A DNA stretch of 64,000 nucleotides, taken from NCBI GenBank assembly GCA_020072815.1, contig JAIQGE010000004.1, forward strand, positions 124,001 to 188,000. Direction: 5' to 3'. Below, in pieces: positions 1 through 64,000 of the stretch. Position 1 is the stretch's first letter. Each line of letters opens with the position of its first letter. The DNA comes from Terriglobia bacterium. Its GTDB lineage: Bacteria > Acidobacteriota > Terriglobia > Terriglobales > Acidobacteriaceae. The translations under genes were made by a program, and so were the position numbers. The notes beneath the pieces were generated by a model, which worked only from the letters and a program-made list of their open reading frames with translations, was not told the origin of the DNA and ran no database searches.

Positions 1-2
1 AC

Positions 3-455
3 ACCATCTACGGATTCAACATTGACGCGCTGGCCAACGATGGCGTGATCATCGAATCCAACCAGATCAATAACCCGCACAGCTACGGCATCGTGGTGGG
101 CGGCGGCGGCACGTATCGCAACATCACCGTCTCCGGCAACACTATCCGCATGGGAGCAGGCGCGACCGGCATCCTGCTGCAAGGCAACGTGACCAATTCT
201 GTCGTGAAGGGAAACACGATAGTGGCCGGGTCAGGTGCGGCGGGCGGCACGGGTATCCTGAACTTCTCCAATCTCGCCGGCGCGGGGGCCAACGCGAACA
301 ACGTTTATCAATCCAACGTGATTGACAACGCACTCAAGGTGGTCTTTCAGGCTCCGTCATTGCGGACGACTAATTGCGCCTTCGGCAACCGCGACCAGAA
401 CGGCAACCCGCGCGGCGACCTCCCGGACACCAGCGGCGTACCGTGTGTTCCCTGA
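3..455 (+). CDS. Right-handed beta-helix (parallel beta-helix) protein, C-terminal fragment
   Basis: The reading frame is open from the first bases of the window, so only the last ~150 residues are present. It shows repeated short rungs of the kind seen in parallel beta-helix / pectate-lyase-like proteins: VIIESNQI, ITVSGNTI, SVVKGNTIV and YQSNVID, with regularly spaced Asn and Val/Ile ladders. Such folds occur in polysaccharide lyases and surface carbohydrate-binding proteins. The catalytic part, if there is one, lies upstream of the window, so substrate and activity cannot be named. The end (CxFGNRDQNGNPRGDLPDTSG) looks like a normal C-terminus. The next gene downstream runs in the opposite direction. 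Confidence 0.6.
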   Translation, partial: TIYGFNIDALANDGVIIESNQINNPHSYGIVVGGGGTYRNITVSGNTIRMGAGATGILLQGNVTNSVVKGNTIVAGSGAAGGTGILNFSNLAGAGANANNVYQSNVIDNALKVVFQAPSLRTTNCAFGNRDQNGNPRGDLPDTSGVPCVP

Positions 456-650
456 GCTTTTTCATCGCGGAGACATGGAGAAAACACGGGCCGCGGATCC
501 TGGCAGATGGGCGCACATCGGAAGAAGGCACTTAGCGGGACACGCCCGCGCCTGACTGGGCGCGCAGAAGCGCCACCCCGGGAGTTGCAAAACTGCACAC
601 TGTACGGGGCCATGCCCTTCTTTTTACTGTGATTTACGCGTCCCTCATGC

Positions 651-3600
651 TCACTGGGGTCTGCGCTGATCGTTTTGCCAAGATGTGTCCGGCGGGGCAT
701 CCAGAATGTCACGTATCTTGCGGGCCAGTTCCTCAAAAGCGAATGGTTTTTCCAAGAAGGCTTCGTCCGGACCAATTGTGTCTTCCGGTTTGAACGCTTC
801 GTGGGTATAGCCCGACACATAGAGGATCTTGATTCCGGGCCGGAATTCTTTGATGCGGGCGGCCGCCTCGCGGCCACTGATGCCGGGCATCACAACATCG
901 GTCAGGAGCAGATGTATGGGGCTCGTGTAGTCGCGGAAAATCCTGATGGCCTCATCTCCATTGGCGGCGTCCAGCACTTTGTAACCCAGGCGCATCAGAA
1001 ATACATGCGTGAGAGAGAGCAAAGACGGATCGTCTTCCACCAGAAGCACCGTCTCAACGCCGCGGAGTTCCTCGGCTTCGACCTTACCTCGGGACATAGC
1101 GGCGCCTTCGTCCTGGACCCGTGGCAGAAGTATCTTAAAGGTGCTGCCCTGGCCCGGTTTGCTTTCAACTGAGATGCTGCCGCCGTTCTGCTGCACGATT
1201 CCGTAAATCGCGGCTAGGCCCAAACCCGCGCCCTTGCCAAATTCCTTGGTGCTGAAAAACGGCTCGAAAAGGCGAGACTGGACATCGCGCGCCATGCCGA
1301 CACCTGTATCGGAAACGGTCAGTTCCACATACTTGCCCGCAACCAGACCTGGAAGATGCTCACGGAGCTCCGGCTCCGCCAACTCCCGGGCGCCAACCCG
1401 GATCTCCAGCCTGCCCCCATCGGGCATCGCATCGCGCGCATTGGTTACCAGGTTGACGATGATCTGGTGAATCTGGGACTGATCGGCCCGCACACAGACC
1501 GGCCCGGGAGCAGGAACAAGGCTGGTCTTGATGTTGCTTCCCACAAGTGTTGGCAGGACTTCCTGGGCTTCGGCCAGAACAACATTGAGGTCGAGAATTC
1601 GCGGCTCGACTACCTGACGCCGGCTAAAGGCCAGGAGTTGATGGGTAAGGCTCCCCGCGCGTTTGGAGGCTTCAGTGATTTTCTCTACATAGTCCAGTAC
1701 CTGTTCTTTGGAGTCGAGAGCCGAGAGCATGAGGGCGGCGTAGCCCATCACCTTGGTGAGAAGGTTATTGAACTCGTGGGCCGTGCCTCCGGCCAGGCGT
1801 CCAATAGCCTCCAACTTCTCTGCCTGGCGAAGCATTTCATGTGATCTGCGAAGACTCTCTTCAGCCTTCCTGCGTTCACTCACATCATGGATCAGCATGA
1901 TGATCTTCAGTTCGCCATCCGACCGGTTGGGACTCAGACCAACCTCAACCGGGAAAAGCGAGCCATCTTTTCTTTGGGCCTGGAGAGAAAGCCCTATGCC
2001 CATAGGCCGCACTTTTGGTTCGTGTGCATAGGCGGTCCGGTGCTGGGAATGAGCCGCACGATAGGCATCGGGCACAAACTGCTCCACGTTCATGTTCAGG
2101 AGTTCGTTTGGCCCGTAACCGAACATTTTTTCCGCAGTCTGGTTGAAGACAAGAATCTGCCCTTTCGCATCCGCGACCAGAATGGCCTCCGACGCGGTAT
2201 CCAAAAGCTCATGGAAGCGTTGGTCGCTATAGCTCTTTTTTTGCCGGGCATCGTCGCGCAACTGGGCCAGCGCAATACGGGACTTGATTCTGGCCAGCAG
2301 CTCGCGCGTGGTAAATGGCTTGCTGAGGTAATCGTCCGCGCCGGCTTCCAGACCCTCAATCTGAGAATCCTCTTCCGTGCGTACGGACAAGAGAATCACG
2401 GGAATGGAAGCAGTCACGGGATTCCCTTTCAGCGCGCGCAGCAGGTGGGCCCCGTCCATGACGGGCATGACGTAATCGCTCAACACCAAGTCAGGGGGCC
2501 GTCTGAGGGCCGCATCCAGCGCCTGCTCACCATTCGTGCAGATTTCAACGTCATAAGAAGGGGCAAGCAGCCTGCTGATATAGGCCCGCATGTCGACGTC
2601 GTCATCAGCAAAGACAATGCGAGATTTCGGTTCCGCCGAAGAAGATGCCGCCGCATCGGGCAACGCATCCGGGGCCGGGTCCGCCGTTCTGGCCACGGCC
2701 GCACCCCAAACCTGGGCTTCTAATTCATAGGCGGCGCGGGAGCTAGGCGTGATTCCGCTTTGCTCGGTGGGTGCCGGCGGGGCTGGCAAATGCCCCGACC
2801 CGAAGGGGATGGAAACGGTAAACGTGGTTCCGTGCGCCAAAGAAGTCTGGACGTCGATGTTCCCTCCGTGCACCTTGACAAGCTCATGAACCAGCGACAG
2901 ACCGATTCCAGAACCTTCAAAGGAGCGTGCGCCGGCGCTTTCGCCACGGAAGAAACGTTCAAAGATGTGCGGCAGCTCCGATTCCGGAATGCCGATGCCA
3001 GTGTCGGTGACAGTGAGCTGTGCAGAATTGCCTACGCTCCGGAGGGCAACGCTGATGCCGCCTTCTGAAGTAAATTTGAACGCGTTGGAAATCAGGTTGA
3101 GCACAATCTTTTCCCACATCACGCGGTCAACGTAAACCGGCTGGCCCAGGTCTTCCAGTTGCAAGTCGAACTTCATGCCCGCTTTCTGCACCAGGGAGCG
3201 GAAGAGATTGGCTATATCCGCGGTGAGCACGGTCAAATCTGTGGGCACATAATCGCCGCGGAGCCTGCCGGCCTCAATCCGCGCCAGGTCCAGCAAGGTG
3301 TTGACCAGCTTCAGGAGACGCAGGCTGTTGCGGTGCATCAGTTCAAGGTCTGAGCGGCTGGCTGCAATGGAAGAGCCAGGGCTCCTCAGCAAATCATCAA
3401 GGGGGCCCAGAAGCAGAGTGAGAGGAGTGCGCAGTTCGTGGCTTACGCTGGCGAACAAATCCGTTTTCAGCCGGTAAATCTCCTGGGCTTTCTGGTACAA
3501 GCGCGAAAGTTCTACATTGGCGGAACGAAGCTTTTCGTTGGCGCCTTCCAACTCCCTGGCCCGCACAAAAAGCGTACTTTCCAACTGGGTAGCCTTGGTG

Positions 3601-4052
3601 CGAAGCTCTTGACGGCTTTTTTTGTCTTGCGCGTGCTGTTGCTGCAAGTTGGTTAATTCAGTTACGTCCTCCAGACGGTGAACGATGAAAGAGATCTCAC
3701 CGTCTTCGCGGATGACAGGGTAGTTCACCGGACGCCAGTGCCGCTCGTCAAAGCTCTGAACGGCCATTGTGTCCGCAGCCCGCGTCTCCAGCACTCGGCG
3801 AAGCGATGGGCCGAGGTTGGGGACCAACGCGGCGGTGGTGTCACCTGGACCACCGGGAAAGGCATGGAGCAGGGCGGGCCCGACGATCTGTTCACGCTGT
3901 CGATTGATGGCGCGAAGGTAGGAGTCACTGGCCGCGACAATGGTCAGGTCGGGCGCGAGCACCAGGTAAAGCCCAGGCGCTGATTCGAAAAGGGCCCTGA
4001 AATCCGGAGAGCGTCCGCCGCTATGGAATGCAGATTGAGCAACATCGCTCAT
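651..4052 (-). CDS. Hybrid sensor histidine kinase/response regulator with two kinase modules
   Basis: A large soluble two-component hybrid protein of about 1130 residues. Domains in order: an N-terminal PAS (residues ~15-130), a coiled coil (~140-195), HisKA with SHELRTP and phospho-His near 205, HATPase with DTGIGIP and GSGIGLSLV (~305-420), a receiver with FADDDVD and phospho-Asp near 526 (LSDYVMP), a second PAS (~610-730), a second HisKA with GGTAHEFNN and His near 759, a second HATPase (SDTGVGM, GAGLGLA), and a terminal receiver with VEDD and Asp near 1052 (LTDVVMP). All phospho-acceptors are present. No membrane segment is seen, so sensing is probably cytoplasmic via PAS. An in-frame ATG lies 12 bases upstream at 4064, but AGAAGG directly abuts that ATG; it sits 12 bases before the ATG at 4052, which is preferred. 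No cognate output gene is adjacent. Confidence 0.9.
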   Translation of the reverse strand: MSDVAQSAFHSGGRSPDFRALFESAPGLYLVLAPDLTIVAASDSYLRAINRQREQIVGPALLHAFPGGPGDTTAALVPNLGPSLRRVLETRAADTMAVQSFDERHWRPVNYPVIREDGEISFIVHRLEDVTELTNLQQQHAQDKKSRQELRTKATQLESTLFVRARELEGANEKLRSANVELSRLYQKAQEIYRLKTDLFASVSHELRTPLTLLLGPLDDLLRSPGSSIAASRSDLELMHRNSLRLLKLVNTLLDLARIEAGRLRGDYVPTDLTVLTADIANLFRSLVQKAGMKFDLQLEDLGQPVYVDRVMWEKIVLNLISNAFKFTSEGGISVALRSVGNSAQLTVTDTGIGIPESELPHIFERFFRGESAGARSFEGSGIGLSLVHELVKVHGGNIDVQTSLAHGTTFTVSIPFGSGHLPAPPAPTEQSGITPSSRAAYELEAQVWGAAVARTADPAPDALPDAAASSSAEPKSRIVFADDDVDMRAYISRLLAPSYDVEICTNGEQALDAALRRPPDLVLSDYVMPVMDGAHLLRALKGNPVTASIPVILLSVRTEEDSQIEGLEAGADDYLSKPFTTRELLARIKSRIALAQLRDDARQKKSYSDQRFHELLDTASEAILVADAKGQILVFNQTAEKMFGYGPNELLNMNVEQFVPDAYRAAHSQHRTAYAHEPKVRPMGIGLSLQAQRKDGSLFPVEVGLSPNRSDGELKIIMLIHDVSERRKAEESLRRSHEMLRQAEKLEAIGRLAGGTAHEFNNLLTKVMGYAALMLSALDSKEQVLDYVEKITEASKRAGSLTHQLLAFSRRQVVEPRILDLNVVLAEAQEVLPTLVGSNIKTSLVPAPGPVCVRADQSQIHQIIVNLVTNARDAMPDGGRLEIRVGARELAEPELREHLPGLVAGKYVELTVSDTGVGMARDVQSRLFEPFFSTKEFGKGAGLGLAAIYGIVQQNGGSISVESKPGQGSTFKILLPRVQDEGAAMSRGKVEAEELRGVETVLLVEDDPSLLSLTHVFLMRLGYKVLDAANGDEAIRIFRDYTSPIHLLLTDVVMPGISGREAAARIKEFRPGIKILYVSGYTHEAFKPEDTIGPDEAFLEKPFAFEELARKIRDILDAPPDTSWQNDQRRPQ

Positions 4053-4327
4053 GGGGGAATACATCCTTCTTCATCAAAAAATACCCTGGGTTCATTAAGA
4101 CCATCTAACAATGAGGATGAGGCTACCGCGTAAGGGCACACCCGCGCTGTGATGGAGGTCACATTGGGTGAGAACGGCGTCGACCGGGATACATCTGGTG
4201 TTAGCGCTTTTGTCCGCACTAGAGGGAAGGATTTCGGTTGCGCTTCCAAAGCCTCGGCTACAGTATAAGTCGTTTTATTACAATAGTTTATGTCAGCATT
4301 AAGATGGCGGCAAACAACCAAAATTCC

Positions 4328-4534
4328 AGCCGCGGACGGCTGCGATCCAGCGCAACCGAGCGGCTGCGATCCACGACTTTCTCTATGCAGCACCGGCAGG
4401 AGTGCCGGTGCCACACGGGCCTTCCCGAGCAGCCAAAAACCTTACCGCTAATGAACGCAGATGTCGCTGATCGGGAAAAAACACAGCCGAGTGCGGCTGT
4501 GCCACACGAGTCTTCAGCGCAGCCGAGGGCGGCT
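4328..4534. repeat. Cluster of REP-like hairpins
   Basis: The ~590-bp gap between the kinase and the MgtE-N/CBS gene carries five short GC-rich inverted repeats. They start at 4328 (AGCCG..CGGCT), 4356 (an imperfect copy), 4391 (CACCGGCA-GGAG-TGCCGGTG, 8-bp perfect stem), 4485 (AGCCG-AGTG-CGGCT) and 4521 (AGCCG-AGGG-CGGCT). Several are followed by the tail GTGCCACACG. Further copies with the same hairpin and tail occur at 37994-38013 and 48114-48127. The arrangement resembles bacterial REP sequences. No RAYT transposase is visible in this window. Confidence 0.6.
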
Positions 4535-4581
4535 GCGGTCCACGTTTCTAAAAAGAAACACCAGCGACACGCTTTTTCTCA

Positions 4582-4604
4582 GTGTCTCCGTGTCTCCGTG
4601 GTGG
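4582..4604. repeat. Solo arm of the CACGGAG-type 9-mer repeat
   Basis: A run of the unit GTCTCCGT(G) repeated twice and ending GGTGG. It is the same sequence class as the inverted arms that bracket the GxxExxY genes near 27.4 kb and 28.8 kb. No matching opposite arm was found nearby, so it looks like a solitary or decayed arm. It ends 38 bp before the stop end of the MgtE-N/CBS gene. Confidence 0.5.
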
Positions 4605-4642
4605 ATTTGACTCTGGAATACTTAGAAAAGCTGGGAGCAGGA

Positions 4643-5890
4643 CTATCCCTTGTCCCTGAGCAAGCTGATCACATCGTCGGCGGTGATGATGCCGGTCATG
4701 CGCTGCTGGTCGTCCACCACGGGTAGGGTGAGCAGGTTGTACTTGTCGAACATTTCCGCCACGTCTTTTTCTTTGGTGTCGGTCTGGCAGAAGATGACGT
4801 GCTCCGGGGCCAGGGTATGGAGTGGCGTGCCGCCGGGAGCCAGCACCAGTGACACCAGAGGCACGGCGCCCACCAATTTCTCGTCTGCGTCCACCAGGTA
4901 CAGGGTGCTGATGGTTTCCGGCGCGCCTTCAAACTCGCGCAGCTTATCAATGGCATCGCCCACGGTGGCCTGCGGAGGCAAGGAAAGGTAAACGTTGGTC
5001 ATGCGGCCGGCGGCGGTGTTCTCTTTGTATTCCAGCAGCTCGGTGACTTCCTGGCGCTCGGCCGGCTCCATTTCCTCCAGGATGCCCTCGGAGGTTTCCT
5101 GGGGCAGGTCACCCAGCAGATCGGCGGCGGCGTCAGGATTCATCTCCTCGACAATGTCAGCGGCCTTGTCGGAATCAATGGACCGCATGAGCTCCACTTG
5201 CATCTTGGGATCAATTTCTTCCAGGGCTTCAGCGGCGACGCCTTCATCCAACGACTCGAACACGGCTTCACGCTCGGCGGGGGCCAGTTCTTCCAGAATG
5301 TCAGCGATGTCCGCCGGGTGCAGGCTGGAGAGGCCGTCATAATCCAGCTTGAGGCGGACGCGCCGGAACGGGTCGGTTTCGATGAGGTCCACGGCCTCCC
5401 AAGGGATGCTTTTTTCCGGCATGCGGCTGGCCAGGGCTTCAATGTAGCGGCCGGGGGCCAGGCCTTTGAGCAGACGGCGGACGGCGCCGCGCAACCCGAT
5501 GTCCACTTTGACCATGCGCAGCTTCACGCAGCCATTGACCGGCTCGGGAAGCAGATCAGCATCATTGACGCGGACCACTTTGCGCCCGGAAACGTCAATG
5601 ATCTGCTGGTCGAGCAGGTCGCGTTCCAGAAGCAGCATGCCGTCCGCGCTGACCAGCGGAGGCCAGTCAGCGGGGCTGCTCATGGTGCGGACGATCATCC
5701 CTTCCACGCCCAGCACGGCGCTGGCGGGAAGCATACGGTCACCGTCGGACGTGCGGACGATCAGCTCGGAGACGCGCGCAGGGTCGTCCTGGGGCGAGAG
5801 TGCGACTTCACGCACGTATCCGGCGCGCGCGCCGGCGGCGTCATACACCGGAGCGCCCAGAATGCGCGAAAGAGCCACGACTTGCATCAT
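4643..5890 (-). CDS. PRC-barrel / MgtE N-terminal domain / CBS-pair protein without a membrane domain
   Basis: About 415 residues. The N-terminal half has two PRC-barrel-like segments (VVALSRILGAPVYD... and ...IIDVSGRKVVRVND). It is followed by the MgtE intracellular helical domain with its repeated DIADILEEL, EEIDPKMQ and AADLLGDLP heptads, then a CBS pair ending in GIITADDVISLL. In MgtE these domains form the cytosolic magnesium sensor that gates a C-terminal membrane channel. That channel is absent here and there is no transmembrane stretch. The protein may regulate a separate transporter, but none is adjacent. The frame extends upstream to 6151, but that 87-residue extension has no family features; the MMQVVALS start fits the PRC domain better. 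A metal- or nucleotide-sensing role is inference. Confidence 0.8.
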   Translation of the reverse strand: MMQVVALSRILGAPVYDAAGARAGYVREVALSPQDDPARVSELIVRTSDGDRMLPASAVLGVEGMIVRTMSSPADWPPLVSADGMLLLERDLLDQQIIDVSGRKVVRVNDADLLPEPVNGCVKLRMVKVDIGLRGAVRRLLKGLAPGRYIEALASRMPEKSIPWEAVDLIETDPFRRVRLKLDYDGLSSLHPADIADILEELAPAEREAVFESLDEGVAAEALEEIDPKMQVELMRSIDSDKAADIVEEMNPDAAADLLGDLPQETSEGILEEMEPAERQEVTELLEYKENTAAGRMTNVYLSLPPQATVGDAIDKLREFEGAPETISTLYLVDADEKLVGAVPLVSLVLAPGGTPLHTLAPEHVIFCQTDTKEKDVAEMFDKYNLLTLPVVDDQQRMTGIITADDVISLLRDKG

Positions 5891-6186
5891 CCCAACCCCA
5901 TATTGGCAGAATACCGAATGTGGTAGCGCGTGACCAGAGAAGAAGCGATGAGTATCGTTATTTATTTCAGAGCCGTACACTGCCGGACGAAGCCGGACTT
6001 TACCGCGGATTTGCGCGGATGATCGCGGATCAGCCAGGATCCGCGCTGGGGGCACTTCCACCGCAACAATCGGATAGCCCGACAGAGCCCAATTCCTGTA
6101 CTTTTGAAGACCAGGCAAGGCGGACATAAGGTGAAAATTCCTGAGTCCCAACCGCCCCCATTTGAGTCTTATCCAAAGAGGTTTTT

Positions 6187-7176
6187 ATGGCGATCCATGT
6201 CACTGACCTTCACCTCCTTCGCGACCAACTAGTCGTCCGCCGCCAGAAGCTGGAAGCCGCGGTCGCGCGGTCGCAAACCGCAAACATGCTCCAACTGCTG
6301 GAGCAGGTGGATAAAGCCCTGGAGCGCGTTGACTCCGGCAGCTTCGGCGTGTGCGAGGCCTGCCTGGGCACCGTGGAAGCCGACCGACTGCTCGCTGATC
6401 CCCTGGCCAAGATATGCCTGGACTGCCTGCAGCCCGCCGAGCAGCGCGCCCTGGAACAGGACCTGGAATTGGCCCAGCGCATACAAGCCGGGCTGCTGCC
6501 CAAGCCGGACTTCAACGCCGCCGGCTGGCACGTGGCGTATCACTACGAACCCGCCGGTCTGGTCAGCGGCGACTACTGTGACGTGATGTCCCACGGCCGC
6601 GAACTCTACTTCATGCTGGGCGACGTTTCCGGCAAGGGCGTCGCCGCCTCCATGTTGATGGCCAATTTGCATGCCATGTTCCGCGTCCTTATCCCCTCGG
6701 GCCTGCCGCTGGAAGAACTGGTGGCCCGCGCCAACCGCATCTTTAGTGAAAGCACCCTGCCCTCGCAGTACGCCACGCTGGTCATCGGCAAAGCCAAGGA
6801 ATGCGGTGAAGTGGAAATCTGCAACGGCGGCCACCTGGCGCCACTGCACGTGAGCCAGGGCGGCGTCCGGGCGATTGATTCCACGGCCCTGCCGGTAGGC
6901 ATGTTCCACGACCAGGAGTTCGTGAGCACCAAGATCGCGTTCTCACCCGGGGACAGCCTGGTCCTTTATACAGACGGCTTTACCGAATCCGCCGGCCCGG
7001 ACGGCGCCGAATATGGCGAACACCGCTTGCGCGCGCTGCTTGCGGCTTCGCGCGGGCACGCTCCGCGTCAGCTGACGGAAGCCTGCGTCCGCGACCTGAT
7101 GGCGTATCGCGCCAGTTCCAAAAAGCACGACGATCAAACTCTGCTGGCACTGCAATTTTCGCCGGTACAGCACTGA
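6187..7176 (+). CDS. PP2C/SpoIIE-type phosphatase with N-terminal DksA/TraR-like zinc finger
   Basis: 329 residues. Residues ~1-85 form a helical region followed by a C4 zinc finger (VCEAC...ICLDC) of the DksA/TraR type. Residues ~100-325 are an RsbU/SpoIIE serine phosphatase domain with the metal-binding motifs GDYCDV, GDVSGKG and YTDGFTE. In partner-switching systems such phosphatases dephosphorylate STAS-domain anti-anti-sigma factors. The next three genes encode an RsbW-like kinase and two STAS proteins, so this is most likely the phosphatase arm of that module. A DksA-type finger in place of a PAS or GAF sensor is unusual. An AGAGG sequence lies 5 bases before the ATG. A long perfect hairpin follows the stop codon. 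Confidence 0.85.
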   Translation: MAIHVTDLHLLRDQLVVRRQKLEAAVARSQTANMLQLLEQVDKALERVDSGSFGVCEACLGTVEADRLLADPLAKICLDCLQPAEQRALEQDLELAQRIQAGLLPKPDFNAAGWHVAYHYEPAGLVSGDYCDVMSHGRELYFMLGDVSGKGVAASMLMANLHAMFRVLIPSGLPLEELVARANRIFSESTLPSQYATLVIGKAKECGEVEICNGGHLAPLHVSQGGVRAIDSTALPVGMFHDQEFVSTKIAFSPGDSLVLYTDGFTESAGPDGAEYGEHRLRALLAASRGHAPRQLTEACVRDLMAYRASSKKHDDQTLLALQFSPVQH

Positions 7177-7201
7177 GCAGGACGTTTTTCTCAGGGCAAG
7201 A

Positions 7202-7241
7202 CTTGCGCGCAGCGCCTGACGCCTCGCCGTCTGCGCGCAAG
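7202..7241 (+). terminator. Strong 11-bp hairpin after the phosphatase gene
   Basis: CTTGCGCGCAG and CTGCGCGCAAG form a perfect 11-bp stem with an 18-base loop, 26 bases after the phosphatase stop codon. No strong U-run follows, so it may act as an attenuating or mRNA-stabilising hairpin rather than a classical intrinsic terminator. It separates the phosphatase from the RsbW-like gene. Confidence 0.45.
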
Positions 7242-7329
7242 CTTCGCGTTTGACATTCCGTGTCCACCTAGGCAAACTCTATTCTTCGCCCAGCCGTGAG
7301 CAGGACTGCGCCGTCAGTAAACTGACCCT

Positions 7330-7785
7330 GTGGACCGCCGCATGACAAAACGGGTTTCGTACTCGCTGGAATCGACCTTGGAAAGCGTCAACAAGGCCGA
7401 AACCACCGCCGCGGAGGCTGCTGCCGGCGCGGGATTCAGCGAAGACGATCAGTCCAATATCGCCATGGCGGTGCGTGAAGCCGCGGTGAACGCGGTGCTG
7501 CACGGCAATGCTTACGATCCGAACAAAAAGTTCTTTGTGGCCTTTGAGACCCGGGAAGACGCCCTGGTGATCACCATTGCCGACCAGGGCAAAGGACTGG
7601 ACGTGCACTGCATCCCTGATCCGCTGGCCCCGGAGAACCTGATGAAAGGTTCGGGACGCGGCATTTTTCTGATTCGCGCGTTCATGGACGAGGTCCGGTT
7701 CAGGAATACCGAGCCCGGCACGGAGATCACACTTATCAAGCATGTCGGCCGCAAAGCGGCGAATGCCAAGGAGGAATCACAGTGA
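7330..7785 (+). CDS. RsbW-like anti-sigma factor serine/threonine kinase
   Basis: A 151-residue GHKL ATPase of the RsbW/SpoIIAB type. The N-box (VREAAVNAVLHGN), G1 (DQGKGLD) and G2 (GRGIFLIRAFMDEV) motifs are all intact. These proteins bind a sigma factor or another partner and phosphorylate STAS antagonists on serine. The stop codon overlaps the following STAS start (GTGA), which implies translational coupling. The GTG at 7330 gives the longest frame; the ATG at 7342 is equally possible, since neither has a convincing ribosome-binding site. The controlled sigma factor is not adjacent. Confidence 0.88.
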   Translation: MDRRMTKRVSYSLESTLESVNKAETTAAEAAAGAGFSEDDQSNIAMAVREAAVNAVLHGNAYDPNKKFFVAFETREDALVITIADQGKGLDVHCIPDPLAPENLMKGSGRGIFLIRAFMDEVRFRNTEPGTEITLIKHVGRKAANAKEESQ

Positions 7786-8126
7786 CAATGAAGGCTAGCA
7801 GTCGGCAGGTCAACGGCGTGGCCGTTGTGGACATGAGCGGACGCATTACCCTGGGCGAAGGCAGCGTGGTGCTGAAAGATACCGTCCGCGAACTGCTGGG
7901 CAAAGGCGAAAAGAAAATCCTGTTGAACCTGGGCGACGTGACCTACATTGACAGCTCGGGGATCGGCGAACTGGTCAGCGCGTTTACCTCCGTCCGCAAC
8001 CAGCAGGGCCAGCTCAAGCTGCTCAAGCTCACCAAGAAAGTCCACGACCTGCTGCAAATCACCAAACTGTACACGGTCTTTGAGATTTATGACGACGAGG
8101 CTGCCGGCATCGCCTCCTTCAAATAG
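7782..8126 (+). CDS. STAS-domain anti-sigma factor antagonist (RsbV-like), copy 1
   Basis: 114 residues, a single STAS domain. The conserved phosphorylation loop is present (YIDSSGIGEL, with the phosphorylatable Ser in DSSG). It starts with GTG overlapping the kinase stop: AAGGAGG lies 7 bases upstream of the GTG, whereas the ATG two codons later would have a 13-base spacing. Its role is to sequester the upstream kinase when dephosphorylated, releasing the kinase's target. It is about 60-65% identical by eye to the next gene, so this is a tandem duplication. Confidence 0.9.
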   Translation: MTMKASSRQVNGVAVVDMSGRITLGEGSVVLKDTVRELLGKGEKKILLNLGDVTYIDSSGIGELVSAFTSVRNQQGQLKLLKLTKKVHDLLQITKLYTVFEIYDDEAAGIASFK

Positions 8127-8190
8127 ATAGAGGCACCGAAGTCGCCATCGCACGTGCCCGTCAGCGATGAGCGCCAGGAGGAATTAATAT

Positions 8191-8529
8191 ATGAAGCTAG
8201 CGAATCGGCAAGTCGGCAACGTTGCCGTGTTGGACATCAGCGGCCGCATCGTCCTGGGCGAAGACACCGCTTTGCTGCGCAACTCGGTCCGCGACCTCTG
8301 CGCCCAAGGCAAGAAAAATATTCTGCTCAACCTGGCCAACGCCACGCACATTGACAGCTCCGGGCTGGGCGAACTGGTGACCAGCTGTGCCAGCGTCCGC
8401 AAACAGGGCGGCGAAATGAAGCTGCTCAAGCTGACGCAGAAAGTCCACGACGTGCTTCAGGTCACCAAGCTGTACACCGTGTTTGACATTTATGACGACG
8501 AGGCAACGGCGCTCAAGTCGTTCAAGTAA
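8191..8529 (+). CDS. STAS-domain anti-sigma factor antagonist (RsbV-like), copy 2
   Basis: 112 residues and a clear paralogue of the preceding gene: both share the VxDxSGRIxLGE start, the HIDSSGLGEL phosphorylation loop and the KLYTVFxIYDDEA end. AGGAGG lies 9 bases before the ATG. Two antagonists behind one kinase suggest two inputs or two partners for the same switch. It is the last gene of the partner-switching group; base composition drops sharply in the next two genes. Confidence 0.9.
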   Translation: MKLANRQVGNVAVLDISGRIVLGEDTALLRNSVRDLCAQGKKNILLNLANATHIDSSGLGELVTSCASVRKQGGEMKLLKLTQKVHDVLQVTKLYTVFDIYDDEATALKSFK

Positions 8530-8549
8530 AGTTTCTTCACGTAGTCACT

Positions 8550-9083
8550 TTGAGTAAGTCCGGTTTGAACGTACTTTCATCAGCGACTTCGCCACTCACC
8601 GACTGGCGGTCAATATTCCAGTTGGGCAATCTTCTTTCGTTCCTCGGAATCGCCGCCACGATCTACTATGCACTTCGTGCGGAGAAGAAGGCGAATACTG
8701 CACTGAAAGCCGCAGTCTCTGCACGGACAGAACTTCTCATGAAAGTCGCGGCGGAGGAGTTCGTTGAGCTCTTGAAGTTAGTGAAGTCGATTAGACAAGT
8801 TGCGCAAGCAAATGACCTTAGTCGAGCGGAAGAGATTGCAGGCAATTTGAACGAAATCTTGGCGATGGCAAAAACTTCGTGGCCTCAATTATTACAGCAA
8901 GTACAGCACGAAGAAATTGAGGTAGCATTAAGAGAGAACCAGCGTCTGCTAGCGATTCTAAGAAATGCTGACTCGCCAACTGCAGACAAAGCGGTGCAAA
9001 TTGCTCAGTTGGTCGATCTAATAACACAGTTGTTGGCGCAGGTATATGGGAGATTGCGTTTTGGGAGCATTGGTTATGGCTAA
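8550..9083 (+). CDS. Hypothetical membrane-anchored coiled-coil protein
   Basis: No family recognised. 177 residues with one hydrophobic segment near residues 27-42 (LLSFLGIAATIYYAL), followed by a long Ala/Glu/Lys/Leu-rich helical region likely to form coiled coils. The topology suggests a short N-terminal part, one membrane anchor and a cytoplasmic helical body. It is clearly more AT-rich than its neighbours and uses AT-ending codons, which suggests recent acquisition. The start is uncertain: the assigned TTG lacks a good ribosome-binding site. The end overlaps the next gene by 8 bases, so the two form a pair. Confidence 0.6.
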   Translation: MSKSGLNVLSSATSPLTDWRSIFQLGNLLSFLGIAATIYYALRAEKKANTALKAAVSARTELLMKVAAEEFVELLKLVKSIRQVAQANDLSRAEEIAGNLNEILAMAKTSWPQLLQQVQHEEIEVALRENQRLLAILRNADSPTADKAVQIAQLVDLITQLLAQVYGRLRFGSIGYG

Positions 9084-9465
9084 TGTAGCTTTAGGCGCGT
9101 TCGCGGATCCAAAACAACTCGAACTGGTGAACACGATAATTCTGAAGACCCAGCAGGGGAAGCTGCGCTGGAACAAATCCACCAGCGGTTATCACGCCTC
9201 CCTGCCAAATGACGGTCAGATGGTCATAGCCGTGTCTACACCTATCTTACCCTTTCTCGGCGGAAAAACATGGGCGCATTTTGTTGTCCGTCAGAAGGAT
9301 GGAACCGAGATTCTGAAAGTAGAAAACTCTGAAACGAACTTTTCTGGAATCCCGCAGTTTACCGCAAGCGACCTAGAGGTCGCCGTCAAGAAGCTTTATG
9401 GACTAGTGAGTGAATCAGCAACCGACGCGGTTGAGAAAGTGATAGATCAGCTGAAGCACCTCTAA
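9076..9465 (+). CDS. Hypothetical protein, AT-rich partner of the preceding gene
   Basis: 129 residues when started at the ATG at 9076, which has GGGAG 8 bases upstream. A longer frame begins at 9046. The sequence (WNKSTSGYHASLPNDGQMVIAV...FVVRQKDGTEIL) resembles a small beta-rich domain, followed by a C-terminal helix carrying DLEVAVKKLYGLV. No known family is recognised. It overlaps the upstream gene by 8 bases and shares its low GC content, so the two probably arrived together as a two-gene cassette. Function unknown. Confidence 0.6.
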   Translation: MANVALGAFADPKQLELVNTIILKTQQGKLRWNKSTSGYHASLPNDGQMVIAVSTPILPFLGGKTWAHFVVRQKDGTEILKVENSETNFSGIPQFTASDLEVAVKKLYGLVSESATDAVEKVIDQLKHL

Positions 9466-9479
9466 CGGCTTGCCTTCCG

Positions 9480-10004
9480 ATGCGTATTTCCCGTCTTGAT
9501 CGCTCACAAGTCTCGCCGGAAGTCGGCGAGATCTACGATAATTTCATGAAGGTGCGGGGCAACGTTCCCAATATGTTCCGCACCGTGGCCCACCGGCCGG
9601 AGCTGATGCGCACCATGGTCGCCCACTTTTCCGTGGTCATGGCCAATGGGGCGCTGCCCACCAAGCTGAAAGAGCTGTTGTTTGTCCGCGTGAGCCAGAT
9701 CAACCGCTGCGAATATTGACTGGCTTCACACACCGTCTTGGCAAGACGGCACGGCTGGACCGACGAGCAGATCCAAGATCTGGCCAACTTTGAAAAACGC
9801 CCTGATTTCACCGGCCAGGAAAAGCTCGCGCTGCGCGTGGCCGAGCGTGTCACCCGCGATTCCCACTCGCTGGACGACGCGCTCTTCGCGGAACTGCTCG
9901 GCGAGTTTCACGAAGACGGGACGGTGGAATTGCTCAGCGCCATCGGCCTGTTCAACTATTTCAACATGTTCAACAACGCGCTGAAAATGGAGCCGACAAA
10001 GTAG
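9480..10004 (+). CDS. AhpD/carboxymuconolactone decarboxylase-like candidate selenoprotein (in-frame TGA = Sec80)
   Basis: Two frames separated only by a TGA at 9717-9719 read as one 174-residue AhpD-like protein. The segment spanning the TGA is INRCEY-U-LASHTVLARRHGW, so the stop falls exactly on the second cysteine of the family's CxxC redox site. Glu65, Cys77, U80 and His84 have the same spacing as the E-x11-C-x2-C-x3-H signature of AhpD peroxidases. Homology continues without any other lesion to the normal end (AIGLFNYFNMFNNAL). A perfect 7-bp hairpin starts 13 bases after the TGA (9733-9749). Family role: thiol peroxidase or disulfide reductase chemistry. AhpD-like selenoproteins are known in bacteria; a point nonsense mutation is the alternative. 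The ATG at 9480 has no clear ribosome-binding site. Confidence 0.78.
9733..9749 (+). promoter_or_regulatory. Candidate bacterial SECIS hairpin
   Basis: CCGTCTT-GGC-AAGACGG forms a perfect 7-bp stem with a GGC loop. Twenty bases lie between the in-frame TGA (9717-9719) and the loop. Bacterial SelB-binding SECIS elements lie inside the coding region just downstream of the UGA, with the apical loop roughly 16-37 bases away and a G near the start of the loop; this hairpin meets both conditions. The bulged U seen in many SECIS elements is not obvious. Confidence 0.6.
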
Positions 10005-10015
10005 TTTTCTCTTTA

Positions 10016-10195
10016 TCCCGAGCGGAGCGAGGGAACCCTATGAGTACGATCCGCTCGCGCTGCCACACCGCGACGGGTGAAGACAGGCGCATTCGCTGGC
10101 ATGCTTTTCTCTCGAAAAGCACACCGCTAGAAGTTTCAGTGCACGAACCTCGTTCATCGTTGATGATAGGGACCTCTCGCTCCGCTCGAGGTTTC
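10016..10195. repeat. Inverted-arm intergenic element (GAGCGGAGCGAG type)
   Basis: The arm at 10016-10040 and the arm at 10167-10195 are inverted copies sharing the 13-bp core CGAGCGGAGCGAG and the tip CCCTA. About 125 bp between them has no convincing gene. The element fills the gap between two convergent genes. A related single arm (CCTGAGCGGAGCGA) occurs near 54547. Confidence 0.5.
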
Positions 10196-10213
10196 GGAAA
10201 AACCAACCCCAGC

Positions 10214-10243
10214 AAAAAAGGCCAGAGCGTTTCCGCCCTGGCC
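10214..10243 (-). terminator. Rho-independent terminator of the XRE regulator gene
   Basis: Read on the minus strand this is GGCCAGGGCG, a GAAA tetraloop, CGCTCTGGCC, then six T. The 10-bp stem contains one G-T pair. It starts 20 bases after the regulator's stop codon. Confidence 0.85.
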
Positions 10244-10263
10244 GCAGGGTTTAAGGAGAGAGC

Positions 10264-10833
10264 TTAGGCCGTTCTTCTCGGGCGCACGCTCATTTCGCGC
10301 ACTTGAGAAAGCACGGTGGATTTCTGCATCACGTCCAGCTTGTCCAGGAAGGGGACCAACTCGGCGATGAATTCGTCATGCATCAGGTCGGCGATTTCAT
10401 CTTCCAGCGTGCGGTTGGAGCCTTTCAACAGGTCAGCCACGCCCACCTCCAGCGCCGTCGCCAGGCGCTGCATGGAAGAAAGCGTAGGCACGGCCTTTTC
10501 ATTTTCAATTTTGGATACGTAGGTACGCGGCACCTGCATGCGCAGCGCGAGCTGGCGCTGGCTCAATCCTGATTTCAGCCGTAACATACGGATGGCTGCG
10601 GCAATCTGCAGGTGTGGATGATGGCTGCTCGGCGCTTCGACCACCGGCGGCTGTTCGACAAGGATCGGCTCAGGCTCGTCCTCATCCAGTGACGTTCGGC
10701 ATTTCCTGCAAAGGTTGTTGACGGTCCGGAACTGGACGAGATGGCAATGATCGCAACGAACTACTTCCCGGGAATCTACCGGTGCCAGAGTTGTGGCCAT
10801 GAATTTTTTCGGAGCTGCCAGAGCGGGCAGCAT
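10264..10833 (-). CDS. XRE-family transcriptional regulator with N-terminal zinc ribbon
   Basis: About 189 residues. A short CxxC...CxxC zinc ribbon (CDHCHLVQ...LCRKCRTS) is followed by a lambda-repressor-like helix-turn-helix (LRLKSGLSQRQLALRM, TYVSKIENEKAVPTLSSMQRLATAL). The C-terminal helical tail (ADLMHDEFIAELVPFL) may dimerise or sense a signal. The frame extends to a TTG at 10857; the ATG at 10833 is a more ordinary start. It is divergent from the HD-domain gene, and the shared upstream region holds two identical 14-bp direct repeats exactly 42 bp apart. Those may be its operators. A strong terminator follows the gene. Confidence 0.85.
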   Translation of the reverse strand: MLPALAAPKKFMATTLAPVDSREVVRCDHCHLVQFRTVNNLCRKCRTSLDEDEPEPILVEQPPVVEAPSSHHPHLQIAAAIRMLRLKSGLSQRQLALRMQVPRTYVSKIENEKAVPTLSSMQRLATALEVGVADLLKGSNRTLEDEIADLMHDEFIAELVPFLDKLDVMQKSTVLSQVREMSVRPRRTA

Positions 10834-10932
10834 TCCAACTTCACTTCCCCACTGCAACTTCAGACTGCTGGATCCCTAACAAACTCTAGTCTCTACATAG
10901 ATTTACGGCTTGTCAACCAAAAAATGCAGGTG

Positions 10933-10988
10933 AAACAGGTATAAAAACCCAATATAGTAGCGAAATAAAAGAGAAAACAGGTATAAAA
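10933..10988. promoter_or_regulatory. Tandem 14-bp operator-like direct repeats
   Basis: AAACAGGTATAAAA occurs at 10933-10946 and again at 10975-10988. The two copies are 42 bp apart start to start, about four helical turns, so they would lie on the same DNA face. The second copy ends 11 bases before the HD gene's start codon. A regulator bound there would overlap the ribosome-binding region or promoter. The adjacent XRE regulator is the obvious candidate binder (inference). Confidence 0.5.
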
Positions 10989-10999
10989 CACCTAGGAAT

Positions 11000-11611
11000 A
11001 TGACCACCATGACCAATGCCACTCCCATGCCCACCCGCGACGCCGCCTGGATCCTGCTGTGCGAATACACCCAGTCTGAAAGCCTGCGTAAACACATGCT
11101 GGCGGTGGAGGCCTGCATGCGCTCCTACGCCCGCAAGTTTGGCGAGGATGAAAACTACTGGGGCATCACCGGCCTGCTGCATGACTTTGATTACGAAAGA
11201 TATCCCACGCCGCAGGAGCACCCGTTCGTCGGCAACAAGATTCTGGAAGAGCAAGGCTACCCCGAGGAAATGCGGCGGGCCATCCTGTCGCACGCCGACT
11301 ACAGCGGCGTGAAGCGCGAAAGCAAGATGGAGAAGACACTGTTCGCGTGCGACGAACTGGCCGGCTTCATCACCGCCAGCGCGCTGGTCAAACCGAATAA
11401 ATCCCTGGCGGAGGTGGAAGCTAAATCCGTCCGCAAAAAGATGAAGGACAAAGCCTTCGCCCGCAGCGTGAGCCGCGACGACATCATCAACGGCGCCGCC
11501 GATCTGGGCATTGACCTGGAAGAGCACATCGCGTTCTGTATTGAAGCGATGAAGGCGATTGCGGCGGAGTTGGGGTTGGCGGGAGAGTCAACCGCGAATA
11601 CACGCGAATGA
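11000..11611 (+). CDS. HD/HDIG-domain phosphohydrolase-like protein
   Basis: 203 residues. The HD metal site is visible as GLLHDFDYERYP together with upstream His (KHMLAVE) and downstream HADYSG. Proteins of this type are usually metal-dependent phosphohydrolases acting on nucleotides; the substrate here cannot be deduced. The C-terminal portion (FARSVSRDDIINGAADLGIDLEEH) is typical of the HDIG subfamily common in environmental bacteria. Its last 40 codons plus about 50 bp downstream are duplicated at 14658-14842. It is transcribed away from the XRE regulator and may be controlled by the repeats just upstream. Confidence 0.85.
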   Translation: MTTMTNATPMPTRDAAWILLCEYTQSESLRKHMLAVEACMRSYARKFGEDENYWGITGLLHDFDYERYPTPQEHPFVGNKILEEQGYPEEMRRAILSHADYSGVKRESKMEKTLFACDELAGFITASALVKPNKSLAEVEAKSVRKKMKDKAFARSVSRDDIINGAADLGIDLEEHIAFCIEAMKAIAAELGLAGESTANTRE

Positions 11612-11775
11612 ACACGAATCAGGTTCCATCCTCATGCTTCGGCAACGCCAGGCGAAAGCGCGAGCACCTTCCTGTTGCGCGGTGTAACGCTTTCCCAGCC
11701 TGCACCACTATCCAACGAGCAGCCCACTCCAATATGCTGCTCATGTGCAGTCGTACGTCGCACAGGAGGCACCCA

Positions 11776-12720
11776 ATGGGAAGTTCCAAGCCGGACCACT
11801 GTCTGTTCAAGGTAATTTCACCGCTCCATCCAGACCGGCCATATGCCCAGGGCCGGAAACGCCGCCGCTGCAAGCGGATGATTGCTGTTCTCTCCCTGCT
11901 GGTGTCCATCACCACAAGCATGGCTTTCGCCCAGACTAACGCCGCGCAATCTCTGGCCGAGCGTTCAACCATCATTTTGCGGGGAAAGATCCTGAAGACC
12001 AACGCCAGCGATGAACCCTTGCTGGCGCCCTCCAACGTGACGGTGATCGTCTCCGTGGAGCACATGTATTCCGGCCAGGAGATCGCGGGGGACCAGACCG
12101 GGCACACCGCCACGGTGATTCTCAGCCGGGCGGAAGCCGTGAAGGAAGGCGAAGAGATGGTCTTCTTTGGAAATCCCCGGTTCCTCGGCAAGTCGCTCAC
12201 CATGGCGGACGTGGGCGAAATGGCGGCGCAGGCTGCAGATTCCATGGAACGCACCGCGCACGCGCATAGGGACCAACTGGTTTCCCGCCGGCTCGCCGTG
12301 GCAAACATGGTCTTTCGCGGCACTGTGGAGAGCGTTCGTCCACTGGAGAGGACCGCCGAGACGCAGGGCAAGCGCGCGCCTGCGCCGGCCAGCGAGCACG
12401 ATCCGGAGTGGGAAGTTGCCACGGTTCGAGTGGTCACTCCGTTGCGCGGCGGCACAGCAGGACAGAATTTGACCGTGGTTTTTGCCGCCAGCATTGACAT
12501 TACCTGGTTTAACTCGCCGAAACTCAAGCCCGGCCAGGACGCAGTGTTCCTCGCCCATTCGCCGAACAAGGAGGAAGAGTTGCTGTACCGCTCTTCCGGT
12601 CTCTCGAAGTTCCTGGAGAAACAATCCATCTATCTGGTGACCGAGCCGTTCGACGTGCTGCCGCCGGCGGATGAAGACCGCGTTCGCGGTCTGCTCGCGA
12701 CGCCGAAGGAGACGAAATAA
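11776..12720 (+). CDS. Exported protein of unknown function with two repeated beta-domains
   Basis: 314 residues, not matched to a named family. AGGAGG lies 6 bases before the ATG at 11776, which is chosen over the longer frame from 11608. A basic N-region (RKRRRCKR) precedes a hydrophobic stretch ending in MAFAQ, so the protein is probably exported with an extended signal peptide. The mature part shows two related segments, ERSTIILRGKIL... and ANMVFRGTVESV..., each followed by beta-rich sequence, which suggests an internal duplication. The stop and the next start overlap (TAATG), so it is co-translated with the BNR-repeat protein. The pair lies between duplicated copies of the HD gene 3' end. 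Confidence 0.6.
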   Translation: MGSSKPDHCLFKVISPLHPDRPYAQGRKRRRCKRMIAVLSLLVSITTSMAFAQTNAAQSLAERSTIILRGKILKTNASDEPLLAPSNVTVIVSVEHMYSGQEIAGDQTGHTATVILSRAEAVKEGEEMVFFGNPRFLGKSLTMADVGEMAAQAADSMERTAHAHRDQLVSRRLAVANMVFRGTVESVRPLERTAETQGKRAPAPASEHDPEWEVATVRVVTPLRGGTAGQNLTVVFAASIDITWFNSPKLKPGQDAVFLAHSPNKEEELLYRSSGLSKFLEKQSIYLVTEPFDVLPPADEDRVRGLLATPKETK

Positions 12721-14585
12721 TGACCAGGCTATCCCGCATCTCAGCCCTTCTCATCGTCCTGGCCGGCATGGCGCTTTCCGGCTTTGCTCAGAACCGTCTG
12801 GTGAACATGGTGCCGAACAGCCGCAGCGCCGAAACCAGCCAAGACGCCGAGCCAACCATCACGGTTGATCCCAACAACTTTCACCACATGGCCGGCTCAG
12901 CGTTCACGTGGGACAACCTCACCGGCGGGCCCATGCTCACGGCCACCGCTCCCATCTATGTCTCCACGGACTCCGGCAACACCTGGACCATGTCTTTGAT
13001 CGTCCCCAGCCAGGTGGGATCGGGCTTTCCGACCGGCGACATCACTCTCAGCTTCAGCTCCACGCCCAGCGGGGCCGTGGCCCATCCGACGAGCTGGCTT
13101 TACGGCGGAATACTCAGGTCTACGCCCACTGGCCGGCCGATGACGGCTCTGAGAGCGCAGGACCCTTTTTCCACCACGTTGATGACGGTCCTTGATACCC
13201 GCACGGGCAACGTTGACCAGCCGCACACCCTCGCCAAGACCGCAGGCGGCGGGAAGGACAAGCTCTACATTGGATTCAACAACGGTTTCGGAAACTTCCC
13301 CTGCCCGCCGCCGGTGGCACCCAACGGCCGCAGCTCAACGCTCGACGTCACTCAGGATGCCGCCGCCGGCGCACCCGCCTTGGCACTTGATGTAATCGAC
13401 GCGCGCAACTCTACCTGCCAGGATGGATTCGCCCAGGTAACCGCAGCGCACCACGACGGCACCGTGTACGCCGCCTTCATTCATGACTGGAGCGCTCCGC
13501 CCACCTTCGCAGGTGGTACGCCTCGGCTGGTGGTGGTACGCGACGACAACTGGGGAAGCGGCGCTTCTCCCTTCACCGTCTTGAAGGACCCCAGCGATGG
13601 CGTGGCCGGCCGTTTTGTCACGCCCGGCCTGACCCTGGCCTCAGGTAGCATGGGACAAAACCGCCTGGGCGCCAGCAACGTCTCCATTGCCGTTGATCCC
13701 GCCAACAGCGACCGCGTCTACGTGGCCTGGGGCGACTCCAATGGATTCAACAGCGAGACCATCCATGTCCGGCGGTCCATCAACCGGGGCAAGGACTGGT
13801 CGGATGATCTGTTGACGGTTCCCAGCGCCATGAATCCCGAGGTGGCGATTAACGACATCGGCATCGTCGGCGTCCTCTTCCAGGGCGTCACTGGCGGCAA
13901 GTGGGAGACTCGTCTGTCACTCTCCAACAACCTGGACGCGACAACCTTTGACACGCCGGGCACACTCCTGGCCAGCCAGGACGCTTCAACCCCGTCACGT
14001 ACCTTTTCTCCCTATATTGGCGACTACGCTTCCCTGGTGGCCGCCGGAAGCAGCTTCGTCGGCATGTTCTCCGCCAGCAACTTCCCGGACAAGGCGAACT
14101 TCATGACCGGCGTCACGTATCAGCGCGAGGTGAATTGGACAACGCACAAGCTGTTCACAGACGCCACCCACACCGTGCAGGTGGCGCCGTCCATTGATCC
14201 CTTCTTCTTTGAGATCGGGACTTCCGTCTGCAGCCGGTCGCGATACTTTTGCAGGATCTGCGATTTCGAGCCCATTTTCTGCTACCCCATCTACGATCCT
14301 TGGTGGTGGCTGAAGTGCCCCATGTGCGGGATCATCATTTACATTGATCCAGGAGAAGAATTTGAACACGTTGCCGTGTTCGATTCCCTGGGGAAAGAGG
14401 CGGGGAGATTTGAACGGCTGCGGGAACCGCTGGTGGAGAAGGGCGTGAAGTACACCTATGCGGTCCACCTCAGGCCGAGAGAGGGAGTTGGCTACGTGCT
14501 GAAGGCAGAAACTGGAAAGCAAAAACCCGGGAAGGCCTTCAGACCTGCATACATCGTTAGAGTCCAGAATAAGGAACGCGATTAG
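12720..14585 (+). CDS. Exported sialidase-like (BNR/Asp-box repeat) protein with a Cys-rich insert
   Basis: 621 residues. It has a clear Sec signal peptide (LLIVLAGMALSGFAQ). The mature protein contains Asp-box-like motifs (VSTDSGNTWT, RSINRGKDWS) and blades such as SDRVYVAWGDSNG, consistent with a six-bladed beta-propeller of the BNR/sialidase superfamily. The catalytic arginine triad of true sialidases is not identifiable, so enzymatic activity is uncertain. Near residues 500-540 there is an unusual Cys- and Trp-rich segment (CSRSRYFCRIC, FC, DPWWWLKCPMC) followed by a small C-terminal domain. It is coupled to the preceding exported protein by a TAATG overlap; together they probably act outside the inner membrane. 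Confidence 0.65.
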   Translation: MTRLSRISALLIVLAGMALSGFAQNRLVNMVPNSRSAETSQDAEPTITVDPNNFHHMAGSAFTWDNLTGGPMLTATAPIYVSTDSGNTWTMSLIVPSQVGSGFPTGDITLSFSSTPSGAVAHPTSWLYGGILRSTPTGRPMTALRAQDPFSTTLMTVLDTRTGNVDQPHTLAKTAGGGKDKLYIGFNNGFGNFPCPPPVAPNGRSSTLDVTQDAAAGAPALALDVIDARNSTCQDGFAQVTAAHHDGTVYAAFIHDWSAPPTFAGGTPRLVVVRDDNWGSGASPFTVLKDPSDGVAGRFVTPGLTLASGSMGQNRLGASNVSIAVDPANSDRVYVAWGDSNGFNSETIHVRRSINRGKDWSDDLLTVPSAMNPEVAINDIGIVGVLFQGVTGGKWETRLSLSNNLDATTFDTPGTLLASQDASTPSRTFSPYIGDYASLVAAGSSFVGMFSASNFPDKANFMTGVTYQREVNWTTHKLFTDATHTVQVAPSIDPFFFEIGTSVCSRSRYFCRICDFEPIFCYPIYDPWWWLKCPMCGIIIYIDPGEEFEHVAVFDSLGKEAGRFERLREPLVEKGVKYTYAVHLRPREGVGYVLKAETGKQKPGKAFRPAYIVRVQNKERD

Positions 14586-14614
14586 CAGTAACCGCACTTG
14601 AAAACCCTGTGTGA

Positions 14615-14639
14615 GCACCCGTCGCATCTAGGCGGGTGC
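14615..14639 (+). terminator. Hairpin after the BNR-repeat gene
   Basis: GCACCCG and CGGGTGC form a perfect 7-bp stem with an 11-base loop, about 30 bases after the stop codon. No U-tract follows, so termination activity is uncertain. Confidence 0.35.
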
Positions 14640-14657
14640 CCTCCAGGCGAAAGCGCC

Positions 14658-14842
14658 AACGGCATCGCCGACTTGGGCATTGATCTGGAAGAGCACATCG
14701 CGTTTTGTATTGAAGCGATGAAGGCCATTGCGGGGGAGTTGCGGCGGGCGGGGACGTCTTAGCAATCAGCCGCGAATACAATGAACACGAATTAGGTTCT
14801 ATCCCCACGCCTCGCCAATACCGGGCGAAAGCGCGGGGCAAG
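14658..14842 (+). pseudogene. Duplicated 3' end of the HD-domain gene
   Basis: Bases 14658-14762 encode NGIADLGIDLEEHIAFC and continue to a stop. This matches the last ~40 codons of the HD gene (from about 11489), and the similarity continues through the downstream region (CGAATACA, AATGAACACGAAT, GGGCGAAAGCGCG) to about 14842. There is no start and no HD motif, so it is a remnant. The two copies bracket the two exported genes in the same orientation. Confidence 0.8.
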
Positions 14843-14854
14843 CCGGCCGCACGA

Positions 14855-15640
14855 TCACTTCTTCTCTTTGAACTGTTTGACAAATCGCTGAAGTTTTGGC
14901 GACCACATATACTCGTCGTTGTTGAAACATGCTGCCCCTGCCGTGGAGTGTTCGCTCTTGTGCGTGACAATAACTCCAACATCCTGGTCCATAAATCTGT
15001 CTGCCAGCGTGTACACATGGTAGCCGTCAAGTCGTTGTATCTGCTTCACATCGCCATCCGTCTGAATTTGCCAGATATTCATCGACGAAACTGCATTCTC
15101 GCTCGTCGCAACCAGAATCTCCAAGTTGCCATCGCGATTGACATCCTCAACTATGAATTGGTCAAGTTCCGTACCTAGTCTGCGAGCAGCAATCTGAGTA
15201 ACTTGATGTTGGTTCTCGCGGAAGACATACAGATAACAATACGGGAGGAGCACTTCAGGAAATTCGGAAAAGGCCCAAGCTATCATGACGTGAATGGTCA
15301 TTCCATTGTCCAAGGTCACCCGCCTGGCCAGAGTTACCACGTTAGCTCGTGGCAACATATCCGAAATCCGCAAGTTGCCACTGGCTGTCACACGAGTTCC
15401 AAGATTTGCTGTTATCACAGGGGTTCCTCCGGAGCCTGGAAGGCCAATATCGATCTCGTGGACAATATCGTCGGTATCTACAGCCAATAAGATGCGAACG
15501 CCCGCTTTACCCGCTCTTTCCGCCAAGACTGTTTGCTTCTTCATATCGAGGTTAGGCAGGCAGTAAGAATATGCGGAGGAAAGCAGCAATACTGCAATGG
15601 TGAAATGTGCACCAGACGGCAGGTGATGAGGTGTGCTCAT
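14855..15640 (-). CDS. Exported protein coupled to the RHS gene; candidate immunity protein
   Basis: 261 residues; no named family recognised. The ATG at 15640 overlaps the stop of the RHS gene (ATGA), so the two are translationally coupled. The N-terminus has a signal peptide (HFTIAVLLLSSAYSYC). The mature part is beta-rich, with one calcium-binding-like FG-GAP signature (DVNRDGNLEILV). The RHS protein upstream ends in a predicted peptidoglycan lytic transglycosylase domain, and immunity proteins against peptidoglycan-degrading toxins must work in the periplasm. Position, coupling and export therefore fit an immunity role. This is inference only; a secreted accessory factor is the alternative. 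Confidence 0.6.
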   Translation of the reverse strand: MSTPHHLPSGAHFTIAVLLLSSAYSYCLPNLDMKKQTVLAERAGKAGVRILLAVDTDDIVHEIDIGLPGSGGTPVITANLGTRVTASGNLRISDMLPRANVVTLARRVTLDNGMTIHVMIAWAFSEFPEVLLPYCYLYVFRENQHQVTQIAARRLGTELDQFIVEDVNRDGNLEILVATSENAVSSMNIWQIQTDGDVKQIQRLDGYHVYTLADRFMDQDVGVIVTHKSEHSTAGAACFNNDEYMWSPKLQRFVKQFKEKK

Positions 15641-18600
15641 TGTTTGGCTCCGTGCAGACACTTAACGAGATCGTCGAACTTCATTTTGTTGTTGTCAAAA
15701 GAGTTCTGATAAGCTGCTGCATCGTCAGAAACACTGTTACTTCTATAGTTGCCAATGCCTCCGTTGTAAACCGACGCAGCATCACTCTCAGGAACATCAT
15801 ATTTGTTGAGAACCAAGGCATAATAGTTTGCTGCAGCAAGCAGATTGTCATCGAAATCGTTCCGATAATTCCCCGGCGAAACACCATGCCGCGAGAGGTC
15901 CCTTGCGACGATTGGCCGAACCTGTAACGGGCCACGCTCACCTTTTGGTCCCGTCGTCCATTTGCCGTTCTTCGCCCACCCGGTGACGTTGAAATGGGAT
16001 TCGTTATCCCACAATGCCAGCAGGGCGCTTGTCTCAATACCGGCCTGTTCTGCTGCAGCCTGAGCCTCATAGAAATCTGAAACGGTGAGATTCTCTTTTG
16101 CGTAATCGTCGCCGAACTTGTCTAAACAATACGTCCAAAGGTCACGGAGTTTTCGAGCGGCTGAGTTGCCCTCACCACCCCCTCCGCCACCAGCTCCGTC
16201 ACCGCCTTCATCGTCGCCGCCGCGCCCTCCCTCGTCGGTGTCCCAACATCCTAATGTCTCCACTAGATCCCAGGTCTCCCCGCCGTCGTCGCTGTGAAAG
16301 TGCCCTAAACAGACGACGAACAAGCCCATCGGATCAGCGAGATTTATTGGATCGTTGGCAGCGTACGCATAGCGATTGAGGCTCTGCGGAGCGCGTTGCT
16401 TCCCGCCCAGCAAATCGGGACTCATGAATCTCCCCTGGCCGGAAGCATAATAACGGAACATGGCGTAATCAAGGCCTGTCTCTCCCGTTCCAGAGTCGCG
16501 TTCAAAACTGGTGAATTTCCACTTGTCCGCTGTCCCCGTCTCATACCACGCTTCTCCAAAAGGGAAATGTCCAAATGTCCGTATGCGAACCCCTGTCTTG
16601 TCCGTCTCCGCGCGGTTGGAGAGATGGTCGGGATGGTGATAGGTAGTATTGGTTCCGGCAATGGTGGCCAGCAATTGCGATCCAGCGTAAACATACTCGC
16701 TGCTTGGCGTAGTGCTGCCGTTGACGTATTCCGCAATCGGTTTGCTTCCGGAGTAAATGTAAACCGTGGTGGTTGAGCCAGCAACTTTCTTGATGCGGAG
16801 CGTGCCGAAATACGTGTACGAGGGTGGTCCGGCATTGATCTTGGTCAGGCGGTTGGCGCCGTCATAGCTGTAATGATGGGTGCCCGCAGGACAAGTTCCC
16901 TCGTCAAGCAGATTGCCGGCTGCATCGTAACAATAGCCAATGATGCGGTTGGTGTTCGAATCGATGGCAAACTGTGGCTGGCCGATCGTGACATTGCCCC
17001 CGACAAGCGTCTGCAAGGTCCGGTTGCCCAGGCGATCATAGGCCCATTGCAGGCTCCAGGTCCCCGCGGTGGAGTTGACGGTGGTGGTGTGGGCCGTGCT
17101 CAGCCGGCCCCAGTTGTCGTAGGTAAAGTTCTCCGACTTGGTCGGGTCCTCCACGCCCGGCGAGGTGTAATAATGCACCGCCTGAATCTGCCCGTTGTTG
17201 CCCGGCACCCCGGTGGTGTAGTCGTAGGCCAGATTCAGCATGTCGGTTGAGCCCTTAAAGTAGCGCAGCGTAGCGACCTGCAGGTGGTCGTTATAACTGA
17301 ACGTGCCCTGGACGCCGTTGCCCATCGTGAGCCCCAGGGTCTCGCCCGCGGCGTTGTAGGTGAGGCCGTTCAGATATGTCGTTCCTGTCGTACACGTGCT
17401 GCCGGACGCGCCGACCGCGCACAAACGCCCCATGGCATCGTAATTCTGCGTGACTACCCGGTTGCTGGGGTATGTGATCGAGCTCAGATCGCTGGCGAGG
17501 TTGTAAGCGTATTGCACCAGATAGGTTGTGCTGTCAATGACGTGGCTGATGCTCTTGATCCGGCCAAAATTGTCATAGGTGAAGGTCTGCGAATTGGTTG
17601 GACCTTCAAGGATCTTGGTCAGGCGACCCAGGGCGAAGGCTGTCTGGCCTCCGGTGTCGTATTGATAGGTCACTGACGGCGTGCCATCGCTGTAGGCAAC
17701 GCCGATAGGCCGATTGATGCCGTCATAGCTGAAAGTCTTCAACACGCCGCGCGCATCCTGGATTTGGCACGGCAAGCCTGGCTCGACGGCGCAAGTGGCT
17801 CCGCCTGAGTCCGTGTAATAAGTTGTCACCGTACCCGATTCCGGCGTGGTCGAGCTGGTGACCCGGCCCAGGCTGTCATAGGCGTAGCTGCGCGGCTGGC
17901 CGGTGACGGGCTGCCCATTCACGAGCTGCATGGCTGCCTGCGAAACCGACGTAAGGTTGCTCAGGGCGTCATAGCCGTACGTTGTGACGATGGGGCGGTT
18001 CAGGTTGGGTGAACTTTGGGCGACGGCATCCAAGCCTCCGGTGAGAGTAACGCCGGAGGGGGTGGCGGAGAACGATGGCCCGCCAAAATCGGCGGGGTCG
18101 TTGGTGGCGGAAGAGGCAGAAAGAGAATAGTCACCTAGAACCCCCGCCTGCCGGGCGGTGAGGTTGACAGTGCTTCCCGAGGCAGTGGCATCCACCGGAG
18201 CGGTCCCATCATTGTGGAACGCCAAGGCCAAGGCGCTCGCAATTGTGCCCGGAGTGTCGGTCTGGCCATAAGCGTAGCTCTTGGTCACGCCGTTCACAGT
18301 AATAGAGACCGTTCCCGTGTCCCAGAATCTGCCGACACAGAAATTTCTTATTACGTTCGTGCAGCCGAAACGTTCGCTGCCCGAAATCGTAACCGAGCCG
18401 GTCGCGTGCACGGCGTCCCCCCATCCGGGCTCGTCCACTTCAATCATACGACCTAGAGCGTCGGTAAAGGTCCTACGCTGTTTGCCTGCTGGGTCGGTGA
18501 TGGTCACCGCGTTGCCGGAGTATTGGTACTGCATGGCTCCAGCGCTAGGGGGGGTGACCTGCTTGACGCGTCCCAGTGCGTCATAGCTGAACGTGGTGTT

Positions 18601-20907
18601 GGCGACAGCACCGGCCGGCGCAAAGGGATTGGATGCCAGGGTTTTCTGCCAGAGCTTGTCATAGCCATAGATCACGCTGCTGACTACAGTTGCCCCATTC
18701 TTGTAGTCAACCCGCATCACATGGCCTAAACCATCCAAAGTGCTGACGGAGGTGGCGCTATTGGCGGTGCTGGAGCTGGTGACCGCGGGCGAGGCGGCGG
18801 CATCGTCAAAAGCGGTATTGATCTGAACTTGCGTGGCGCCTTGTGGCGGCAAAAGCACCTGCGTTGAACGTTTCATGGAATCATACTGATAGTTGGTGAC
18901 CTGGTTATTTTCGTCTGTGCTGTTGAGCAGCAGGTTATTATCGGGGTTATAGGCGTAGCTGGTAGTAAACTGCGGGCCCCCGCTGGGCCCGCGCACGATT
19001 GAGTCCGGAGCAGAGTATTGTGTGACACTACTGAAGTTGAAGACCTTCTGATTGCAGCAGTCCAATTGCGCCGCGCGTAGGTTTCCCAGCGTGTCATAGG
19101 TAAAATTGCGGGTCACGGGGCCGGTACCTCCCGCAGCGTTGGAATAGCGCGTAACCGAAGTGAGATTGCCACGAATATTAAATCCAGCACCGTAGGCAAT
19201 GTCGTCATGATTGGCTGCCCCTGTGACCGAAAGCGGCGATGTAGCGTCGTAAGCGAGATCCGTGCGAGCCAAGACATTCCCCTGGCCGTCCTTCACCAAG
19301 ACCTGCGTGGGCAAATTGACGATGTGTGGAGCGCCGGTATTCGCCGCATTCAAGTAGCTGATAACTGTGTGACGCTTCAGTTGCAAGCCAAAGTCATACT
19401 CTGAAATATCACTGACATTGTCAAAGAAATCATAACCGTACTGGACGGACGACTGCTGTCCGGTATCATTCAACGTGGTTGTAAGACTTCCCACAACTGT
19501 GCTCCCAAGGAAGGGCGTACTGGTCCATGAATACGTGAACGTGCGCAGAAGAGTGTTGGCACTGTCTTTTTCTTGAACCGATGAGGCCAACCCCGTGCCT
19601 GGGTCAAGATTTGTGATGCTGCTATTGCCCAGCGGATCGGTAACCGCCATGGTGGTTACTGCGCCAGTATCGTCTTTCGTGATGGCATAGGTCCAGACGG
19701 AAGCGCTGCCGGCCGTGCCATCAGGAGAAATGGCCTGCTGCGTATATGCGGGCGCATCTGTGAGCGCTCCCTGGCTGGCTAGAGGGTAGTTGTAACTAAC
19801 GTAGCTCCTGGTAACGCCGGTTGCGCTCAGATTCTCAATCTTGGTGATGATTCCCCAGTCACCATAGGTAAATCTGTAACCGGTTGAGTTGGGATACGTG
19901 CATCCGGTCAATACGGTTATCTGACTCGGCGTGGGAGTCCCTTGGACAGTAAGGCTTGGAGCAAAGCTGTACCAAGTTTGATTGCTGGCATAAGGAGCGC
20001 CCCAGGTGAATGTTGCATAAGTCTTGGTTCCCGAAGGATGGAGCGCTTGCGTAAGGCTCGTGAGATGGGCAGAACCATCATAGTTGAAATTAATCACACG
20101 GCCCAGGCTGTCACTCACCGTTGCGATCAATTGATCGTGGCCGCTCAAGTAGGTGATGGAAAAATAATTGCCGTTGGAATCTCTCACCCAAACGGGCCTA
20201 AGCAAATTCGCATTTGAGGGGAATTGCTGGTATTGCACCATTGTTCCGTTCTTGTACGTCAAGATATTGCTTCCGCTCAAATCAAAAACGATGTTGCTTC
20301 CGTCTGTCGAATTAAAAACAGCTGAACCCTGTAACGGAAGAGCGCGCTTGGTTCCATCGCCCTCAGTAAGAATGACCTCTGTGCCAGGGATCACCTCGAT
20401 ATAGCCAAAATCCAGACGAAATCCGTAGCTTGGGAAATCACGGTCAGCATTGAATGTTATCGTGCTGCCCACAGTATCTACATCCCATATCCTGCTGTTG
20501 TAATAGAGATTGAGCACCAGGTCCATGCCGGCGCGTCCAGGCAATCTTAGAATCGGGATGGTGTAGTTGTAGCTCTGGCTACCAATCACGGTGGTATTGC
20601 CGGCAAGACCGGCAGCGGCACGCACCTGTGTTCGCGCGACAATAGGGCTGGAATAGCCTCGAGCGTTGCGAATACTCGAGCGCGCCATGGCCGCTCCGGA
20701 ATAGAGAGGCCCGCTGGTGTCTGGCGTGCACATCACGTCGCACACGGGCGCCTGCGCGCGAACGTGCGTGGCGAAGAAGGTCGAAATCATTAATACAGCG
20801 CACAGCCAGAGACGAGAAGGCGTCGTCCAGTAGCTTCTGGCCGCCTGTGCGGCAGCTGCATCAGAGGATGGTAATGCCAACGACACGACAAGATTGAATC
20901 TATGCAT
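15637..20907 (-). CDS. Exported RHS/YD-repeat protein with C-terminal lytic-transglycosylase-like domain
   Basis: 1756 residues. It begins with a Sec-type signal after a ~30-residue N-region (RLWLCAVLMISTFFATHVRAQA). GGAAGGA lies 6 bases before the ATG. The middle contains about a dozen YD repeats (YDSLGRV, YDNWGRL, YDAAGNL and others) and an RHS core that ends at the conserved junction LADPMGL (~1530). After this comes an acidic Gly-rich linker, then a ~170-residue domain. That domain has WDNESHFN (likely catalytic Glu near 1636), GPLQV (1659-1663), NLLAAANYYALVL and VYNGGIGNY (1713-1721), the motif order of SLT/lysozyme-like transglycosylases. RHS proteins encapsulate and deliver variable C-terminal toxins; here the cargo would cut peptidoglycan. 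The following gene overlaps it by 4 bases and may encode immunity. Confidence 0.88.
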   Translation of the reverse strand: MHRFNLVVSLALPSSDAAAAQAARSYWTTPSRLWLCAVLMISTFFATHVRAQAPVCDVMCTPDTSGPLYSGAAMARSSIRNARGYSSPIVARTQVRAAAGLAGNTTVIGSQSYNYTIPILRLPGRAGMDLVLNLYYNSRIWDVDTVGSTITFNADRDFPSYGFRLDFGYIEVIPGTEVILTEGDGTKRALPLQGSAVFNSTDGSNIVFDLSGSNILTYKNGTMVQYQQFPSNANLLRPVWVRDSNGNYFSITYLSGHDQLIATVSDSLGRVINFNYDGSAHLTSLTQALHPSGTKTYATFTWGAPYASNQTWYSFAPSLTVQGTPTPSQITVLTGCTYPNSTGYRFTYGDWGIITKIENLSATGVTRSYVSYNYPLASQGALTDAPAYTQQAISPDGTAGSASVWTYAITKDDTGAVTTMAVTDPLGNSSITNLDPGTGLASSVQEKDSANTLLRTFTYSWTSTPFLGSTVVGSLTTTLNDTGQQSSVQYGYDFFDNVSDISEYDFGLQLKRHTVISYLNAANTGAPHIVNLPTQVLVKDGQGNVLARTDLAYDATSPLSVTGAANHDDIAYGAGFNIRGNLTSVTRYSNAAGGTGPVTRNFTYDTLGNLRAAQLDCCNQKVFNFSSVTQYSAPDSIVRGPSGGPQFTTSYAYNPDNNLLLNSTDENNQVTNYQYDSMKRSTQVLLPPQGATQVQINTAFDDAAASPAVTSSSTANSATSVSTLDGLGHVMRVDYKNGATVVSSVIYGYDKLWQKTLASNPFAPAGAVANTTFSYDALGRVKQVTPPSAGAMQYQYSGNAVTITDPAGKQRRTFTDALGRMIEVDEPGWGDAVHATGSVTISGSERFGCTNVIRNFCVGRFWDTGTVSITVNGVTKSYAYGQTDTPGTIASALALAFHNDGTAPVDATASGSTVNLTARQAGVLGDYSLSASSATNDPADFGGPSFSATPSGVTLTGGLDAVAQSSPNLNRPIVTTYGYDALSNLTSVSQAAMQLVNGQPVTGQPRSYAYDSLGRVTSSTTPESGTVTTYYTDSGGATCAVEPGLPCQIQDARGVLKTFSYDGINRPIGVAYSDGTPSVTYQYDTGGQTAFALGRLTKILEGPTNSQTFTYDNFGRIKSISHVIDSTTYLVQYAYNLASDLSSITYPSNRVVTQNYDAMGRLCAVGASGSTCTTGTTYLNGLTYNAAGETLGLTMGNGVQGTFSYNDHLQVATLRYFKGSTDMLNLAYDYTTGVPGNNGQIQAVHYYTSPGVEDPTKSENFTYDNWGRLSTAHTTTVNSTAGTWSLQWAYDRLGNRTLQTLVGGNVTIGQPQFAIDSNTNRIIGYCYDAAGNLLDEGTCPAGTHHYSYDGANRLTKINAGPPSYTYFGTLRIKKVAGSTTTVYIYSGSKPIAEYVNGSTTPSSEYVYAGSQLLATIAGTNTTYHHPDHLSNRAETDKTGVRIRTFGHFPFGEAWYETGTADKWKFTSFERDSGTGETGLDYAMFRYYASGQGRFMSPDLLGGKQRAPQSLNRYAYAANDPINLADPMGLFVVCLGHFHSDDGGETWDLVETLGCWDTDEGGRGGDDEGGDGAGGGGGGEGNSAARKLRDLWTYCLDKFGDDYAKENLTVSDFYEAQAAAEQAGIETSALLALWDNESHFNVTGWAKNGKWTTGPKGERGPLQVRPIVARDLSRHGVSPGNYRNDFDDNLLAAANYYALVLNKYDVPESDAASVYNGGIGNYRSNSVSDDAAAYQNSFDNNKMKFDDLVKCLHGAKQ

Positions 20908-21538
20908 AAACTATCCTTCCCGACAAGGACATCTATCAAACCAATGACGCGATGTTTATAGGTCATGTGTTGAGATCGTGCAAGTAAAATGGTTCGCAAA
21001 AGTATAGTTAGCATCTGGAAATTCCCGTATTGGGAAAGTTAAGTTTCGCCAAACGATAAGCGCGAAAAGACACTCGTCGCATGAACGGTCTTTTTCTGAA
21101 CAGGGCCGCTTGCGGGCTCGTGATCTGTCCCTGGAAAGAAGCACTCAGCCAATCAGTCAAAACAACTGAGCGGAAAACGAAAGCCGCTGCTAGTCTGGAT
21201 GTACTAGTTCGTGCTTGATTCGCTCATAGAAACGCGCTATCATGGGCCGTGCCTTAGGGTGTGAGCGGTGTTTAGATCTTTGAAAATAAAGTAGGTAGCA
21301 AAAACCGGCAGGTAGTTGGTGCTTAGTATTTGGTAATTGGCGAAAGCTGTGACCCTCAGCCGATTGTTGGGTGACCTTCCACCCCGCCACGCGAAGCGCG
21401 TAGACGGGGGCCCCGGCTTGGGTGTAATTGGGTGAAACGGGGGTAGGGTACCCCCCCCCCAACGCTCAAACCCACGCCAAACTGCGATGAGTCGCGTAAA
21501 CCTTTTAGAATCCTAGATGACGTGGGTGGGGGGTAGCC
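20908..21538. other. 630-bp intergenic region with two repeat types
   Basis: No convincing gene lies in this gap between two same-direction genes. It holds the RHS gene's ribosome-binding site, a run of heptad-like units (TTGGTGC TTAGTAT TTGGTAA TTGGCGA, about 21328-21356), a 10-base C-run at 21451-21460, and a 42-bp sequence at 21468-21509 that recurs near 48.4 kb. Confidence 0.6.
21468..21509. repeat. Dispersed 42-bp intergenic repeat, copy 1
   Basis: The segment beginning AAACCCACGCCAAA and ending CCTTTTAGA matches 36 of 42 positions at 48404-48445. The most conserved part is GTCGCGTAA. In both places it lies beside a homopolymeric G/C tract (C10 just before it here). Confidence 0.7.
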
Positions 21539-23965
21539 CTACTCATACCGCAGCGCCACCATGGGGTCCACTTTGGTCGCAGTGCGTGCCGGGATGAAGC
21601 TGGCGGCCAGGGTCACCGCTGCCAGCAGCACGGTGACGATGGCGAAGATTGCCGGGTCCCAGGCATTCACCTGGAAGAGCAGGCTGCGCGCCAGAGTCGC
21701 CGCTGCGATGCCGCCGGCCATGCCGATCACTACGCCGGGAACGATCAGTCGCACGCCCTGCAGCAGCACCATCTGGAGAACGTTGCTGCGTTGCGCGCCC
21801 AGGGCCATGCGGATGCCGATTTCCTGCGTCCGCTGGCTCACCGAATACGCCACCAGGCCGTACAGCCCGATGCTGCCCAGAACGAGCGCCATGACGGCGA
21901 AGAGTCCGGCCAGCCACGCCGGGTAACGATGGAAGAACGCCACCGGCGACCGCTGGATGAAATCTTCCATGGACTGTTCCTGAAAGGTGACCACGTTGGA
22001 ATCAAGCTGGCGGATGGCTGCCTGGGTTTGCGGGATGGACGCTGCCGCGTCCTGTTGCGAGCGCACCACCAGGTACAGGAAAGAGCTGGCGTCTTGCAGG
22101 TAGGGCGTGTAAATCGCCGGCAGCGGCGCGGCGTCAAGCTGGGCTTCCTTGATGTCGCGCACCACACCGATGACTTCGCGCGGCTTCTCCTTATCGGAGT
22201 AAGTAAAGCGGACCTGCTGGACCACCGGGTCCAGGCCCTTCATGAACATGTCAGCGAAGGTCTTGTTGACGATGACTCGCTGCGGCGCCTGGGCGTTGTC
22301 AGACTCATTGAACCAGCGTCCGGCCAGCAGTTGCGCCTGTAGAGTTTGAAAATAATGCGTGTCCACCGACCGCCTGTTGGCTTCAAATCCCTGCCCGGTA
22401 AACGGCTGCCCGACCACCACCACGTTGGAGGTGTTGCCCTGGCCGATCGGCAGCGTTGAAGTGATCCCGGCGGATTGCACGCCGGGCAAGGACTGCAGTC
22501 GGTCCATAAGAGTCCGGTAGAAGGCAATTTGCTGGGCATCCGTCTTGTACTGCGCGGAAGGCATGACTACGGCCATGCTGGTGAGGTTGCGGTAGTTGAA
22601 GCCGGTGTCCACTTGCAGCAAGCGGTAAAAACTCTTGCCCAGCACGCCGGCGCCGAACAGCAGCACCATGGAGACGGCAACTTCAGCCACCACGAGCGAA
22701 GATGCAAAACGCCGCCAACCCGCGGATTGCGAACCGCGCGCGCCGTCGCGAAAGGCATCGTGGATGTGTTTTCCGGAAAGCTGGAAGGCCGGCGCCAGCG
22801 CAAACAGCACTCCGGTCAGCAGCGCGACCACCAGCGCGAACAGCAGCACGCTCCAGTCAATGGTCATCATCTTTATATACGGCATGCTGTTCAGGAGCGC
22901 TTGCGGAATGGCCGCGACAAATCCTCTGACCATCCACTCGGCCAGCACCACGCCCAGAGTTGCGCCGGTCAGCGAAAGCAGAATGCCTTCGGTAAGCATC
23001 TGCCGCACCAGGCGCCAGCGGCTGGCGCCCAACGCGGTGCGCACGGCCACCTCCCGCCGGCGGGAGAGCGCGCGCGCCAGCAGCAGGTTAGCCACGTTGG
23101 AGCAGGCAATCATCAGCAGCAGCGCCACCGCGCCCAGCAAAAGGAGGAGAATCGGCCGGATCTGTCCAACGATGACTTCATTCAGCGGAACCAGCGCCGT
23201 CCGCAATTTGGTGTTGGAGGCCGGATATTGTCGTTCCAGGCCTTCCATGACTACTTTCATCCCGGCAGCGGCTTTCTCCTGCGAGACTCCGGGCTTCAGC
23301 CGGGCGACCACGTTCAGCCAGTGCAGGTTGCGGCGGTCGCGCAGCCCATCCGTGGCATGCAGCGTTTGCCACAGGTCAGGATCCGCTACCGGCGCAAAAT
23401 GGAAATTGGCGGGCAGCACGCCGATGATGGTGACCTGACTGCGGCCCAGGGTAACAACCCGCCCGATTACGTCCCTTTTGCCGCCAAAATGTTTTTGCCA
23501 GAAGCCATAACTGAGAATCGTGGTCTCGGGCGCGGAGGCCAGGTCTTCACCCGGCTGAAAATCGCGGCCCAGAATCGGCTTCACGCCCAGCGTGGAAAAG
23601 AAATCGTCACTGACAACCGCGGAAGGAAGGACCACCGGCGCACCCTCTCCGCGCAGCACGGTGCCACCGCCGCCGTAGCCAGCTATGGAGGAGAAAACCT
23701 GGTTCTGCTGCTTCCAATCCAGGTAGTCAGGATAAGAAGCTTCAAACTGCGAAGCCACGGTCTGCTCCCGCGTGTCATAGATCGCCACCAGTTGCTGCGA
23801 ATCCTTGTACGGCAGCGGACGGATCAGCGTGGCGTCCACGAAGGTGAAGATCGCCACATTGGCGGCGATGCCCACCGCCAAGGTGATCACCGCCGTGACG
23901 GTGAAGCGCGGCGACTTCCATAACGTACGCAGTCCGTAACGCAAGTCTTGCAGCACGGTTTCCAT
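21539..23965 (-). CDS. ADOP-type ABC transporter permease (MacB/FtsX family)
   Basis: 808 residues with the hallmarks of acidobacterial duplicated orphan permeases: METVLQDLRYGLRTLWKSPRFT, then a first membrane helix, a large MacB-like periplasmic domain (FSSIAGYGGGG..., LGVKPILGRDF), three central helices with the NVANLLLARA motif, a second periplasmic domain, and a final helix bundle (GLVAYSVSQRTQEIGIRMALGA, DPMVALRYE). MacB-like permeases pair with an ATPase to transport peptides or transmit mechanical force; no ATPase gene is adjacent, as is usual for this class. The ATG at 23965 fits the family start and has AAGGAG about 13 bases upstream; the frame extends 20 codons further. Substrate unknown. 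Confidence 0.9.
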   Translation of the reverse strand: METVLQDLRYGLRTLWKSPRFTVTAVITLAVGIAANVAIFTFVDATLIRPLPYKDSQQLVAIYDTREQTVASQFEASYPDYLDWKQQNQVFSSIAGYGGGGTVLRGEGAPVVLPSAVVSDDFFSTLGVKPILGRDFQPGEDLASAPETTILSYGFWQKHFGGKRDVIGRVVTLGRSQVTIIGVLPANFHFAPVADPDLWQTLHATDGLRDRRNLHWLNVVARLKPGVSQEKAAAGMKVVMEGLERQYPASNTKLRTALVPLNEVIVGQIRPILLLLLGAVALLLMIACSNVANLLLARALSRRREVAVRTALGASRWRLVRQMLTEGILLSLTGATLGVVLAEWMVRGFVAAIPQALLNSMPYIKMMTIDWSVLLFALVVALLTGVLFALAPAFQLSGKHIHDAFRDGARGSQSAGWRRFASSLVVAEVAVSMVLLFGAGVLGKSFYRLLQVDTGFNYRNLTSMAVVMPSAQYKTDAQQIAFYRTLMDRLQSLPGVQSAGITSTLPIGQGNTSNVVVVGQPFTGQGFEANRRSVDTHYFQTLQAQLLAGRWFNESDNAQAPQRVIVNKTFADMFMKGLDPVVQQVRFTYSDKEKPREVIGVVRDIKEAQLDAAPLPAIYTPYLQDASSFLYLVVRSQQDAAASIPQTQAAIRQLDSNVVTFQEQSMEDFIQRSPVAFFHRYPAWLAGLFAVMALVLGSIGLYGLVAYSVSQRTQEIGIRMALGAQRSNVLQMVLLQGVRLIVPGVVIGMAGGIAAATLARSLLFQVNAWDPAIFAIVTVLLAAVTLAASFIPARTATKVDPMVALRYE

Positions 23966-24231
23966 GATCGGCAACAGCTCCTTTTGAGCGAATGTGGCAA
24001 AAGCTGAAACAGGTACAGGAAGCAATCGGCGTTCCTTTTGCTTAGACGCAACAGGCTGCTGATTCGGTAGGAGATATGACGACTACACGATTGGTTGCCG
24101 GGCGCCAGCTATCCGCTCTTGAGCGCCGAGTGTTCGCAATCGAACAGCGCGAGCGACGGGGCCGGAATTTGGCTGGAATCCTGAATCCCGATTTCCCTTG
24201 CCCGAATCAAATCCGTTGAGGAACTTCAGAC

Positions 24232-24612
24232 ATGCCCCTGGTTCGCATTTCGCTGTTGGAAGGAAAACCCAAGTCGCACCACGAGCGCATTGGCGACGCT
24301 GTCCACCGCGCCATGGTGGAAATCATCAGCATCCCCGCGCAAGACCGCTTCCAGATCATCACCGAGCATGCAGCATCTGACTTTGTTTTCGACCCCAGCT
24401 ATCTCAATATCGCCCGCACCAACGCGCTGGTGATCATACAGATCACGCTGAGCGCCGGACGGACGGTGGAGGTCAAGAAGGCGCTCTACAAGCGCATTGT
24501 CGAATTGCTGGTCCAGGACGCCGGGCTGCGCAAGGAAGATGTGTTCATCAACCTGGTGGAAGTAGTGAAAGAGAACTGGTCGTTCGGCAACGGCGAAGCG
24601 CAGTACGCTTAG
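24232..24612 (+). CDS. Tautomerase-superfamily protein
   Basis: 126 residues starting MPLVRISLLEGK. Pro2 becomes the N-terminal proline after Met removal and is the catalytic base in the 4-oxalocrotonate tautomerase/MIF superfamily. The later part (ALVIIQITLSAGRTVEVKKALYKRIVELL, DVFINLVEVVKENWSFG) matches the longer tautomerase family of about 120-130 residues. GAGGAA precedes the ATG by 9 bases. The 3' end overlaps the end of convergent hutH by 4 bases. Substrate cannot be predicted; enolizable keto acids or halogenated acrylates are typical for the superfamily. Confidence 0.85.
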   Translation: MPLVRISLLEGKPKSHHERIGDAVHRAMVEIISIPAQDRFQIITEHAASDFVFDPSYLNIARTNALVIIQITLSAGRTVEVKKALYKRIVELLVQDAGLRKEDVFINLVEVVKENWSFGNGEAQYA

Positions 24613-26126
24613 CTGAGAATTCCTCCGGACTTGACCAGCTCCGCCAGTTTGGCGAACTCCGTGGCGAACACACGGTCCTGCTCGATCTTGGCGCTCACTT
24701 TGCGAATCGCCGCGTGCGCCTGCTGCAGCAACGGGCTGGTTTTGACCGGCGCCAGGAAGTCTATGGCCTGGGCTGCGGCGCAAGCTTCAATCGCCAGGAC
24801 GTGCGTGATGTTGGCGACGACGCGCTTCAACTTGATGGCCGCCGTCATGCCCATGGAAACGTAATCTTCTTTGTTGCCGGATGTGGTGATGGAATCGGCC
24901 GACGCCGGATGCGCCAGCACCTTGTTCTCGCTGGCCAGCGACGCGGCCGTGACCTGCGGCATCATGAATCCGGAGTTGATGCCCGCGTCGGCGGCCAGGA
25001 ACGGCGGCAGCCCTTCATTCAACGCCGGGTTCACCAGCCGTTCAATGCGCCGCTCAGAAATTCCTGCCAGCGCGGTCAGCGCGATGGCCATGTAGTCCAG
25101 CGCAAAGGCCAGCGGCTGGCCGTGAAAGTTGCCGCCGGAGATCACGTCGCCCTCGTCGGAGTCTTTGTCGCGCACGAACACCAGCGGGTTGTCCACCGCC
25201 GAGTTCATCTCAATCTCAAATGTCTTGCGGCAGAAATCCAGCGTATCGCGCACGGCGCCGTGCACCTGCGGGATGCAGCGCAGGGTGTACGCGTCCTGCA
25301 CGCGCCCGCAATCCTTATGCGAATCGCGAATCTGGCTCCCGGCGATGAGCCGCCGCAAATTCGCCGCGACTTTCATCTGCCCGGCATGCGGACGCGCCGC
25401 GTGGATGCGCTCGTCAAAAGCGACATCAGTGCCGTGCAGAGCGTCCAGGGTCATGGCGCCGAGCACGTCGGCCGTGGCTGCCAGAGTTTCGGCCGTCAGC
25501 AGCGCCAGCGATCCCACCGCCAGCATGGCTTGCGTCCCGTTGATGAGCGAAATGGCTTCCTTGGCTTCCGGGATGAGCGGCTTGATTTGCGCGCGCTTCA
25601 TGGCGTCCGCGGAGCTCATGCGGACGTTTTCAAACCACACCTCGCCTTCGCCGATCATCGCCAGTGCCAGGTGCGCGAGCGGCCCCAAGTCGCCGCTGGC
25701 GCCCACGCTTCCCTGCGACGGCACCACCGGATGCACGCCGCGGTTCAGCATCTCGCACAGCAGGTCAATCACCTCAGCGCGCACGCCGGAAAATCCCTTG
25801 GACAAAGAATTGGCGCGCAGCAGCATCATGGCGCGCGTCTCTTCCTGGCTCAGCGGCTCGCCCACGCCGGCGGAGTGCGAACGAATCAGGTTCAGCTGCA
25901 ACTGGCGGTTCTGCTCCGGAGGAATATGTACGTCACTCAGCTTGCCTACGCCGGTATTGATGGCGTAGGCCACGCGGTTTTCGCGCACCAGCTTGTCCAC
26001 CACGGCGCGGGCGGCGTTGACTTTTTCCCGCGCCTCGGCTTCCAGCAACACCGGACGATGTTGGTAGGCCACTTCGCGCAGGTCGTCGAAGGTAAGATTG
26101 TTGCCGTTGATGCGAAGAGGATTCAT
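24609..26126 (-). CDS. hutH: Histidine ammonia-lyase
   Basis: 505 residues, full length for the family. The Ala143-Ser144-Gly145 triplet within SVGASGDLGPLA forms the MIO prosthetic group. The N-terminal TGVGKL, the QDAYTLRC-like segment (VQDAYTLRCIPQVHG) and the C-terminal ETTTS-like region (SADSITTSGNKEDYVSM) are also present. It converts L-histidine to urocanate and ammonia, the first step of histidine degradation. No other hut genes lie nearby. The start overlaps the stop of the thioesterase gene (ATGA), so it is the last gene of the acyl-CoA degradation transcript. Confidence 0.93.
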   Translation of the reverse strand: MNPLRINGNNLTFDDLREVAYQHRPVLLEAEAREKVNAARAVVDKLVRENRVAYAINTGVGKLSDVHIPPEQNRQLQLNLIRSHSAGVGEPLSQEETRAMMLLRANSLSKGFSGVRAEVIDLLCEMLNRGVHPVVPSQGSVGASGDLGPLAHLALAMIGEGEVWFENVRMSSADAMKRAQIKPLIPEAKEAISLINGTQAMLAVGSLALLTAETLAATADVLGAMTLDALHGTDVAFDERIHAARPHAGQMKVAANLRRLIAGSQIRDSHKDCGRVQDAYTLRCIPQVHGAVRDTLDFCRKTFEIEMNSAVDNPLVFVRDKDSDEGDVISGGNFHGQPLAFALDYMAIALTALAGISERRIERLVNPALNEGLPPFLAADAGINSGFMMPQVTAASLASENKVLAHPASADSITTSGNKEDYVSMGMTAAIKLKRVVANITHVLAIEACAAAQAIDFLAPVKTSPLLQQAHAAIRKVSAKIEQDRVFATEFAKLAELVKSGGILS

Positions 26127-26566
26127 GAATTCGCTGTCCGCCGCTTTCCGCCGAAGGCCTTCATGTATTTCTCCGGTAGCGAGCGGCGCTGAAAATTGTC
26201 GTCCACGATGATGTGCGTAGTCTCGCCCGTGGCCAGCAGCGTGCCGTCGCTCGCGCGCATCACTTCATACACGAAGTGCAGCAAGGCCGTGCGCGCGTTG
26301 GCCAGCCGCGTGCGCACCACAATCTCATCATCATATAAGGCCGGGGCTTTGTAGCGCACACGCAGGTCCACCACCGGGATGTGGCAGTTGTCTTCTTTCT
26401 CCATGGACTTGTACTCAAAGCCCAGCTGCCGCAGCAGTTCCACGCGTCCCACTTCAAACCATACGACGAAGTTGGAGTGGTAGACCACGCCCATCTTGTC
26501 GGTCTCGGCGTAGCGAACGCGCAACTTGGTTTCGCCGCTGATTTCGTTCTGCCCGTTCGTGGTCAC
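26123..26566 (-). CDS. Hotdog-fold acyl-CoA thioesterase (YbgC/4-HBT type)
   Basis: 147 residues from a GTG start that overlaps the hydratase stop (GTGA), with AGGTGG 8 bases upstream. An upstream extension of the frame to 26665 overlaps the hydratase gene and is not needed. The hotdog domain shows RYAETDKMGVVYHSNFVVWFE, which contains the D..G..Y/H site of 4-hydroxybenzoyl-CoA thioesterase-like enzymes, followed by KAPALYDDEIVVRT and the LLATGETTH strand. It hydrolyses an acyl-CoA thioester; its place suggests releasing CoA from a branched-chain intermediate (inference). It is coupled at both ends to its neighbours. Confidence 0.88.
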   Translation of the reverse strand: MTTNGQNEISGETKLRVRYAETDKMGVVYHSNFVVWFEVGRVELLRQLGFEYKSMEKEDNCHIPVVDLRVRYKAPALYDDEIVVRTRLANARTALLHFVYEVMRASDGTLLATGETTHIIVDDNFQRRSLPEKYMKAFGGKRRTANS

Positions 26567-27366
26567 TTGCTTGACCACCTGGGTTTCCGCTTTTCCAGGA
26601 ATGAAGTGATGCCTTCTTTGAAGTCCGGTGTCTGGCGAACGGCGGCATTCTCCGCAATGGCCCACTCCAGTTGCTGGTCAAGCTGGGCTTTGGTGTACCG
26701 GCTGAGCAGCGCTTTGGTGGCGCGCAGAGAATTCGGGCTGTTCAGCATCAGCTCGGCCGCCAGCGCGTGTGCGCGCGCCATGAGCTGATCAGATGGAACG
26801 ATTTCACTGACCAAGCCCAGACGGTAGGCTTCTTCCGCTCCGAACACGCGTCCGGTGAGCAGCAGGTCGCGCGCCCGCTTTTCGCCGACGATGGCCACCA
26901 GGTAACTCGACACAATCCCCGGCACAAAGCCGATGCGGACTTCGGTGTATCCGAACTTGGCTTCCGGCACGGCCAGCGTGAAGTCGCACGACGCGGCAAG
27001 TCCGGTGCCGCCGGCGATGGCCGGCCCGTTCACAGCAGCGATGGTCGGTTTTGGGCAATCGTAGAGTGAACGGAACAAGCCGGCCATGGTCTGCGAATCT
27101 TTCAGGTTCTGCTCCGGCGTGCGCCCGAGAAGCTGCTTGAGGTTTTCCAGGTCCATGCCGGCGCAGAACGCGCTGCCCGCGCCGGTCATGATCACCACCA
27201 GCGCTTGCGAATCCGCGGCTTCCTTGAGCGCAGCCGTCACGTCGGCAATCAATTCATAGCTGATGGCATTGCGCTTGTCCGGACGGTTTAGGGTGATGGT
27301 CGCGATGCCGGCGGATTCGGAATAGAGAACGGTTTTGTAGGACAATTTGGTTCCTTTTGATGTCAT
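26563..27366 (-). CDS. Enoyl-CoA hydratase/isomerase (possible methylglutaconyl-CoA hydratase)
   Basis: 267 residues of crotonase fold. The oxyanion-hole segments GAGSAFCAGMDLENL and NGPAIAGGTGLAASCDFTLA and the helix FGYTEVRIGFVPGIV are intact. It lies in a run with HMG-CoA lyase and a biotin-dependent carboxyltransferase, the set used for leucine degradation, so methylglutaconyl-CoA hydration is the most likely reaction. The ATG at 27366 is preferred. Its ribosome-binding sequence GGTAGGTG is formed by the tip of the inverted-repeat arm of the GxxExxY element immediately upstream. Confidence 0.88.
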   Translation of the reverse strand: MTSKGTKLSYKTVLYSESAGIATITLNRPDKRNAISYELIADVTAALKEAADSQALVVIMTGAGSAFCAGMDLENLKQLLGRTPEQNLKDSQTMAGLFRSLYDCPKPTIAAVNGPAIAGGTGLAASCDFTLAVPEAKFGYTEVRIGFVPGIVSSYLVAIVGEKRARDLLLTGRVFGAEEAYRLGLVSEIVPSDQLMARAHALAAELMLNSPNSLRATKALLSRYTKAQLDQQLEWAIAENAAVRQTPDFKEGITSFLEKRKPRWSSK

Positions 27367-27372
27367 CACAAC

Positions 27373-27895
27373 ACCTACCACGGAGACACGGAGGCACGGA
27401 GAAACGCAGATATCATAAAACCCGCCTCACGATTCCTGTTCTCAAGATAGGCACATTGAAGTTGAGTACCAAACCCACGGGCTTTTGCAAAAGGCGCATG
27501 TATGTCAAAAGTTGCGCCTCAAAAATCGGATGATGGCGATCAACACTTTTAATTTCCAAAATGACCGTGCCTTCGACAACCAAATCAAGACGGTGGCCTG
27601 ATTCCAGCTTTACTCCCTTGTAGATCACCGGAACCTCTACTTGGCGCTCAAAACGGAGCCCGCGCAGTCCTAATTCGTGACAGAGACATTCCTCATATAC
27701 AGACTCTAACAGCCCAGGGCCAATCGCTTTATGCACCTCAATTGCCGCCCCGATGATCTGTCTGGTGAGATCCTTGTATCGAAGCGTGCCTGCTTCACTC
27801 GGAAATTCCGTTAGTTTGGAGTCTTCAGGTTCCATGCCTTGCCGTTCCTGCCCCCTTTTCGTTTTCCTCCGTGCCTCCGTGTCTCCGTGGTAGGT
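27373..27895. mobile_element. GxxExxY unit 1, bounded by perfect 29-bp inverted repeats
   Basis: Bases 27373-27401 and 27867-27895 are perfect inverted copies of a 29-bp arm (ACCTACC followed by ACGGAGAC, ACGGAGGC, ACGGAG). The arm is built of a degenerate 8-9-base unit. The ~465 bp between the arms is almost wholly filled by one GxxExxY gene. The unit sits between the enoyl-CoA hydratase and HMG-CoA lyase genes. No transposase is encoded and no target duplication was identified with confidence. Confidence 0.65.
27413..27835 (-). CDS. GxxExxY protein, copy 1 (PD-(D/E)XK-like)
   Basis: 140 residues. The family signature GLLESVYEECL (GxxExxY) lies near residue 41. A possible nuclease core follows: LDLVVEGTVILEIKS, with an Asp, a Glu and the ExK pattern expected for a PD-(D/E)XK fold. 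The family is widespread, multicopy and of unknown function. The gene is bounded by inverted-repeat arms, only 11 bases beyond its stop end and 31 bases beyond its start. It is similar over its whole length to copies 2 and 3 in this window. A role in moving its own repeat-bounded unit is a hypothesis. Confidence 0.85.
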   Translation of the reverse strand: MEPEDSKLTEFPSEAGTLRYKDLTRQIIGAAIEVHKAIGPGLLESVYEECLCHELGLRGLRFERQVEVPVIYKGVKLESGHRLDLVVEGTVILEIKSVDRHHPIFEAQLLTYMRLLQKPVGLVLNFNVPILRTGIVRRVL

Positions 27896-27910
27896 ATTCG
27901 TCCCGCGCGT

Positions 27911-28780
27911 TTACATCACTGTCGTGAATTTCTTCGCAATGTCCGCCGACATTGTAATCACCGCATCCAGCGGCTTCTTCAGCGCGAGTTGTGCGCCACG
28001 CTCCTTGAGAGCTTGCACCGCGATCTCCGTGGGAATGTTGCCGATCATTTCATCTTGCGCAAACGGACATCCACCGAGCCCGCCGATGGCGGAATCAAAG
28101 CGCCGGCAGCCTGCGTCGTAAGCAGCCAGGACTTTTTCCGCTGCTCCGGCGCGCGTGCTGTGCAGGTGCGCGCCGATCTCCAAGTGATCATGCGCTTTGA
28201 TTACCGCGGACACCAGTTCCCTCACCTGCTGCGGCGTGGCCAGGCCAACCGTGTCGGCGAGAGAGATCTGGTGGATGTCCATGTCAGCCAGGATGCCCAC
28301 GGCCTCAATCACTTCTTCCGCATTCCACAGATCGCCATACGGATTGCCAAAAGCCATGGAGATGTACGCCACCACGTCCAGTCCCGCGGCGTCAGCTTTC
28401 AGTTTGATCTGCTCCAGCTCATCAATGGCATCTTCCAGGTTCTGGTTCTGGTTGCGCTGCAAGAACGTGGGCGACACCGAATAGGGAAAGCCCAGCGTCT
28501 GCACAGCTTCAGTAGCGATCGCCCGCTCGGCGCCTTTCTGGTTCACTACAATGCCGATGATCTCTACGTCATCCGGCGGATCGAGCTTCTTGAGCACCTC
28601 TTCCGAATCCGCCATCTGCGGCACCGCCTTGGGCGAGACAAAAGAAACGGCGTCAATGTGCTTGAACCCGGCGCCAATCAGCGCGCGCAGATATTGGACC
28701 TTCAAGTCCGTGGGAATCTGGCCCTTGAGGCCTTGCCAGGCATCGCGCGGGCACTCGATGATTTTGACTTCATTCGCCAT
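27911..28780 (-). CDS. Hydroxymethylglutaryl-CoA lyase family protein
   Basis: 289 residues, a DRE-TIM/HMGL-like barrel. Evidence: the N-terminal catalytic segment ECPRDAWQGL (Arg-Asp pair), SFVSPKAVPQMAD, the metal-binding HLHSTRAGA, and the signature IGGLGGCPFA with its active-site Cys. It would cleave 3-hydroxy-3-methylglutaryl-CoA to acetyl-CoA and acetoacetate, the last step of leucine degradation. The ATG at 28780 is chosen because MANEVKIIECPRD matches the family; the frame extends 9 codons upstream into repeat sequence. A GGTAGGTG ribosome-binding site 7 bases upstream lies in a partial repeat arm. The start overlaps the stop of GxxExxY copy 2. Confidence 0.88.
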   Translation of the reverse strand: MANEVKIIECPRDAWQGLKGQIPTDLKVQYLRALIGAGFKHIDAVSFVSPKAVPQMADSEEVLKKLDPPDDVEIIGIVVNQKGAERAIATEAVQTLGFPYSVSPTFLQRNQNQNLEDAIDELEQIKLKADAAGLDVVAYISMAFGNPYGDLWNAEEVIEAVGILADMDIHQISLADTVGLATPQQVRELVSAVIKAHDHLEIGAHLHSTRAGAAEKVLAAYDAGCRRFDSAIGGLGGCPFAQDEMIGNIPTEIAVQALKERGAQLALKKPLDAVITMSADIAKKFTTVM

Positions 28781-29256
28781 CAGCAGACACCTACCAGGGA
28801 GACACAAACATCTTGTTCACCACGGAGGCACGGAGACACGGAGGAAAACAGGGTCACAAAACCTTCCGGACAAATACCAGCCCTCATGACTGCAACATTG
28901 AAGTTAACAATGAATCCGACTGGCTTATTCAAGAGCTTCATATAAGTAAGCAGCTGGGCCTCGTGAATAGAGGTTATGCGCTCTACACACTTCAACTCTA
29001 GAATCACGGTGTTCTCAATCAGCAGATCGAGCTTGTACCCACAATCAAGATTCACGCCTTTGTATGAAACCGGTACGGTCAGTTGGCGTTCAAACCGAAG
29101 GCCATGAAGGTTGAGTTCATGGCATAGGCATTCTTCGTACGCCGATTCCATCAAGCCGGGGCCGAGGATCCTATGGACCTCAATCGCCGCCCCAAGTATT
29201 TTCTCGGTCAACTCCTCGTAGCGCAGTTTCGAGGGAGTAATGGCTGGTTCGGACAT
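28780..29256 (-). CDS. GxxExxY protein, copy 2 (PD-(D/E)XK-like), read through its repeat arm
   Basis: 158 residues from the ATG at 29256; the frame is open further upstream through the right repeat arm but without family similarity. The core is GLMESAYEECL followed by LDLLIENTVILELKC, the same D...ExK arrangement as the other copies. The conserved family end is MRAGI; here translation continues about 27 residues through the left inverted-repeat arm (SPCLRGEQDV...) to a stop that overlaps the next gene's ATG. The natural stop was therefore probably lost. It sits between the carboxyltransferase and HMG-CoA lyase genes. Confidence 0.85.
   Translation of the reverse strand: MSEPAITPSKLRYEELTEKILGAAIEVHRILGPGLMESAYEECLCHELNLHGLRFERQLTVPVSYKGVNLDCGYKLDLLIENTVILELKCVERITSIHEAQLLTYMKLLNKPVGFIVNFNVAVMRAGICPEGFVTLFSSVSPCLRGEQDVCVSLVGVC
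28787..28806. repeat. Partial arm resembling GxxExxY unit 1
   Basis: This 20-bp stretch (ACACCTACCAGGGAGACACA) matches 18 of 20 bases at the left tip of unit 1 (27371-27390). It lies just outside the left arm of unit 2 and supplies the HMG-CoA lyase ribosome-binding site. It looks like a scar of another unit. Confidence 0.5.
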
Positions 29257-29311
29257 GACTCTTTCTAAGCCCCTTTCTGCTCTCCTCCGTGTCTCCGTGC
29301 CTCCGTGGTGA
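28817..29311. mobile_element. GxxExxY unit 2, bounded by perfect 29-bp inverted repeats
   Basis: Bases 28817-28845 and 29283-29311 are perfect inverted copies (TCACCACGGAGG, then CACGGAGA, CACGGAGGA). The arm is built from the same units as unit 1 but in a different order, so arms are identical within a unit and different between units. One GxxExxY gene lies inside. The outer edge is 21 bases from the carboxyltransferase stop. Confidence 0.65.
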
Positions 29312-29332
29312 GCAATCTGTCTCACCCACGAG

Positions 29333-31015
29333 TCACGTCTGCAAAACCCCAACCTTAAACTCCTTCACTTCCGGATTCAGCGCAGCGGCTTCCAGCGCGG
29401 TGATGATTGCGTCGCGGGTCTCCATGGGATCAATGATCTTGTCAATCCACAGCCGGGCGGCGCCGTAGCGCGGGCCGGTTTGGCTGTCGTAGGTGGCTTT
29501 GGTGGTGTCGAACAGCTCTTTTCGTTCTGCGTCGCTCAACTTCTTGCCGCCGCGTTCGAGCTGTTTGATTTTGATCTCTACCAGCGTCCCCGCCGCCGCC
29601 GCGCCGCTCATCACCGCGTACCGCGCCGTGGGCCAGGCGAAGAGGAAGCGCGGATCATAGGCCTTGCCGCACATGGCGTAGTGTCCGGCGCCAAATGATC
29701 CGCCCATGATTACGGTGATCTTGGGCACCACGGAATTGGATACAGCGTTCACCATCTTGGCTCCGGCCTTGATGATGCCGCTCCACTCGGCGTCACGACC
29801 CACCATGAAGCCGTTCACGTCATGCAGAAAGACCAGCGGCACCAGGTTCTGGTTGCAATCCATGATGAAACGCGCGGCTTTGTCGGCGGACTCTGTATAG
29901 ATGACGCGCCCGACTTCGAGGTGCTTTTCACCTGAGTGCGGGTCGGTCTGCTGCATGGTCAGCGCCTGGTTGGCCACGATGCCCACGGCAAACCCGCCCA
30001 TGCGCGCCAGCCCGCAGACCACCGTTTTGCCGTATTCGGATTTATATTCGTCGAATTTGCCGCCGTCCACGATGCGGGCGATGATCTCTTTCACGTCATA
30101 AGGCTTTGATGCATCGGACTCGAAAATTCCGTAGATTTCTTCCGCCGCGTAGGCCGCGGGCTCGGCCTTGACGCGGTCAAACGGCGCGGTGGGCTTGTGC
30201 CCCAGCTTGCTGACGACGGAGCGTATGCGTTCCAGGCACAAGTGGTCGTTGGGTTCGCGATAGTCAATGGTTCCGGCAATCTGGGCGTGCATCTGCGCGC
30301 CGCCCAACTCCTCCGCGGAATACTTTGCGCCGATGGCCGCCTGCACCAGCGCTGGGCCGGCCAGAAACAGCCCGCTGCCTTCGGTCATTAATATGGTGTC
30401 ACACATCACCGGCAGGTAGGCGCCGCCGGCCACGCACATGCCCATGATGGCCGTGATCTGGGGAATGCCCATCGCCGACATCACGGCGTTGTTGCGGAAG
30501 ACGCGGCCAAAATCGTCGGTGTCCGGGAAAACGTCTTCCTGCAGAGGCAGGAACACGCCCGCCGAATCCACCAGGTAGATGGTGGGAATATGGTTTTCAA
30601 TGGCGATGTTCTGCGCGCGGATGACCTTCTTCGCCGTCATGGGAAAAAACGCTCCGGCTTTGACGGTGGCATCGTTCACGATCACCATGAACAGCCGGCC
30701 GTGGATGCGTCCCAGTCCGGTCACCACGCCGGCCGACGGCGCTCCGCCCCACTCTTCATACATTTCATACGCGGCGTGCAGGCCAATCTCGAAGAACGTG
30801 GTGTCGCGGTCAATCAGCAGGTTGATGCGCTCGCGTGCGGTCAGCCGGCTCTTGGCATGCTGAGCGTCAATGGCTTTGGCCCCGCCGCCTTGGCGAATCT
30901 GCTCTTCTTCCGTGCGGACAGCGGCCACCAGCTCCGCCAGGCTGCGCATGTTCTTCTCAAAGCGCGCCGTGGTGGCGTCAATCTTGCTGATGATCTTGTT
31001 GAAGTGTCCAGGCAT
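29333..31015 (-). CDS. Acyl-CoA carboxylase carboxyltransferase (beta) subunit, MCC/PCC-like
   Basis: 560 residues. Crotonase-like N- and C-domains of biotin-dependent carboxyltransferases are clear: LTARERINLLIDRDTTFFEIG, WGGAPSAGVVTGLGRI, FPMTAKKVIRAQ, YLVDSAGVFLP, then VFLHDVNGFMVG and MGGSFGAGHYAMCGKAYDPRF. It transfers a carboxyl group from carboxybiotin to an acyl-CoA. Length and the SAGVFLP segment suit the methylcrotonyl-CoA carboxylase beta type, and the neighbouring HMG-CoA lyase and hydratase support a leucine pathway. The biotin carboxylase subunit is not in the window. The frame continues 32 codons upstream, but MPGHFNKI is the more plausible start. Confidence 0.9.
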   Translation of the reverse strand: MPGHFNKIISKIDATTARFEKNMRSLAELVAAVRTEEEQIRQGGGAKAIDAQHAKSRLTARERINLLIDRDTTFFEIGLHAAYEMYEEWGGAPSAGVVTGLGRIHGRLFMVIVNDATVKAGAFFPMTAKKVIRAQNIAIENHIPTIYLVDSAGVFLPLQEDVFPDTDDFGRVFRNNAVMSAMGIPQITAIMGMCVAGGAYLPVMCDTILMTEGSGLFLAGPALVQAAIGAKYSAEELGGAQMHAQIAGTIDYREPNDHLCLERIRSVVSKLGHKPTAPFDRVKAEPAAYAAEEIYGIFESDASKPYDVKEIIARIVDGGKFDEYKSEYGKTVVCGLARMGGFAVGIVANQALTMQQTDPHSGEKHLEVGRVIYTESADKAARFIMDCNQNLVPLVFLHDVNGFMVGRDAEWSGIIKAGAKMVNAVSNSVVPKITVIMGGSFGAGHYAMCGKAYDPRFLFAWPTARYAVMSGAAAAGTLVEIKIKQLERGGKKLSDAERKELFDTTKATYDSQTGPRYGAARLWIDKIIDPMETRDAIITALEAAALNPEVKEFKVGVLQT

Positions 31016-31114
31016 GAGGATTGGCAAACCAAGTAGATTAAATGAGGGGAAGAAAGGGAGCAAACCGGCGGTCACCAGTGACAAGAACAACGGATTGACT
31101 TCGGTCGGCACGAA

Positions 31115-31456
31115 ATGATATTGAATGCCGTGGAGGCGGAACGCTTGTACGAAGAAGATTGGACCGAGTATCGAAGGATCAGGAACTTGACTTTCTCTAT
31201 ATGGCTGCTCGGCCTACCAGTAATATTTGGTCTTTCTTGGCTCTGCTCCCTAATTTTTCCGAAGATAGCCCTGTTCGTTTTTGCTCCTTTAGGGATCTCA
31301 TGGTTCGCCATCTGCGCATATAACGGTTTCCGTCTCCAATTGTTTCGCTGTCCGAGGTGCGGCGAATGGTTCAGTGCCACTTGGTGGTATAACCTCAGCA
31401 TCTTGGCAAGAAAGTGCGTGCACTGCGGTTTGCCAAAGTTCTCCAACCAAGGCTGA
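31115..31456 (+). CDS. Small membrane protein with C-terminal zinc ribbon
   Basis: 113 residues; no named family recognised. There are two adjacent hydrophobic segments (FSIWLLGLPVIFGLSWLCSLIF and IALFVFAPLGISWFAICAY), followed by a zinc-ribbon-like CPRCGEWFSATWWYN...KCVHCG at the C-terminus. The predicted form is a hairpin in the inner membrane with a cytoplasmic metal-binding tail. It is more AT-rich than its neighbours and points against them, wedged between the carboxyltransferase and a truncated hydratase gene. Confidence 0.65.
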   Translation: MILNAVEAERLYEEDWTEYRRIRNLTFSIWLLGLPVIFGLSWLCSLIFPKIALFVFAPLGISWFAICAYNGFRLQLFRCPRCGEWFSATWWYNLSILARKCVHCGLPKFSNQG

Positions 31457-31460
31457 TCGC

Positions 31461-32066
31461 TCAATTTGATTGCAGCGCGTATTGCGCTGGATCGTCACAC
31501 ACCTTATCCACCAACCCAATCCTTAACGCTTCTTCCGCCATCACCATCTCTGCCAGCAAAAACATTTGCAGCGCCCGTGCCTTGCCGATTAGCCTTGGCA
31601 AGCGCTGCGTCCCGCCCCATCCGGTGATCAGCCCAAGGCTTGCTCCACGGTGGCCAAAGACAGCGTTCGGCGCGGCGATGCGATAGTCGCAGGCCAGCGC
31701 CAAGTCCATGCCGCCGCCCATGCAGTAGCCCTCAATCGCGGCGATCACCGGCACGGGGAAGCGGTCCACGGCCAGCGTGAGTCTTTGGCCGGGTTGGGAA
31801 AACTCAAAGGCTTGCGGACCGCTGAGCCGGACAATTTCGTTCAGGTCAGCTCCGGCGGAGAAGAATTTATCGTTGCCGGTGATGATGAGAGCTCTGAGCT
31901 TGCCGCTTTCGGCCTCAGCGGACAGCCCGGTGACGGCCTGATGCAGCGCAATGATCGCCGCCGATGAAAGCCTGTTCGTCCCATCCGCTGACGCCAGCCG
32001 AATCACAGCGCAGCCTTGCTCCCGCCTGAGCTCATAGTGCTTTGTGGTGGTTGGTGACGGTCGCAT
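31461..32066 (-). CDS. Enoyl-CoA hydratase/isomerase, C-terminally short
   Basis: 201 residues from MRPSPTTT. The longer frame to 32153 runs through a transcription terminator and is rejected. Crotonase motifs are present (GNDKFFSAGADLNEI, GYCMGGGMDLALACDYRIAA, HRGASLGLITGWGGTQRLPRL). The sequence ends at IGLVDKVCDDPAQYALQSN, about 40-50 residues before the normal end, so the C-terminal helical part that completes the active site and trimer is missing. It may be a decaying paralogue of the hydratase at 26.6 kb, or a shortened functional form. Confidence 0.75.
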   Translation of the reverse strand: MRPSPTTTKHYELRREQGCAVIRLASADGTNRLSSAAIIALHQAVTGLSAEAESGKLRALIITGNDKFFSAGADLNEIVRLSGPQAFEFSQPGQRLTLAVDRFPVPVIAAIEGYCMGGGMDLALACDYRIAAPNAVFGHRGASLGLITGWGGTQRLPRLIGKARALQMFLLAEMVMAEEALRIGLVDKVCDDPAQYALQSN

Positions 32067-32097
32067 CGTTTGGCATAACAATAAACGCAAGGCGCCG

Positions 32098-32141
32098 AAA
32101 ACAAAACAATTGCCATCCAGGGCACAAACCCTGGATGGCAA
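32098..32141 (-). terminator. Rho-independent terminator of the SDR gene
   Basis: A perfect 13-bp stem (TTGCCATCCAGGG / CCCTGGATGGCAA) with a 6-base loop, followed on the minus strand by TTGTTTTGTTTT. It lies 25 bases after the SDR stop codon and before the hydratase start. Confidence 0.85.
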
Positions 32142-32165
32142 AGCAAAATTCATCTTGTCTTTTGG

Positions 32166-33068
32166 CTACGCCGCGCGTGATTTCCCTTGAAAAGCCGGCA
32201 GGAATTCTTCTTTCACGAACGTCTCAAAAGAAGTTGGCGTGGTGTTCTTGGCGGAGCGCGGCTCCAGGGCCTTCATGTACCCGGAGTTGAGAGAGCCTGA
32301 CATTTCCAGCAGCAGGTCGGCCATGCTGCCGGACATGCCCATCTGCTGCAGCGCAGGACGAAGCTGGGCGTCGGGCAATTGAATGTAATCCAGGTCCGGC
32401 TTGCTGATGGCCTTGGCGATGATCGAGGTGACCTCTTTCACGCTGATGTCCCGCTGTCCCAGCAACTCGCGCGCTTGCGAGCCTTTGAAGTCGCAGCTGA
32501 TCAGCGCCTCAGCCGCGGCGGCGCCAATGTCCCGTGTGGCGATCATGGGAACTTTCAGGTCGGCCTGCAACGGTCCTGCGGTCTTGCCCATGGCGTGGAT
32601 GATCCCGGCCTGGGCCAGGGTATTTTCCATGAAGTACCCGGCACGAACATGGAGAACATTGAGCCCGGAAATCGCGTTCAGCTTCTGCTCAAGTTCATAC
32701 AAGCCCACCACCGGCCCGGTCTTGTCTTTCTTGTCGGCGCCAATGCTGCTGAGCACCACGGCATGTTTTACTCCCGCCTGCTGCACGGCGGTGACCAGGG
32801 CGTTGTTCACGCTGTTCTGATACGCACGCACATCTTCGGCCTGCACGTTCGGTGGAATCATCAGGTAGACGGCGGTAGCGTCCCTGAAAGCCTTGGTTAG
32901 CGAAGCAAAATCCGTTATGTCTGCAACGAATGGATCTACGCCGTTGGCGGCGAATGGCTGCAGGCGTTCTTCGCTCCTGCCAATCGCGCGGACCTTCTGC
33001 GACTTAGCAAGCAGGTGCTTGACCACTTCACTTCCAGTATTGCCGGTTGCTCCGGTAACAACAATCAT
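32166..33068 (-). CDS. NmrA-like atypical SDR, NAD(P)-binding protein
   Basis: 300 residues starting MIVVTGATGNTGSEV, whose GxxGxxG dinucleotide-binding loop is in the first strand. GGAGG lies 6 bases upstream of the ATG at 33068. RAIGRSEERL after the second strand suggests NADP specificity. Further NmrA-family features are FVADITDFASL and HAVVLSSIGADK. Members act as quinone oxidoreductases (QorB-like) or as redox-sensing regulators without catalysis; the Tyr-x3-Lys motif of classical SDRs is absent. It has its own terminator. Confidence 0.85.
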   Translation of the reverse strand: MIVVTGATGNTGSEVVKHLLAKSQKVRAIGRSEERLQPFAANGVDPFVADITDFASLTKAFRDATAVYLMIPPNVQAEDVRAYQNSVNNALVTAVQQAGVKHAVVLSSIGADKKDKTGPVVGLYELEQKLNAISGLNVLHVRAGYFMENTLAQAGIIHAMGKTAGPLQADLKVPMIATRDIGAAAAEALISCDFKGSQARELLGQRDISVKEVTSIIAKAISKPDLDYIQLPDAQLRPALQQMGMSGSMADLLLEMSGSLNSGYMKALEPRSAKNTTPTSFETFVKEEFLPAFQGKSRAA

Positions 33069-33222
33069 GGTTGACCTCCATCTGGCGTTGGATGCACGCA
33101 TTGGGCGCGGGGGTGCTAAGAAATGTTGATAGAAAAAATGATGCGGGACAAATACGCAAAGATAGGAGCCCGCGACCCCAGCACAACTGCGGGCTTCGGC
33201 CGCGAAGAATGCAATAGAAACC

Positions 33223-33978
33223 TCAGTCGCGCAACTTTCTGAGAATTTTTCGCATCATCCCCAGCCAGACTTCCGCATCATCGGCCTGCAAGTTAAGTCG
33301 TCGGACCAGCCGGCGCACTTTTTCTTCGGTTGAAACGTCTGCTCCGGGCTTCACGTATTCGCTGGCGCGCAGGGCTTCCAGCAGCATGTTGGTGAAGCGT
33401 TCCACGTCGCCGGCGGCGGCCATCGCGGCCGGCTGCGGCGGCTCCGAGGAACCCGTGCGTGCCACCTCAAACAGGCACACGGCCACAGCTTGTCCCAGAT
33501 TCATGGAGCTGTGTTCCTCGCGGGTGGGAATGCGCATGAGCCAGTTGCAATGGCTCAAGTCTTCGTTGCGCAAGCCGCGCTTCTCTGATCCGAACAGCAG
33601 CGCCACGCGTCCGACGGCCAGTTGCTCGCGGATGGTTCGCGCTCCGTCCTCCAGAGGCCGCAGCGGGTGCTGCAGTTCGCGATGCTGCAAAGCCGACGTG
33701 CCCACCACCAGCCCGCAGTCGGCCACCGCTTCCGCCACGCTGCCGTACTCAGCCGCATCCGCCAATACTTTTTCTGCGCCAACCGCCGAACGCGCCTCGC
33801 GAAAAGCGATCTGGTAAGGGTTCACGACGCGCAGTCTGGAAAATCCAAAGTTGCTGATGGCCCGCGCGGCCGCGCCGATGTTCAAAGGATTGCGCGCGGC
33901 CACCAGCACCACGCACATCCGGTCGAATTGGCGCGAAGACGGCAAGGCTGGCCATTTTACGCCATGGGCGATGACCAC
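33223..33978 (-). CDS. trmJ: SpoU-family RNA methyltransferase, TrmJ-like
   Basis: 251 residues. SPOUT knot motifs are clear: VVLVAARNPLNIGAAARAISNFG (motif 1), VALLFGSEKRGLRNEDL (motif 2) and MRIPTREEHSSMNLGQAVAVCLFEVAR (motif 3). TrmJ methylates the 2'-O of nucleotide 32 in the tRNA anticodon loop. The C-terminal ~75 residues form the helical extension found in TrmJ. The first ~20 residues are not family-like; a start closer to MCVVLVAARN is possible. It is divergent from the metal transporter genes. Confidence 0.83.
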   Translation of the reverse strand: MVIAHGVKWPALPSSRQFDRMCVVLVAARNPLNIGAAARAISNFGFSRLRVVNPYQIAFREARSAVGAEKVLADAAEYGSVAEAVADCGLVVGTSALQHRELQHPLRPLEDGARTIREQLAVGRVALLFGSEKRGLRNEDLSHCNWLMRIPTREEHSSMNLGQAVAVCLFEVARTGSSEPPQPAAMAAAGDVERFTNMLLEALRASEYVKPGADVSTEEKVRRLVRRLNLQADDAEVWLGMMRKILRKLRD

Positions 33979-34091
33979 GCGCGGCTACTGCTCCCAGCGG
34001 CCCGAGCGGGCGTGATCACAAAACTGGAGTGAGCAAAGTCACGCCGGAGCAAAGCGATTGCGAATAGACTATTGAGTGGAGAGCGTCACCT

Positions 34092-34865
34092 ATGAACAGT
34101 AGCTTTCCCGGCGCAGTCGTCAAATCCGCGTTGCCACAGAATCCTCGTCCAGCGCAGCCCGTTGTCCCCGTTCTTACCGTTCAAGACCTGACGATCGCCA
34201 TCGGCGAACGGACCATTGTTCGCAACGCCAGCTTCTCCCTGGACGCCGGCGCCAGCTTGGCCATCGTTGGGCCGAACGGCTCCGGCAAATCCGTTTTGCT
34301 GAAAGCTCTGCTCGGGCTCCTGCCTTACACGGGGAAGGTTGACTGGGCATCAGGCACGCGCATCGGTTACGTCCCACAAAAGGTTTCCGCCGACCCGCAC
34401 CTGCCGCTTTCCGTGCGCGAGTTGCTGCAAGCCAAAGCCAAGGTGCAACGGCTCTCATTGGAGCAAGTGGCCGCCGCGGTTGACTGGACCGGCGTAGTCG
34501 GCCTGCTGGATCAACGCGTGGGGGCGCTTTCCAGCGGCCAGTTGCAGCGAGTGCTCATCGCTTTTGCGCTGGCCGGCGAACCCAACGTGCTCCTGGTGGA
34601 CGAACCCACTTCCAGCCTGGACGAACCTTCTGAAGAGCACTTTGCTGAGCTCCTGAATCGCGTCCGCACCCAGCGGGGAACTACGCTGGTACTGGTGTCG
34701 CATGACCTCACGCTGGTGCGCGGCTCCGCTACGCACGTTCTCTGTCTCAGCGCAACCGCGGCTTCTTTCGGCGCGGCCGCGGAGATGCTGGTACCCGAGG
34801 TGCTGGAACGCGTGTACCGCCAGCCGGTGGAGTTTCACGCGCACGCCCTGGAGCACGACGCATGA
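34092..34865 (+). CDS. ABC transporter ATP-binding protein, zinc/manganese (ZnuC-like)
   Basis: 257 residues. Walker A is GPNGSGKS, the signature is LSSGQLQRVLIA, Walker B is VLLVDEP, and the switch His is in VSHD. The sequence type and the adjacent ZnuB-like permease identify a metal-chelate (Zn/Mn/Fe) uptake system. The stop overlaps the permease start (ATGA). No periplasmic metal-binding protein gene is present in the window, so that component must be encoded elsewhere. Confidence 0.87.
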   Translation: MNSSFPGAVVKSALPQNPRPAQPVVPVLTVQDLTIAIGERTIVRNASFSLDAGASLAIVGPNGSGKSVLLKALLGLLPYTGKVDWASGTRIGYVPQKVSADPHLPLSVRELLQAKAKVQRLSLEQVAAAVDWTGVVGLLDQRVGALSSGQLQRVLIAFALAGEPNVLLVDEPTSSLDEPSEEHFAELLNRVRTQRGTTLVLVSHDLTLVRGSATHVLCLSATAASFGAAAEMLVPEVLERVYRQPVEFHAHALEHDA

Positions 34866-35647
34866 AGCTCACCGCCAGCCAGATCTATGAAATGACCGCG
34901 GCATTTCTGGTGGCGATTGCCGCAGGCCTCGTCGGCGGATTCGCTCTTCTGAAGCGCATGTCCCTGGCCAGCGACGTGGTTTCTCACCTGGCCCTTCCCG
35001 GCATCGGCATTGCCCTGGTGTTCAAGCTCAACCCGCTGCTGGGCGCGGCGTCAACCTTACTGATCGGCACGCTGCTGGTCTGGGGCATTGAAAAGAAAAC
35101 CGGGATCGCCACAGAGGCAGCCATCGGCGTGGTCTTTGCCGCTTCCCTGGCCGCTGGAGCGCTCATCACACCCAAGGAAGAACTGGAAGAAGCCCTGTTC
35201 GGTCAACTGCAGCCGCTGAATCTGGTGGGATTTCTGATTGCATCGACGGCCGCGCTGGCGATTGTGGCCGTTGTACTGGCGCGCAAAGAACGTCTCACGC
35301 TGGCGCTGTTTTCGCCGGACTTGGCCGCCGCGTCGGGAGTCAACGTAAGCCGGATCAGCCTGGAGTTTCTCCTGCTCTTCAGCTTGACGATCCTGGTTTG
35401 CCTCAAGTTCCTGGGCGCGCTGCTGGCCGGCGCGTTGCTGATGATTCCCGCCGCCACGGGACGCAGAGTGGCCACGGGCATCAACAGTTTTCTCATGCGG
35501 TCCGTGCTGGCCAGCATCGCGGCGGTGGTGGCCGGCCTGCTCATCTCCACCAAGCTGCCGGCATCCGTGAGCGAAGGGCCGATCATCGTGCTGGTGGCAG
35601 CCGCTGGATTCGTGGCGGTGACTCTGATGGCCCGCGGACAGCAGTGA
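34862..35647 (+). CDS. Metal ABC transporter permease (ZnuB-like)
   Basis: 261 residues and about eight or nine hydrophobic segments typical of the ABC-3 family (FALLKRMSLASDVVSHLALPGIGIAL, KFLGALLAGALLMIPAATGRRVA). The conserved SLASD..SH..LPG region matches the metal-transport permeases. It forms the membrane channel for the ATPase encoded just upstream, with which it overlaps by 4 bases. It ends 14 bases before the convergent peptidase gene. Confidence 0.88.
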   Translation: MKLTASQIYEMTAAFLVAIAAGLVGGFALLKRMSLASDVVSHLALPGIGIALVFKLNPLLGAASTLLIGTLLVWGIEKKTGIATEAAIGVVFAASLAAGALITPKEELEEALFGQLQPLNLVGFLIASTAALAIVAVVLARKERLTLALFSPDLAAASGVNVSRISLEFLLLFSLTILVCLKFLGALLAGALLMIPAATGRRVATGINSFLMRSVLASIAAVVAGLLISTKLPASVSEGPIIVLVAAAGFVAVTLMARGQQ

Positions 35648-35660
35648 TGCGACTTTGCCC

Positions 35661-36932
35661 CTAGATGTGCTTGGGAATCTTCTCGGTGAAAACTTCGTAG
35701 CCTTTGTCAGTGACGTGCACGTTGTCTTCAATCCGGATACCGCCAAAGTTCATCATCTTGTCTACGCGGTCCCAGTTGACGTTGTCGCGATGGCGCTTGC
35801 GCAGCTCGGGGTCCTGCAACAGCGCCGGTACAAAATAAATACCCGGCTCAATGGTCACGGTGTAACCCGGCTTCAGAATCAGGTCTATGCGCAGGAAGCG
35901 CAAGCCCGGAGTGTCACTGCGTTTGCGCCCGGGCAAGTAACCGCCGGCGTCGCGCACGCCCAGACCAACCATGTGTCCAACGCCGTGAGGAAAGAAGAGC
36001 GCTTGCGCGTCCTGCTCCAGCAGCGAATCCACGCTGCCTTTGAGCAGACCAAAATCAACTAAACCTTGGGCAATCTGCCGCGATGCGCCCAGATGAATGC
36101 TCTTATATTCCGTCCCGGCCACGCACTTCTTCACCGCCGCTTCCTCAGTGGCCAGCACGATCTGGTAAATGTCGGCCTGCTCGGCGCTGAAACGTCCCGA
36201 CGCAGCATAGGTGCGCGTGACGTCTGAAGCGTAGCAGCCGACCTCAGCGCCGGCATCAATCAGAATCAACTCGCCTGCGCCAAACGCGCGGTGCGACGGC
36301 GAGAAGTGAAACACCGCCGAGTTCGGCCCGCCGCCGACGATGGAGTCATACGCGGTTCGGTCGCCGCCATTGCGGAAGAACGCCGCTTCCAGCTCAACCT
36401 GTGCCTGCCGCTCGGTGGCGCCCGGTTTCAGAAATGGTTGTACGGCTTCATATCCCGCGCGCGAAGCTTCGGCGGCCTTGCGCATCCGTTCCAATTCAAT
36501 TTCATCTTTGGGTCGCCGGACTTGATTCAGGCCTTCGCGAACATCGGCTTCCAGCGCCGCGTCCGACGAGATGCCAGCAATGGGGCAACCCAGGTTGGCG
36601 ACGCGACGGCCCTTGCGTTTTTCCATCCACGGTCCGAAGTCTTCGAACGCGAGGCCTTCGTCGGCGACGGTGGAACCGATCCACACTTTTTCGTCCTGGG
36701 TGACGCGGGGAACAAAATCCATCCAGCCGTCCTGCGGATCATAGGCCAGCACACCGCCGGGACGTTCGCGGTCGGTCAGATAAAAATATTCGGAGTGCGC
36801 GCGGAAGGAGTAGGTCTGGTCGGCCCGGCCGGGGATAAAGATATAGTCGCCGGAACCGATCACCACGACTTCATCTTTCAAGTTCCACTGCGCAGCGGCT
36901 GCTTTTTGCCGGCGCTCAAGATAATTTTTCAT
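35661..36932 (-). CDS. Xaa-Pro aminopeptidase (M24B)
   Basis: 423 residues from the ATG at 36932; an upstream ATG at 36965 is less likely. An N-terminal AMP_N domain (FIPGRADQTYSFRAHSEYFYLTDRERP) is followed by a pita-bread fold with all five metal ligands: ILIDAGAE and SDVTRTY (two Asp), HGVGHMVG (His), IEPGIYF (Glu) and GIRIEDN (Glu). It removes N-terminal residues preceding proline. It is a second M24 enzyme next to map, on the same strand and separated by about 100 bases, so the two may be co-transcribed. Confidence 0.9.
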   Translation of the reverse strand: MKNYLERRQKAAAAQWNLKDEVVVIGSGDYIFIPGRADQTYSFRAHSEYFYLTDRERPGGVLAYDPQDGWMDFVPRVTQDEKVWIGSTVADEGLAFEDFGPWMEKRKGRRVANLGCPIAGISSDAALEADVREGLNQVRRPKDEIELERMRKAAEASRAGYEAVQPFLKPGATERQAQVELEAAFFRNGGDRTAYDSIVGGGPNSAVFHFSPSHRAFGAGELILIDAGAEVGCYASDVTRTYAASGRFSAEQADIYQIVLATEEAAVKKCVAGTEYKSIHLGASRQIAQGLVDFGLLKGSVDSLLEQDAQALFFPHGVGHMVGLGVRDAGGYLPGRKRSDTPGLRFLRIDLILKPGYTVTIEPGIYFVPALLQDPELRKRHRDNVNWDRVDKMMNFGGIRIEDNVHVTDKGYEVFTEKIPKHI

Positions 36933-37030
36933 GCGCAGGAGTATAGCTGATTCGTGAAAAGGCATGCACGGCCGGAGGCGCAGATCAATTTTGTTCGTTG
37001 TCGCTCGGTGAGACAGGAATTCGGGAAAAG

Positions 37031-37825
37031 CTAACCCATTCCCCAGCCTTGCCCATCAGGTCCGCAGGTCAGCACGGTAACGCCATCTTCCGTGATGGCA
37101 ATGGTGTGCTCGAAGTGTGCCGCAAGGCTGCCGTCGGCGGTGACGTAGGTCCAATGATCGTCCAGAACGCGCAGGGCTTTGGTGCCCACGGCCACCATGG
37201 GCTCAATGGCCACCACCATCCCGGCCTGCAGCTTGAAATCGCCGGAAAAGGGAGAAAAATAATTCGGCACCTGAGGTGACTCCCACATCTGCTGTCCAAT
37301 GCCGTGCCCGCACAGGTCTTCCACCACGGCGAAGCCGGCGTTCTTAACGTTGCTTTCCATCACGCGGGCAACTTTGTTCCAGACGATGTTGGCCTTCATC
37401 TTTCGAATGGCCAGGCTCAGCGTGCCTTCACAAATCTCCAGCAGCTTTTTCGCCTCTGCGCTGATTTCGCCCACCGGCCAGGTGACGGCCGCGTCGCCGC
37501 ACCAGCCTTGGTAGCGCACGCCGATGTCCACGCTGACAATGTCGCCGTCTTGGAGTTTGCGCGGTCCGGGAATGCCGTGAACGATTTCTTCATTCACGGA
37601 CACGCACGCGCACGCCGGAAACGGAGGCGCGCCCTGCACCTTGTGTCCCTTGAAAAGGGGCTCGGCGTGGTGGTCGCGGATGACTTTTTCCACGACGGCG
37701 TCAATTTCGGCGGTAGTTGTTCCGGCTTTCACCAGCGAGGCGGCTGCCTGGTGCGCTTCCCAGACCACTAAACCTGCTTTCCGCATCAACGCGATCTGCG
37801 CTGCGGACTTCTTCTCAATGATCAT
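37031..37825 (-). CDS. map: Methionine aminopeptidase, type I
   Basis: 264 residues from MIIEKKSAAQIALMRKAG. The frame extends 35 codons further upstream, but this start fits type I MetAPs. Metal ligands: VSVDIGVRYQGWCGD and DAAVTW (two Asp), CGHGIGQ (His), AIEPMVAV (Glu) and the EHTIAI segment (Glu). It removes initiator methionine from nascent proteins in the cytoplasm. No ribosome-binding site is visible. A TATAAT sequence on the minus strand at 37841-37836 lies only about 10 bases before the ATG, which would fit a nearly leaderless mRNA (inference). Confidence 0.93.
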   Translation of the reverse strand: MIIEKKSAAQIALMRKAGLVVWEAHQAAASLVKAGTTTAEIDAVVEKVIRDHHAEPLFKGHKVQGAPPFPACACVSVNEEIVHGIPGPRKLQDGDIVSVDIGVRYQGWCGDAAVTWPVGEISAEAKKLLEICEGTLSLAIRKMKANIVWNKVARVMESNVKNAGFAVVEDLCGHGIGQQMWESPQVPNYFSPFSGDFKLQAGMVVAIEPMVAVGTKALRVLDDHWTYVTADGSLAAHFEHTIAITEDGVTVLTCGPDGQGWGMG

Positions 37826-37993
37826 GCTGGACGAAATTATACCTGAGCGGTCAGGGGCGGCCCGAAGTGGGCTTGGAGAGAGCTTCTTCGGGATCGCAGC
37901 GTGCCCAAATGAATAAGATGAGAAAGTCAACCGCTGATTTGCGCGGATAGGCGCTGATTCGAGCAGGAGGCCTCAGAAATCGTGAAGGAATCG

Positions 37994-38013
37994 CACCGGC
38001 AGGAGTGCCGGTG
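37994..38013. repeat. REP-like hairpin
   Basis: CACCGGCA-GGAG-TGCCGGTG, identical to the hairpin at 4391-4410 and followed by the same CCACACGGGC tail. The surrounding 37826-38170 gap also contains a degenerate CGCTGATTTGCGCGGAT-type repeat and no gene. Confidence 0.6.
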
Positions 38014-38170
38014 CCACACGGGCATCGAGGGAGATCATCATCTCCATGAATCCGGTTACGATCGTTCACCTCCGGCCTTTCCAATCAGCTGATTTTCATG
38101 CTATCTTTGGGTCTGACAACTTCAAAACTGGTCTGCACTTTCCCTCAGCGTGCAGACGAGGTTTGCCCAC

Positions 38171-38651
<481 letters not shown>

Positions 38652-41600
38652 ATGCGATTGGGCCTGGATGTGGGCAGCTCCAGTGTGAAGCTCGCTGCCG
38701 CCTTGGAGTTAGACGAGACGGAAGGCTTGTCCCAGCGGCTTTCTTCCGCCAGTACGTTCCACATGACGCCGCAGATTGCCGGCGCGAACGCACCCACCTT
38801 GGTCGTGTCGCACTACAGGCGGTGCCTGGGCGATCCTCTGCAAAGCGCGCTTGATCTTCTTGACGAATTCCGCACCAACTTTTCTGACCTTGAGACCAGC
38901 CACGTTTGCATTACCGGCTCCGGCGGGCGGCGCGTAGCGGAGGTCCTGGGAGCAAGCTACGAAAACGAGTTCAAAGCTATCGCCCGTGGCATAGCAACCG
39001 TGTGTCCGCAGACTCGCACTGTCTTTGAGATGGGTGGAGAAAGTTCAAAGTACATTCTCATGGATGACCTGGCCTCTGCTGAAGAGGGCAGCAGTTCGGC
39101 CCTGCGGCCGCAGGGGGGCATCCTGGATTATTCCGTCAGCGCTGAGTGCGCTGCCGGGACCGGATCGTTTATTGACCAGCAGGCGGCCCGCCTGCAATAT
39201 CGCGTGGAAGAAATTGGCGCGGTCGTGTTGCAGGCCAGGACGGGCGCGCGCATCGCGGGACGCTGTTCCGTCTTTGCCAAGTCTGACATGATCCATGCCC
39301 AGCAGAAAGGCTATCGCACGGACGAGGTACTAAAGGGCTTGTGCGAAGCCGTGGCGCGGAACTTCAAAAGCAACATTGTGAAAGGCAAGAAGGTTATTCC
39401 TCCAGTGGCGTTTATCGGCGGGGTCTCGCAGAACGCCGGTGTGGTGCAGGCCCTGGCTCAGGCTTTCCGGCTGGCCCCGAATGACATCATCGTTACGGAG
39501 CTCTACGCCTGGATGGGGGCCATTGGCGCTGCTCTACTGGAGCAGCCGGCCGGAAAGAAAGCAGTCCTTTGCACCGTGGACTCTCCTTGCAGCGTGGTTT
39601 CCCCGTGCGACATGAACGCTTGCCACCCGAACACCGGCCCAGCTTCCCATGAGCGCCTTTCTCTGGACCAGGTATTGCTCCTGCGCGAGCATTCTGAGGC
39701 CTCGCGCACCGATCCGCTGCCTGAAATAGGCGCGGAGAAGCTTCCGGTCTATCTCGGCATTGACATTGGGTCGGTGAGTACAAACTTGGCCGTGCTCGAT
39801 GAAGGCGGAGGATTGCTCCACGGCATCTACCTGCGGACGGTCGGCCGGCCCATTGAGGTCGTCAACCAGGGGCTGAAGGAAATCGAAGGGCTTTTCGGCG
39901 GCCGCATTCACGTTCGCGGCGTAGGCACCACCGGCTCCGGCCGCGAATTGATTGGCGAGTTGGTAGGCGCGGATACCGTGAACGATGAAATCACCGCACA
40001 CAAGACTGGCGCCATCTTCGTCCACCAGAAGCTGGTACGGAGCTGCGCCACTGGAGCGGCCGCCGTCGGCGACGTGGATACGATTTTTGAAATCGGCGGC
40101 CAGGACTCCAAGTACATCTCTATTGACCACGGTGTGGTCGTGGATTTCGCGATGAACGAAGCCTGCGCTGCTGGAACCGGGTCGTTTCTGGAAGAACAAG
40201 CCGAGCACCTGGGCATCCAGATCAAGGACCAATTTGCCCGGCTCGCGCTGGGCTCGACGGCGCCCGCGTTCCTGGGAGAGCGCTGCACGGTGTTCATGGA
40301 GCGAGACGTCAATTTTGCGCTGCAGCGCGGCGCCAAGGTTGAAGATCTGGCGGCCGGTCTGGCCTATTCCGTGGCGCTCAATTATCTCAACCGTGTTGTG
40401 CGCGGCAGAAAGATCGGCGACGTGATCTATTTCCAGGGTGGGACCGCATACAACGACGCGGTTGCTGCCGCTTTTTCCCAGGTGCTGGGCAAGCGCATTA
40501 TTGTGCCTCCACATAACGGAATCATCGGCGCCATCGGCATGGCCTTGATCGCACAGGAAGTCATTGCCACGCGGCGCCACACCGGCCGCGCAAGCCAGGC
40601 AGCCAACGGCCTTTCGACCTTCCGCGGATTTGATTTGAACCAAACGAAGTTTGCCACCCGCGAGTTTGTCTGCCAAGCCTGCTCCAACTACTGTGACATG
40701 AAAGAAATCACCATTGAAGGGCAAAAGACTTACTGGGGAGACAAGTGTTCAGACAAGTTCCGCAAGCGCACGCGCACCGAGCGCAGGCCGGTGCTTGAGG
40801 ACTTGTTAGCCTTCCGCGACCGCCAACTCTTCCATGGCTACCAGCCAGGCCACCAGAATGGGAACCGCAAATTGGCGGGCAAAGGCCGGCGCGTGGGCAT
40901 CCCCCGGGCCATGTTCTTTTATGACCGTTTTCCGTTCTGGCGGCGTTACCTGGAGGAACTTGGATTTGAAGTGGTGGTTTCCGGGCCGACCAACAGCTAT
41001 TCTGCCGCGCGCGGCGCCGAATTGAGCGTCGCCGAGCAATGCTTCCCTGTGCAGATCGCGCACGGGCACGTGCAGGAACTGCTGGCCGGGACCGCCCAGC
41101 GTCCGCCGGTTGATTATGTGTTGTCCCCCAACGTCGTGGACATGGAAGCCCCCTCGTCCACCACTGCCTCGCAACTCTGTCCCTGGAACCAGACGCTGCC
41201 CTTCGTCCTGCGGGCCGCTCCGGAGTTCTGTGCGGACTCCACCAAGTTCCTGGCGCCCACGGTGTACTTCCGGCTGGGCTGTGAACACGTGAAACGGCAA
41301 CTGTCGGAGTATTTCTCCGCTCTCGGAGTGGGCCGAAGGCATAGCGACGCCGCCACAGACGCCGCCTACCGGGCGCAGGCGGCCTTTGCGCAGCGCCTGG
41401 TCGACGCCGGGCACGAGGCCTGTGCGCGCCTGCAGCAGACCGGCGCACCTGCGATCCTTCTGCTGGGCAGGGCCTATAACATCTACGATCGCAACAGCAA
41501 TTGCGACATCCCGCGCAAGCTGCGCGATCTTTACGGGGTCGACGTCCTGCCGCTGGATTTCCTTCCCCTGGATGAGATACCCGGTGAAGACCTGCATGCC

Positions 41601-41858
41601 AACATGTACTGGCACTCCGGACGCCGCATTATGGCCGCCGGACGGTTCGCCCGCAGCTTTCCCAACCTCCACGTCGTTTACATCACCAATTTCAAGTGCG
41701 GCCCGGATTCCTTCATCAAGCATTTTCTGCGCGACGCGACCGACACACCGTTTCTGGTCCTGCAATTTGACGGGCACGGGAATGATGCCGGCTATTTGAC
41801 GCGCTGTGAGGCTTATCTCGACAGCAAGGGGATTTTACGATGCTCTTCAAGCAACTAG
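38652..41858 (+). CDS. 2-hydroxyacyl-CoA dehydratase activase-like protein with tandem ASKHA ATPase domains and DUF2229 part
   Basis: 1068 residues. Two BadF/BadG-type ATPase domains occur in tandem (about 1-305 and 370-650). Each has the phosphate loop (LGLDVGSSSVK; LGIDIGSVSTN), a Gly-rich motif (FEMGGESSKYI; FEIGGQDSKYI) and the two cysteines that bind the bridging [4Fe-4S] cluster (SAECAAGTGSF/GRCSVF; NEACAAGTGSF/ERCTVF). A DUF2229-like domain with CQACSNYCDMKEI follows. Such activators use ATP to inject a high-energy electron into 2-hydroxyacyl-CoA dehydratases. In many genomes this and the next protein are one ~1400-residue polypeptide; here they are two genes overlapping by 19 bases. 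The physiological target is unknown. Confidence 0.88.
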   Translation: MRLGLDVGSSSVKLAAALELDETEGLSQRLSSASTFHMTPQIAGANAPTLVVSHYRRCLGDPLQSALDLLDEFRTNFSDLETSHVCITGSGGRRVAEVLGASYENEFKAIARGIATVCPQTRTVFEMGGESSKYILMDDLASAEEGSSSALRPQGGILDYSVSAECAAGTGSFIDQQAARLQYRVEEIGAVVLQARTGARIAGRCSVFAKSDMIHAQQKGYRTDEVLKGLCEAVARNFKSNIVKGKKVIPPVAFIGGVSQNAGVVQALAQAFRLAPNDIIVTELYAWMGAIGAALLEQPAGKKAVLCTVDSPCSVVSPCDMNACHPNTGPASHERLSLDQVLLLREHSEASRTDPLPEIGAEKLPVYLGIDIGSVSTNLAVLDEGGGLLHGIYLRTVGRPIEVVNQGLKEIEGLFGGRIHVRGVGTTGSGRELIGELVGADTVNDEITAHKTGAIFVHQKLVRSCATGAAAVGDVDTIFEIGGQDSKYISIDHGVVVDFAMNEACAAGTGSFLEEQAEHLGIQIKDQFARLALGSTAPAFLGERCTVFMERDVNFALQRGAKVEDLAAGLAYSVALNYLNRVVRGRKIGDVIYFQGGTAYNDAVAAAFSQVLGKRIIVPPHNGIIGAIGMALIAQEVIATRRHTGRASQAANGLSTFRGFDLNQTKFATREFVCQACSNYCDMKEITIEGQKTYWGDKCSDKFRKRTRTERRPVLEDLLAFRDRQLFHGYQPGHQNGNRKLAGKGRRVGIPRAMFFYDRFPFWRRYLEELGFEVVVSGPTNSYSAARGAELSVAEQCFPVQIAHGHVQELLAGTAQRPPVDYVLSPNVVDMEAPSSTTASQLCPWNQTLPFVLRAAPEFCADSTKFLAPTVYFRLGCEHVKRQLSEYFSALGVGRRHSDAATDAAYRAQAAFAQRLVDAGHEACARLQQTGAPAILLLGRAYNIYDRNSNCDIPRKLRDLYGVDVLPLDFLPLDEIPGEDLHANMYWHSGRRIMAAGRFARSFPNLHVVYITNFKCGPDSFIKHFLRDATDTPFLVLQFDGHGNDAGYLTRCEAYLDSKGILRCSSSN

Positions 41859-43162
41859 ACAGCTGCGCCCGCGTGTCCCCGCCAGTCAAGCTGGCGGGGA
41901 GGAAAATCTGGCTCCCGCGGGGGGACGGGGGCGGCACGTTAGTCATGGCCGCGGTGTTTCGGTCCTTGGGCATTGACGCGGAATGCACTCCGCCCTCTGA
42001 TGAACGCACCCGCGAGCTGGGCGCGCGCCATACCTGTGGCGACGAGTGTTATCCCACCAAAATCACGCTCGGCGACTTCTTGAAAATTCTGGAGCAGCCC
42101 GGCGTCGACCAGCACAAAACGGCATTCTTCATGCCCACCAGCCAAGGTCCTTGCCGGTTCGGGCAGTACACACCGCATTTGAAGTCCGTGCTCAAGTCGC
42201 TGGGCTATTCCGGCGTCGCCATCGTCGCCCCCGACAGCGAGAATGGCTATGACGATTTCGGCAAATCTTCCACCGCCTTTGTGCGCGGCCTGTGGCGGGC
42301 CATTGTTGCCGGCGATCTTATGCTCAAGCTGCTGTACCGGACCCGGCCCTACGAAGTCACCGCTGGCAGCGCCGATGCGCTGTACGAGCAGTGCCTTGCC
42401 GACCTCTGCCGTGTTATGGAAACACCTTTTGCCGGCCCCGGCGAACAGATGGAAGCCTTGCGCGACGCCCTTGTGCGCTGCCGCTCTCGCTTCCGCGGCC
42501 TGCCGGTGCGTCAGGACGACCGCTTGTTGATTGGCGTCGTCGGCGAAATTTTTTGCCGCTTGAATACCTTCAGCAACAACGATCTGATCCGCCGATTGGA
42601 GGCCTTCGGGGCCGAGATGTGGATGAACGATTTCTCCGAATGGATCTGGTACACCAACTGGGAGCAGGCCCAGTTCTTGCGGCTGAGGGGAAGACGGTTC
42701 TCCAGCGAGAGCTTCGTGGCCATGTTCCGCAGGCGCCTTCAGAAGCAGGACGAACATGAAATGGTCTCGCTCTTTCACCATGATTTCTTCGGACAGGAAG
42801 AGCCGGACGACGTGCAGAACGTGCTCGACTTCGCCACACCTTATTTGCCGTCCCCAGGATGCTCGGGAGAGATGGTCCTGAACGCCGGGAAAGCGGTGTA
42901 CTTTGCGCGCAAGGGTGTAGACGGGGTGATTGATATCAGTCCGTTCACCTGCATGAACGGAATCATTTGCGAGGCAATTTACCCGCGCATCAGCCGCGAC
43001 AGCGCGGGCCTGCCCATTCGCAATTTCTACTTTGACGGGACCCAGTCCGACCTGGAAAGAGACATCGGCATCTACTTGGAACTGGCGCGCAATTACCGGC
43101 GCCACAAGCCCTGGCCCCGAACCGTCGCCCGATGGCCCGCGGTAGGAGCAAGTTGCGGGTAG
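41840..43162 (+). CDS. 2-hydroxyglutaryl-CoA dehydratase D-component-like protein (activase C-terminal part)
   Basis: 440 residues. It contains conserved cysteines in RHTCGDECYPTK, SQGPCRFGQY and PFTCMNGIICEAI, as in the HgdB-like C-terminal region of large acyl-CoA dehydratase activases, probably for an iron-sulfur cluster. It overlaps the upstream activase by 19 bases, with AAGGGG shortly before its ATG, so it is made in step with its partner. The split probably reflects an ancestral fission, with the complex re-formed from two chains. The downstream neighbour is convergent. The substrate is not deducible. Confidence 0.85.
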   Translation: MLFKQLDSCARVSPPVKLAGRKIWLPRGDGGGTLVMAAVFRSLGIDAECTPPSDERTRELGARHTCGDECYPTKITLGDFLKILEQPGVDQHKTAFFMPTSQGPCRFGQYTPHLKSVLKSLGYSGVAIVAPDSENGYDDFGKSSTAFVRGLWRAIVAGDLMLKLLYRTRPYEVTAGSADALYEQCLADLCRVMETPFAGPGEQMEALRDALVRCRSRFRGLPVRQDDRLLIGVVGEIFCRLNTFSNNDLIRRLEAFGAEMWMNDFSEWIWYTNWEQAQFLRLRGRRFSSESFVAMFRRRLQKQDEHEMVSLFHHDFFGQEEPDDVQNVLDFATPYLPSPGCSGEMVLNAGKAVYFARKGVDGVIDISPFTCMNGIICEAIYPRISRDSAGLPIRNFYFDGTQSDLERDIGIYLELARNYRRHKPWPRTVARWPAVGASCG

Positions 43163-43412
43163 CTCGACTTTCGGCTTCCTCCCAGATCCCGGACGAACCG
43201 GAAGTTATTCCGGGCCAGAAGTCCTCTCCTGAGAAGTGCTGTTCCGCTGGAACCAAGCGCTCCGATCGCGGTCGGATGACAGAGCACGAAAGTGCTGTTC
43301 CAAAACCTCATCAAAACCGTGGCGCTAAATAGTTGAAATTCCAAGCCCGTCGCCAGGGCCGTTTTTAAACCAGGGTTTTGCCGCTTGCAACTTTTGGGAC
43401 CAACCAAGAGCG

Positions 43413-44936
43413 TCAAGAGAGCGCTTCCACCGGTGGCGGGACTTGCAGGTGCGGCATGGGACGTCCGGCAAACAGACGTCTGGTTGGTTTGGCCAGCCAG
43501 CGCGCCCATCGTGCCGACCACGCGACGCGCGCGCTGTCAGTGGCGATGCCGGTATCGGCGTACATCCGGCGGTAGAGTTTGGAAATCAGGATGAACGCCA
43601 GGCGTCCTTTGAGCGAACGCAGGAAACTTGAGCGCTTCCAGATCACGCGGAAACTGTAGAACTGGTCCCACACGCCCTGCGTGCGGCGGCGAATCTCGTC
43701 GGCCGCCATGACCGGATGGGTCCAAAACAGTTTGGGCCGGATCGCCTGCGGGATCAGCCATCCGCGGGTGAGGGGGACACCGGCGATGCGGGTCGAGTCG
43801 CCCTCCATGGTTTGTTCCCAGCGGGCAAAGTCCACGGTCCCTGGAAACGGCGTGAGCATGACGAACTGCGCGAAGGTCAGCTCCGCTTGCTCGGCCACGG
43901 CGGCGGTGGCGGCGAACGTCTCCGGGCGGTCACTGGGCAAGCCGAAGATGAACGATCCCAGAACGTGGATGTCATGCCGGCGGAATTTGCGCAGGCGGTC
44001 CACCAGATTCTGTCCGGCGAAGTTGAAATCTTTGTAAACGTCCTTCAACCCTTCCGGTGTTACGGCTTCCACTCCCACCAGCGCGCCGTGGATGTGGGCT
44101 GCCTTCATGGCCGCAAGAAACTCCGGATCTTCCGCGGCTTCCATGGTGATCTGGGTAAAGAACACGGTGTCAGACGGAAGCTGGGCCAGGCGCGCCATCA
44201 GTTCGAAGCGTTCCGCCCGGATGCTTTTCAGTTCGTTCAGCCGGGCGGTGTTGTTCTGCCGCGAAGCCAGCTCCATGTCAGTCAAAGTGACAGGATAAAA
44301 ATTGTCATCGGCAAGCGCGATGAAGCGGAAACCCAGGCGGCGCAGGTGGACGATCTCTCCTAACACGGAGTCAGAGGAGCGCTGGCGGGGGCGCTGGCCG
44401 TCCGTACGCCAGACGGAGCAGAACGAGCAGTGCTTGGGGCAGCCCCGCACAGTTTGCACGGAAGCCCACATATAACGGTTGGGAGGGAGCAGGTCCCAGC
44501 GCGCGGGCAGAAATTCCCGGCCTTCAATCCGGCCGCCCACATAGATCGGCTGCGGAGCGCCGTGAGCGCAATCCTCCAGCACGCTGGCCCATGCCAGGTC
44601 GCCATCGCCTTTGACTACGGCGTGGGCGCCGCCCAGTTCCATGGCCTCTTCGGGATAAAGCGTGGCATGAATGCCGCCAAAAACCACGTAAGCTCCCCGC
44701 TGGCGCGCCATTTTTCCGAGCTCATAGCCCCGCAGAGCGTTGCCGGTATGGACCCCAATGCCCACCACATCACCGGGCTCGATCATCAGTGGATCGGTGG
44801 TGGCCAGAGTTTCATCCACCAGATGAGGTGTGCCGTACGATGCGGGCGTGGCTGCGGCCAGCACATAAAGCCAGCGCGGAGTAATGACGGCAGTTCCAAA
44901 CGACACATTGCTCGGATTAATTAAATGGACTTTCAT
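43413..44936 (-). CDS. B12-binding radical SAM protein
   Basis: 507 residues. The N-terminal ~140 residues form a cobalamin-binding-type domain (VHLINPSN..., VGIGVHTGNALRGYEL, VVFGGIHATLYPEEA). It is followed by a radical SAM domain with CPKHCSFC (Cx3Cx2C) near residue 175. The C-terminal part resembles DUF4070-bearing enzymes, the group that includes the hopanoid C-2 methylase HpnP. The expected chemistry is methylation of an unactivated carbon, but the substrate is not known and no hopanoid genes are nearby. AAGGAG lies 13 bases before the ATG. Confidence 0.87.
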   Translation of the reverse strand: MKVHLINPSNVSFGTAVITPRWLYVLAAATPASYGTPHLVDETLATTDPLMIEPGDVVGIGVHTGNALRGYELGKMARQRGAYVVFGGIHATLYPEEAMELGGAHAVVKGDGDLAWASVLEDCAHGAPQPIYVGGRIEGREFLPARWDLLPPNRYMWASVQTVRGCPKHCSFCSVWRTDGQRPRQRSSDSVLGEIVHLRRLGFRFIALADDNFYPVTLTDMELASRQNNTARLNELKSIRAERFELMARLAQLPSDTVFFTQITMEAAEDPEFLAAMKAAHIHGALVGVEAVTPEGLKDVYKDFNFAGQNLVDRLRKFRRHDIHVLGSFIFGLPSDRPETFAATAAVAEQAELTFAQFVMLTPFPGTVDFARWEQTMEGDSTRIAGVPLTRGWLIPQAIRPKLFWTHPVMAADEIRRRTQGVWDQFYSFRVIWKRSSFLRSLKGRLAFILISKLYRRMYADTGIATDSARVAWSARWARWLAKPTRRLFAGRPMPHLQVPPPVEALS

Positions 44937-45244
44937 GAGTGGCAGCAGCTCCTTGGGGGCAGGTTGCGATGAAAGATCAATTTCGGGCGGGATAACTTTG
45001 AAAAATGATCACTTGACGCTCAACGTGCCGTTGCGGTCAGCCGTTGTTGCGAGAAAGGCGCTGTTTTCAACAAGTCCATGCTTGCCAATCCAGGAGCACG
45101 GATGCGTCTTTAGTCCATCCGATCATACTCCTCCGCTGGCCGTTTGCTCGCAAAAAGCAGGGCCGCATTCAAGAGGAGAGCAGCTTTGCGGGGCGCCAAT
45201 CACGGCGCGACCGCGGTGAGTATGATGTTCCACGCCAACAAAAG

Positions 45245-45262
45245 CTGTGCAATATTGCACAG
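45245..45262. promoter_or_regulatory. Perfect 18-bp palindrome
   Basis: CTGTGCAATATTGCACAG is a perfect dyad, 92 bases upstream of the small basic protein's ATG, in the 418-bp gap between divergent genes. No U-run follows, so an operator is more likely than a terminator. The rest of the gap (44937-45354) shows no gene. Confidence 0.55.
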
Positions 45263-45354
45263 TTGCGCCACTTCGCTATGCGTATGCTTCCTACAGCCGA
45301 GAGAATCAACGCAGCAGCAAGTTTGGCGAAGAGCCGAATGAAGGAGACAAACAC

Positions 45355-45534
45355 ATGAGCGCGACCGTAACCGATTCGGAACCACAGGCAATGCCGGAGG
45401 CCCAACCCAAACCTGAAAAGCGCGCTGCCGCGCATTCCTCCGTGGACAAATTTGCCGAAGCCCGCAGGGCCAAGAAGAAGCAGAGGCGCGTGACACACCG
45501 GAACAAATTGAAAAGATCAAACACCGGAGGCTGA
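45355..45534 (+). CDS. Small basic hypothetical protein
   Basis: 59 residues. AAGGAG is placed 8 bases before the ATG at 45355, and the frame is followed by a strong terminator-like hairpin, which supports expression. The N-terminal half is acidic and Pro-rich (MSATVTDSEPQAMPEAQP); the C-terminal half is strongly basic (FAEARRAKKKQRRVTHRNKLKRS), suggesting nucleic-acid binding. No family recognised. A longer frame from 45247 runs into the palindromic operator-like site and is not favoured. Confidence 0.6.
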   Translation: MSATVTDSEPQAMPEAQPKPEKRAAAHSSVDKFAEARRAKKKQRRVTHRNKLKRSNTGG

Positions 45535-45560
45535 TCGGACATTAAGAGCTTGACCATGAG

Positions 45561-45605
45561 AACGGGGGAGCCACGTGAGATTGTTTTCTCCGTGACTCCC
45601 CCGTT
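45561..45605. terminator. Long terminator hairpin between convergent genes
   Basis: AACGGGGGAG...CACG pairs with CGTG...CTCCCCCGTT (14 pairs with one mismatch on each side), followed by TTTGGTCTGTT. It lies between the small basic gene and the convergent helicase gene and could serve the plus strand and possibly both. Confidence 0.7.
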
Positions 45606-45640
45606 TGGTCTGTTACGCGGTGTTGTTTCTGCTCCGCGGT

Positions 45641-46870
45641 TTAGATGTGGAGCTGAAGAACTTCTCCGGGCAGCCGCATCTTCTTGGAGCCAGGCTTGAC
45701 AGATACCGGCACCAGATTGGAAACGTCCACGGGCATCACGCGCGGTTCCTTTTGCAGGTCGCCAGAAACGCGCTCGCGCCGGATCTTCAGTTGCAAGCCC
45801 CGCTCCAGCGCGGCCAGATCAGAACGCTCCAGCGGAGTAAAGAAGGTGATGGCGTTGCCGGCAAGGCCCATCCTACCGGTGCGTCCCGCGCGATGGATAA
45901 AGTCTTCCGTCACGGCGGGCAGATCGTAATTGATCACCTGGGCAATGTTGTCCACGTGGATGCCGCGCGAGGCCACATCCGTCGCCACCAGCACTTTGGA
46001 TTTTCCCTGCTGAAAAGCGGCCAGCGCGGCGTTACGCTGCGGCTGCGAGCGGTCGCCGTGAATCACTGAGACGCGCACGCCGGAGCGCTCCAGTTTATCG
46101 GCCACACGCTGCGTGGCGCGTTTGGTCCGCACAAAGACCAGGCTGCGTCCGTCTTCGCCTTCAATCAGGCGCTTCAGCAGAGCCAGCTTCTGATCAGCCG
46201 GAACTTCATAGGCCGTCAAGTCCACGCTCTCAGACGCTTTGCGGGTGGAACCGAAAGCCAGCCGGACAGGATGCTTCAGGTAGTCTTCCATCAGGTGGGC
46301 GACGGAAGGATCAAGGGTTGCTGAGAAGCACATGGTCTGGCGCGCGCGCGGCAACTGCGCCACGATCCGGCGAATCGCCGGGATAAAGCCCATGTCCAGC
46401 ATGCGGTCGGCTTCGTCCAGCACCAGGGTGTTGACATTTTGCAGGTGGAACATGCGGCGGTCGAGCAGGTCTTCAAAGCGGCCAGGAGTCGCGATGACGA
46501 GTTGTGCGCCTTTTTTTAGTAGATCAATCTGGCTGCGTTCGGAGCTTCCGCCAATCAGCAGCGCTGCCGCCGGCAGCTTTTTGCCGCGAAGATGTTCAAA
46601 TTGTTTGTTGATCTGCATCGCCAGTTCGCGCGTGGGAACCAGCACCAGCACCTGGACGCCCTTGGTGGGCTTGGCCAGCAGCCTTTCAATAATGGGCACC
46701 AGGAAAGCCAGCGTCTTGCCGGTCCCGGTCTGTGCCGTAGCCAGAATGTCTTTGCCCAAAATGGCGTGCGGGATGGCCGCAGCCTGGACTTCCGTAGGGT
46801 TTACAAATTGGGCCGCAGCAAGGCGGTCCTGTAGATAGGGAGATATTGGTAGTTCGGTAAAGCGAACCAT
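45641..46870 (-). CDS. DEAD-box ATP-dependent RNA helicase (RhlE-like)
   Basis: 409 residues from MVRFTELPISPYLQDRLAA; the upstream 84-codon extension lacks family features. Motifs: Q motif (FVNPTEVQAAAIP), I (AQTGTGKT), Ia (PTRELA), II (DEAD), III (SATL), V (ATDVASRGIHV) and VI (HRAGRTGR). It unwinds short RNA duplexes in ribosome assembly or mRNA turnover, often as a cold-shock factor. The C-terminal tail after the helicase core is short (~35 residues). Confidence 0.93.
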   Translation of the reverse strand: MVRFTELPISPYLQDRLAAAQFVNPTEVQAAAIPHAILGKDILATAQTGTGKTLAFLVPIIERLLAKPTKGVQVLVLVPTRELAMQINKQFEHLRGKKLPAAALLIGGSSERSQIDLLKKGAQLVIATPGRFEDLLDRRMFHLQNVNTLVLDEADRMLDMGFIPAIRRIVAQLPRARQTMCFSATLDPSVAHLMEDYLKHPVRLAFGSTRKASESVDLTAYEVPADQKLALLKRLIEGEDGRSLVFVRTKRATQRVADKLERSGVRVSVIHGDRSQPQRNAALAAFQQGKSKVLVATDVASRGIHVDNIAQVINYDLPAVTEDFIHRAGRTGRMGLAGNAITFFTPLERSDLAALERGLQLKIRRERVSGDLQKEPRVMPVDVSNLVPVSVKPGSKKMRLPGEVLQLHI

Positions 46871-47131
46871 TCGTTTCGTTTTGCTCTCTTGGTCGGCGCC
46901 GGTCCGGCGAGACGTTATCAAACGTCTGGGCAGAGTGATCTCATGCCGATTAAGTTGATTTGTTTGCTGAAGATACCCGGGGAAAATTGAATCGGGGAAG
47001 TTCCGGACCAGATCTCGATCTCGGCAGCCCTGAAACCAGGAACCTAAAGCAAATACAGTGTAGCACAAAGGGTGCAGTGGGCGCGAATCGCGCCTTGCTC
47101 TCAGCTCTCCCTTCCGATCCACGATTCGGAA

Positions 47132-47282
47132 TCAGTGTCATCAGCGTGGATCAGCAGTGAGGTTTCTGCTTTTCCGATCCCGGCGATAACGCGCGATTTC
47201 CGCGATCACGGCGATTCTTCCTCTTGCTTTGCCTTCCGATCAGTGTCATCAGCGTTCATCTGCGGTAAGGTTTTTTGCTTTT
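47132..47282. repeat. Two copies of a CAGTGTCATCAGCG-type intergenic repeat
   Basis: The ~490-bp gap upstream of the racemase gene contains two direct copies (from 47132 and 47240) of a ~41-bp sequence starting TCAGTGTCATCAGCG and ending AGGTTT..GCTTTT. Between them lie degenerate GCGATTTCCGCGATCACGGCG units. No gene is seen. Similar CGCTGAT/GCGGAT strings occur at 4450, 6003 and 37935. Confidence 0.55.
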
Positions 47283-47361
47283 CGTCGCCTGCGATACGTG
47301 CCCGCGTCGGCGTGCTACCATTTTTCTTTTCGGGAGATCTATCGTCATCAGAGCGAGTCCT

Positions 47362-48078
47362 ATGAAAACCATTGGCCTGATCGGCGGCATGAGTTGGGCG
47401 TCCACCATTGAGTACTACCGTATTCTGAACCAGACGGCCCATGCGCGGCTGGGCGGCCTGCATTCCGCCAAGGTCCTTCTCTATTCCGTGGACTTCCAGG
47501 AGATTGAGCCGGCCATGCGTGAAGACCGCTGGGCCGACGCGGCGCGCATCCTGGTGGACGCGGCCCGTCGCCTGGAAGCCGGCGGCGCCGACCTGCTCTT
47601 GCTCTGCACCAACACCCTGCACAAAGTGGCCGGCGAAATTGAACGCGCCACGCGCCTTCCCTTCCTGCACATTGCCGACGCCTGCGGTGAAGCCATCGTC
47701 GCGCGCAAACTCAAAAAAGTCGGTCTGCTGGGGACGCGCTTCACCATGGAACAAGACTTCATCTCTTCGCGCCTGGAACGCCGATTCAATCTGGAAGTCC
47801 TGGCGCCCGACGCCGCGCAGCGCGAATCGGCCAACCGCATCATCTTTGAAGAACTGGTGCACGGAAGAATCCTGCCGCAGTCCAAGGCCGACTACCTGGA
47901 GATCATCCGCGGGCTCACCGGTCGCGGCGCGGAAGGCATCATTCTGGGATGCACGGAGATCGGCCTGCTCATACAGCAGGCAGACGTGGCGGTCCCGGTG
48001 TTCGACACCACGCTCATCCACGCCCTGGCGGCGATGGACCTGGCGCTGGCGGGGGAGCCCGTTGCCGCAAAGCACTGA
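47362..48078 (+). CDS. Aspartate/glutamate racemase family protein
   Basis: 238 residues from MKTIGLIGGMSWAST. Two catalytic cysteines lie in LLLCTNTLHKV (~80) and IILGCTEIGLL (~190), each about where the PLP-independent racemase needs a base on either face of the substrate. YSVDFQEIEPAM and TRFTMEQDF are typical of the Asp/Glu/hydantoin racemase family, aspartate racemase type. The first 29 codons of the longer frame from 47275 are excluded because homology starts at MKTIGLIGG. It could supply D-aspartate or D-glutamate for cell-wall precursors. Confidence 0.88.
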   Translation: MKTIGLIGGMSWASTIEYYRILNQTAHARLGGLHSAKVLLYSVDFQEIEPAMREDRWADAARILVDAARRLEAGGADLLLLCTNTLHKVAGEIERATRLPFLHIADACGEAIVARKLKKVGLLGTRFTMEQDFISSRLERRFNLEVLAPDAAQRESANRIIFEELVHGRILPQSKADYLEIIRGLTGRGAEGIILGCTEIGLLIQQADVAVPVFDTTLIHALAAMDLALAGEPVAAKH

Positions 48079-48700
48079 GCCCTCTCCAGTCGCAATAAAT
48101 CGGACCAACACTCAGCCGAGGGCGGCTGTGCCACACGAGCCAATCAAGCCATGTACTAATTCCTGCTGGCTATAGCGAACAAAATACAGTATAATGGGTG
48201 GATTTTCTCAGAACCGGCTTTTGCCATGTTGAGTTCTGCGTGCGGCCAAGGCCTGGGGCGTGCCCGACTCGGCGAACAGCCAGGGGATGCCATTGGGATG
48301 AATCGAACAAAGCCTTTGGAATCCTAGTTGAAGGGAGGCGGCAGGGGGAGGGAGAAGAATCGGGTGATCTGGTGATCGGGTCATCGGGTGATCGGAGAAC
48401 CTTAAACCCGCGCCAAATTGGGATGTGTCGCGTAAGCCCTTTAGATCTTGGGATGGAGAGGGAGGGGAGGGGAGGGGAGGGGAGGGGGGCAAGAGATTGC
48501 CAAGAATGCCAAAACTGCCAAAGATCGCCGGGATTGGGTGCGGCGAGTCGTCGAAGATCGCTTCTGCTGGGAACACCACCGCGATCCTCTGCGTATCAAA
48601 GGCAGGCCAGAACACGATCTGATACGCCAGAAGGCCGTTGGGGGCGGATACACTGTCAGCGCAAGCTATACTCGTCAACGCAGGTATTCGGAGAGACTGC
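48079..48700. other. 620-bp intergenic region with REP hairpin, 42-bp repeat and G-tract
   Basis: Contents in order: a REP-like hairpin (AGCCG-AGGG-CGGCT, 48114-48127) with the GTGCCACACG tail; TATAAT at 48190-48195; a possible 34-codon frame from about 48226 (not supported further); a GGTGATC-type tandem repeat (48361-48395); copy 2 of the 42-bp repeat (48404-48445); a GGGGA tandem tract (48456-48488); and TATACT at 48667-48672 ahead of the sigma factor gene. Confidence 0.55.
48404..48445. repeat. Dispersed 42-bp intergenic repeat, copy 2
   Basis: It begins AAACCCGCGCCAAA and ends CCCTTTAGA; 36 of 42 positions match 21468-21509. It is followed within about 12 bases by a GGGGA-repeat tract. 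Confidence 0.7.
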
Positions 48701-49300
48701 TTGGAAGATCAACAAACAGGGGCACTTGTCCGCCGATGTCTGGCCGGCGATTCCGCCGCCTGGGAGGAGATCGTCCGCCTGCAGAACCGCCGGATTTACA
48801 ACCTGTGCTACCGCTTCACCAGCTCTCCCCATGACGCCGAAGACCTCACGCAGGAAGTTTTCATCCGCGTGTACCGCACGCTGGGCAGCTATGATGTTGA
48901 AAAAGGGGCATTTAGCACCTGGCTGACCACCCTGGCCCGCAACCTTCTGGTGGACCACTTCCGGCGCAGCAAGCAGGACCGCGTGACCGACTCCCTCGAC
49001 GCTGGCATCACGGAAGAAGAAGATTCGCCCACCATGCTCAACCGCATTCCCGACCGCGGTCCCGCCCCGGACGACCGCCTGGCCAGCAAAGAGACGCAAA
49101 AAATGGTCCAGTTGGCCCTGGGCCGGCTGTCCCCTGACCTGCGCGAGGCGGTGATCCTCCGCGACCTGCAAGATATGGATTACAAAGACATTGCCCAGGT
49201 GCTCAAGGTGCCGGAAGGCACCGTAAAATCGCGCATCAACCGGGGAAGAATGGAACTAGCGCGATTACTTTCTCGTAATAAGAAGCAGGCAAGCCAATGA
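48701..49300 (+). CDS. ECF-type RNA polymerase sigma factor
   Basis: About 199 residues from the TTG at 48701, which has GGAGAG 5 bases upstream; an earlier TTG at 48638 adds 21 residues not expected for the family. Region 2 is DSAAWEEIVRLQNRRIYNLCYRF...DAEDLTQEVFIRVYR with FSTWLTTLARNLLVDHFRR. Region 4 is LSPDLREAVILRDLQDMDYKDIAQVL followed by VPEGTVKSRINRGR. An acidic linker joins them. The stop overlaps the start of a ZAS-type anti-sigma gene by 4 bases, so the pair forms a classical ECF switch, followed by three envelope proteins that are probably co-transcribed. Confidence 0.9.
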   Translation: MEDQQTGALVRRCLAGDSAAWEEIVRLQNRRIYNLCYRFTSSPHDAEDLTQEVFIRVYRTLGSYDVEKGAFSTWLTTLARNLLVDHFRRSKQDRVTDSLDAGITEEEDSPTMLNRIPDRGPAPDDRLASKETQKMVQLALGRLSPDLREAVILRDLQDMDYKDIAQVLKVPEGTVKSRINRGRMELARLLSRNKKQASQ

Positions 49301-50127
49301 CCAAGAATTTCCAAGACGAGCTTCAGTGCAGCCAGTTCGAGGCGCTGCTGGCCGACGTTCTCGATAGCGTCGGCCACGGCGAAGGCGATAGCAGCACTCT
49401 CCCGGCCGGCGTCCGGCAGGCCTTTGACGCTCATAGCCGGAGTTGCCCGCAATGCGGTCCGCTGTACGCTGAGACCCGGGCCGGCATGATGCTGTTGCGC
49501 TCCATGGAAACTGTGGAGCCGCCCCGGAACCTGGTCCACAACATCCTGGCAACCACCAGCCTGGAAGGCAAGGAAAAGGTGGTACTCGGCGCCACGGATG
49601 CCCCGCGCGAGAAGGCCGGCTGGCTGGCCGGCATCCGCCGTTCGCTGAGCTACGCGCCCATGCTCATGCGTTCACGCTTTGCCACTTCCTTTGTGATGGC
49701 GTTTTTCTCGCTGAGCGTGACGCTGAGCCTGGCGGGTGTGCGGGTGGGCGATATCGGCAAGATTGACTGGCATCCCAGCGCGCTGCGCAAATCCGTGGTC
49801 TTGCAGTACACCCAGGTGGAATCCAAGGTCGCGCGCTATTACGACAACATGCGGCTGGTCTATGAAGTTGAGTCCCGCGTACAGGGACTCAAGAAAGCAG
49901 TCGCGCCCAGCGGCGAAGGCAAGAAAGACGACGACGACACCAACAAACAGGAGCAGCAAAACCGCAACACGCCTCCTGATACCAGCGGGCAACCGCAGCC
50001 CCATGACACCTACAGCCAGGAGCGTGACAGCACGCCCCAGCTGGCCCAGACCGGACTCGCCAGGACGCCCAGTGGCAGCCTGATGGCCAAATCTACAACC
50101 AGAAATGATGAAGGAGCCTCACTATGA
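49297..50127 (+). CDS. Membrane anti-sigma factor with zinc-binding (ZAS-like) N-terminus
   Basis: 276 residues. Near residues 47-56 there is HSRSCPQC, the HxxxCxxC signature of zinc-binding anti-sigma domains. One transmembrane helix follows near residues 130-150 (SFVMAFFSLSVTLSLAGVRVG), then a periplasmic region with a polar, repeat-like tail (KDDDDTNKQEQQN). The coupled upstream ECF sigma is its likely partner: the cytosolic ZAS domain would hold sigma until an envelope signal releases it. It overlaps both neighbours by 4 bases. Confidence 0.8.
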   Translation: MTKNFQDELQCSQFEALLADVLDSVGHGEGDSSTLPAGVRQAFDAHSRSCPQCGPLYAETRAGMMLLRSMETVEPPRNLVHNILATTSLEGKEKVVLGATDAPREKAGWLAGIRRSLSYAPMLMRSRFATSFVMAFFSLSVTLSLAGVRVGDIGKIDWHPSALRKSVVLQYTQVESKVARYYDNMRLVYEVESRVQGLKKAVAPSGEGKKDDDDTNKQEQQNRNTPPDTSGQPQPHDTYSQERDSTPQLAQTGLARTPSGSLMAKSTTRNDEGASL

Positions 50128-50816
50128 ACTGCGCCGTACACTCTGAAACCCCGGCAGTAGCGTTCTGCCGAACTTGCGGGAAGGCGCTGTGTGAAAACTG
50201 TAAGCGCGATGTGATGGGAGCCGTCTATTGCGAACCCTGCATCGCCGTCCGTTTGCAGACCCCGCCGCCTCCTGTTCCCGTGGTGGTGCCGGCTGTTCCC
50301 GGCGCACCCAATCCCGGCATCGCGGCATTTCTGGGATTCATTCCCGGCGTGGGCGCCATGTACAACGGCCAGTTCGCAAAGGCTTTCATCCACGTAATGA
50401 TGTTCGTGCTGGCGATTGTGGCCACCAGCAACATCTCCGATTGGTTCGGTTTCGCCATCCCCTGCGTTGTGTTCTACATGGTCTTTGACGCGTTCAAGAC
50501 CGCGCAAGCCAAACAGATGGGCTTGCCGGCGCCGGACCTGCTGGGGATTGACAAGATGTTTGGCCTGCAGGAATCGCAACCCCAGCCGCAGCCGGGAGCG
50601 ACGGCCGCGGTCGCAACAGGCGCACTCCCGGGTACGCCACAGCCACAGTCTGATCCGCTGTCGGGCGCGCCGACGGGAGCGATCGTCCTGATCGCCCTGG
50701 GAGCGATCTTCCTGTTCAAGACCGTTTTTTACATTGAGATGCACCGCATCTTGCCGGTGTTCTTGATCGCCCTGGGCCTGTGGATCGCCTACAAGCGCAC
50801 GGCGCAAAAAGGATAA
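50124..50816 (+). CDS. B-box-type zinc-finger membrane protein
   Basis: 230 residues. The N-terminus is a B-box-like zinc finger: CAVHSETPAVAFCRTCGKALCENCKRD and ...YCEPC, with eight Cys/His ligands. A Pro-rich linker is followed by hydrophobic segments containing GFIPGVGAMYNGQFAKAF, resembling the TM2-like fold, and a C-terminal pair (TGAIVLIALGAIFLF, ILPVFLIALGLWIAY) of the type seen in LiaF-like proteins. The role is probably envelope-stress related, judged from the operon. Coupled to the anti-sigma gene by a 4-base overlap. Confidence 0.72.
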   Translation: MNCAVHSETPAVAFCRTCGKALCENCKRDVMGAVYCEPCIAVRLQTPPPPVPVVVPAVPGAPNPGIAAFLGFIPGVGAMYNGQFAKAFIHVMMFVLAIVATSNISDWFGFAIPCVVFYMVFDAFKTAQAKQMGLPAPDLLGIDKMFGLQESQPQPQPGATAAVATGALPGTPQPQSDPLSGAPTGAIVLIALGAIFLFKTVFYIEMHRILPVFLIALGLWIAYKRTAQKG

Positions 50817-50820
50817 TCAC

Positions 50821-51177
50821 ATGCCGACCTACACCTACAACAGAAGTTGTTCGTGCAACCGATGCCGGCTGCAAGGGCTCATGGGAGCGGCTTTGATCAT
50901 CACCACGGGCGTGCTGGGCCTGCTGCACTACTCGACCCGGTTTAGCTTTGGCCAGCTTTCGCCGGTTTATCTGCTGGTGGTCGGGGCGATGATGCTGCTG
51001 GGCCGTACCGCTTCCACGGAAGGCCATATTCCTCTGGTGAGCCAGACCGCGTTGGCGACTCCACCGCCGGGATACGCTCCGCAGGAGTGGAGCGGGCCGG
51101 GCACTCCGCCGCCTCCGGCTTCGGCCGGGACGCCAGCCAATGACGCAAACATGAACGACCCACAGGTGAAATCATGA
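50821..51177 (+). CDS. Small LiaF-like membrane protein
   Basis: 118 residues. A short Cys-rich N-terminus (SCSCNRCR) precedes two hydrophobic helices (LMGAALIITTGVLGLL, LSPVYLLVVGAMMLLG), then a Pro/Ala-rich tail. The helix pair resembles the membrane module of the next protein and of LiaI/LiaF. It lies 4 bases after the B-box gene and overlaps the DUF4097 gene by 4 bases, so it is part of the same unit. Function unknown. Confidence 0.65.
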   Translation: MPTYTYNRSCSCNRCRLQGLMGAALIITTGVLGLLHYSTRFSFGQLSPVYLLVVGAMMLLGRTASTEGHIPLVSQTALATPPPGYAPQEWSGPGTPPPPASAGTPANDANMNDPQVKS

Positions 51178-52565
51178 GCACTCTCAGTCCCGTACCCCAA
51201 TATCCGCCGCCACCGCAGAAATCGCGTTCCATGGTTGGGCCGCTGATCCTGATCGCTCTGGGCGTGCTCCTTATGCTGGGCACCATGGGCATGATCTCCC
51301 TCCGCGGTTTTGGGATTTGGTTTGCCCGTTACTGGCCGGCAGTGCTCATTGTCTGGGGCGCGGTCAAGCTGGCGGAATACTCCTGGGCCCGGCAAAAAGG
51401 CGAGCAGCCTTCGCGCTTGGGGGCCGGCAGCATCGTGCTGGTTGTGTTCTTTGTTCTGATCGGCATCAGCGCCACCAGCCTGTCGCGCGTGGACTGGCAC
51501 GGCTTGCACTCGCAGTTCAATATTGACGACGACACGAATGATTTCTTCGGCCTCATGGGAAATTCCTATGAATTCACTGACACTCTGGCCCAGCCGGTTG
51601 CCGGTGGAACAGAGTTCAAAGTGCTGGCGCGCCGGGGCAGCATCAAAGTCACACCCAGCGCTGACGCCCAGGCCCATCTGGTCGTCCATAAGACGCTGAG
51701 AACCGATACACAGGAGGGCGCCGATAGTCTCAATACATCCACGCGTCCCAGCTTTGTCCAGCAAGGCAGCCTGTGGATTCTGGACGCCACCGGCAGCAAC
51801 TTTGAACGCGGACGTTTTGACCTGGACTTGCAATTGCCGCGCAACGCCGCGCTCTCGCTCTCCACGCGCCGCGGTGACATCACCGTCTCCAATCGCGACG
51901 GCGCGCTAGACATCTCCACCGACCACGGTGACGTCAGCCTGGACCAGATCAAAGGCAACGCATCACTGCACATGAGGGGCGGCACAGTCACGGTGAAGGA
52001 CGTTAGCGGCGACGTGCAGGTTGACGGCACGGTAGACGACGGCAGTGTCTCCGGCGTGGGAGGGTCGCTGGACTTTAATGCCGGTTACAACGGCGAGATC
52101 CAGCTCGCAAAAATCGGCAAGCAGCTTCATTTCAAATCCGTGCGGACCACCTTGCAGGCGCCCAAACTTGATGGCGAAATCAATATGTCGCGCGGCAACA
52201 TCCGCGGCAGCTCCGTCACCGGCCCCTTCCGGTTGGAGACCCGGTCCAACGACATTCGACTGGAAGACGCTTCCGGCGACGTCCACGTGGACAACCGCAA
52301 CGGCATTGTGGAAGTCAGGACCAAAGCTCCGCTGGGGAGCATTGACGTGACCGACAGCCACGGCGATATTACCGTGGACGTGCCGGCCAGTGCGGGCTTC
52401 CAACTGGATGCGGAAAGCACCAACGGCAACATTACCGCGGAGTTTACCGGGATCAACGTGGATAGCCAGCAAAGAAATGCCACGGCCCGCGGGACGGTCG
52501 GCAAGGGCGGGCCCACGATGCGCTTGCGATCAGATCGCGGCACCATTCAGATCAGGAAACAGTAG
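51174..52565 (+). CDS. DUF4097 (toast-rack) beta-repeat membrane protein
   Basis: 463 residues. N-terminal helices (VGPLILIALGVLLMLGTMGM; YWPAVLIVWGAVKLAEY; GAGSIVLVVFFVLIGI) are followed by a long beta-repeat domain. Repeats such as GDITVSNRDGALDISTDHGDVSLDQ and the later SGDVHVDNRNGIVEVR are typical of the DUF4097/DUF4098 toast-rack fold, a right-handed beta-structure found in envelope proteins of stress operons (LiaG-like). It ends with SDRGTIQIRK. It is the last gene of the sigma/anti-sigma operon and a likely exported or outer-face sensor (inference). Confidence 0.8.
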   Translation: MSTLSPVPQYPPPPQKSRSMVGPLILIALGVLLMLGTMGMISLRGFGIWFARYWPAVLIVWGAVKLAEYSWARQKGEQPSRLGAGSIVLVVFFVLIGISATSLSRVDWHGLHSQFNIDDDTNDFFGLMGNSYEFTDTLAQPVAGGTEFKVLARRGSIKVTPSADAQAHLVVHKTLRTDTQEGADSLNTSTRPSFVQQGSLWILDATGSNFERGRFDLDLQLPRNAALSLSTRRGDITVSNRDGALDISTDHGDVSLDQIKGNASLHMRGGTVTVKDVSGDVQVDGTVDDGSVSGVGGSLDFNAGYNGEIQLAKIGKQLHFKSVRTTLQAPKLDGEINMSRGNIRGSSVTGPFRLETRSNDIRLEDASGDVHVDNRNGIVEVRTKAPLGSIDVTDSHGDITVDVPASAGFQLDAESTNGNITAEFTGINVDSQQRNATARGTVGKGGPTMRLRSDRGTIQIRKQ

Positions 52566-52572
52566 AAGAACG

Positions 52573-52726
52573 GTAGTTGGCTGTTGGCTGTTGGCTGTTG
52601 GCTGTTGGCTTTTTGGTATTTGGCGAAGGTTGCTGTCTTTGCGCTTTAGCTAAGAGCCAAAGGCCGAAAGCCAATAGCCAGTTGCCAGTACTAATTACTA
52701 AGTACCAATTACTAAGTACCAACTAC
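52573..52726. repeat. Heptad-repeat inverted element between convergent genes
   Basis: The left arm is tandem TTGGCTG units (five copies) ending in TTTGGTA TTTGGCG. The right arm on the other strand reads as 7-base units (TTGGTAC, TTAGTAA, TTGGTAC, TTAGTAA, TTAGTAC...). The tips GTAGTTGG (52573-52580) and CCAACTAC (52719-52726) are inverted. The right arm includes the cmk stop codon. The TTTGGTA/TTGGCGAA segment resembles 21338-21360. Confidence 0.65.
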
Positions 52727-53463
52727 TTGCTCTTCCGCTCCGCCAGCTTGGAGTCTACGATTTCGCACGCCCGTTCCGCCACCTGGTCGAGCGTCAAATG
52801 CGTGGAATCAATGTGCACGGCGTCCGGCGCGGGCTCCAGAGGCGAACTGGCGCGGGTGCGGTCCCGATGGTCGCGCTTGTGTAACTCCACCAGTACCGTT
52901 GTCTCGTGTTCTTCTGCGACCCGATTCTGCTGAAAGCGCCGTGAGCCGCGGATTTCCGGTTCAGCGTCAAGGAATATCTTGACCTCCGCGTTAGGGAAGA
53001 CTTTGGTTCCGATATCGCGCCCTTCCATGACGATTCCCCCGCCTTCGCCCATGGCGCGCTGGTGGGCCACCATCCATTCGCGCACCGGCGGATGCACGGA
53101 GACTCTTGAGGCCGCGTCGGTCACGTCCTGCTGGCGCACGCGGTCGGTGACGTCCCGGCGGTCGAGCACAACCCGGTTGCCTTCCGCACGCGGCAGCAGT
53201 TCGATCTGGGACGCCTGCGCCAGTTCAGCCAGCGCAGCTCCGTCATCGAGCGAAGCGCCGGTTTCAATCGCCTTGAGCGCCAGAGCGCGATACATGGCGC
53301 CGCTCTCAATATTCACGTATCCATACTTGCGGGCCAGCAGCGCAGCCAGCGTGCTCTTGCCCGAGCCGGCGGGACCGTCAATAGCGATCACCATCTTGCG
53401 TGGCGCGGAAGCGGAGGCCTCAGGCGCAACTTCGCTGGGCGCGCGGTCCTTGGCGCTAGACAT
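52723..53463 (-). CDS. cmk: Cytidylate kinase
   Basis: 246 residues from ATG 53463 (GGAGG about 11 bases upstream). The first 23 residues are a polar extension; the conserved enzyme starts MVIAIDGPAGSGKST (P-loop). It continues with YVNIESGAMYRALAL, the bacterial CMP-binding insert, and VMEGRDIGTKVFPNAEVKIFLDA. It phosphorylates CMP and dCMP to the diphosphates. The 3' end (ERKSK) lies in the heptad-repeat arm. It overlaps the upstream AlkZ-like gene by 8 bases. Confidence 0.92.
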   Translation of the reverse strand: MSSAKDRAPSEVAPEASASAPRKMVIAIDGPAGSGKSTLAALLARKYGYVNIESGAMYRALALKAIETGASLDDGAALAELAQASQIELLPRAEGNRVVLDRRDVTDRVRQQDVTDAASRVSVHPPVREWMVAHQRAMGEGGGIVMEGRDIGTKVFPNAEVKIFLDAEPEIRGSRRFQQNRVAEEHETTVLVELHKRDHRDRTRASSPLEPAPDAVHIDSTHLTLDQVAERACEIVDSKLAERKSK

Positions 53464-54319
53464 GCGTCCGCCTCCGCGGTTCCACAACCGGCGCCAGTTG
53501 GATGAAAGTCTTGGCGCCCACGGTGATGAAGCTGAGTTCGCGCGCAGCCAGCAGCGCGTTCATGGCTTCGCGAACCTTCGACCGCGGCGTGAGATGAGAA
53601 AGAAACTGTTCGAGCTCATCCTGCGTGGCGGCGATCGCCGTCTCCAGATACTTGCACAGCAACGCGGACACGGCTTCCGGCGCGGAAATTTCCACGCCTT
53701 CCCGCACCGCGCCGGGCGACCAGCGGTAAAACACGTCCCAGAACGAACCCTCCGTGGCGTTGTAATCCACGCGGGTGATTTTCAAGATGGTCCACAGCTC
53801 GCTCAGCGCGTTGTCCAGCGCGGCGATGCTCGTCTCCCGGCCCACCGCTTCCTGCAGCTGCCCCTTGCTCAGGGGACCGTGTTTCTGCAGCGCTTCGAAT
53901 ACGCGTCCGGAAAGTTGCGACACCGCGGCGCCCTGGGCTTTGGTCTTGGGCGGCGCTTTGGGATTGCGGTCACCCACCAGCGCATAGAAGAAAGGAAACA
54001 GCGAAGCGGCCACGATCAGGCTGGCGTCGCCGAACAGGTGCAGCTCATACGCACCCCGCTCCCGCAGCAGCCGGACCATCAACTCCGTGGCTTGCTGCGC
54101 GCGCGGATCAGCGAAGGCGTGCCTGGCGTCTGGCAGGCCGTCCGCCGTACCCACGTAGGCGCCCATGAACGTTGGCAGCGCGGGCAGCGTGCGTTCGGGA
54201 TACAACAGGCAAAAACCCACGTCCTCAAGAAAAGCGCGCGCCTGCTCCAGCGTGCGGACCGGATCGCCCTGGAGCCGCCATTTGTGCGCCCGTTGCTGTT
54301 GCAGTTCTGGTTCAGTCAT
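53456..54319 (-). CDS. Winged-helix protein, AlkZ/YcaQ-like
   Basis: 287 residues. The central section has a winged-helix-like repeat (RVFEALQKHGPLSKGQLQEAVG...LDNALSELWTILKI) and an aromatic-rich wing (WDVFYRWSPG), followed by a second DNA-binding-like segment (LTPRSKVREAMNALLAARELSFI). This resembles AlkZ/YcaQ-related proteins, which include interstrand-crosslink and alkylation repair glycosylases, but the catalytic motif was not confirmed. It is the first gene of a pair with cmk (8-base overlap). Confidence 0.6.
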   Translation of the reverse strand: MTEPELQQQRAHKWRLQGDPVRTLEQARAFLEDVGFCLLYPERTLPALPTFMGAYVGTADGLPDARHAFADPRAQQATELMVRLLRERGAYELHLFGDASLIVAASLFPFFYALVGDRNPKAPPKTKAQGAAVSQLSGRVFEALQKHGPLSKGQLQEAVGRETSIAALDNALSELWTILKITRVDYNATEGSFWDVFYRWSPGAVREGVEISAPEAVSALLCKYLETAIAATQDELEQFLSHLTPRSKVREAMNALLAARELSFITVGAKTFIQLAPVVEPRRRTHV

Positions 54320-54354
54320 AGGTTGATGATCGACGCCCTTGCTGTGCGTTCGAC

Positions 54355-54534
54355 TTACGGCCAGCGCTGCGCCCCGTACAGCATCCTGACGATTTCAACA
54401 ACACTTTCCTTTACACGATACACCACGACGAACGGGAGCGGAGGAAACACCGGCTCCGTATTCGGCTGTAGGTCAATTCAAATTCTGGCTAGATTTTCTT
54501 CAAGACCATTTTCTTCAGGACCATCATGCACTCT
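54355..54534 (-). pseudogene. Remnant of a RelE/ParE-type toxin
   Basis: Read on the minus strand, the last ~36 codons are EPVFPPLPFVVVYRVKES and then VVEIVRMLYGAQRWP and a stop, the typical C-terminal end of RelE/ParE toxins (PFxVxYRVxxxxVxILRVLHGxxxW). Upstream in the same frame is an in-frame TGA at 54480-54478 and then PEEN/LEENLARI. No start or antitoxin is recognisable. Probably a decayed toxin fragment. Confidence 0.45.
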
Positions 54535-54681
54535 AGGCTGTGTCATCCTGAGCGGAGCGACGCTGCGCAGCATGGCGTCGCGCAGTCGAAGGACCCCGAG
54601 AATCCTTCCCCGACCATGCGGCTTCAGTGAGTTCTCACGACGCACACTCCCTCTCTCTCCTGTGTGGGCGGTTTTGGGATC

Positions 54682-54873
54682 CTACTCATTGGAGCGGTCC
54701 TCCCAGAAATATAAGAAGACACTGGCAATTGCGCTGATTGCCAATGACTCGATAATTGTCCCCAAGATCGGCTGGCCAAGTGCGTGGAGTTTGCGGAGTG
54801 AATCGAAAGCAATGAAGACGAAAAACAATATTCCGACCTCCGCAAGCCATTTTGCAAGCTTGAATTTTCTCAT
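54682..54873 (-). CDS. Small two-helix membrane protein
   Basis: 63 residues. AAGGTGG lies about 5 bases before the ATG at 54873. It has two hydrophobic segments (VGILFFVFIAFDSL and IIESLAISAIASVFLYFW) and a polar end (EDRSNE). No family recognised. It is AT-richer than mutL upstream, and could be a relic or a genuine small membrane protein. Confidence 0.45.
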   Translation of the reverse strand: MRKFKLAKWLAEVGILFFVFIAFDSLRKLHALGQPILGTIIESLAISAIASVFLYFWEDRSNE

Positions 54874-54922
54874 CAATGCCACCTTGATCGCGTCATTTCG
54901 CTTTAAAAACGGCCCGCTGACC

Positions 54923-56914
54923 TCAAATCCGCTTGAACGCCTTCTGTATCTCTTTCACAGAATACCGCAGCACCACCGGACGCCCGTGCGGACACGTCAT
55001 CGGACACTCCGTTTTGGCCAGTTCCTGCAGCAGCCACTCCATTTTGTTTTGTTCCAGCGGCATGTTGATCTTGATGGCCGCGTGGCAGGCGATGCTGGCG
55101 GCGATCCTCGCCCGGATCTTCTCCAGGTTCAGCGCCTGCTCTTCCTGTTGGAACTGGTCGAGCAATTCCAGCAGCATCTTTTCGACGTCCGCAGGCGGCA
55201 CGCCCGCCGGGGCAGTCTTGACGGCCACCGTGCGCGCTCCAAACAGCTCCGCTTCAAAGCCGTTGCGGCGCAGCTCTTCAGAGATTTCAGTAAACACCGC
55301 CTGCTGGCCGGGCGAGAGTTCCACGATCAGCGGCATGAGCATGCGCTGGCCCTCCTGCGACGCCTGGCTGCGGCTGCGCTCGCGCAGGATGCGTTCAAAC
55401 AGGACGCGCTCGTGGGCCACGTGCTGGTCAATGATCCACAGGCCGTCCGCGTTCACGGCCAGGATGAACGAATCGCGCACCTGGCCCAGCGGTTTCAGGC
55501 TGGCGAGCACCAGCGCGTCTGGGATTTCCTGCGGTTCGTCGGCCAGCACGTTGCCGCAGGCATCGCCGTGGCCGTTCGTCTTCCACGTAAGTACCGGCGC
55601 GGCAATCGGGCCAAAGCCGCTCACCGCGGCGTTGGCTTCAATGGGGATCGGCGCGCCGGCAAACTGCAAACGCCCGCTCATTGGAAGCTGCGCCGGGGCC
55701 TGCAGGGAGAACTCATCGCGCGCGCCGGATGGCAAGGAAGCGTTGTCCGCCGGCCCGCCGGCCACGCCTTCATCGGCCATGCGTGCTCCCGGCGTCAGTC
55801 CCGGAGCCGCCGTGGGCTGCGCGTGAATCTCGCGGGTGAACTCCGGCACCGGACGCGCCTTCATCAGCGCCGCGCGCACCGAGTCGCGCACAAAATCATG
55901 CACCAGGGAATGCTGGCGGAACCGCACCTCCGTCTTCGACGGATGGACGTTGGCATCCACTTCCGCATTAGGCAGCTCGATGAACAGCAGCACCACGGGA
56001 AACACCGTGGGCGGAAGGATGTTGCGGTACGCCTCGGTCAGCGCGTGTTGCACCAGGCGATCGCGGATCAGCCGGTTGTTCACGAAAATGAAGATCGAGT
56101 TGCGGTTCAGCTTCTGCACTTCCGGCTTGGAGATGAAACCGTGCAGGCGCATGTCACCCGGCACTGGCGGCTGGTAATCTTCGTCGCGGCGCCAGGGCGG
56201 CGGTTCAGGGATTCCCACCCGCTCCAGCTTCACGGTCGCCGCAAGAGGAACAAGCTGGTCCAGGGTTTCGCGGCCAAAGACCTGGTAGATGCGCTGCGCG
56301 TGCGACTCCACCGGCGCCGCCACAAGCATGGCGTTGGTGGCCGAATGCAATTCAAAATGTTTTTCCGGATGCGCCAGCGCATAGTGCGTGACCAGCGACG
56401 CGATGTGCGAAAGCTCCGTGGACTCGGCCTTCAGAAATTTCTTGCGCGCGGGAGTATTGAAGAACAAATCGCGCACGGCGATGGACGTCCCCTGCGGCAG
56501 CCCGGCGTCTTCCACCCGGAGGATCTTGCCGCCGGCAATCTCCAGCACGGTGCCGCTGTCTTCTTCCGGCGCGCGCGTCTCCAGCAGCATGCGCGAGACG
56601 CTGGCAATGGAGGGCAGCGCTTCCCCGCGGAAGCCCAGCGTGTGGATGTTCAGCAGGTCTTCGGCGTCTTTGATCTTGGACGTCGCGTGCCGTTCGAAGG
56701 CCAGCAGTGCGTCGTCGCGCACCATGCCGCAGCCGTTGTCGGTGACCTGGACCAGCTTCCGTCCGCCGGCTTCCACTTGCACGCGGATGCGCGTGGCCCC
56801 GGCGTCCAAAGAATTTTCCAGCAGCTCCTTTAACACGGACGCGGGACGCTCCACCACTTCGCCGGCGGCGATTTTGTTGGCGACGTGTTCTGAAAGAACG
56901 TGGATGCGGCCCAT
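54923..56914 (-). CDS. mutL: DNA mismatch repair protein MutL
   Basis: 663 residues. N-terminal GHKL ATPase: IAAGEVVERPASVLKELLENSLDAGAT, DNGCGM, RHATSKI and GFRGEALPSIASV are all intact. The C-terminal domain carries the metal-binding endonuclease motif DQHVAHERVLFE near residue 490, plus ACHAAIKINM and CPHGRP. This marks the nicking (MutH-independent) class of MutL. It acts with MutS to initiate strand-specific excision. Short unconserved linker around residues 340-430. Confidence 0.95.
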   Translation of the reverse strand: MGRIHVLSEHVANKIAAGEVVERPASVLKELLENSLDAGATRIRVQVEAGGRKLVQVTDNGCGMVRDDALLAFERHATSKIKDAEDLLNIHTLGFRGEALPSIASVSRMLLETRAPEEDSGTVLEIAGGKILRVEDAGLPQGTSIAVRDLFFNTPARKKFLKAESTELSHIASLVTHYALAHPEKHFELHSATNAMLVAAPVESHAQRIYQVFGRETLDQLVPLAATVKLERVGIPEPPPWRRDEDYQPPVPGDMRLHGFISKPEVQKLNRNSIFIFVNNRLIRDRLVQHALTEAYRNILPPTVFPVVLLFIELPNAEVDANVHPSKTEVRFRQHSLVHDFVRDSVRAALMKARPVPEFTREIHAQPTAAPGLTPGARMADEGVAGGPADNASLPSGARDEFSLQAPAQLPMSGRLQFAGAPIPIEANAAVSGFGPIAAPVLTWKTNGHGDACGNVLADEPQEIPDALVLASLKPLGQVRDSFILAVNADGLWIIDQHVAHERVLFERILRERSRSQASQEGQRMLMPLIVELSPGQQAVFTEISEELRRNGFEAELFGARTVAVKTAPAGVPPADVEKMLLELLDQFQQEEQALNLEKIRARIAASIACHAAIKINMPLEQNKMEWLLQELAKTECPMTCPHGRPVVLRYSVKEIQKAFKRI

Positions 56915-56929
56915 GTGAATCTTAATTTA

Positions 56930-57117
56930 ACCACAAAGGACACGAAGGCACACAAAGAAGGCAAACGCGGCGCGTGCTGCTACGCGGCTCCGCCAACTTA
57001 AGCAAGATGCATTTGCAACTCGAATCCGAGACGGCTTTGCGCACAGCTGGATCGTGCAGTCTACAAGAAAAAAGGGGGCACTCGCCTCCGTGCCCCTCTG
57101 TGTCCTCTGTGGTGAAG
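56930..57117. repeat. Empty inverted-arm element (CACAAAGGACAC type)
   Basis: The left arm (CCACAAAGGACACGAAGGCA from 56931) and the right arm (ending GTCCTCTGTGGTGAAGG at 57117) are imperfect inverted copies of the same 8-9-base unit class that brackets the GxxExxY genes. The ~130 bp between them has no GxxExxY frame. It fills the gap between mutL and the TldE-like gene. Confidence 0.5.
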
Positions 57118-57120
57118 GCT

Positions 57121-58770
57121 CTACTTTGCCGCCAGCGCCGGCGCCGGATAGTTTGGCAGTTTTTCCTTGGTGCGGTTGGAGCGCTGGATTTCCAATTCGT
57201 CAAACAGCAAGGACGGCGCAACGATGGAACTGGGCAACGGCTCCGAACGGTTGTAGACATAGACGTCATTGCCGGCGGCGACGATACCAGTCCTCAAAGC
57301 GCGCGTATCCAGCAGGTGGAAGACCGCGCCGCGGACCAGTTCCATGTGGCCATCGTTCACGTACACGCGCCACAGCAGACGCGGCGTCAACTGCGGCCCG
57401 GTGGTCTCCACGTAATAACCGTACGGACGGCCCTGGTCCTTGCACATGGCGATCAACTTTTTCTTCAGTTCTTCAAAGCTCACCCCGTTGGCGGCGCTGA
57501 AAATCAAATTGGAGATTTGCGAGCGCGGCGGTCCGGCCAGCGACGTGCGCCCGTGGCCGTTGGAATGCGGAAAGTCGCGGATGGGCTCCCGTCCTAGCAG
57601 GTAGTTGGTCAGTACGCCCTTGTCAATCACCGTGACCGTCTGGGCGGCCGTGCCTTCATCGTCCACGTCATAGCTGCCGGCCAGCGTCTGCCCGTCAATT
57701 TTCTTCGACCGGGGATCGTCCACCACGGTAAAGAAGTCCGGCAGCACCCGGCTCTTGTACGCGGAAGCAAAATCGCCGCGGGTGCGCGCTGAGTTCCCCA
57801 GCTCCGGGCGGATGCCCAGCACGTTGGGGACGATCAGGCGTTCAAACAGTGCGGTCGCCGCGTCGGCTGAGAACAGCACCGGGCCGCGATATTCATCTTC
57901 CGCCAGCGGCGCCTTGCGCAGCGCGGCAAAGGTGGCGATCAGCCGCTGCGTATCTTTTTCCGCTTCTTCCGGTTTGGGCAGTTCTTCCGGCCGGGTGACC
58001 ACGTATCCTTGGCTGCGCTCCAAGCGCATAGCGTCGTCCGCCTGGGCAGAGCCGGAGAACCCATAGGTATAAACGGCCTTGCCGTTGCGCGTGATGGCCC
58101 CTTCCGTGTTTACGTAATAACGGTTCAGTACCCGGACATTGAAGAACGCGCTGGAGTTGTCCAGACTTGGGTCGCGACGGAACAAGTCAGAGTTGGCGCG
58201 AACGCGCTGTTTCCACGCGCTAAAATCCAAGTCCAGCTTGGCCGGCTCGTGGACGGACGGCGTGGGCTTCTCCTGGGCAAAGTCGGCGACTTCGCTTTCC
58301 GTCTGCAGGTTTTTCAGCGCGGCCTGTTTTTCGCTGAGCCCGCCCAGCGCGGACTTGTACGCTTTGTCGGTGGCCAGCCAGAGCTGGCGGCGCAACGCCA
58401 TTTCCTGGTTGTCAATGGGCAGCCCTTCCACCGTGCCCACGCCTTCGCCGTAATAGCTGTCCTGCTTGTAGTCGCCAATGCGGACCACCACACGCACCAC
58501 GCGGACCAGGTTGGTATGGTCGCCGCGCAAAGCTCCCAGCGTGGCCTCCGCGGAAAAATCTCTGAGCTCAGTCACTTGATAATCAATGTAGTAAGGACGC
58601 TGCATCTCGCCCAGTTGTAGTTTTTCCTGGGAACGCCTCAGTTCGGTCAGCATGGCCTTGAGCACCGGATCGCCATGATCATCGGTTGCGATGGCCGATT
58701 TGTCGTCGGCCAAAGCCAGCGAGGTCAGCGAAACCGCGAGCAGAGCAAAGATCAAAATGGATTTGCGCAT
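57121..58770 (-). CDS. Exported TldE/PmbA-like protein (metallopeptidase partner without HExxxH)
   Basis: 549 residues with a signal peptide (MRKSILIFALLAVSLTSLALA). The body matches the TldD/PmbA fold (GRTSLAGPPRSQISNLIF, FHLLDTRALRTGIVAAGNDVYV). The zinc motif HExxxH is missing: the corresponding region reads ALFERLIVPNVLG, as in the non-catalytic TldE/PmbA subunit. It starts exactly where its upstream partner stops (TAATG). In known systems TldD and TldE form a heterodimeric protease in the cytoplasm; both proteins here carry signal peptides, so the complex is probably periplasmic. Confidence 0.85.
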   Translation of the reverse strand: MRKSILIFALLAVSLTSLALADDKSAIATDDHGDPVLKAMLTELRRSQEKLQLGEMQRPYYIDYQVTELRDFSAEATLGALRGDHTNLVRVVRVVVRIGDYKQDSYYGEGVGTVEGLPIDNQEMALRRQLWLATDKAYKSALGGLSEKQAALKNLQTESEVADFAQEKPTPSVHEPAKLDLDFSAWKQRVRANSDLFRRDPSLDNSSAFFNVRVLNRYYVNTEGAITRNGKAVYTYGFSGSAQADDAMRLERSQGYVVTRPEELPKPEEAEKDTQRLIATFAALRKAPLAEDEYRGPVLFSADAATALFERLIVPNVLGIRPELGNSARTRGDFASAYKSRVLPDFFTVVDDPRSKKIDGQTLAGSYDVDDEGTAAQTVTVIDKGVLTNYLLGREPIRDFPHSNGHGRTSLAGPPRSQISNLIFSAANGVSFEELKKKLIAMCKDQGRPYGYYVETTGPQLTPRLLWRVYVNDGHMELVRGAVFHLLDTRALRTGIVAAGNDVYVYNRSEPLPSSIVAPSLLFDELEIQRSNRTKEKLPNYPAPALAAK

Positions 58771-60497
58771 TAGCGGGCCTCCTTTTTCGCGTCGCCGTCA
58801 CCAGCTTTTTCCGGCCCCGGTGGCGGCAGGACCGGAGGCCGGTCATGCCCCTGCGCGACTTTCTGGACTTCAATCTCTGAGAACAACATGGCGGGAGCGG
58901 CGGCAGCCACCGGCACCGAGCCCGATTCAGCGCCACACTCTCCGTTGAACACATCCATCTTCTGGCCCGTCAATTCAATGCGGCTGAGCGCGTTGCGCGG
59001 CGTGCCGATAATGTCCACGCCGCGGACCAGTTCGTCCGGACGGCCATCCGGATAAACTTTCCAAACCATAAGCGGCATCACCTGAAAGGCCTGCGGCATG
59101 TTGCGCATGGTCAGCGTGAACCCGCCGGCAATGTCTTCAAAGTACAGCCCAAAAGGCTTGCCCTGTTTTTTCACTTCGTCAATCAGAGCCTGGCGAAGCT
59201 GGTCGTCAGGAATGCTTTTGGTGGAGCGCACGATCAAATTCCCTTGCCGGCCCACCGGCATCATGCCATCCTGCGCGCGCCCGTGGCCGTTGGAATGCTC
59301 AAAACCCTTCACCGGCATGCGCGACATCAAAAACTGTTTCAGCACGCCGTTCGAGATCAGCTCCACTCGCTGGCTCTTCTCGCCTTCTTCGTCGTAGCCG
59401 TACTGGCCGCTCAGTTCGACGCCGCCCAGCGTGGCCAGAGTGGGATCATCTTCCACGCTCAGGAACGCTGGGAGCACGCTGTGGCCCACGTCCTTGGTAA
59501 ACGTCTGGCCTTCATTTTCGCCACGCTGGCGCTGCCCTTCCAGGCGGTGTCCAACCACTTCATGGAAGAACACGGCGGCCGCGCGTCCGGAGAGCAAGGC
59601 CGGGCCGTTGAACGGCTCTACGATGGGCGCTTTCTTCAGCTTCTGCAGGTCCTGCGCAATCTTTTCGATCTTGGCGGCCATCACTTGCTCGGACGCGAGC
59701 TTGTCAAACGTCGAAGCGTCAAAGGTTTCCGACCGCGCCAGGTCCATGCCGTCCGACGATCGCGTGCTGCCCAGGGCCAGCACGCGAATCAGAACACGCC
59801 CGTCCACAATCTTGGTGCCTTCGCTGGAGACGAAATACCGTTTGCCGTCCTGCACCAGCAGTATGATGTTGGAGCGTTCAATGTCTGGATACTTGGAGAA
59901 GATCGCTGACAACCGCCGCACCCGGTCTTCCCACTCGCGATGATCAAACACCGGCGCAGCCGCCATCTTGCCCGCGAATACCTGGGGTTTTTCCGTGGTA
60001 AAGTCCGGCGACGCATCTTCTTCTTCCGCGCGCACCTTAGTGTTGGTCTTTACCTCCAGATAAGCCTGGGCGGCCCGTTTGTACATGCGGTCCGTGTTGA
60101 GCCACAGCACGCGCGCAATGGCGTCTGCCCGGTCGTCCAGCGGCAACGCCGTGGTGACCACCGAATGGAAGCGGTTCTCACCGTGCGTGTTGTCCAGGTC
60201 CCGGCTGCCCACGCGCACGGAAATATCCACCGAGCGTTCATGCCGGTTGGCGTTGGCCAGAAGCGCGCCGTTGCTGGCGGCAATGACCAGGCTGGAATCG
60301 TCGCTGGCCGCGTAGCTGATGAAGTACGGCGCCGGGTCCGCCTTGCTCAGCGACGTCATGGCGCGGTCCATCTCCTGCTGCAGCGTGCGCAGCAAAACCG
60401 GATCAGGGGTGGAACTGGAGCCGGCCTGGGCAAAAACCGCCGGAACGGGCAGGACCAGTAATACCAGTCCGAGGAATAAAGACTTGAAAGAAGACAT
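58770..60497 (-). CDS. Exported TldD-like metallopeptidase
   Basis: 575 residues. It has a signal peptide (FLGLVLLVLPVPAVFAQA) and an intact zinc-binding motif HEVVGHRLEG near residue 320. Downstream family features are GYDEEGEKSQRVELISNGVL, GHGRAQDGMMPVGRQGNLIV and TLTMRNMPQAFQVMPLM. It is the catalytic partner of the coupled TldE-like protein that follows (TAATG overlap). Cytosolic TldD/E cleave peptides such as microcin precursors; an exported pair probably acts on periplasmic peptides. Confidence 0.88.
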   Translation of the reverse strand: MSSFKSLFLGLVLLVLPVPAVFAQAGSSSTPDPVLLRTLQQEMDRAMTSLSKADPAPYFISYAASDDSSLVIAASNGALLANANRHERSVDISVRVGSRDLDNTHGENRFHSVVTTALPLDDRADAIARVLWLNTDRMYKRAAQAYLEVKTNTKVRAEEEDASPDFTTEKPQVFAGKMAAAPVFDHREWEDRVRRLSAIFSKYPDIERSNIILLVQDGKRYFVSSEGTKIVDGRVLIRVLALGSTRSSDGMDLARSETFDASTFDKLASEQVMAAKIEKIAQDLQKLKKAPIVEPFNGPALLSGRAAAVFFHEVVGHRLEGQRQRGENEGQTFTKDVGHSVLPAFLSVEDDPTLATLGGVELSGQYGYDEEGEKSQRVELISNGVLKQFLMSRMPVKGFEHSNGHGRAQDGMMPVGRQGNLIVRSTKSIPDDQLRQALIDEVKKQGKPFGLYFEDIAGGFTLTMRNMPQAFQVMPLMVWKVYPDGRPDELVRGVDIIGTPRNALSRIELTGQKMDVFNGECGAESGSVPVAAAAPAMLFSEIEVQKVAQGHDRPPVLPPPGPEKAGDGDAKKEAR

Positions 60498-60566
60498 GGT
60501 AGCTATGAGTTTACATTAAGCGGTAGGGGCGGGGAATGTTACCGATGTTCGGTAACAGCCAATTTC

Positions 60567-61004
60567 ACCGCAAAGGACGCAAAGGGCGCAAAGGAATTGG
60601 GATCACAAGCCGCTCACTACCCGCCGGATACCGTCACGCAAGTGCAGAGAATTGAAATTGATGAGGATTCCCAGCTTTTTGGTGCTGAGCTTCAAGTAAG
60701 ACAAAACCTGGGCGGTATGGATTGCCGCGAGTCCGTCTACTGATTTCACCTCGACTACGACTAGGTCTTCAACCAGGAGATCAAGGCGGTAACCGACGTC
60801 AAGCCTTACCTCTCGGTAGACAAGCGGCAAAGGAACTTGCGTCAGCACCGTCAAGCCTTCGTTACGCAACTCATAGGCCAGACAAGCCTCATATGCACTC
60901 TCCAGCAGACCCGGCCCAATCGCCGAGTGCACGCGAAACGCAGCATCCAGGATAAGCTTGCTCAGCTCATTTTCGTTCTTAGCGGCCTTTGCGTCCTTTG
61001 CGGT
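60567..61004. mobile_element. GxxExxY unit 3, bounded by perfect 19-bp inverted repeats
   Basis: Bases 60567-60585 and 60986-61004 are perfect inverted copies of ACCGCAAAGGACGCAAAGG, built of a CGCAAAGG unit rather than the CACGGAG unit of units 1 and 2. Outside this core, the left arm continues with one more CGCAAAGG unit. The unit lies between the TldD-like gene and gcvPB. Confidence 0.6.
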
Positions 61005-61034
61005 CAATCTTTTTTCCAGAGCTAAGGCTTCCAC
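60603..61034 (-). CDS. GxxExxY protein, copy 3 (PD-(D/E)XK-like)
   Basis: 143 residues. The signature is GLLESAYEACL and the nuclease-like pattern is LDLLVEDLVVVEVKS. The right repeat arm is translated as TAKDAKAAK near the N-terminus, so the true start may be a TTG just before it rather than the GTG at 61034. At 61034 it overlaps the end of gcvPB by 13 bases. Like copies 1 and 2, it lies inside an inverted-repeat unit. Function unknown. Confidence 0.83.
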   Translation of the reverse strand: MEALALEKRLTAKDAKAAKNENELSKLILDAAFRVHSAIGPGLLESAYEACLAYELRNEGLTVLTQVPLPLVYREVRLDVGYRLDLLVEDLVVVEVKSVDGLAAIHTAQVLSYLKLSTKKLGILINFNSLHLRDGIRRVVSGL

Positions 61035-62509
61035 CGCAGCACCGGCTTCCTCGCCGCCGCCGTTTCATCCAGGCGGGAGACGCGCGTGTTATGAGGCGCG
61101 GTCTTCACCATCTCCGGATCGTCCTGGCACTCGCGGGCGATGGCTTTCATGGCGTCAATGAACAAGTCCAGTTCTTCCAGCGATTCACTCTCCGTCGGCT
61201 CAATCATCAGCGCGCCGTGCACCACCAGCGGGAACGACACCGTATAGGGATGGAAGCCGTAGTCAATCAGCCGCTTGGCGATGTCGCCGGTCTTGATGCC
61301 TTTTTCCGTCTGGATGTGGTCGCTGAAGACCACTTCGTGCATGGTAGGCGTGGCGTAAGGCAGGTCGTACGCGCCCTGCAGCTTTTTGCGAATGTAGTTG
61401 GCGTTCAGCACCGCGTCTTCCGTGGTCTGGCGCAGGCCGTCAGGACCGTTGGCCATGATGTAAGCCAGCGCGCGCACATGCATGCCAAAGTTGCCGTAGA
61501 ACATGCGCACTCGCCCCACCGACTGCGGACGATCGTAGTCCAGCGCCAGCGTGCCGTCCGATTTCGCGACGACAACCGGCTTGGGCAGGAACGGCTCCAG
61601 TATCTTCTTGCAAGCCACGGGACCTGATCCCGGACCGCCGCCGCCGTGCGGCGTGGAAAAAGTCTTGTGCAGGTTCAGGTGCATCACGTCCACGCCAAAG
61701 TCACCGGGACGGGTCTTGCCGACGAGCGCATTCATGTTGGCGCCGTCCATGTACAGCAGTCCGCCTTTTTTGTGCAGGATCTCGGCGATCGTGTGGATCT
61801 CCTGCTCGAAAATCCCCAGCGTGTTGGGATTGGTCAGCATGAGCCCGGCGACGTCTTCATTCATCTGCGCCTCTAGAGACGCGATGTCCACCATGCCCTG
61901 CGCGTTGGATTTGAGGTTCTCCACGGCGTAGCCGCAGATGGCCGCGGTGGCCGGGTTGGTGCCGTGCGCTGAATCCGGGATCAGGATCTTCTTGCGCGGA
62001 TTGCCGCGCGACTTCAGGCACGCGTGGATCAGCAAGATGCCGGTCATCTCGCCGTGCGCGCCGGCCGCCGGCTGCAGCGTGATGGCGTCCATGCCGGTGA
62101 TGTCCAGCAGGCAATCGGCCAGGGTCTTCATCACCCGCAGCGCGCCTTGGGCGGTCTTCTCCGGTTGATAAGGATGGGCTTCCGCCAACCCGCCCATGCG
62201 CACCACCACTTCATTCACGCGCGCGTTGTACTTCATGGTGCACGAGCCCAGCGGATACATGCCCAGATCAATCGCGTAGTTCCATGTGGAGAGACGCGTG
62301 AAGTGGCGGATGATCTCCATCTCGCTTACTTCCGGCATGTTGCCAAGGTCCTTGCGAGCGGCCGCGCCCAACGCCTTTTGCGGATCAACCGCCGGCACGT
62401 CCAGCGGCGCCAGACGATAGCCCCGCTTGCCCGGCGACGAGTTTTCAAAAATCAGGCCTTCATTCTGGCTGATGTGCCGCGTAGCTTTCTTGATGTCCTT
62501 ATCGCTCAT
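61022..62509 (-). CDS. gcvPB: Glycine dehydrogenase (decarboxylating) subunit 2
   Basis: 495 residues. Glycine cleavage P-protein, C-terminal half type: [55 protein letters not shown] and the PLP lysine in [17 protein letters not shown]. It acts as a heterodimer with GcvPA, decarboxylating glycine and passing aminomethyl to the H-protein. The start overlaps the gcvPA stop by 4 bases. Its 3' end abuts GxxExxY unit 3. Confidence 0.95.
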
Positions 62510-63831
62510 TGGCCCACCGCCTGGACTGCCGTATCAATCTGTTCTTTGCTGTTCAATTCCGTGCAGCACCACAGCGCGGCGTTGCCCAGCTCCGGGTAAT
62601 ACCGGGCGAGCGGGAACCCGCCTATGATCTTCTTTTCCACCAGCCGGTCGTTAATTATTTTTGGGTCTTCCTTGGTCTGCACCACAAATTCATGGAAGCG
62701 CGGCGCGCCGCCGAAAAGGACTTTGCCCTTCCTCGCGAACTCACCTGCGGCGTAAGCTGCTTTGGACAGGTTTTGCGACGCCAACTCCTTCAAGCCTTCG
62801 CGCCCGTAAATCGTCATATAAATGGTGGCCATGGTCGCGATGAGCGCCTGGTTGGTGCAAATGTTGGACGTGGCCTTCTCGCGGCGGATGTGCTGCTCGC
62901 GCGTGGAGAGTGTAAGCACAAAGCCTCGCTTGCCGTTCTGGTCAACCGTCTGTCCCACCAGGCGGCCGGGGATCTGGCGGACGAATTTCTCTTTCGTCGC
63001 CAGCACTCCGGCGTAAGGTCCGCCGTAACCGAGCGGCACGCCGAACGATTGCGATTCCATGCTGACGATATCGGCTTCCACCGGCGGCTTGACCACGCCC
63101 AGGGACAGCGCCTCGGCAATGGACACCACCAGCAGCGCGCCCTTCTTGTGCACCAGATCGGCGACCGCCGCTACATCTTCAATCGTCCCAAAGAAATTGG
63201 GCGACTGGATGAGCACGCAGGCGGTATCACCGGTGATCTTCTTTTCCAGGTCGGCCAAATCTACGCGGCCGTTTTCCAGGTAGCCGAAGTCGCTCACCGG
63301 AAGCCCCTGGTGCTGCACGTAAGTATTAATGACCTCGCGATACTCGGGGTGCACGGTGCGCGCCACCAGAGCAGATTTGCGTCCGGTCACGCGGACGGCC
63401 ATCAACAACGCTTCCGCCGCGCCGGTGGACCCGTCATACATGGAAGCGTTGGCCACTTCCATGCCTGTGAGTTCGCAAATCATGGTCTGGAATTCAAAGA
63501 TGGCTTGCAGTGTTCCCTGCGCGATTTCCGGCTGGTACGGCGTGTAGGCGGTAAAGAACTCGCCGCGCGAGATGAGCGCGTCAATCACCACGGGACGGTA
63601 ATGGCGGTACGCTCCCGCGCCTAGAAAAAACGCGTAGCCTTCCGCATTCTCCGCAGCGCGCGCGCGGAAATAGTCAATGATCTCTGACTCGCCCATCTGC
63701 CGCGGCACTTTCAGGTCGCGGCTGAGCCTGTATTGCGCCGGAATTGGCGAAAACAGTTCGTCGATGGACTTGATGCCGATGTCAGCCAGCATCTTCTCGC
63801 GGTCAGCAGGTGATTTGGGAAGATAGCGCAT
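62506..63831 (-). CDS. gcvPA: Glycine dehydrogenase (decarboxylating) subunit 1
   Basis: 441 residues, full length. Family segments: [98 protein letters not shown] and [12 protein letters not shown]. With GcvPB it forms the split P-protein of the glycine cleavage system. No ribosome-binding site is visible because the repeat element lies directly against the start codon. GcvT and GcvH would be expected beyond the window. Confidence 0.95.
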
Positions 63832-63834
63832 AGT

Positions 63835-64000
63835 GAATTGGGTAAATGACTAATTTGGTAAATGGGTAAATTTGGGTGATTCGGCAATTGAATCATCGGG
63901 CAGCTGAGTAATACCGTTTTCGGGCTCGCAGCAGAGGGCCTTGCTTGGCCCACTGCAAAATTACCCAATTACCAAATTACCCAATTACCAATCTCTTTTT
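63835..64000. repeat. Heptad-repeat inverted element upstream of gcvPA
   Basis: The left arm contains GGGTAAAT/TTGGTAAAT units (63840-63880). The right arm contains AATTACC units (63959-63995) and runs to the window end. The arms are inverted and the core between them is about 80 bp with no gene. The left arm begins within 10 bases of the gcvPA start codon. Confidence 0.55.

Follow-up and report, generated by a model that had tools for sequence, protein, structure and literature searches.

The gene at positions 9480-10004 of the forward strand very likely makes an AhpD-like selenoprotein in which selenocysteine (Sec) 80 is specified by a UGA codon; we hold this reading, jointly with the mechanism steps set out below, at a probability of about 0.97. 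Its frame, its fold, the selenium machinery of its genome, the hairpin behind the UGA, the alternation with Cys and the selection past the TGA were all computed here. Throughout, the window is the whole stretch of DNA analysed, 64,000 nt in length.

The gene and its product

Read with TGA as Sec, the frame at 9480-10004 is open except for the TGA at 9717-9719 and ends in a TAG stop, giving a CMD-fold protein of 174 residues with Sec at residue 80. By the standard table the frame stops at the TGA, and an annotation made in that way would leave only a 79-residue fragment of this gene. An earlier note on this DNA had claimed that the TGA sits where the CxxC site needs its second Cys, that the spacing of the site residues is that of AhpD, and that the family similarity resumes past the TGA, and all three points hold in the read-through translation. 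U80 is the second residue of a CxxC-type site, CEYU; E65, C77, U80 and H84 are spaced E-x11-C-x2-U-x3-H; and the CMD domain PF02627 spans residues 40-122 (E 6.6e-19).

The read-through protein passes the cut-offs of PF02627 (68.1 bits, cut-off 23) and of the AhpD core domain model TIGR00778 (63.5 bits, cut-off 27.8). The cut-off of 81.8 for the peroxidase-related enzyme model TIGR01926 is missed by the window protein, at 72.3; of three relatives taken singly, L066 (96.2) and L049 (97.0) pass it and L031 (79.0) fails. The AlphaFold2 model, for which a 51-row alignment (A1) was the input, is all-helical with a pLDDT of 95.4. Its top matches among solved structures are the AhpD-core proteins 2prr and 6k40, both at TM 0.88, and the AhpD-fold debrominase Bmp8 (6ohi, 6ohj) is also among the matches. 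In a plasmid collection 842 records match the protein, every one at less than 60% identity, the eight rows listed lying at 30-32%.

Orthologues and the alternation of Sec and Cys

Two hundred genomes, the window's own included, were searched at E up to 1e-20, giving 106 match rows, of which 105 were analysed; the 54 rows at least 46% identical to the window protein were taken as orthologues. In a comparison of 6 loci, the nearest named records come from Acidobacteriaceae and Terriglobia genomes (71-82%), and Silvibacterium bohemicum follows at 59%. Does TGA alternate with Cys codons at this position, as had been proposed for a check? It does: codon 80 is TGA in 41 of the 54 orthologues and TGC or TGT in 13. 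The other active-site residues are nearly constant, with E65 in 53, H84 in all 54 and Cys77 in 52. L072 has Q in place of E65. Two Cys copies, L049 and L050, carry Thr for the first Cys (TPYC), and from them the presumed resolving residue is gone.

The window copy shows no lesion, and purifying selection persists beyond the TGA; the scattered frame damage named beforehand as a sign of a simple nonsense mutation is not seen in it. Past the TGA, dN/dS lies between 0.046 and 0.263 in every one of the 10 pairs compared among the TGA copies, as against 0.035-0.148 ahead of it, with the ratios to be taken as rough, since several dS values exceed 1. In 7 of the 10 pairs the part beyond the TGA has the larger ratio, yet one well under 1.

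On a quick tree 11 of the 13 Cys copies fall in one clade and three changes are needed among the orthologues; reckoned from these sequences, the switches between Sec and Cys number at least three, that is, few independent events. Two paralogous clades lie outside the orthologous set. In one, neither site residue survives in 10 rows (L092, L093, L095, L098, L099, L100, L102, L105, L106 and L107), which have SxxA or FxxG instead of CxxU/CxxC; 8 of these 10 sit in genomes with selA and selB. The other is an AhpD-like clade of 22 rows (L108, L110-L113, L115-L117, L119-L124 and L127-L134) with CxxU in some members and CxxC in others; 13 of the 22 face selB, in convergent orientation, at a distance of about 0.7 kb or less.

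A SECIS-type hairpin behind the TGA

A SECIS-type hairpin, with a 7-bp stem and a GGC loop, lies at 9733-9749 on the + strand, 13 nt after the TGA. It is letter for letter the one described in the earlier note: a 13-base spacer (9720-9732), then CCGTCTT (9733-9739), GGC (9740-9742) and AAGACGG (9743-9749). The hairpin thus comes directly after the UGA and has a G in its small loop, a small loop containing G being a trait of bacterial SECIS elements described in excerpts of PMC1088965. Allowing up to two mismatches, the TGA-plus-hairpin motif has a single occurrence in the 64-kb window and none in 100 shuffles; a looser pattern has a single occurrence in the 5.29-Mb genome, and the same pattern read backwards has none.

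Is the hairpin more than a chance inverted repeat? We assessed it by comparison across copies, counting pairs at a fixed stem place, and this count replaced a folding-energy test. All seven pairs form in 39 of the 41 TGA orthologues, and the 13 Cys orthologues form 0-4 of the seven. When the 41 TGA copies are recoded synonymously, only 0.12% of the recoded versions attain 7/7 pairs, and the hairpin is therefore beyond chance. The two TGA copies with an incomplete stem at the fixed place are L072 (6/7) and L041 (2/7), the latter having, by eye only, an alternative possible hairpin, CTGCC-AGTT-GGCAG. In L082 (genome G085) the loop is GTT and the gene was matched as two overlapping pieces; this copy may be broken.

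A further set from the phylum comprises 20 loci, obtained from 36 match rows by leaving out 8 already included and 8 without TGA. These loci lie outside the tree, and not all are orthologues; L192-L194 look like paralogues from their site motifs. Of the 19 TGA copies here, 18 pair 7/7 and the remaining one 6/7, with stems of differing letters, such as CCGCGCA-GGC-TGCGCGG and CTGCCTG-GGC-CAGGCAG. Taking all 60 TGA copies together, 57 are fully paired, whereas re-dealing the 3' arms 2000 times gave 21.1 on average and never more than 29; of 420 pairs 413 form, as against at most 235 when the arms are slid by 1-3; and the loop is GGC in 59. As judged from these comparisons of sequence, the hairpin is tied to the TGA and covaries. 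The 41 Sec orthologues, with the hairpin, and the 13 Cys orthologues, none with it, make a clean natural series for the study of Sec retention and loss.

Whole-segment folding energy, compared with synonymous recodings, is a poor test for this hairpin. Over 45 nt the window copy gave no significant result (z +0.38; 62 of 100 recodings equally or more stable), which counts against the hairpin. The mean z was -0.55 for the 41 TGA copies and +0.04 for the 13 Cys copies; with relatedness ignored, the one-sided p for this difference is 0.027. Compared with Rfam, with E values of up to 1 admitted, positions 8400-11400 had a single match, off-site and far below its gathering score.

In one TGC copy, L088, the 5' arm is intact, with CCGTCTTGGC, and the 3' arm has decayed; the match spans 100 residues only, and the genome, G151, has selA and selB. 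Its hairpin looks like the relic of a SECIS element after a change from Sec to Cys.

Selenium machinery and other candidate selenoprotein genes

A search for the Sec machinery had also been proposed, and selA, selB, selD and tRNA-Sec are all present in the window's own genome (5.29 Mb in 32 contigs, given as 100% complete). There is one match each over the curated cut-offs for selA (E 1.8e-165), selB (E 3.1e-116) and selD (E 2.5e-114), and the tRNA-Sec has the anticodon TCA.

Close to its start the selD gene (L021, contig C8) carries one TGA in frame (AGUASKL, U21), which makes SelD itself a selenoprotein candidate. A second CMD protein of the genome, at L003:1484-2064 on the - strand of contig C1, has an in-frame TGA (CPFU), Asn for the site His and, by eye, a GC-rich inverted repeat following; this is likely another selenoprotein. 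A third CMD protein has CxxC and no TGA. With the AhpD-like gene, the second CMD gene and selD each carrying a TGA, the genome has at least three candidate selenoprotein genes.

How does the machinery follow the Sec form across genomes? With the E limit for a match set at 1e-60 (selB) or 1e-80 (selA), 38 of the 41 TGA genomes have both genes, two (G006, G037) have selA alone, and one, G131 (73% complete), has neither at these thresholds. Among the 13 Cys genomes nine lack both and four have both. Counted as selA or selB, this is 40 of 41 TGA genomes versus 4 of 13 Cys genomes (Fisher p 1.2e-6). A test of independent pairs for the Sec form against selA/selB among the orthologues was not significant, because the Sec/Cys switches are few, and the Fisher value is therefore not free of common descent.

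Gene neighbourhood

Upstream of the AhpD-like gene the window holds, in order on the + strand, a SpoIIE-type phosphatase that also carries a DksA/TraR zinc finger (6187-7176; PF07228, E 1.3e-42), an RsbW/SpoIIAB-like anti-sigma kinase (7342-7785; NCBIfam NF003144, E 1.2e-18, but 67 bits where the cut-off is 145), a STAS anti-sigma factor antagonist (7782-8126; TIGR00377, 71.6 bits, cut-off 53.45) and another STAS protein, which shares 62% identity with the first (8191-8529; PF01740, E 1.8e-14). Two small genes (8550-9083 and 9046-9465), with no Pfam or NCBIfam match, stand between these and the AhpD-like gene; L030 alone of the 54 orthologous loci matched them (38% and 53% identity).

The window's proteins were compared with the orthologous loci by tblastn at E up to 1e-6. 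Of the 41 Sec loci, 29 have RsbW-like and STAS genes no more than about 2.2 kb upstream, and so does one of the 13 Cys loci (L051). The totals of 41 and 13 include three loci with too little upstream sequence to judge, namely the Sec locus L072 (23 nt) and the Cys loci L053 (272 nt) and L065 (301 nt). At L068, a Sec locus, the RsbW-like and STAS genes are on the opposite strand. Apart from the window, the SpoIIE gene is seen only in L025-L027, and there in part, most loci covering 1.5 kb upstream. At the same threshold RsbW/STAS genes were absent from the 20 further phylum loci, one of which (L193) spans 7 nt upstream; their absence from the 19 with enough upstream sequence means that the linkage is not general to the AhpD-like protein. 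The link spans two families of one order and follows descent.

The gene order suggests that the AhpD-like selenoprotein may be tied to a stress module, and it offers a lead to the function of the protein. A bolder proposal would be that in Terriglobia-type Acidobacteria the selenoenzyme is wired, as a redox sensor or effector, into an RsbW-STAS partner-switching stress module of the SpoIIE type, and that the lineage which turned to Cys, its selenium machinery mostly lost, also lost the link, where we infer the direction of change. We regard this proposal as improbable, at a chance of about one in four.

Alternative explanations and proposed mechanism

One might take the TGA for a plain nonsense mutation and the gene for a pseudogene, as the standard-table frame of 79 residues does end there. 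Such a mutation would hardly be kept in 41 of 54 orthologues, nor would purifying selection be expected past it or a covarying hairpin that is missing from the 13 Cys copies, and on these three grounds we reject this explanation as having next to no chance of being right. Might TGA instead be read as some other amino acid throughout, under a changed code, or be generally read through? Nothing beyond the open frame itself speaks for that. TGA ends 14 of the 40 stop-to-stop frames of at least 300 codons in the window (some of these perhaps not genes), the genome has tRNA-Sec along with the Sec enzymes, and a position-specific hairpin would be needless under such a code. With TGA serving as a stop elsewhere in the window and the Sec machinery at hand, a changed code is rejected as just as implausible.

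A third possibility accepts the insertion of Sec and holds that peroxidase activity is not the main role of the product. The protein could be a redox sensor or a thiol-disulfide relay, perhaps for the RsbW/STAS proteins encoded next to it, or could act on another substrate, like the debrominase Bmp8. The RsbW-like and STAS genes upstream of most Sec loci and the presence of Bmp8 among the fold matches speak for such a role; against it, its basis is gene order only, the linkage is missing in the 19 further loci of the phylum, out of 20, with enough upstream sequence, and the E-C-U-H residues are those of the hydroperoxidases. A role of this kind seems to us unlikely, if somewhat less so than the full stress-module proposal.

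We return to an AhpD-like selenoprotein with Sec80 at the UGA. SelB, bound to the hairpin at 9733-9749, would deliver Sec-tRNA(Sec) to the UGA codon (9717-9719); decoding of that codon as Sec would give the full 174-residue protein. In AhpD the peroxide is attacked by the second Cys, tuned by Glu and His. Sec80, standing in place of that cysteine, would be the attacking residue; Cys77 would resolve it via a selenenylsulfide, and Glu65 and His84 would serve as a proton relay. The product would be a peroxide- or thiol-active oxidoreductase. We infer the insertion of Sec in the cell, and likewise the peroxidase chemistry with its substrate and reductant.

Comparison with known systems

The earlier note's suggestion that the CxxU form may be undescribed does not stand: excerpts of three papers put AhpD-like CxxU proteins in print since 2005 (PMC1088965, PMC2398784, PMC13188914). 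By these excerpts the AhpD-like selenoprotein (COG2128 / TIGR01926, CxxU) was found in the Sargasso Sea and GOS metagenomes (PMC1088965, PMC2398784) and is listed in PMC13188914, where TIGR01926 is given as the model for AhpD-like selenoproteins. For the Acidobacteria, extracts of the literature count four selenoproteins of three families in 2006 (PMC1794560), and, for Occallatibacter riparius, a member of the phylum, three known selenoprotein genes (PMC12013277). As far as the excerpts go, the metagenome proteins share with the window protein a CxxU site with Sec second, a SECIS element just after the UGA, a small G-bearing loop and common Cys homologues. They differ in that the window protein scores under the TIGR01926 cut-off (72.3 against 81.8), and in that the RsbW/STAS gene order is unmentioned in those excerpts. 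Among the matches listed in the open-licence literature, none dealt, by title or opening lines, with this AhpD-like subfamily or with the RsbW-STAS gene order.

The window protein has its best NCBIfam E-value with NF053654 (GroundWater_YciW, a YciW-related (seleno)protein), residues 2-170 being aligned, but at 77.3 bits against a cut-off of 310 it is a relative and not a member. The Mycobacterium tuberculosis AhpD (1knc, 1gu9) shares the AhpD fold, though at a TM of only 0.53-0.58 as against 0.88 for 2prr and 6k40; its site has the spacing E-x11-C-x2-C-x3-H, with Cys where the window protein has Sec. AhpD-like selenoproteins are thus already known in other bacteria, and the gene at 9480-10004 extends that knowledge rather than changing it.
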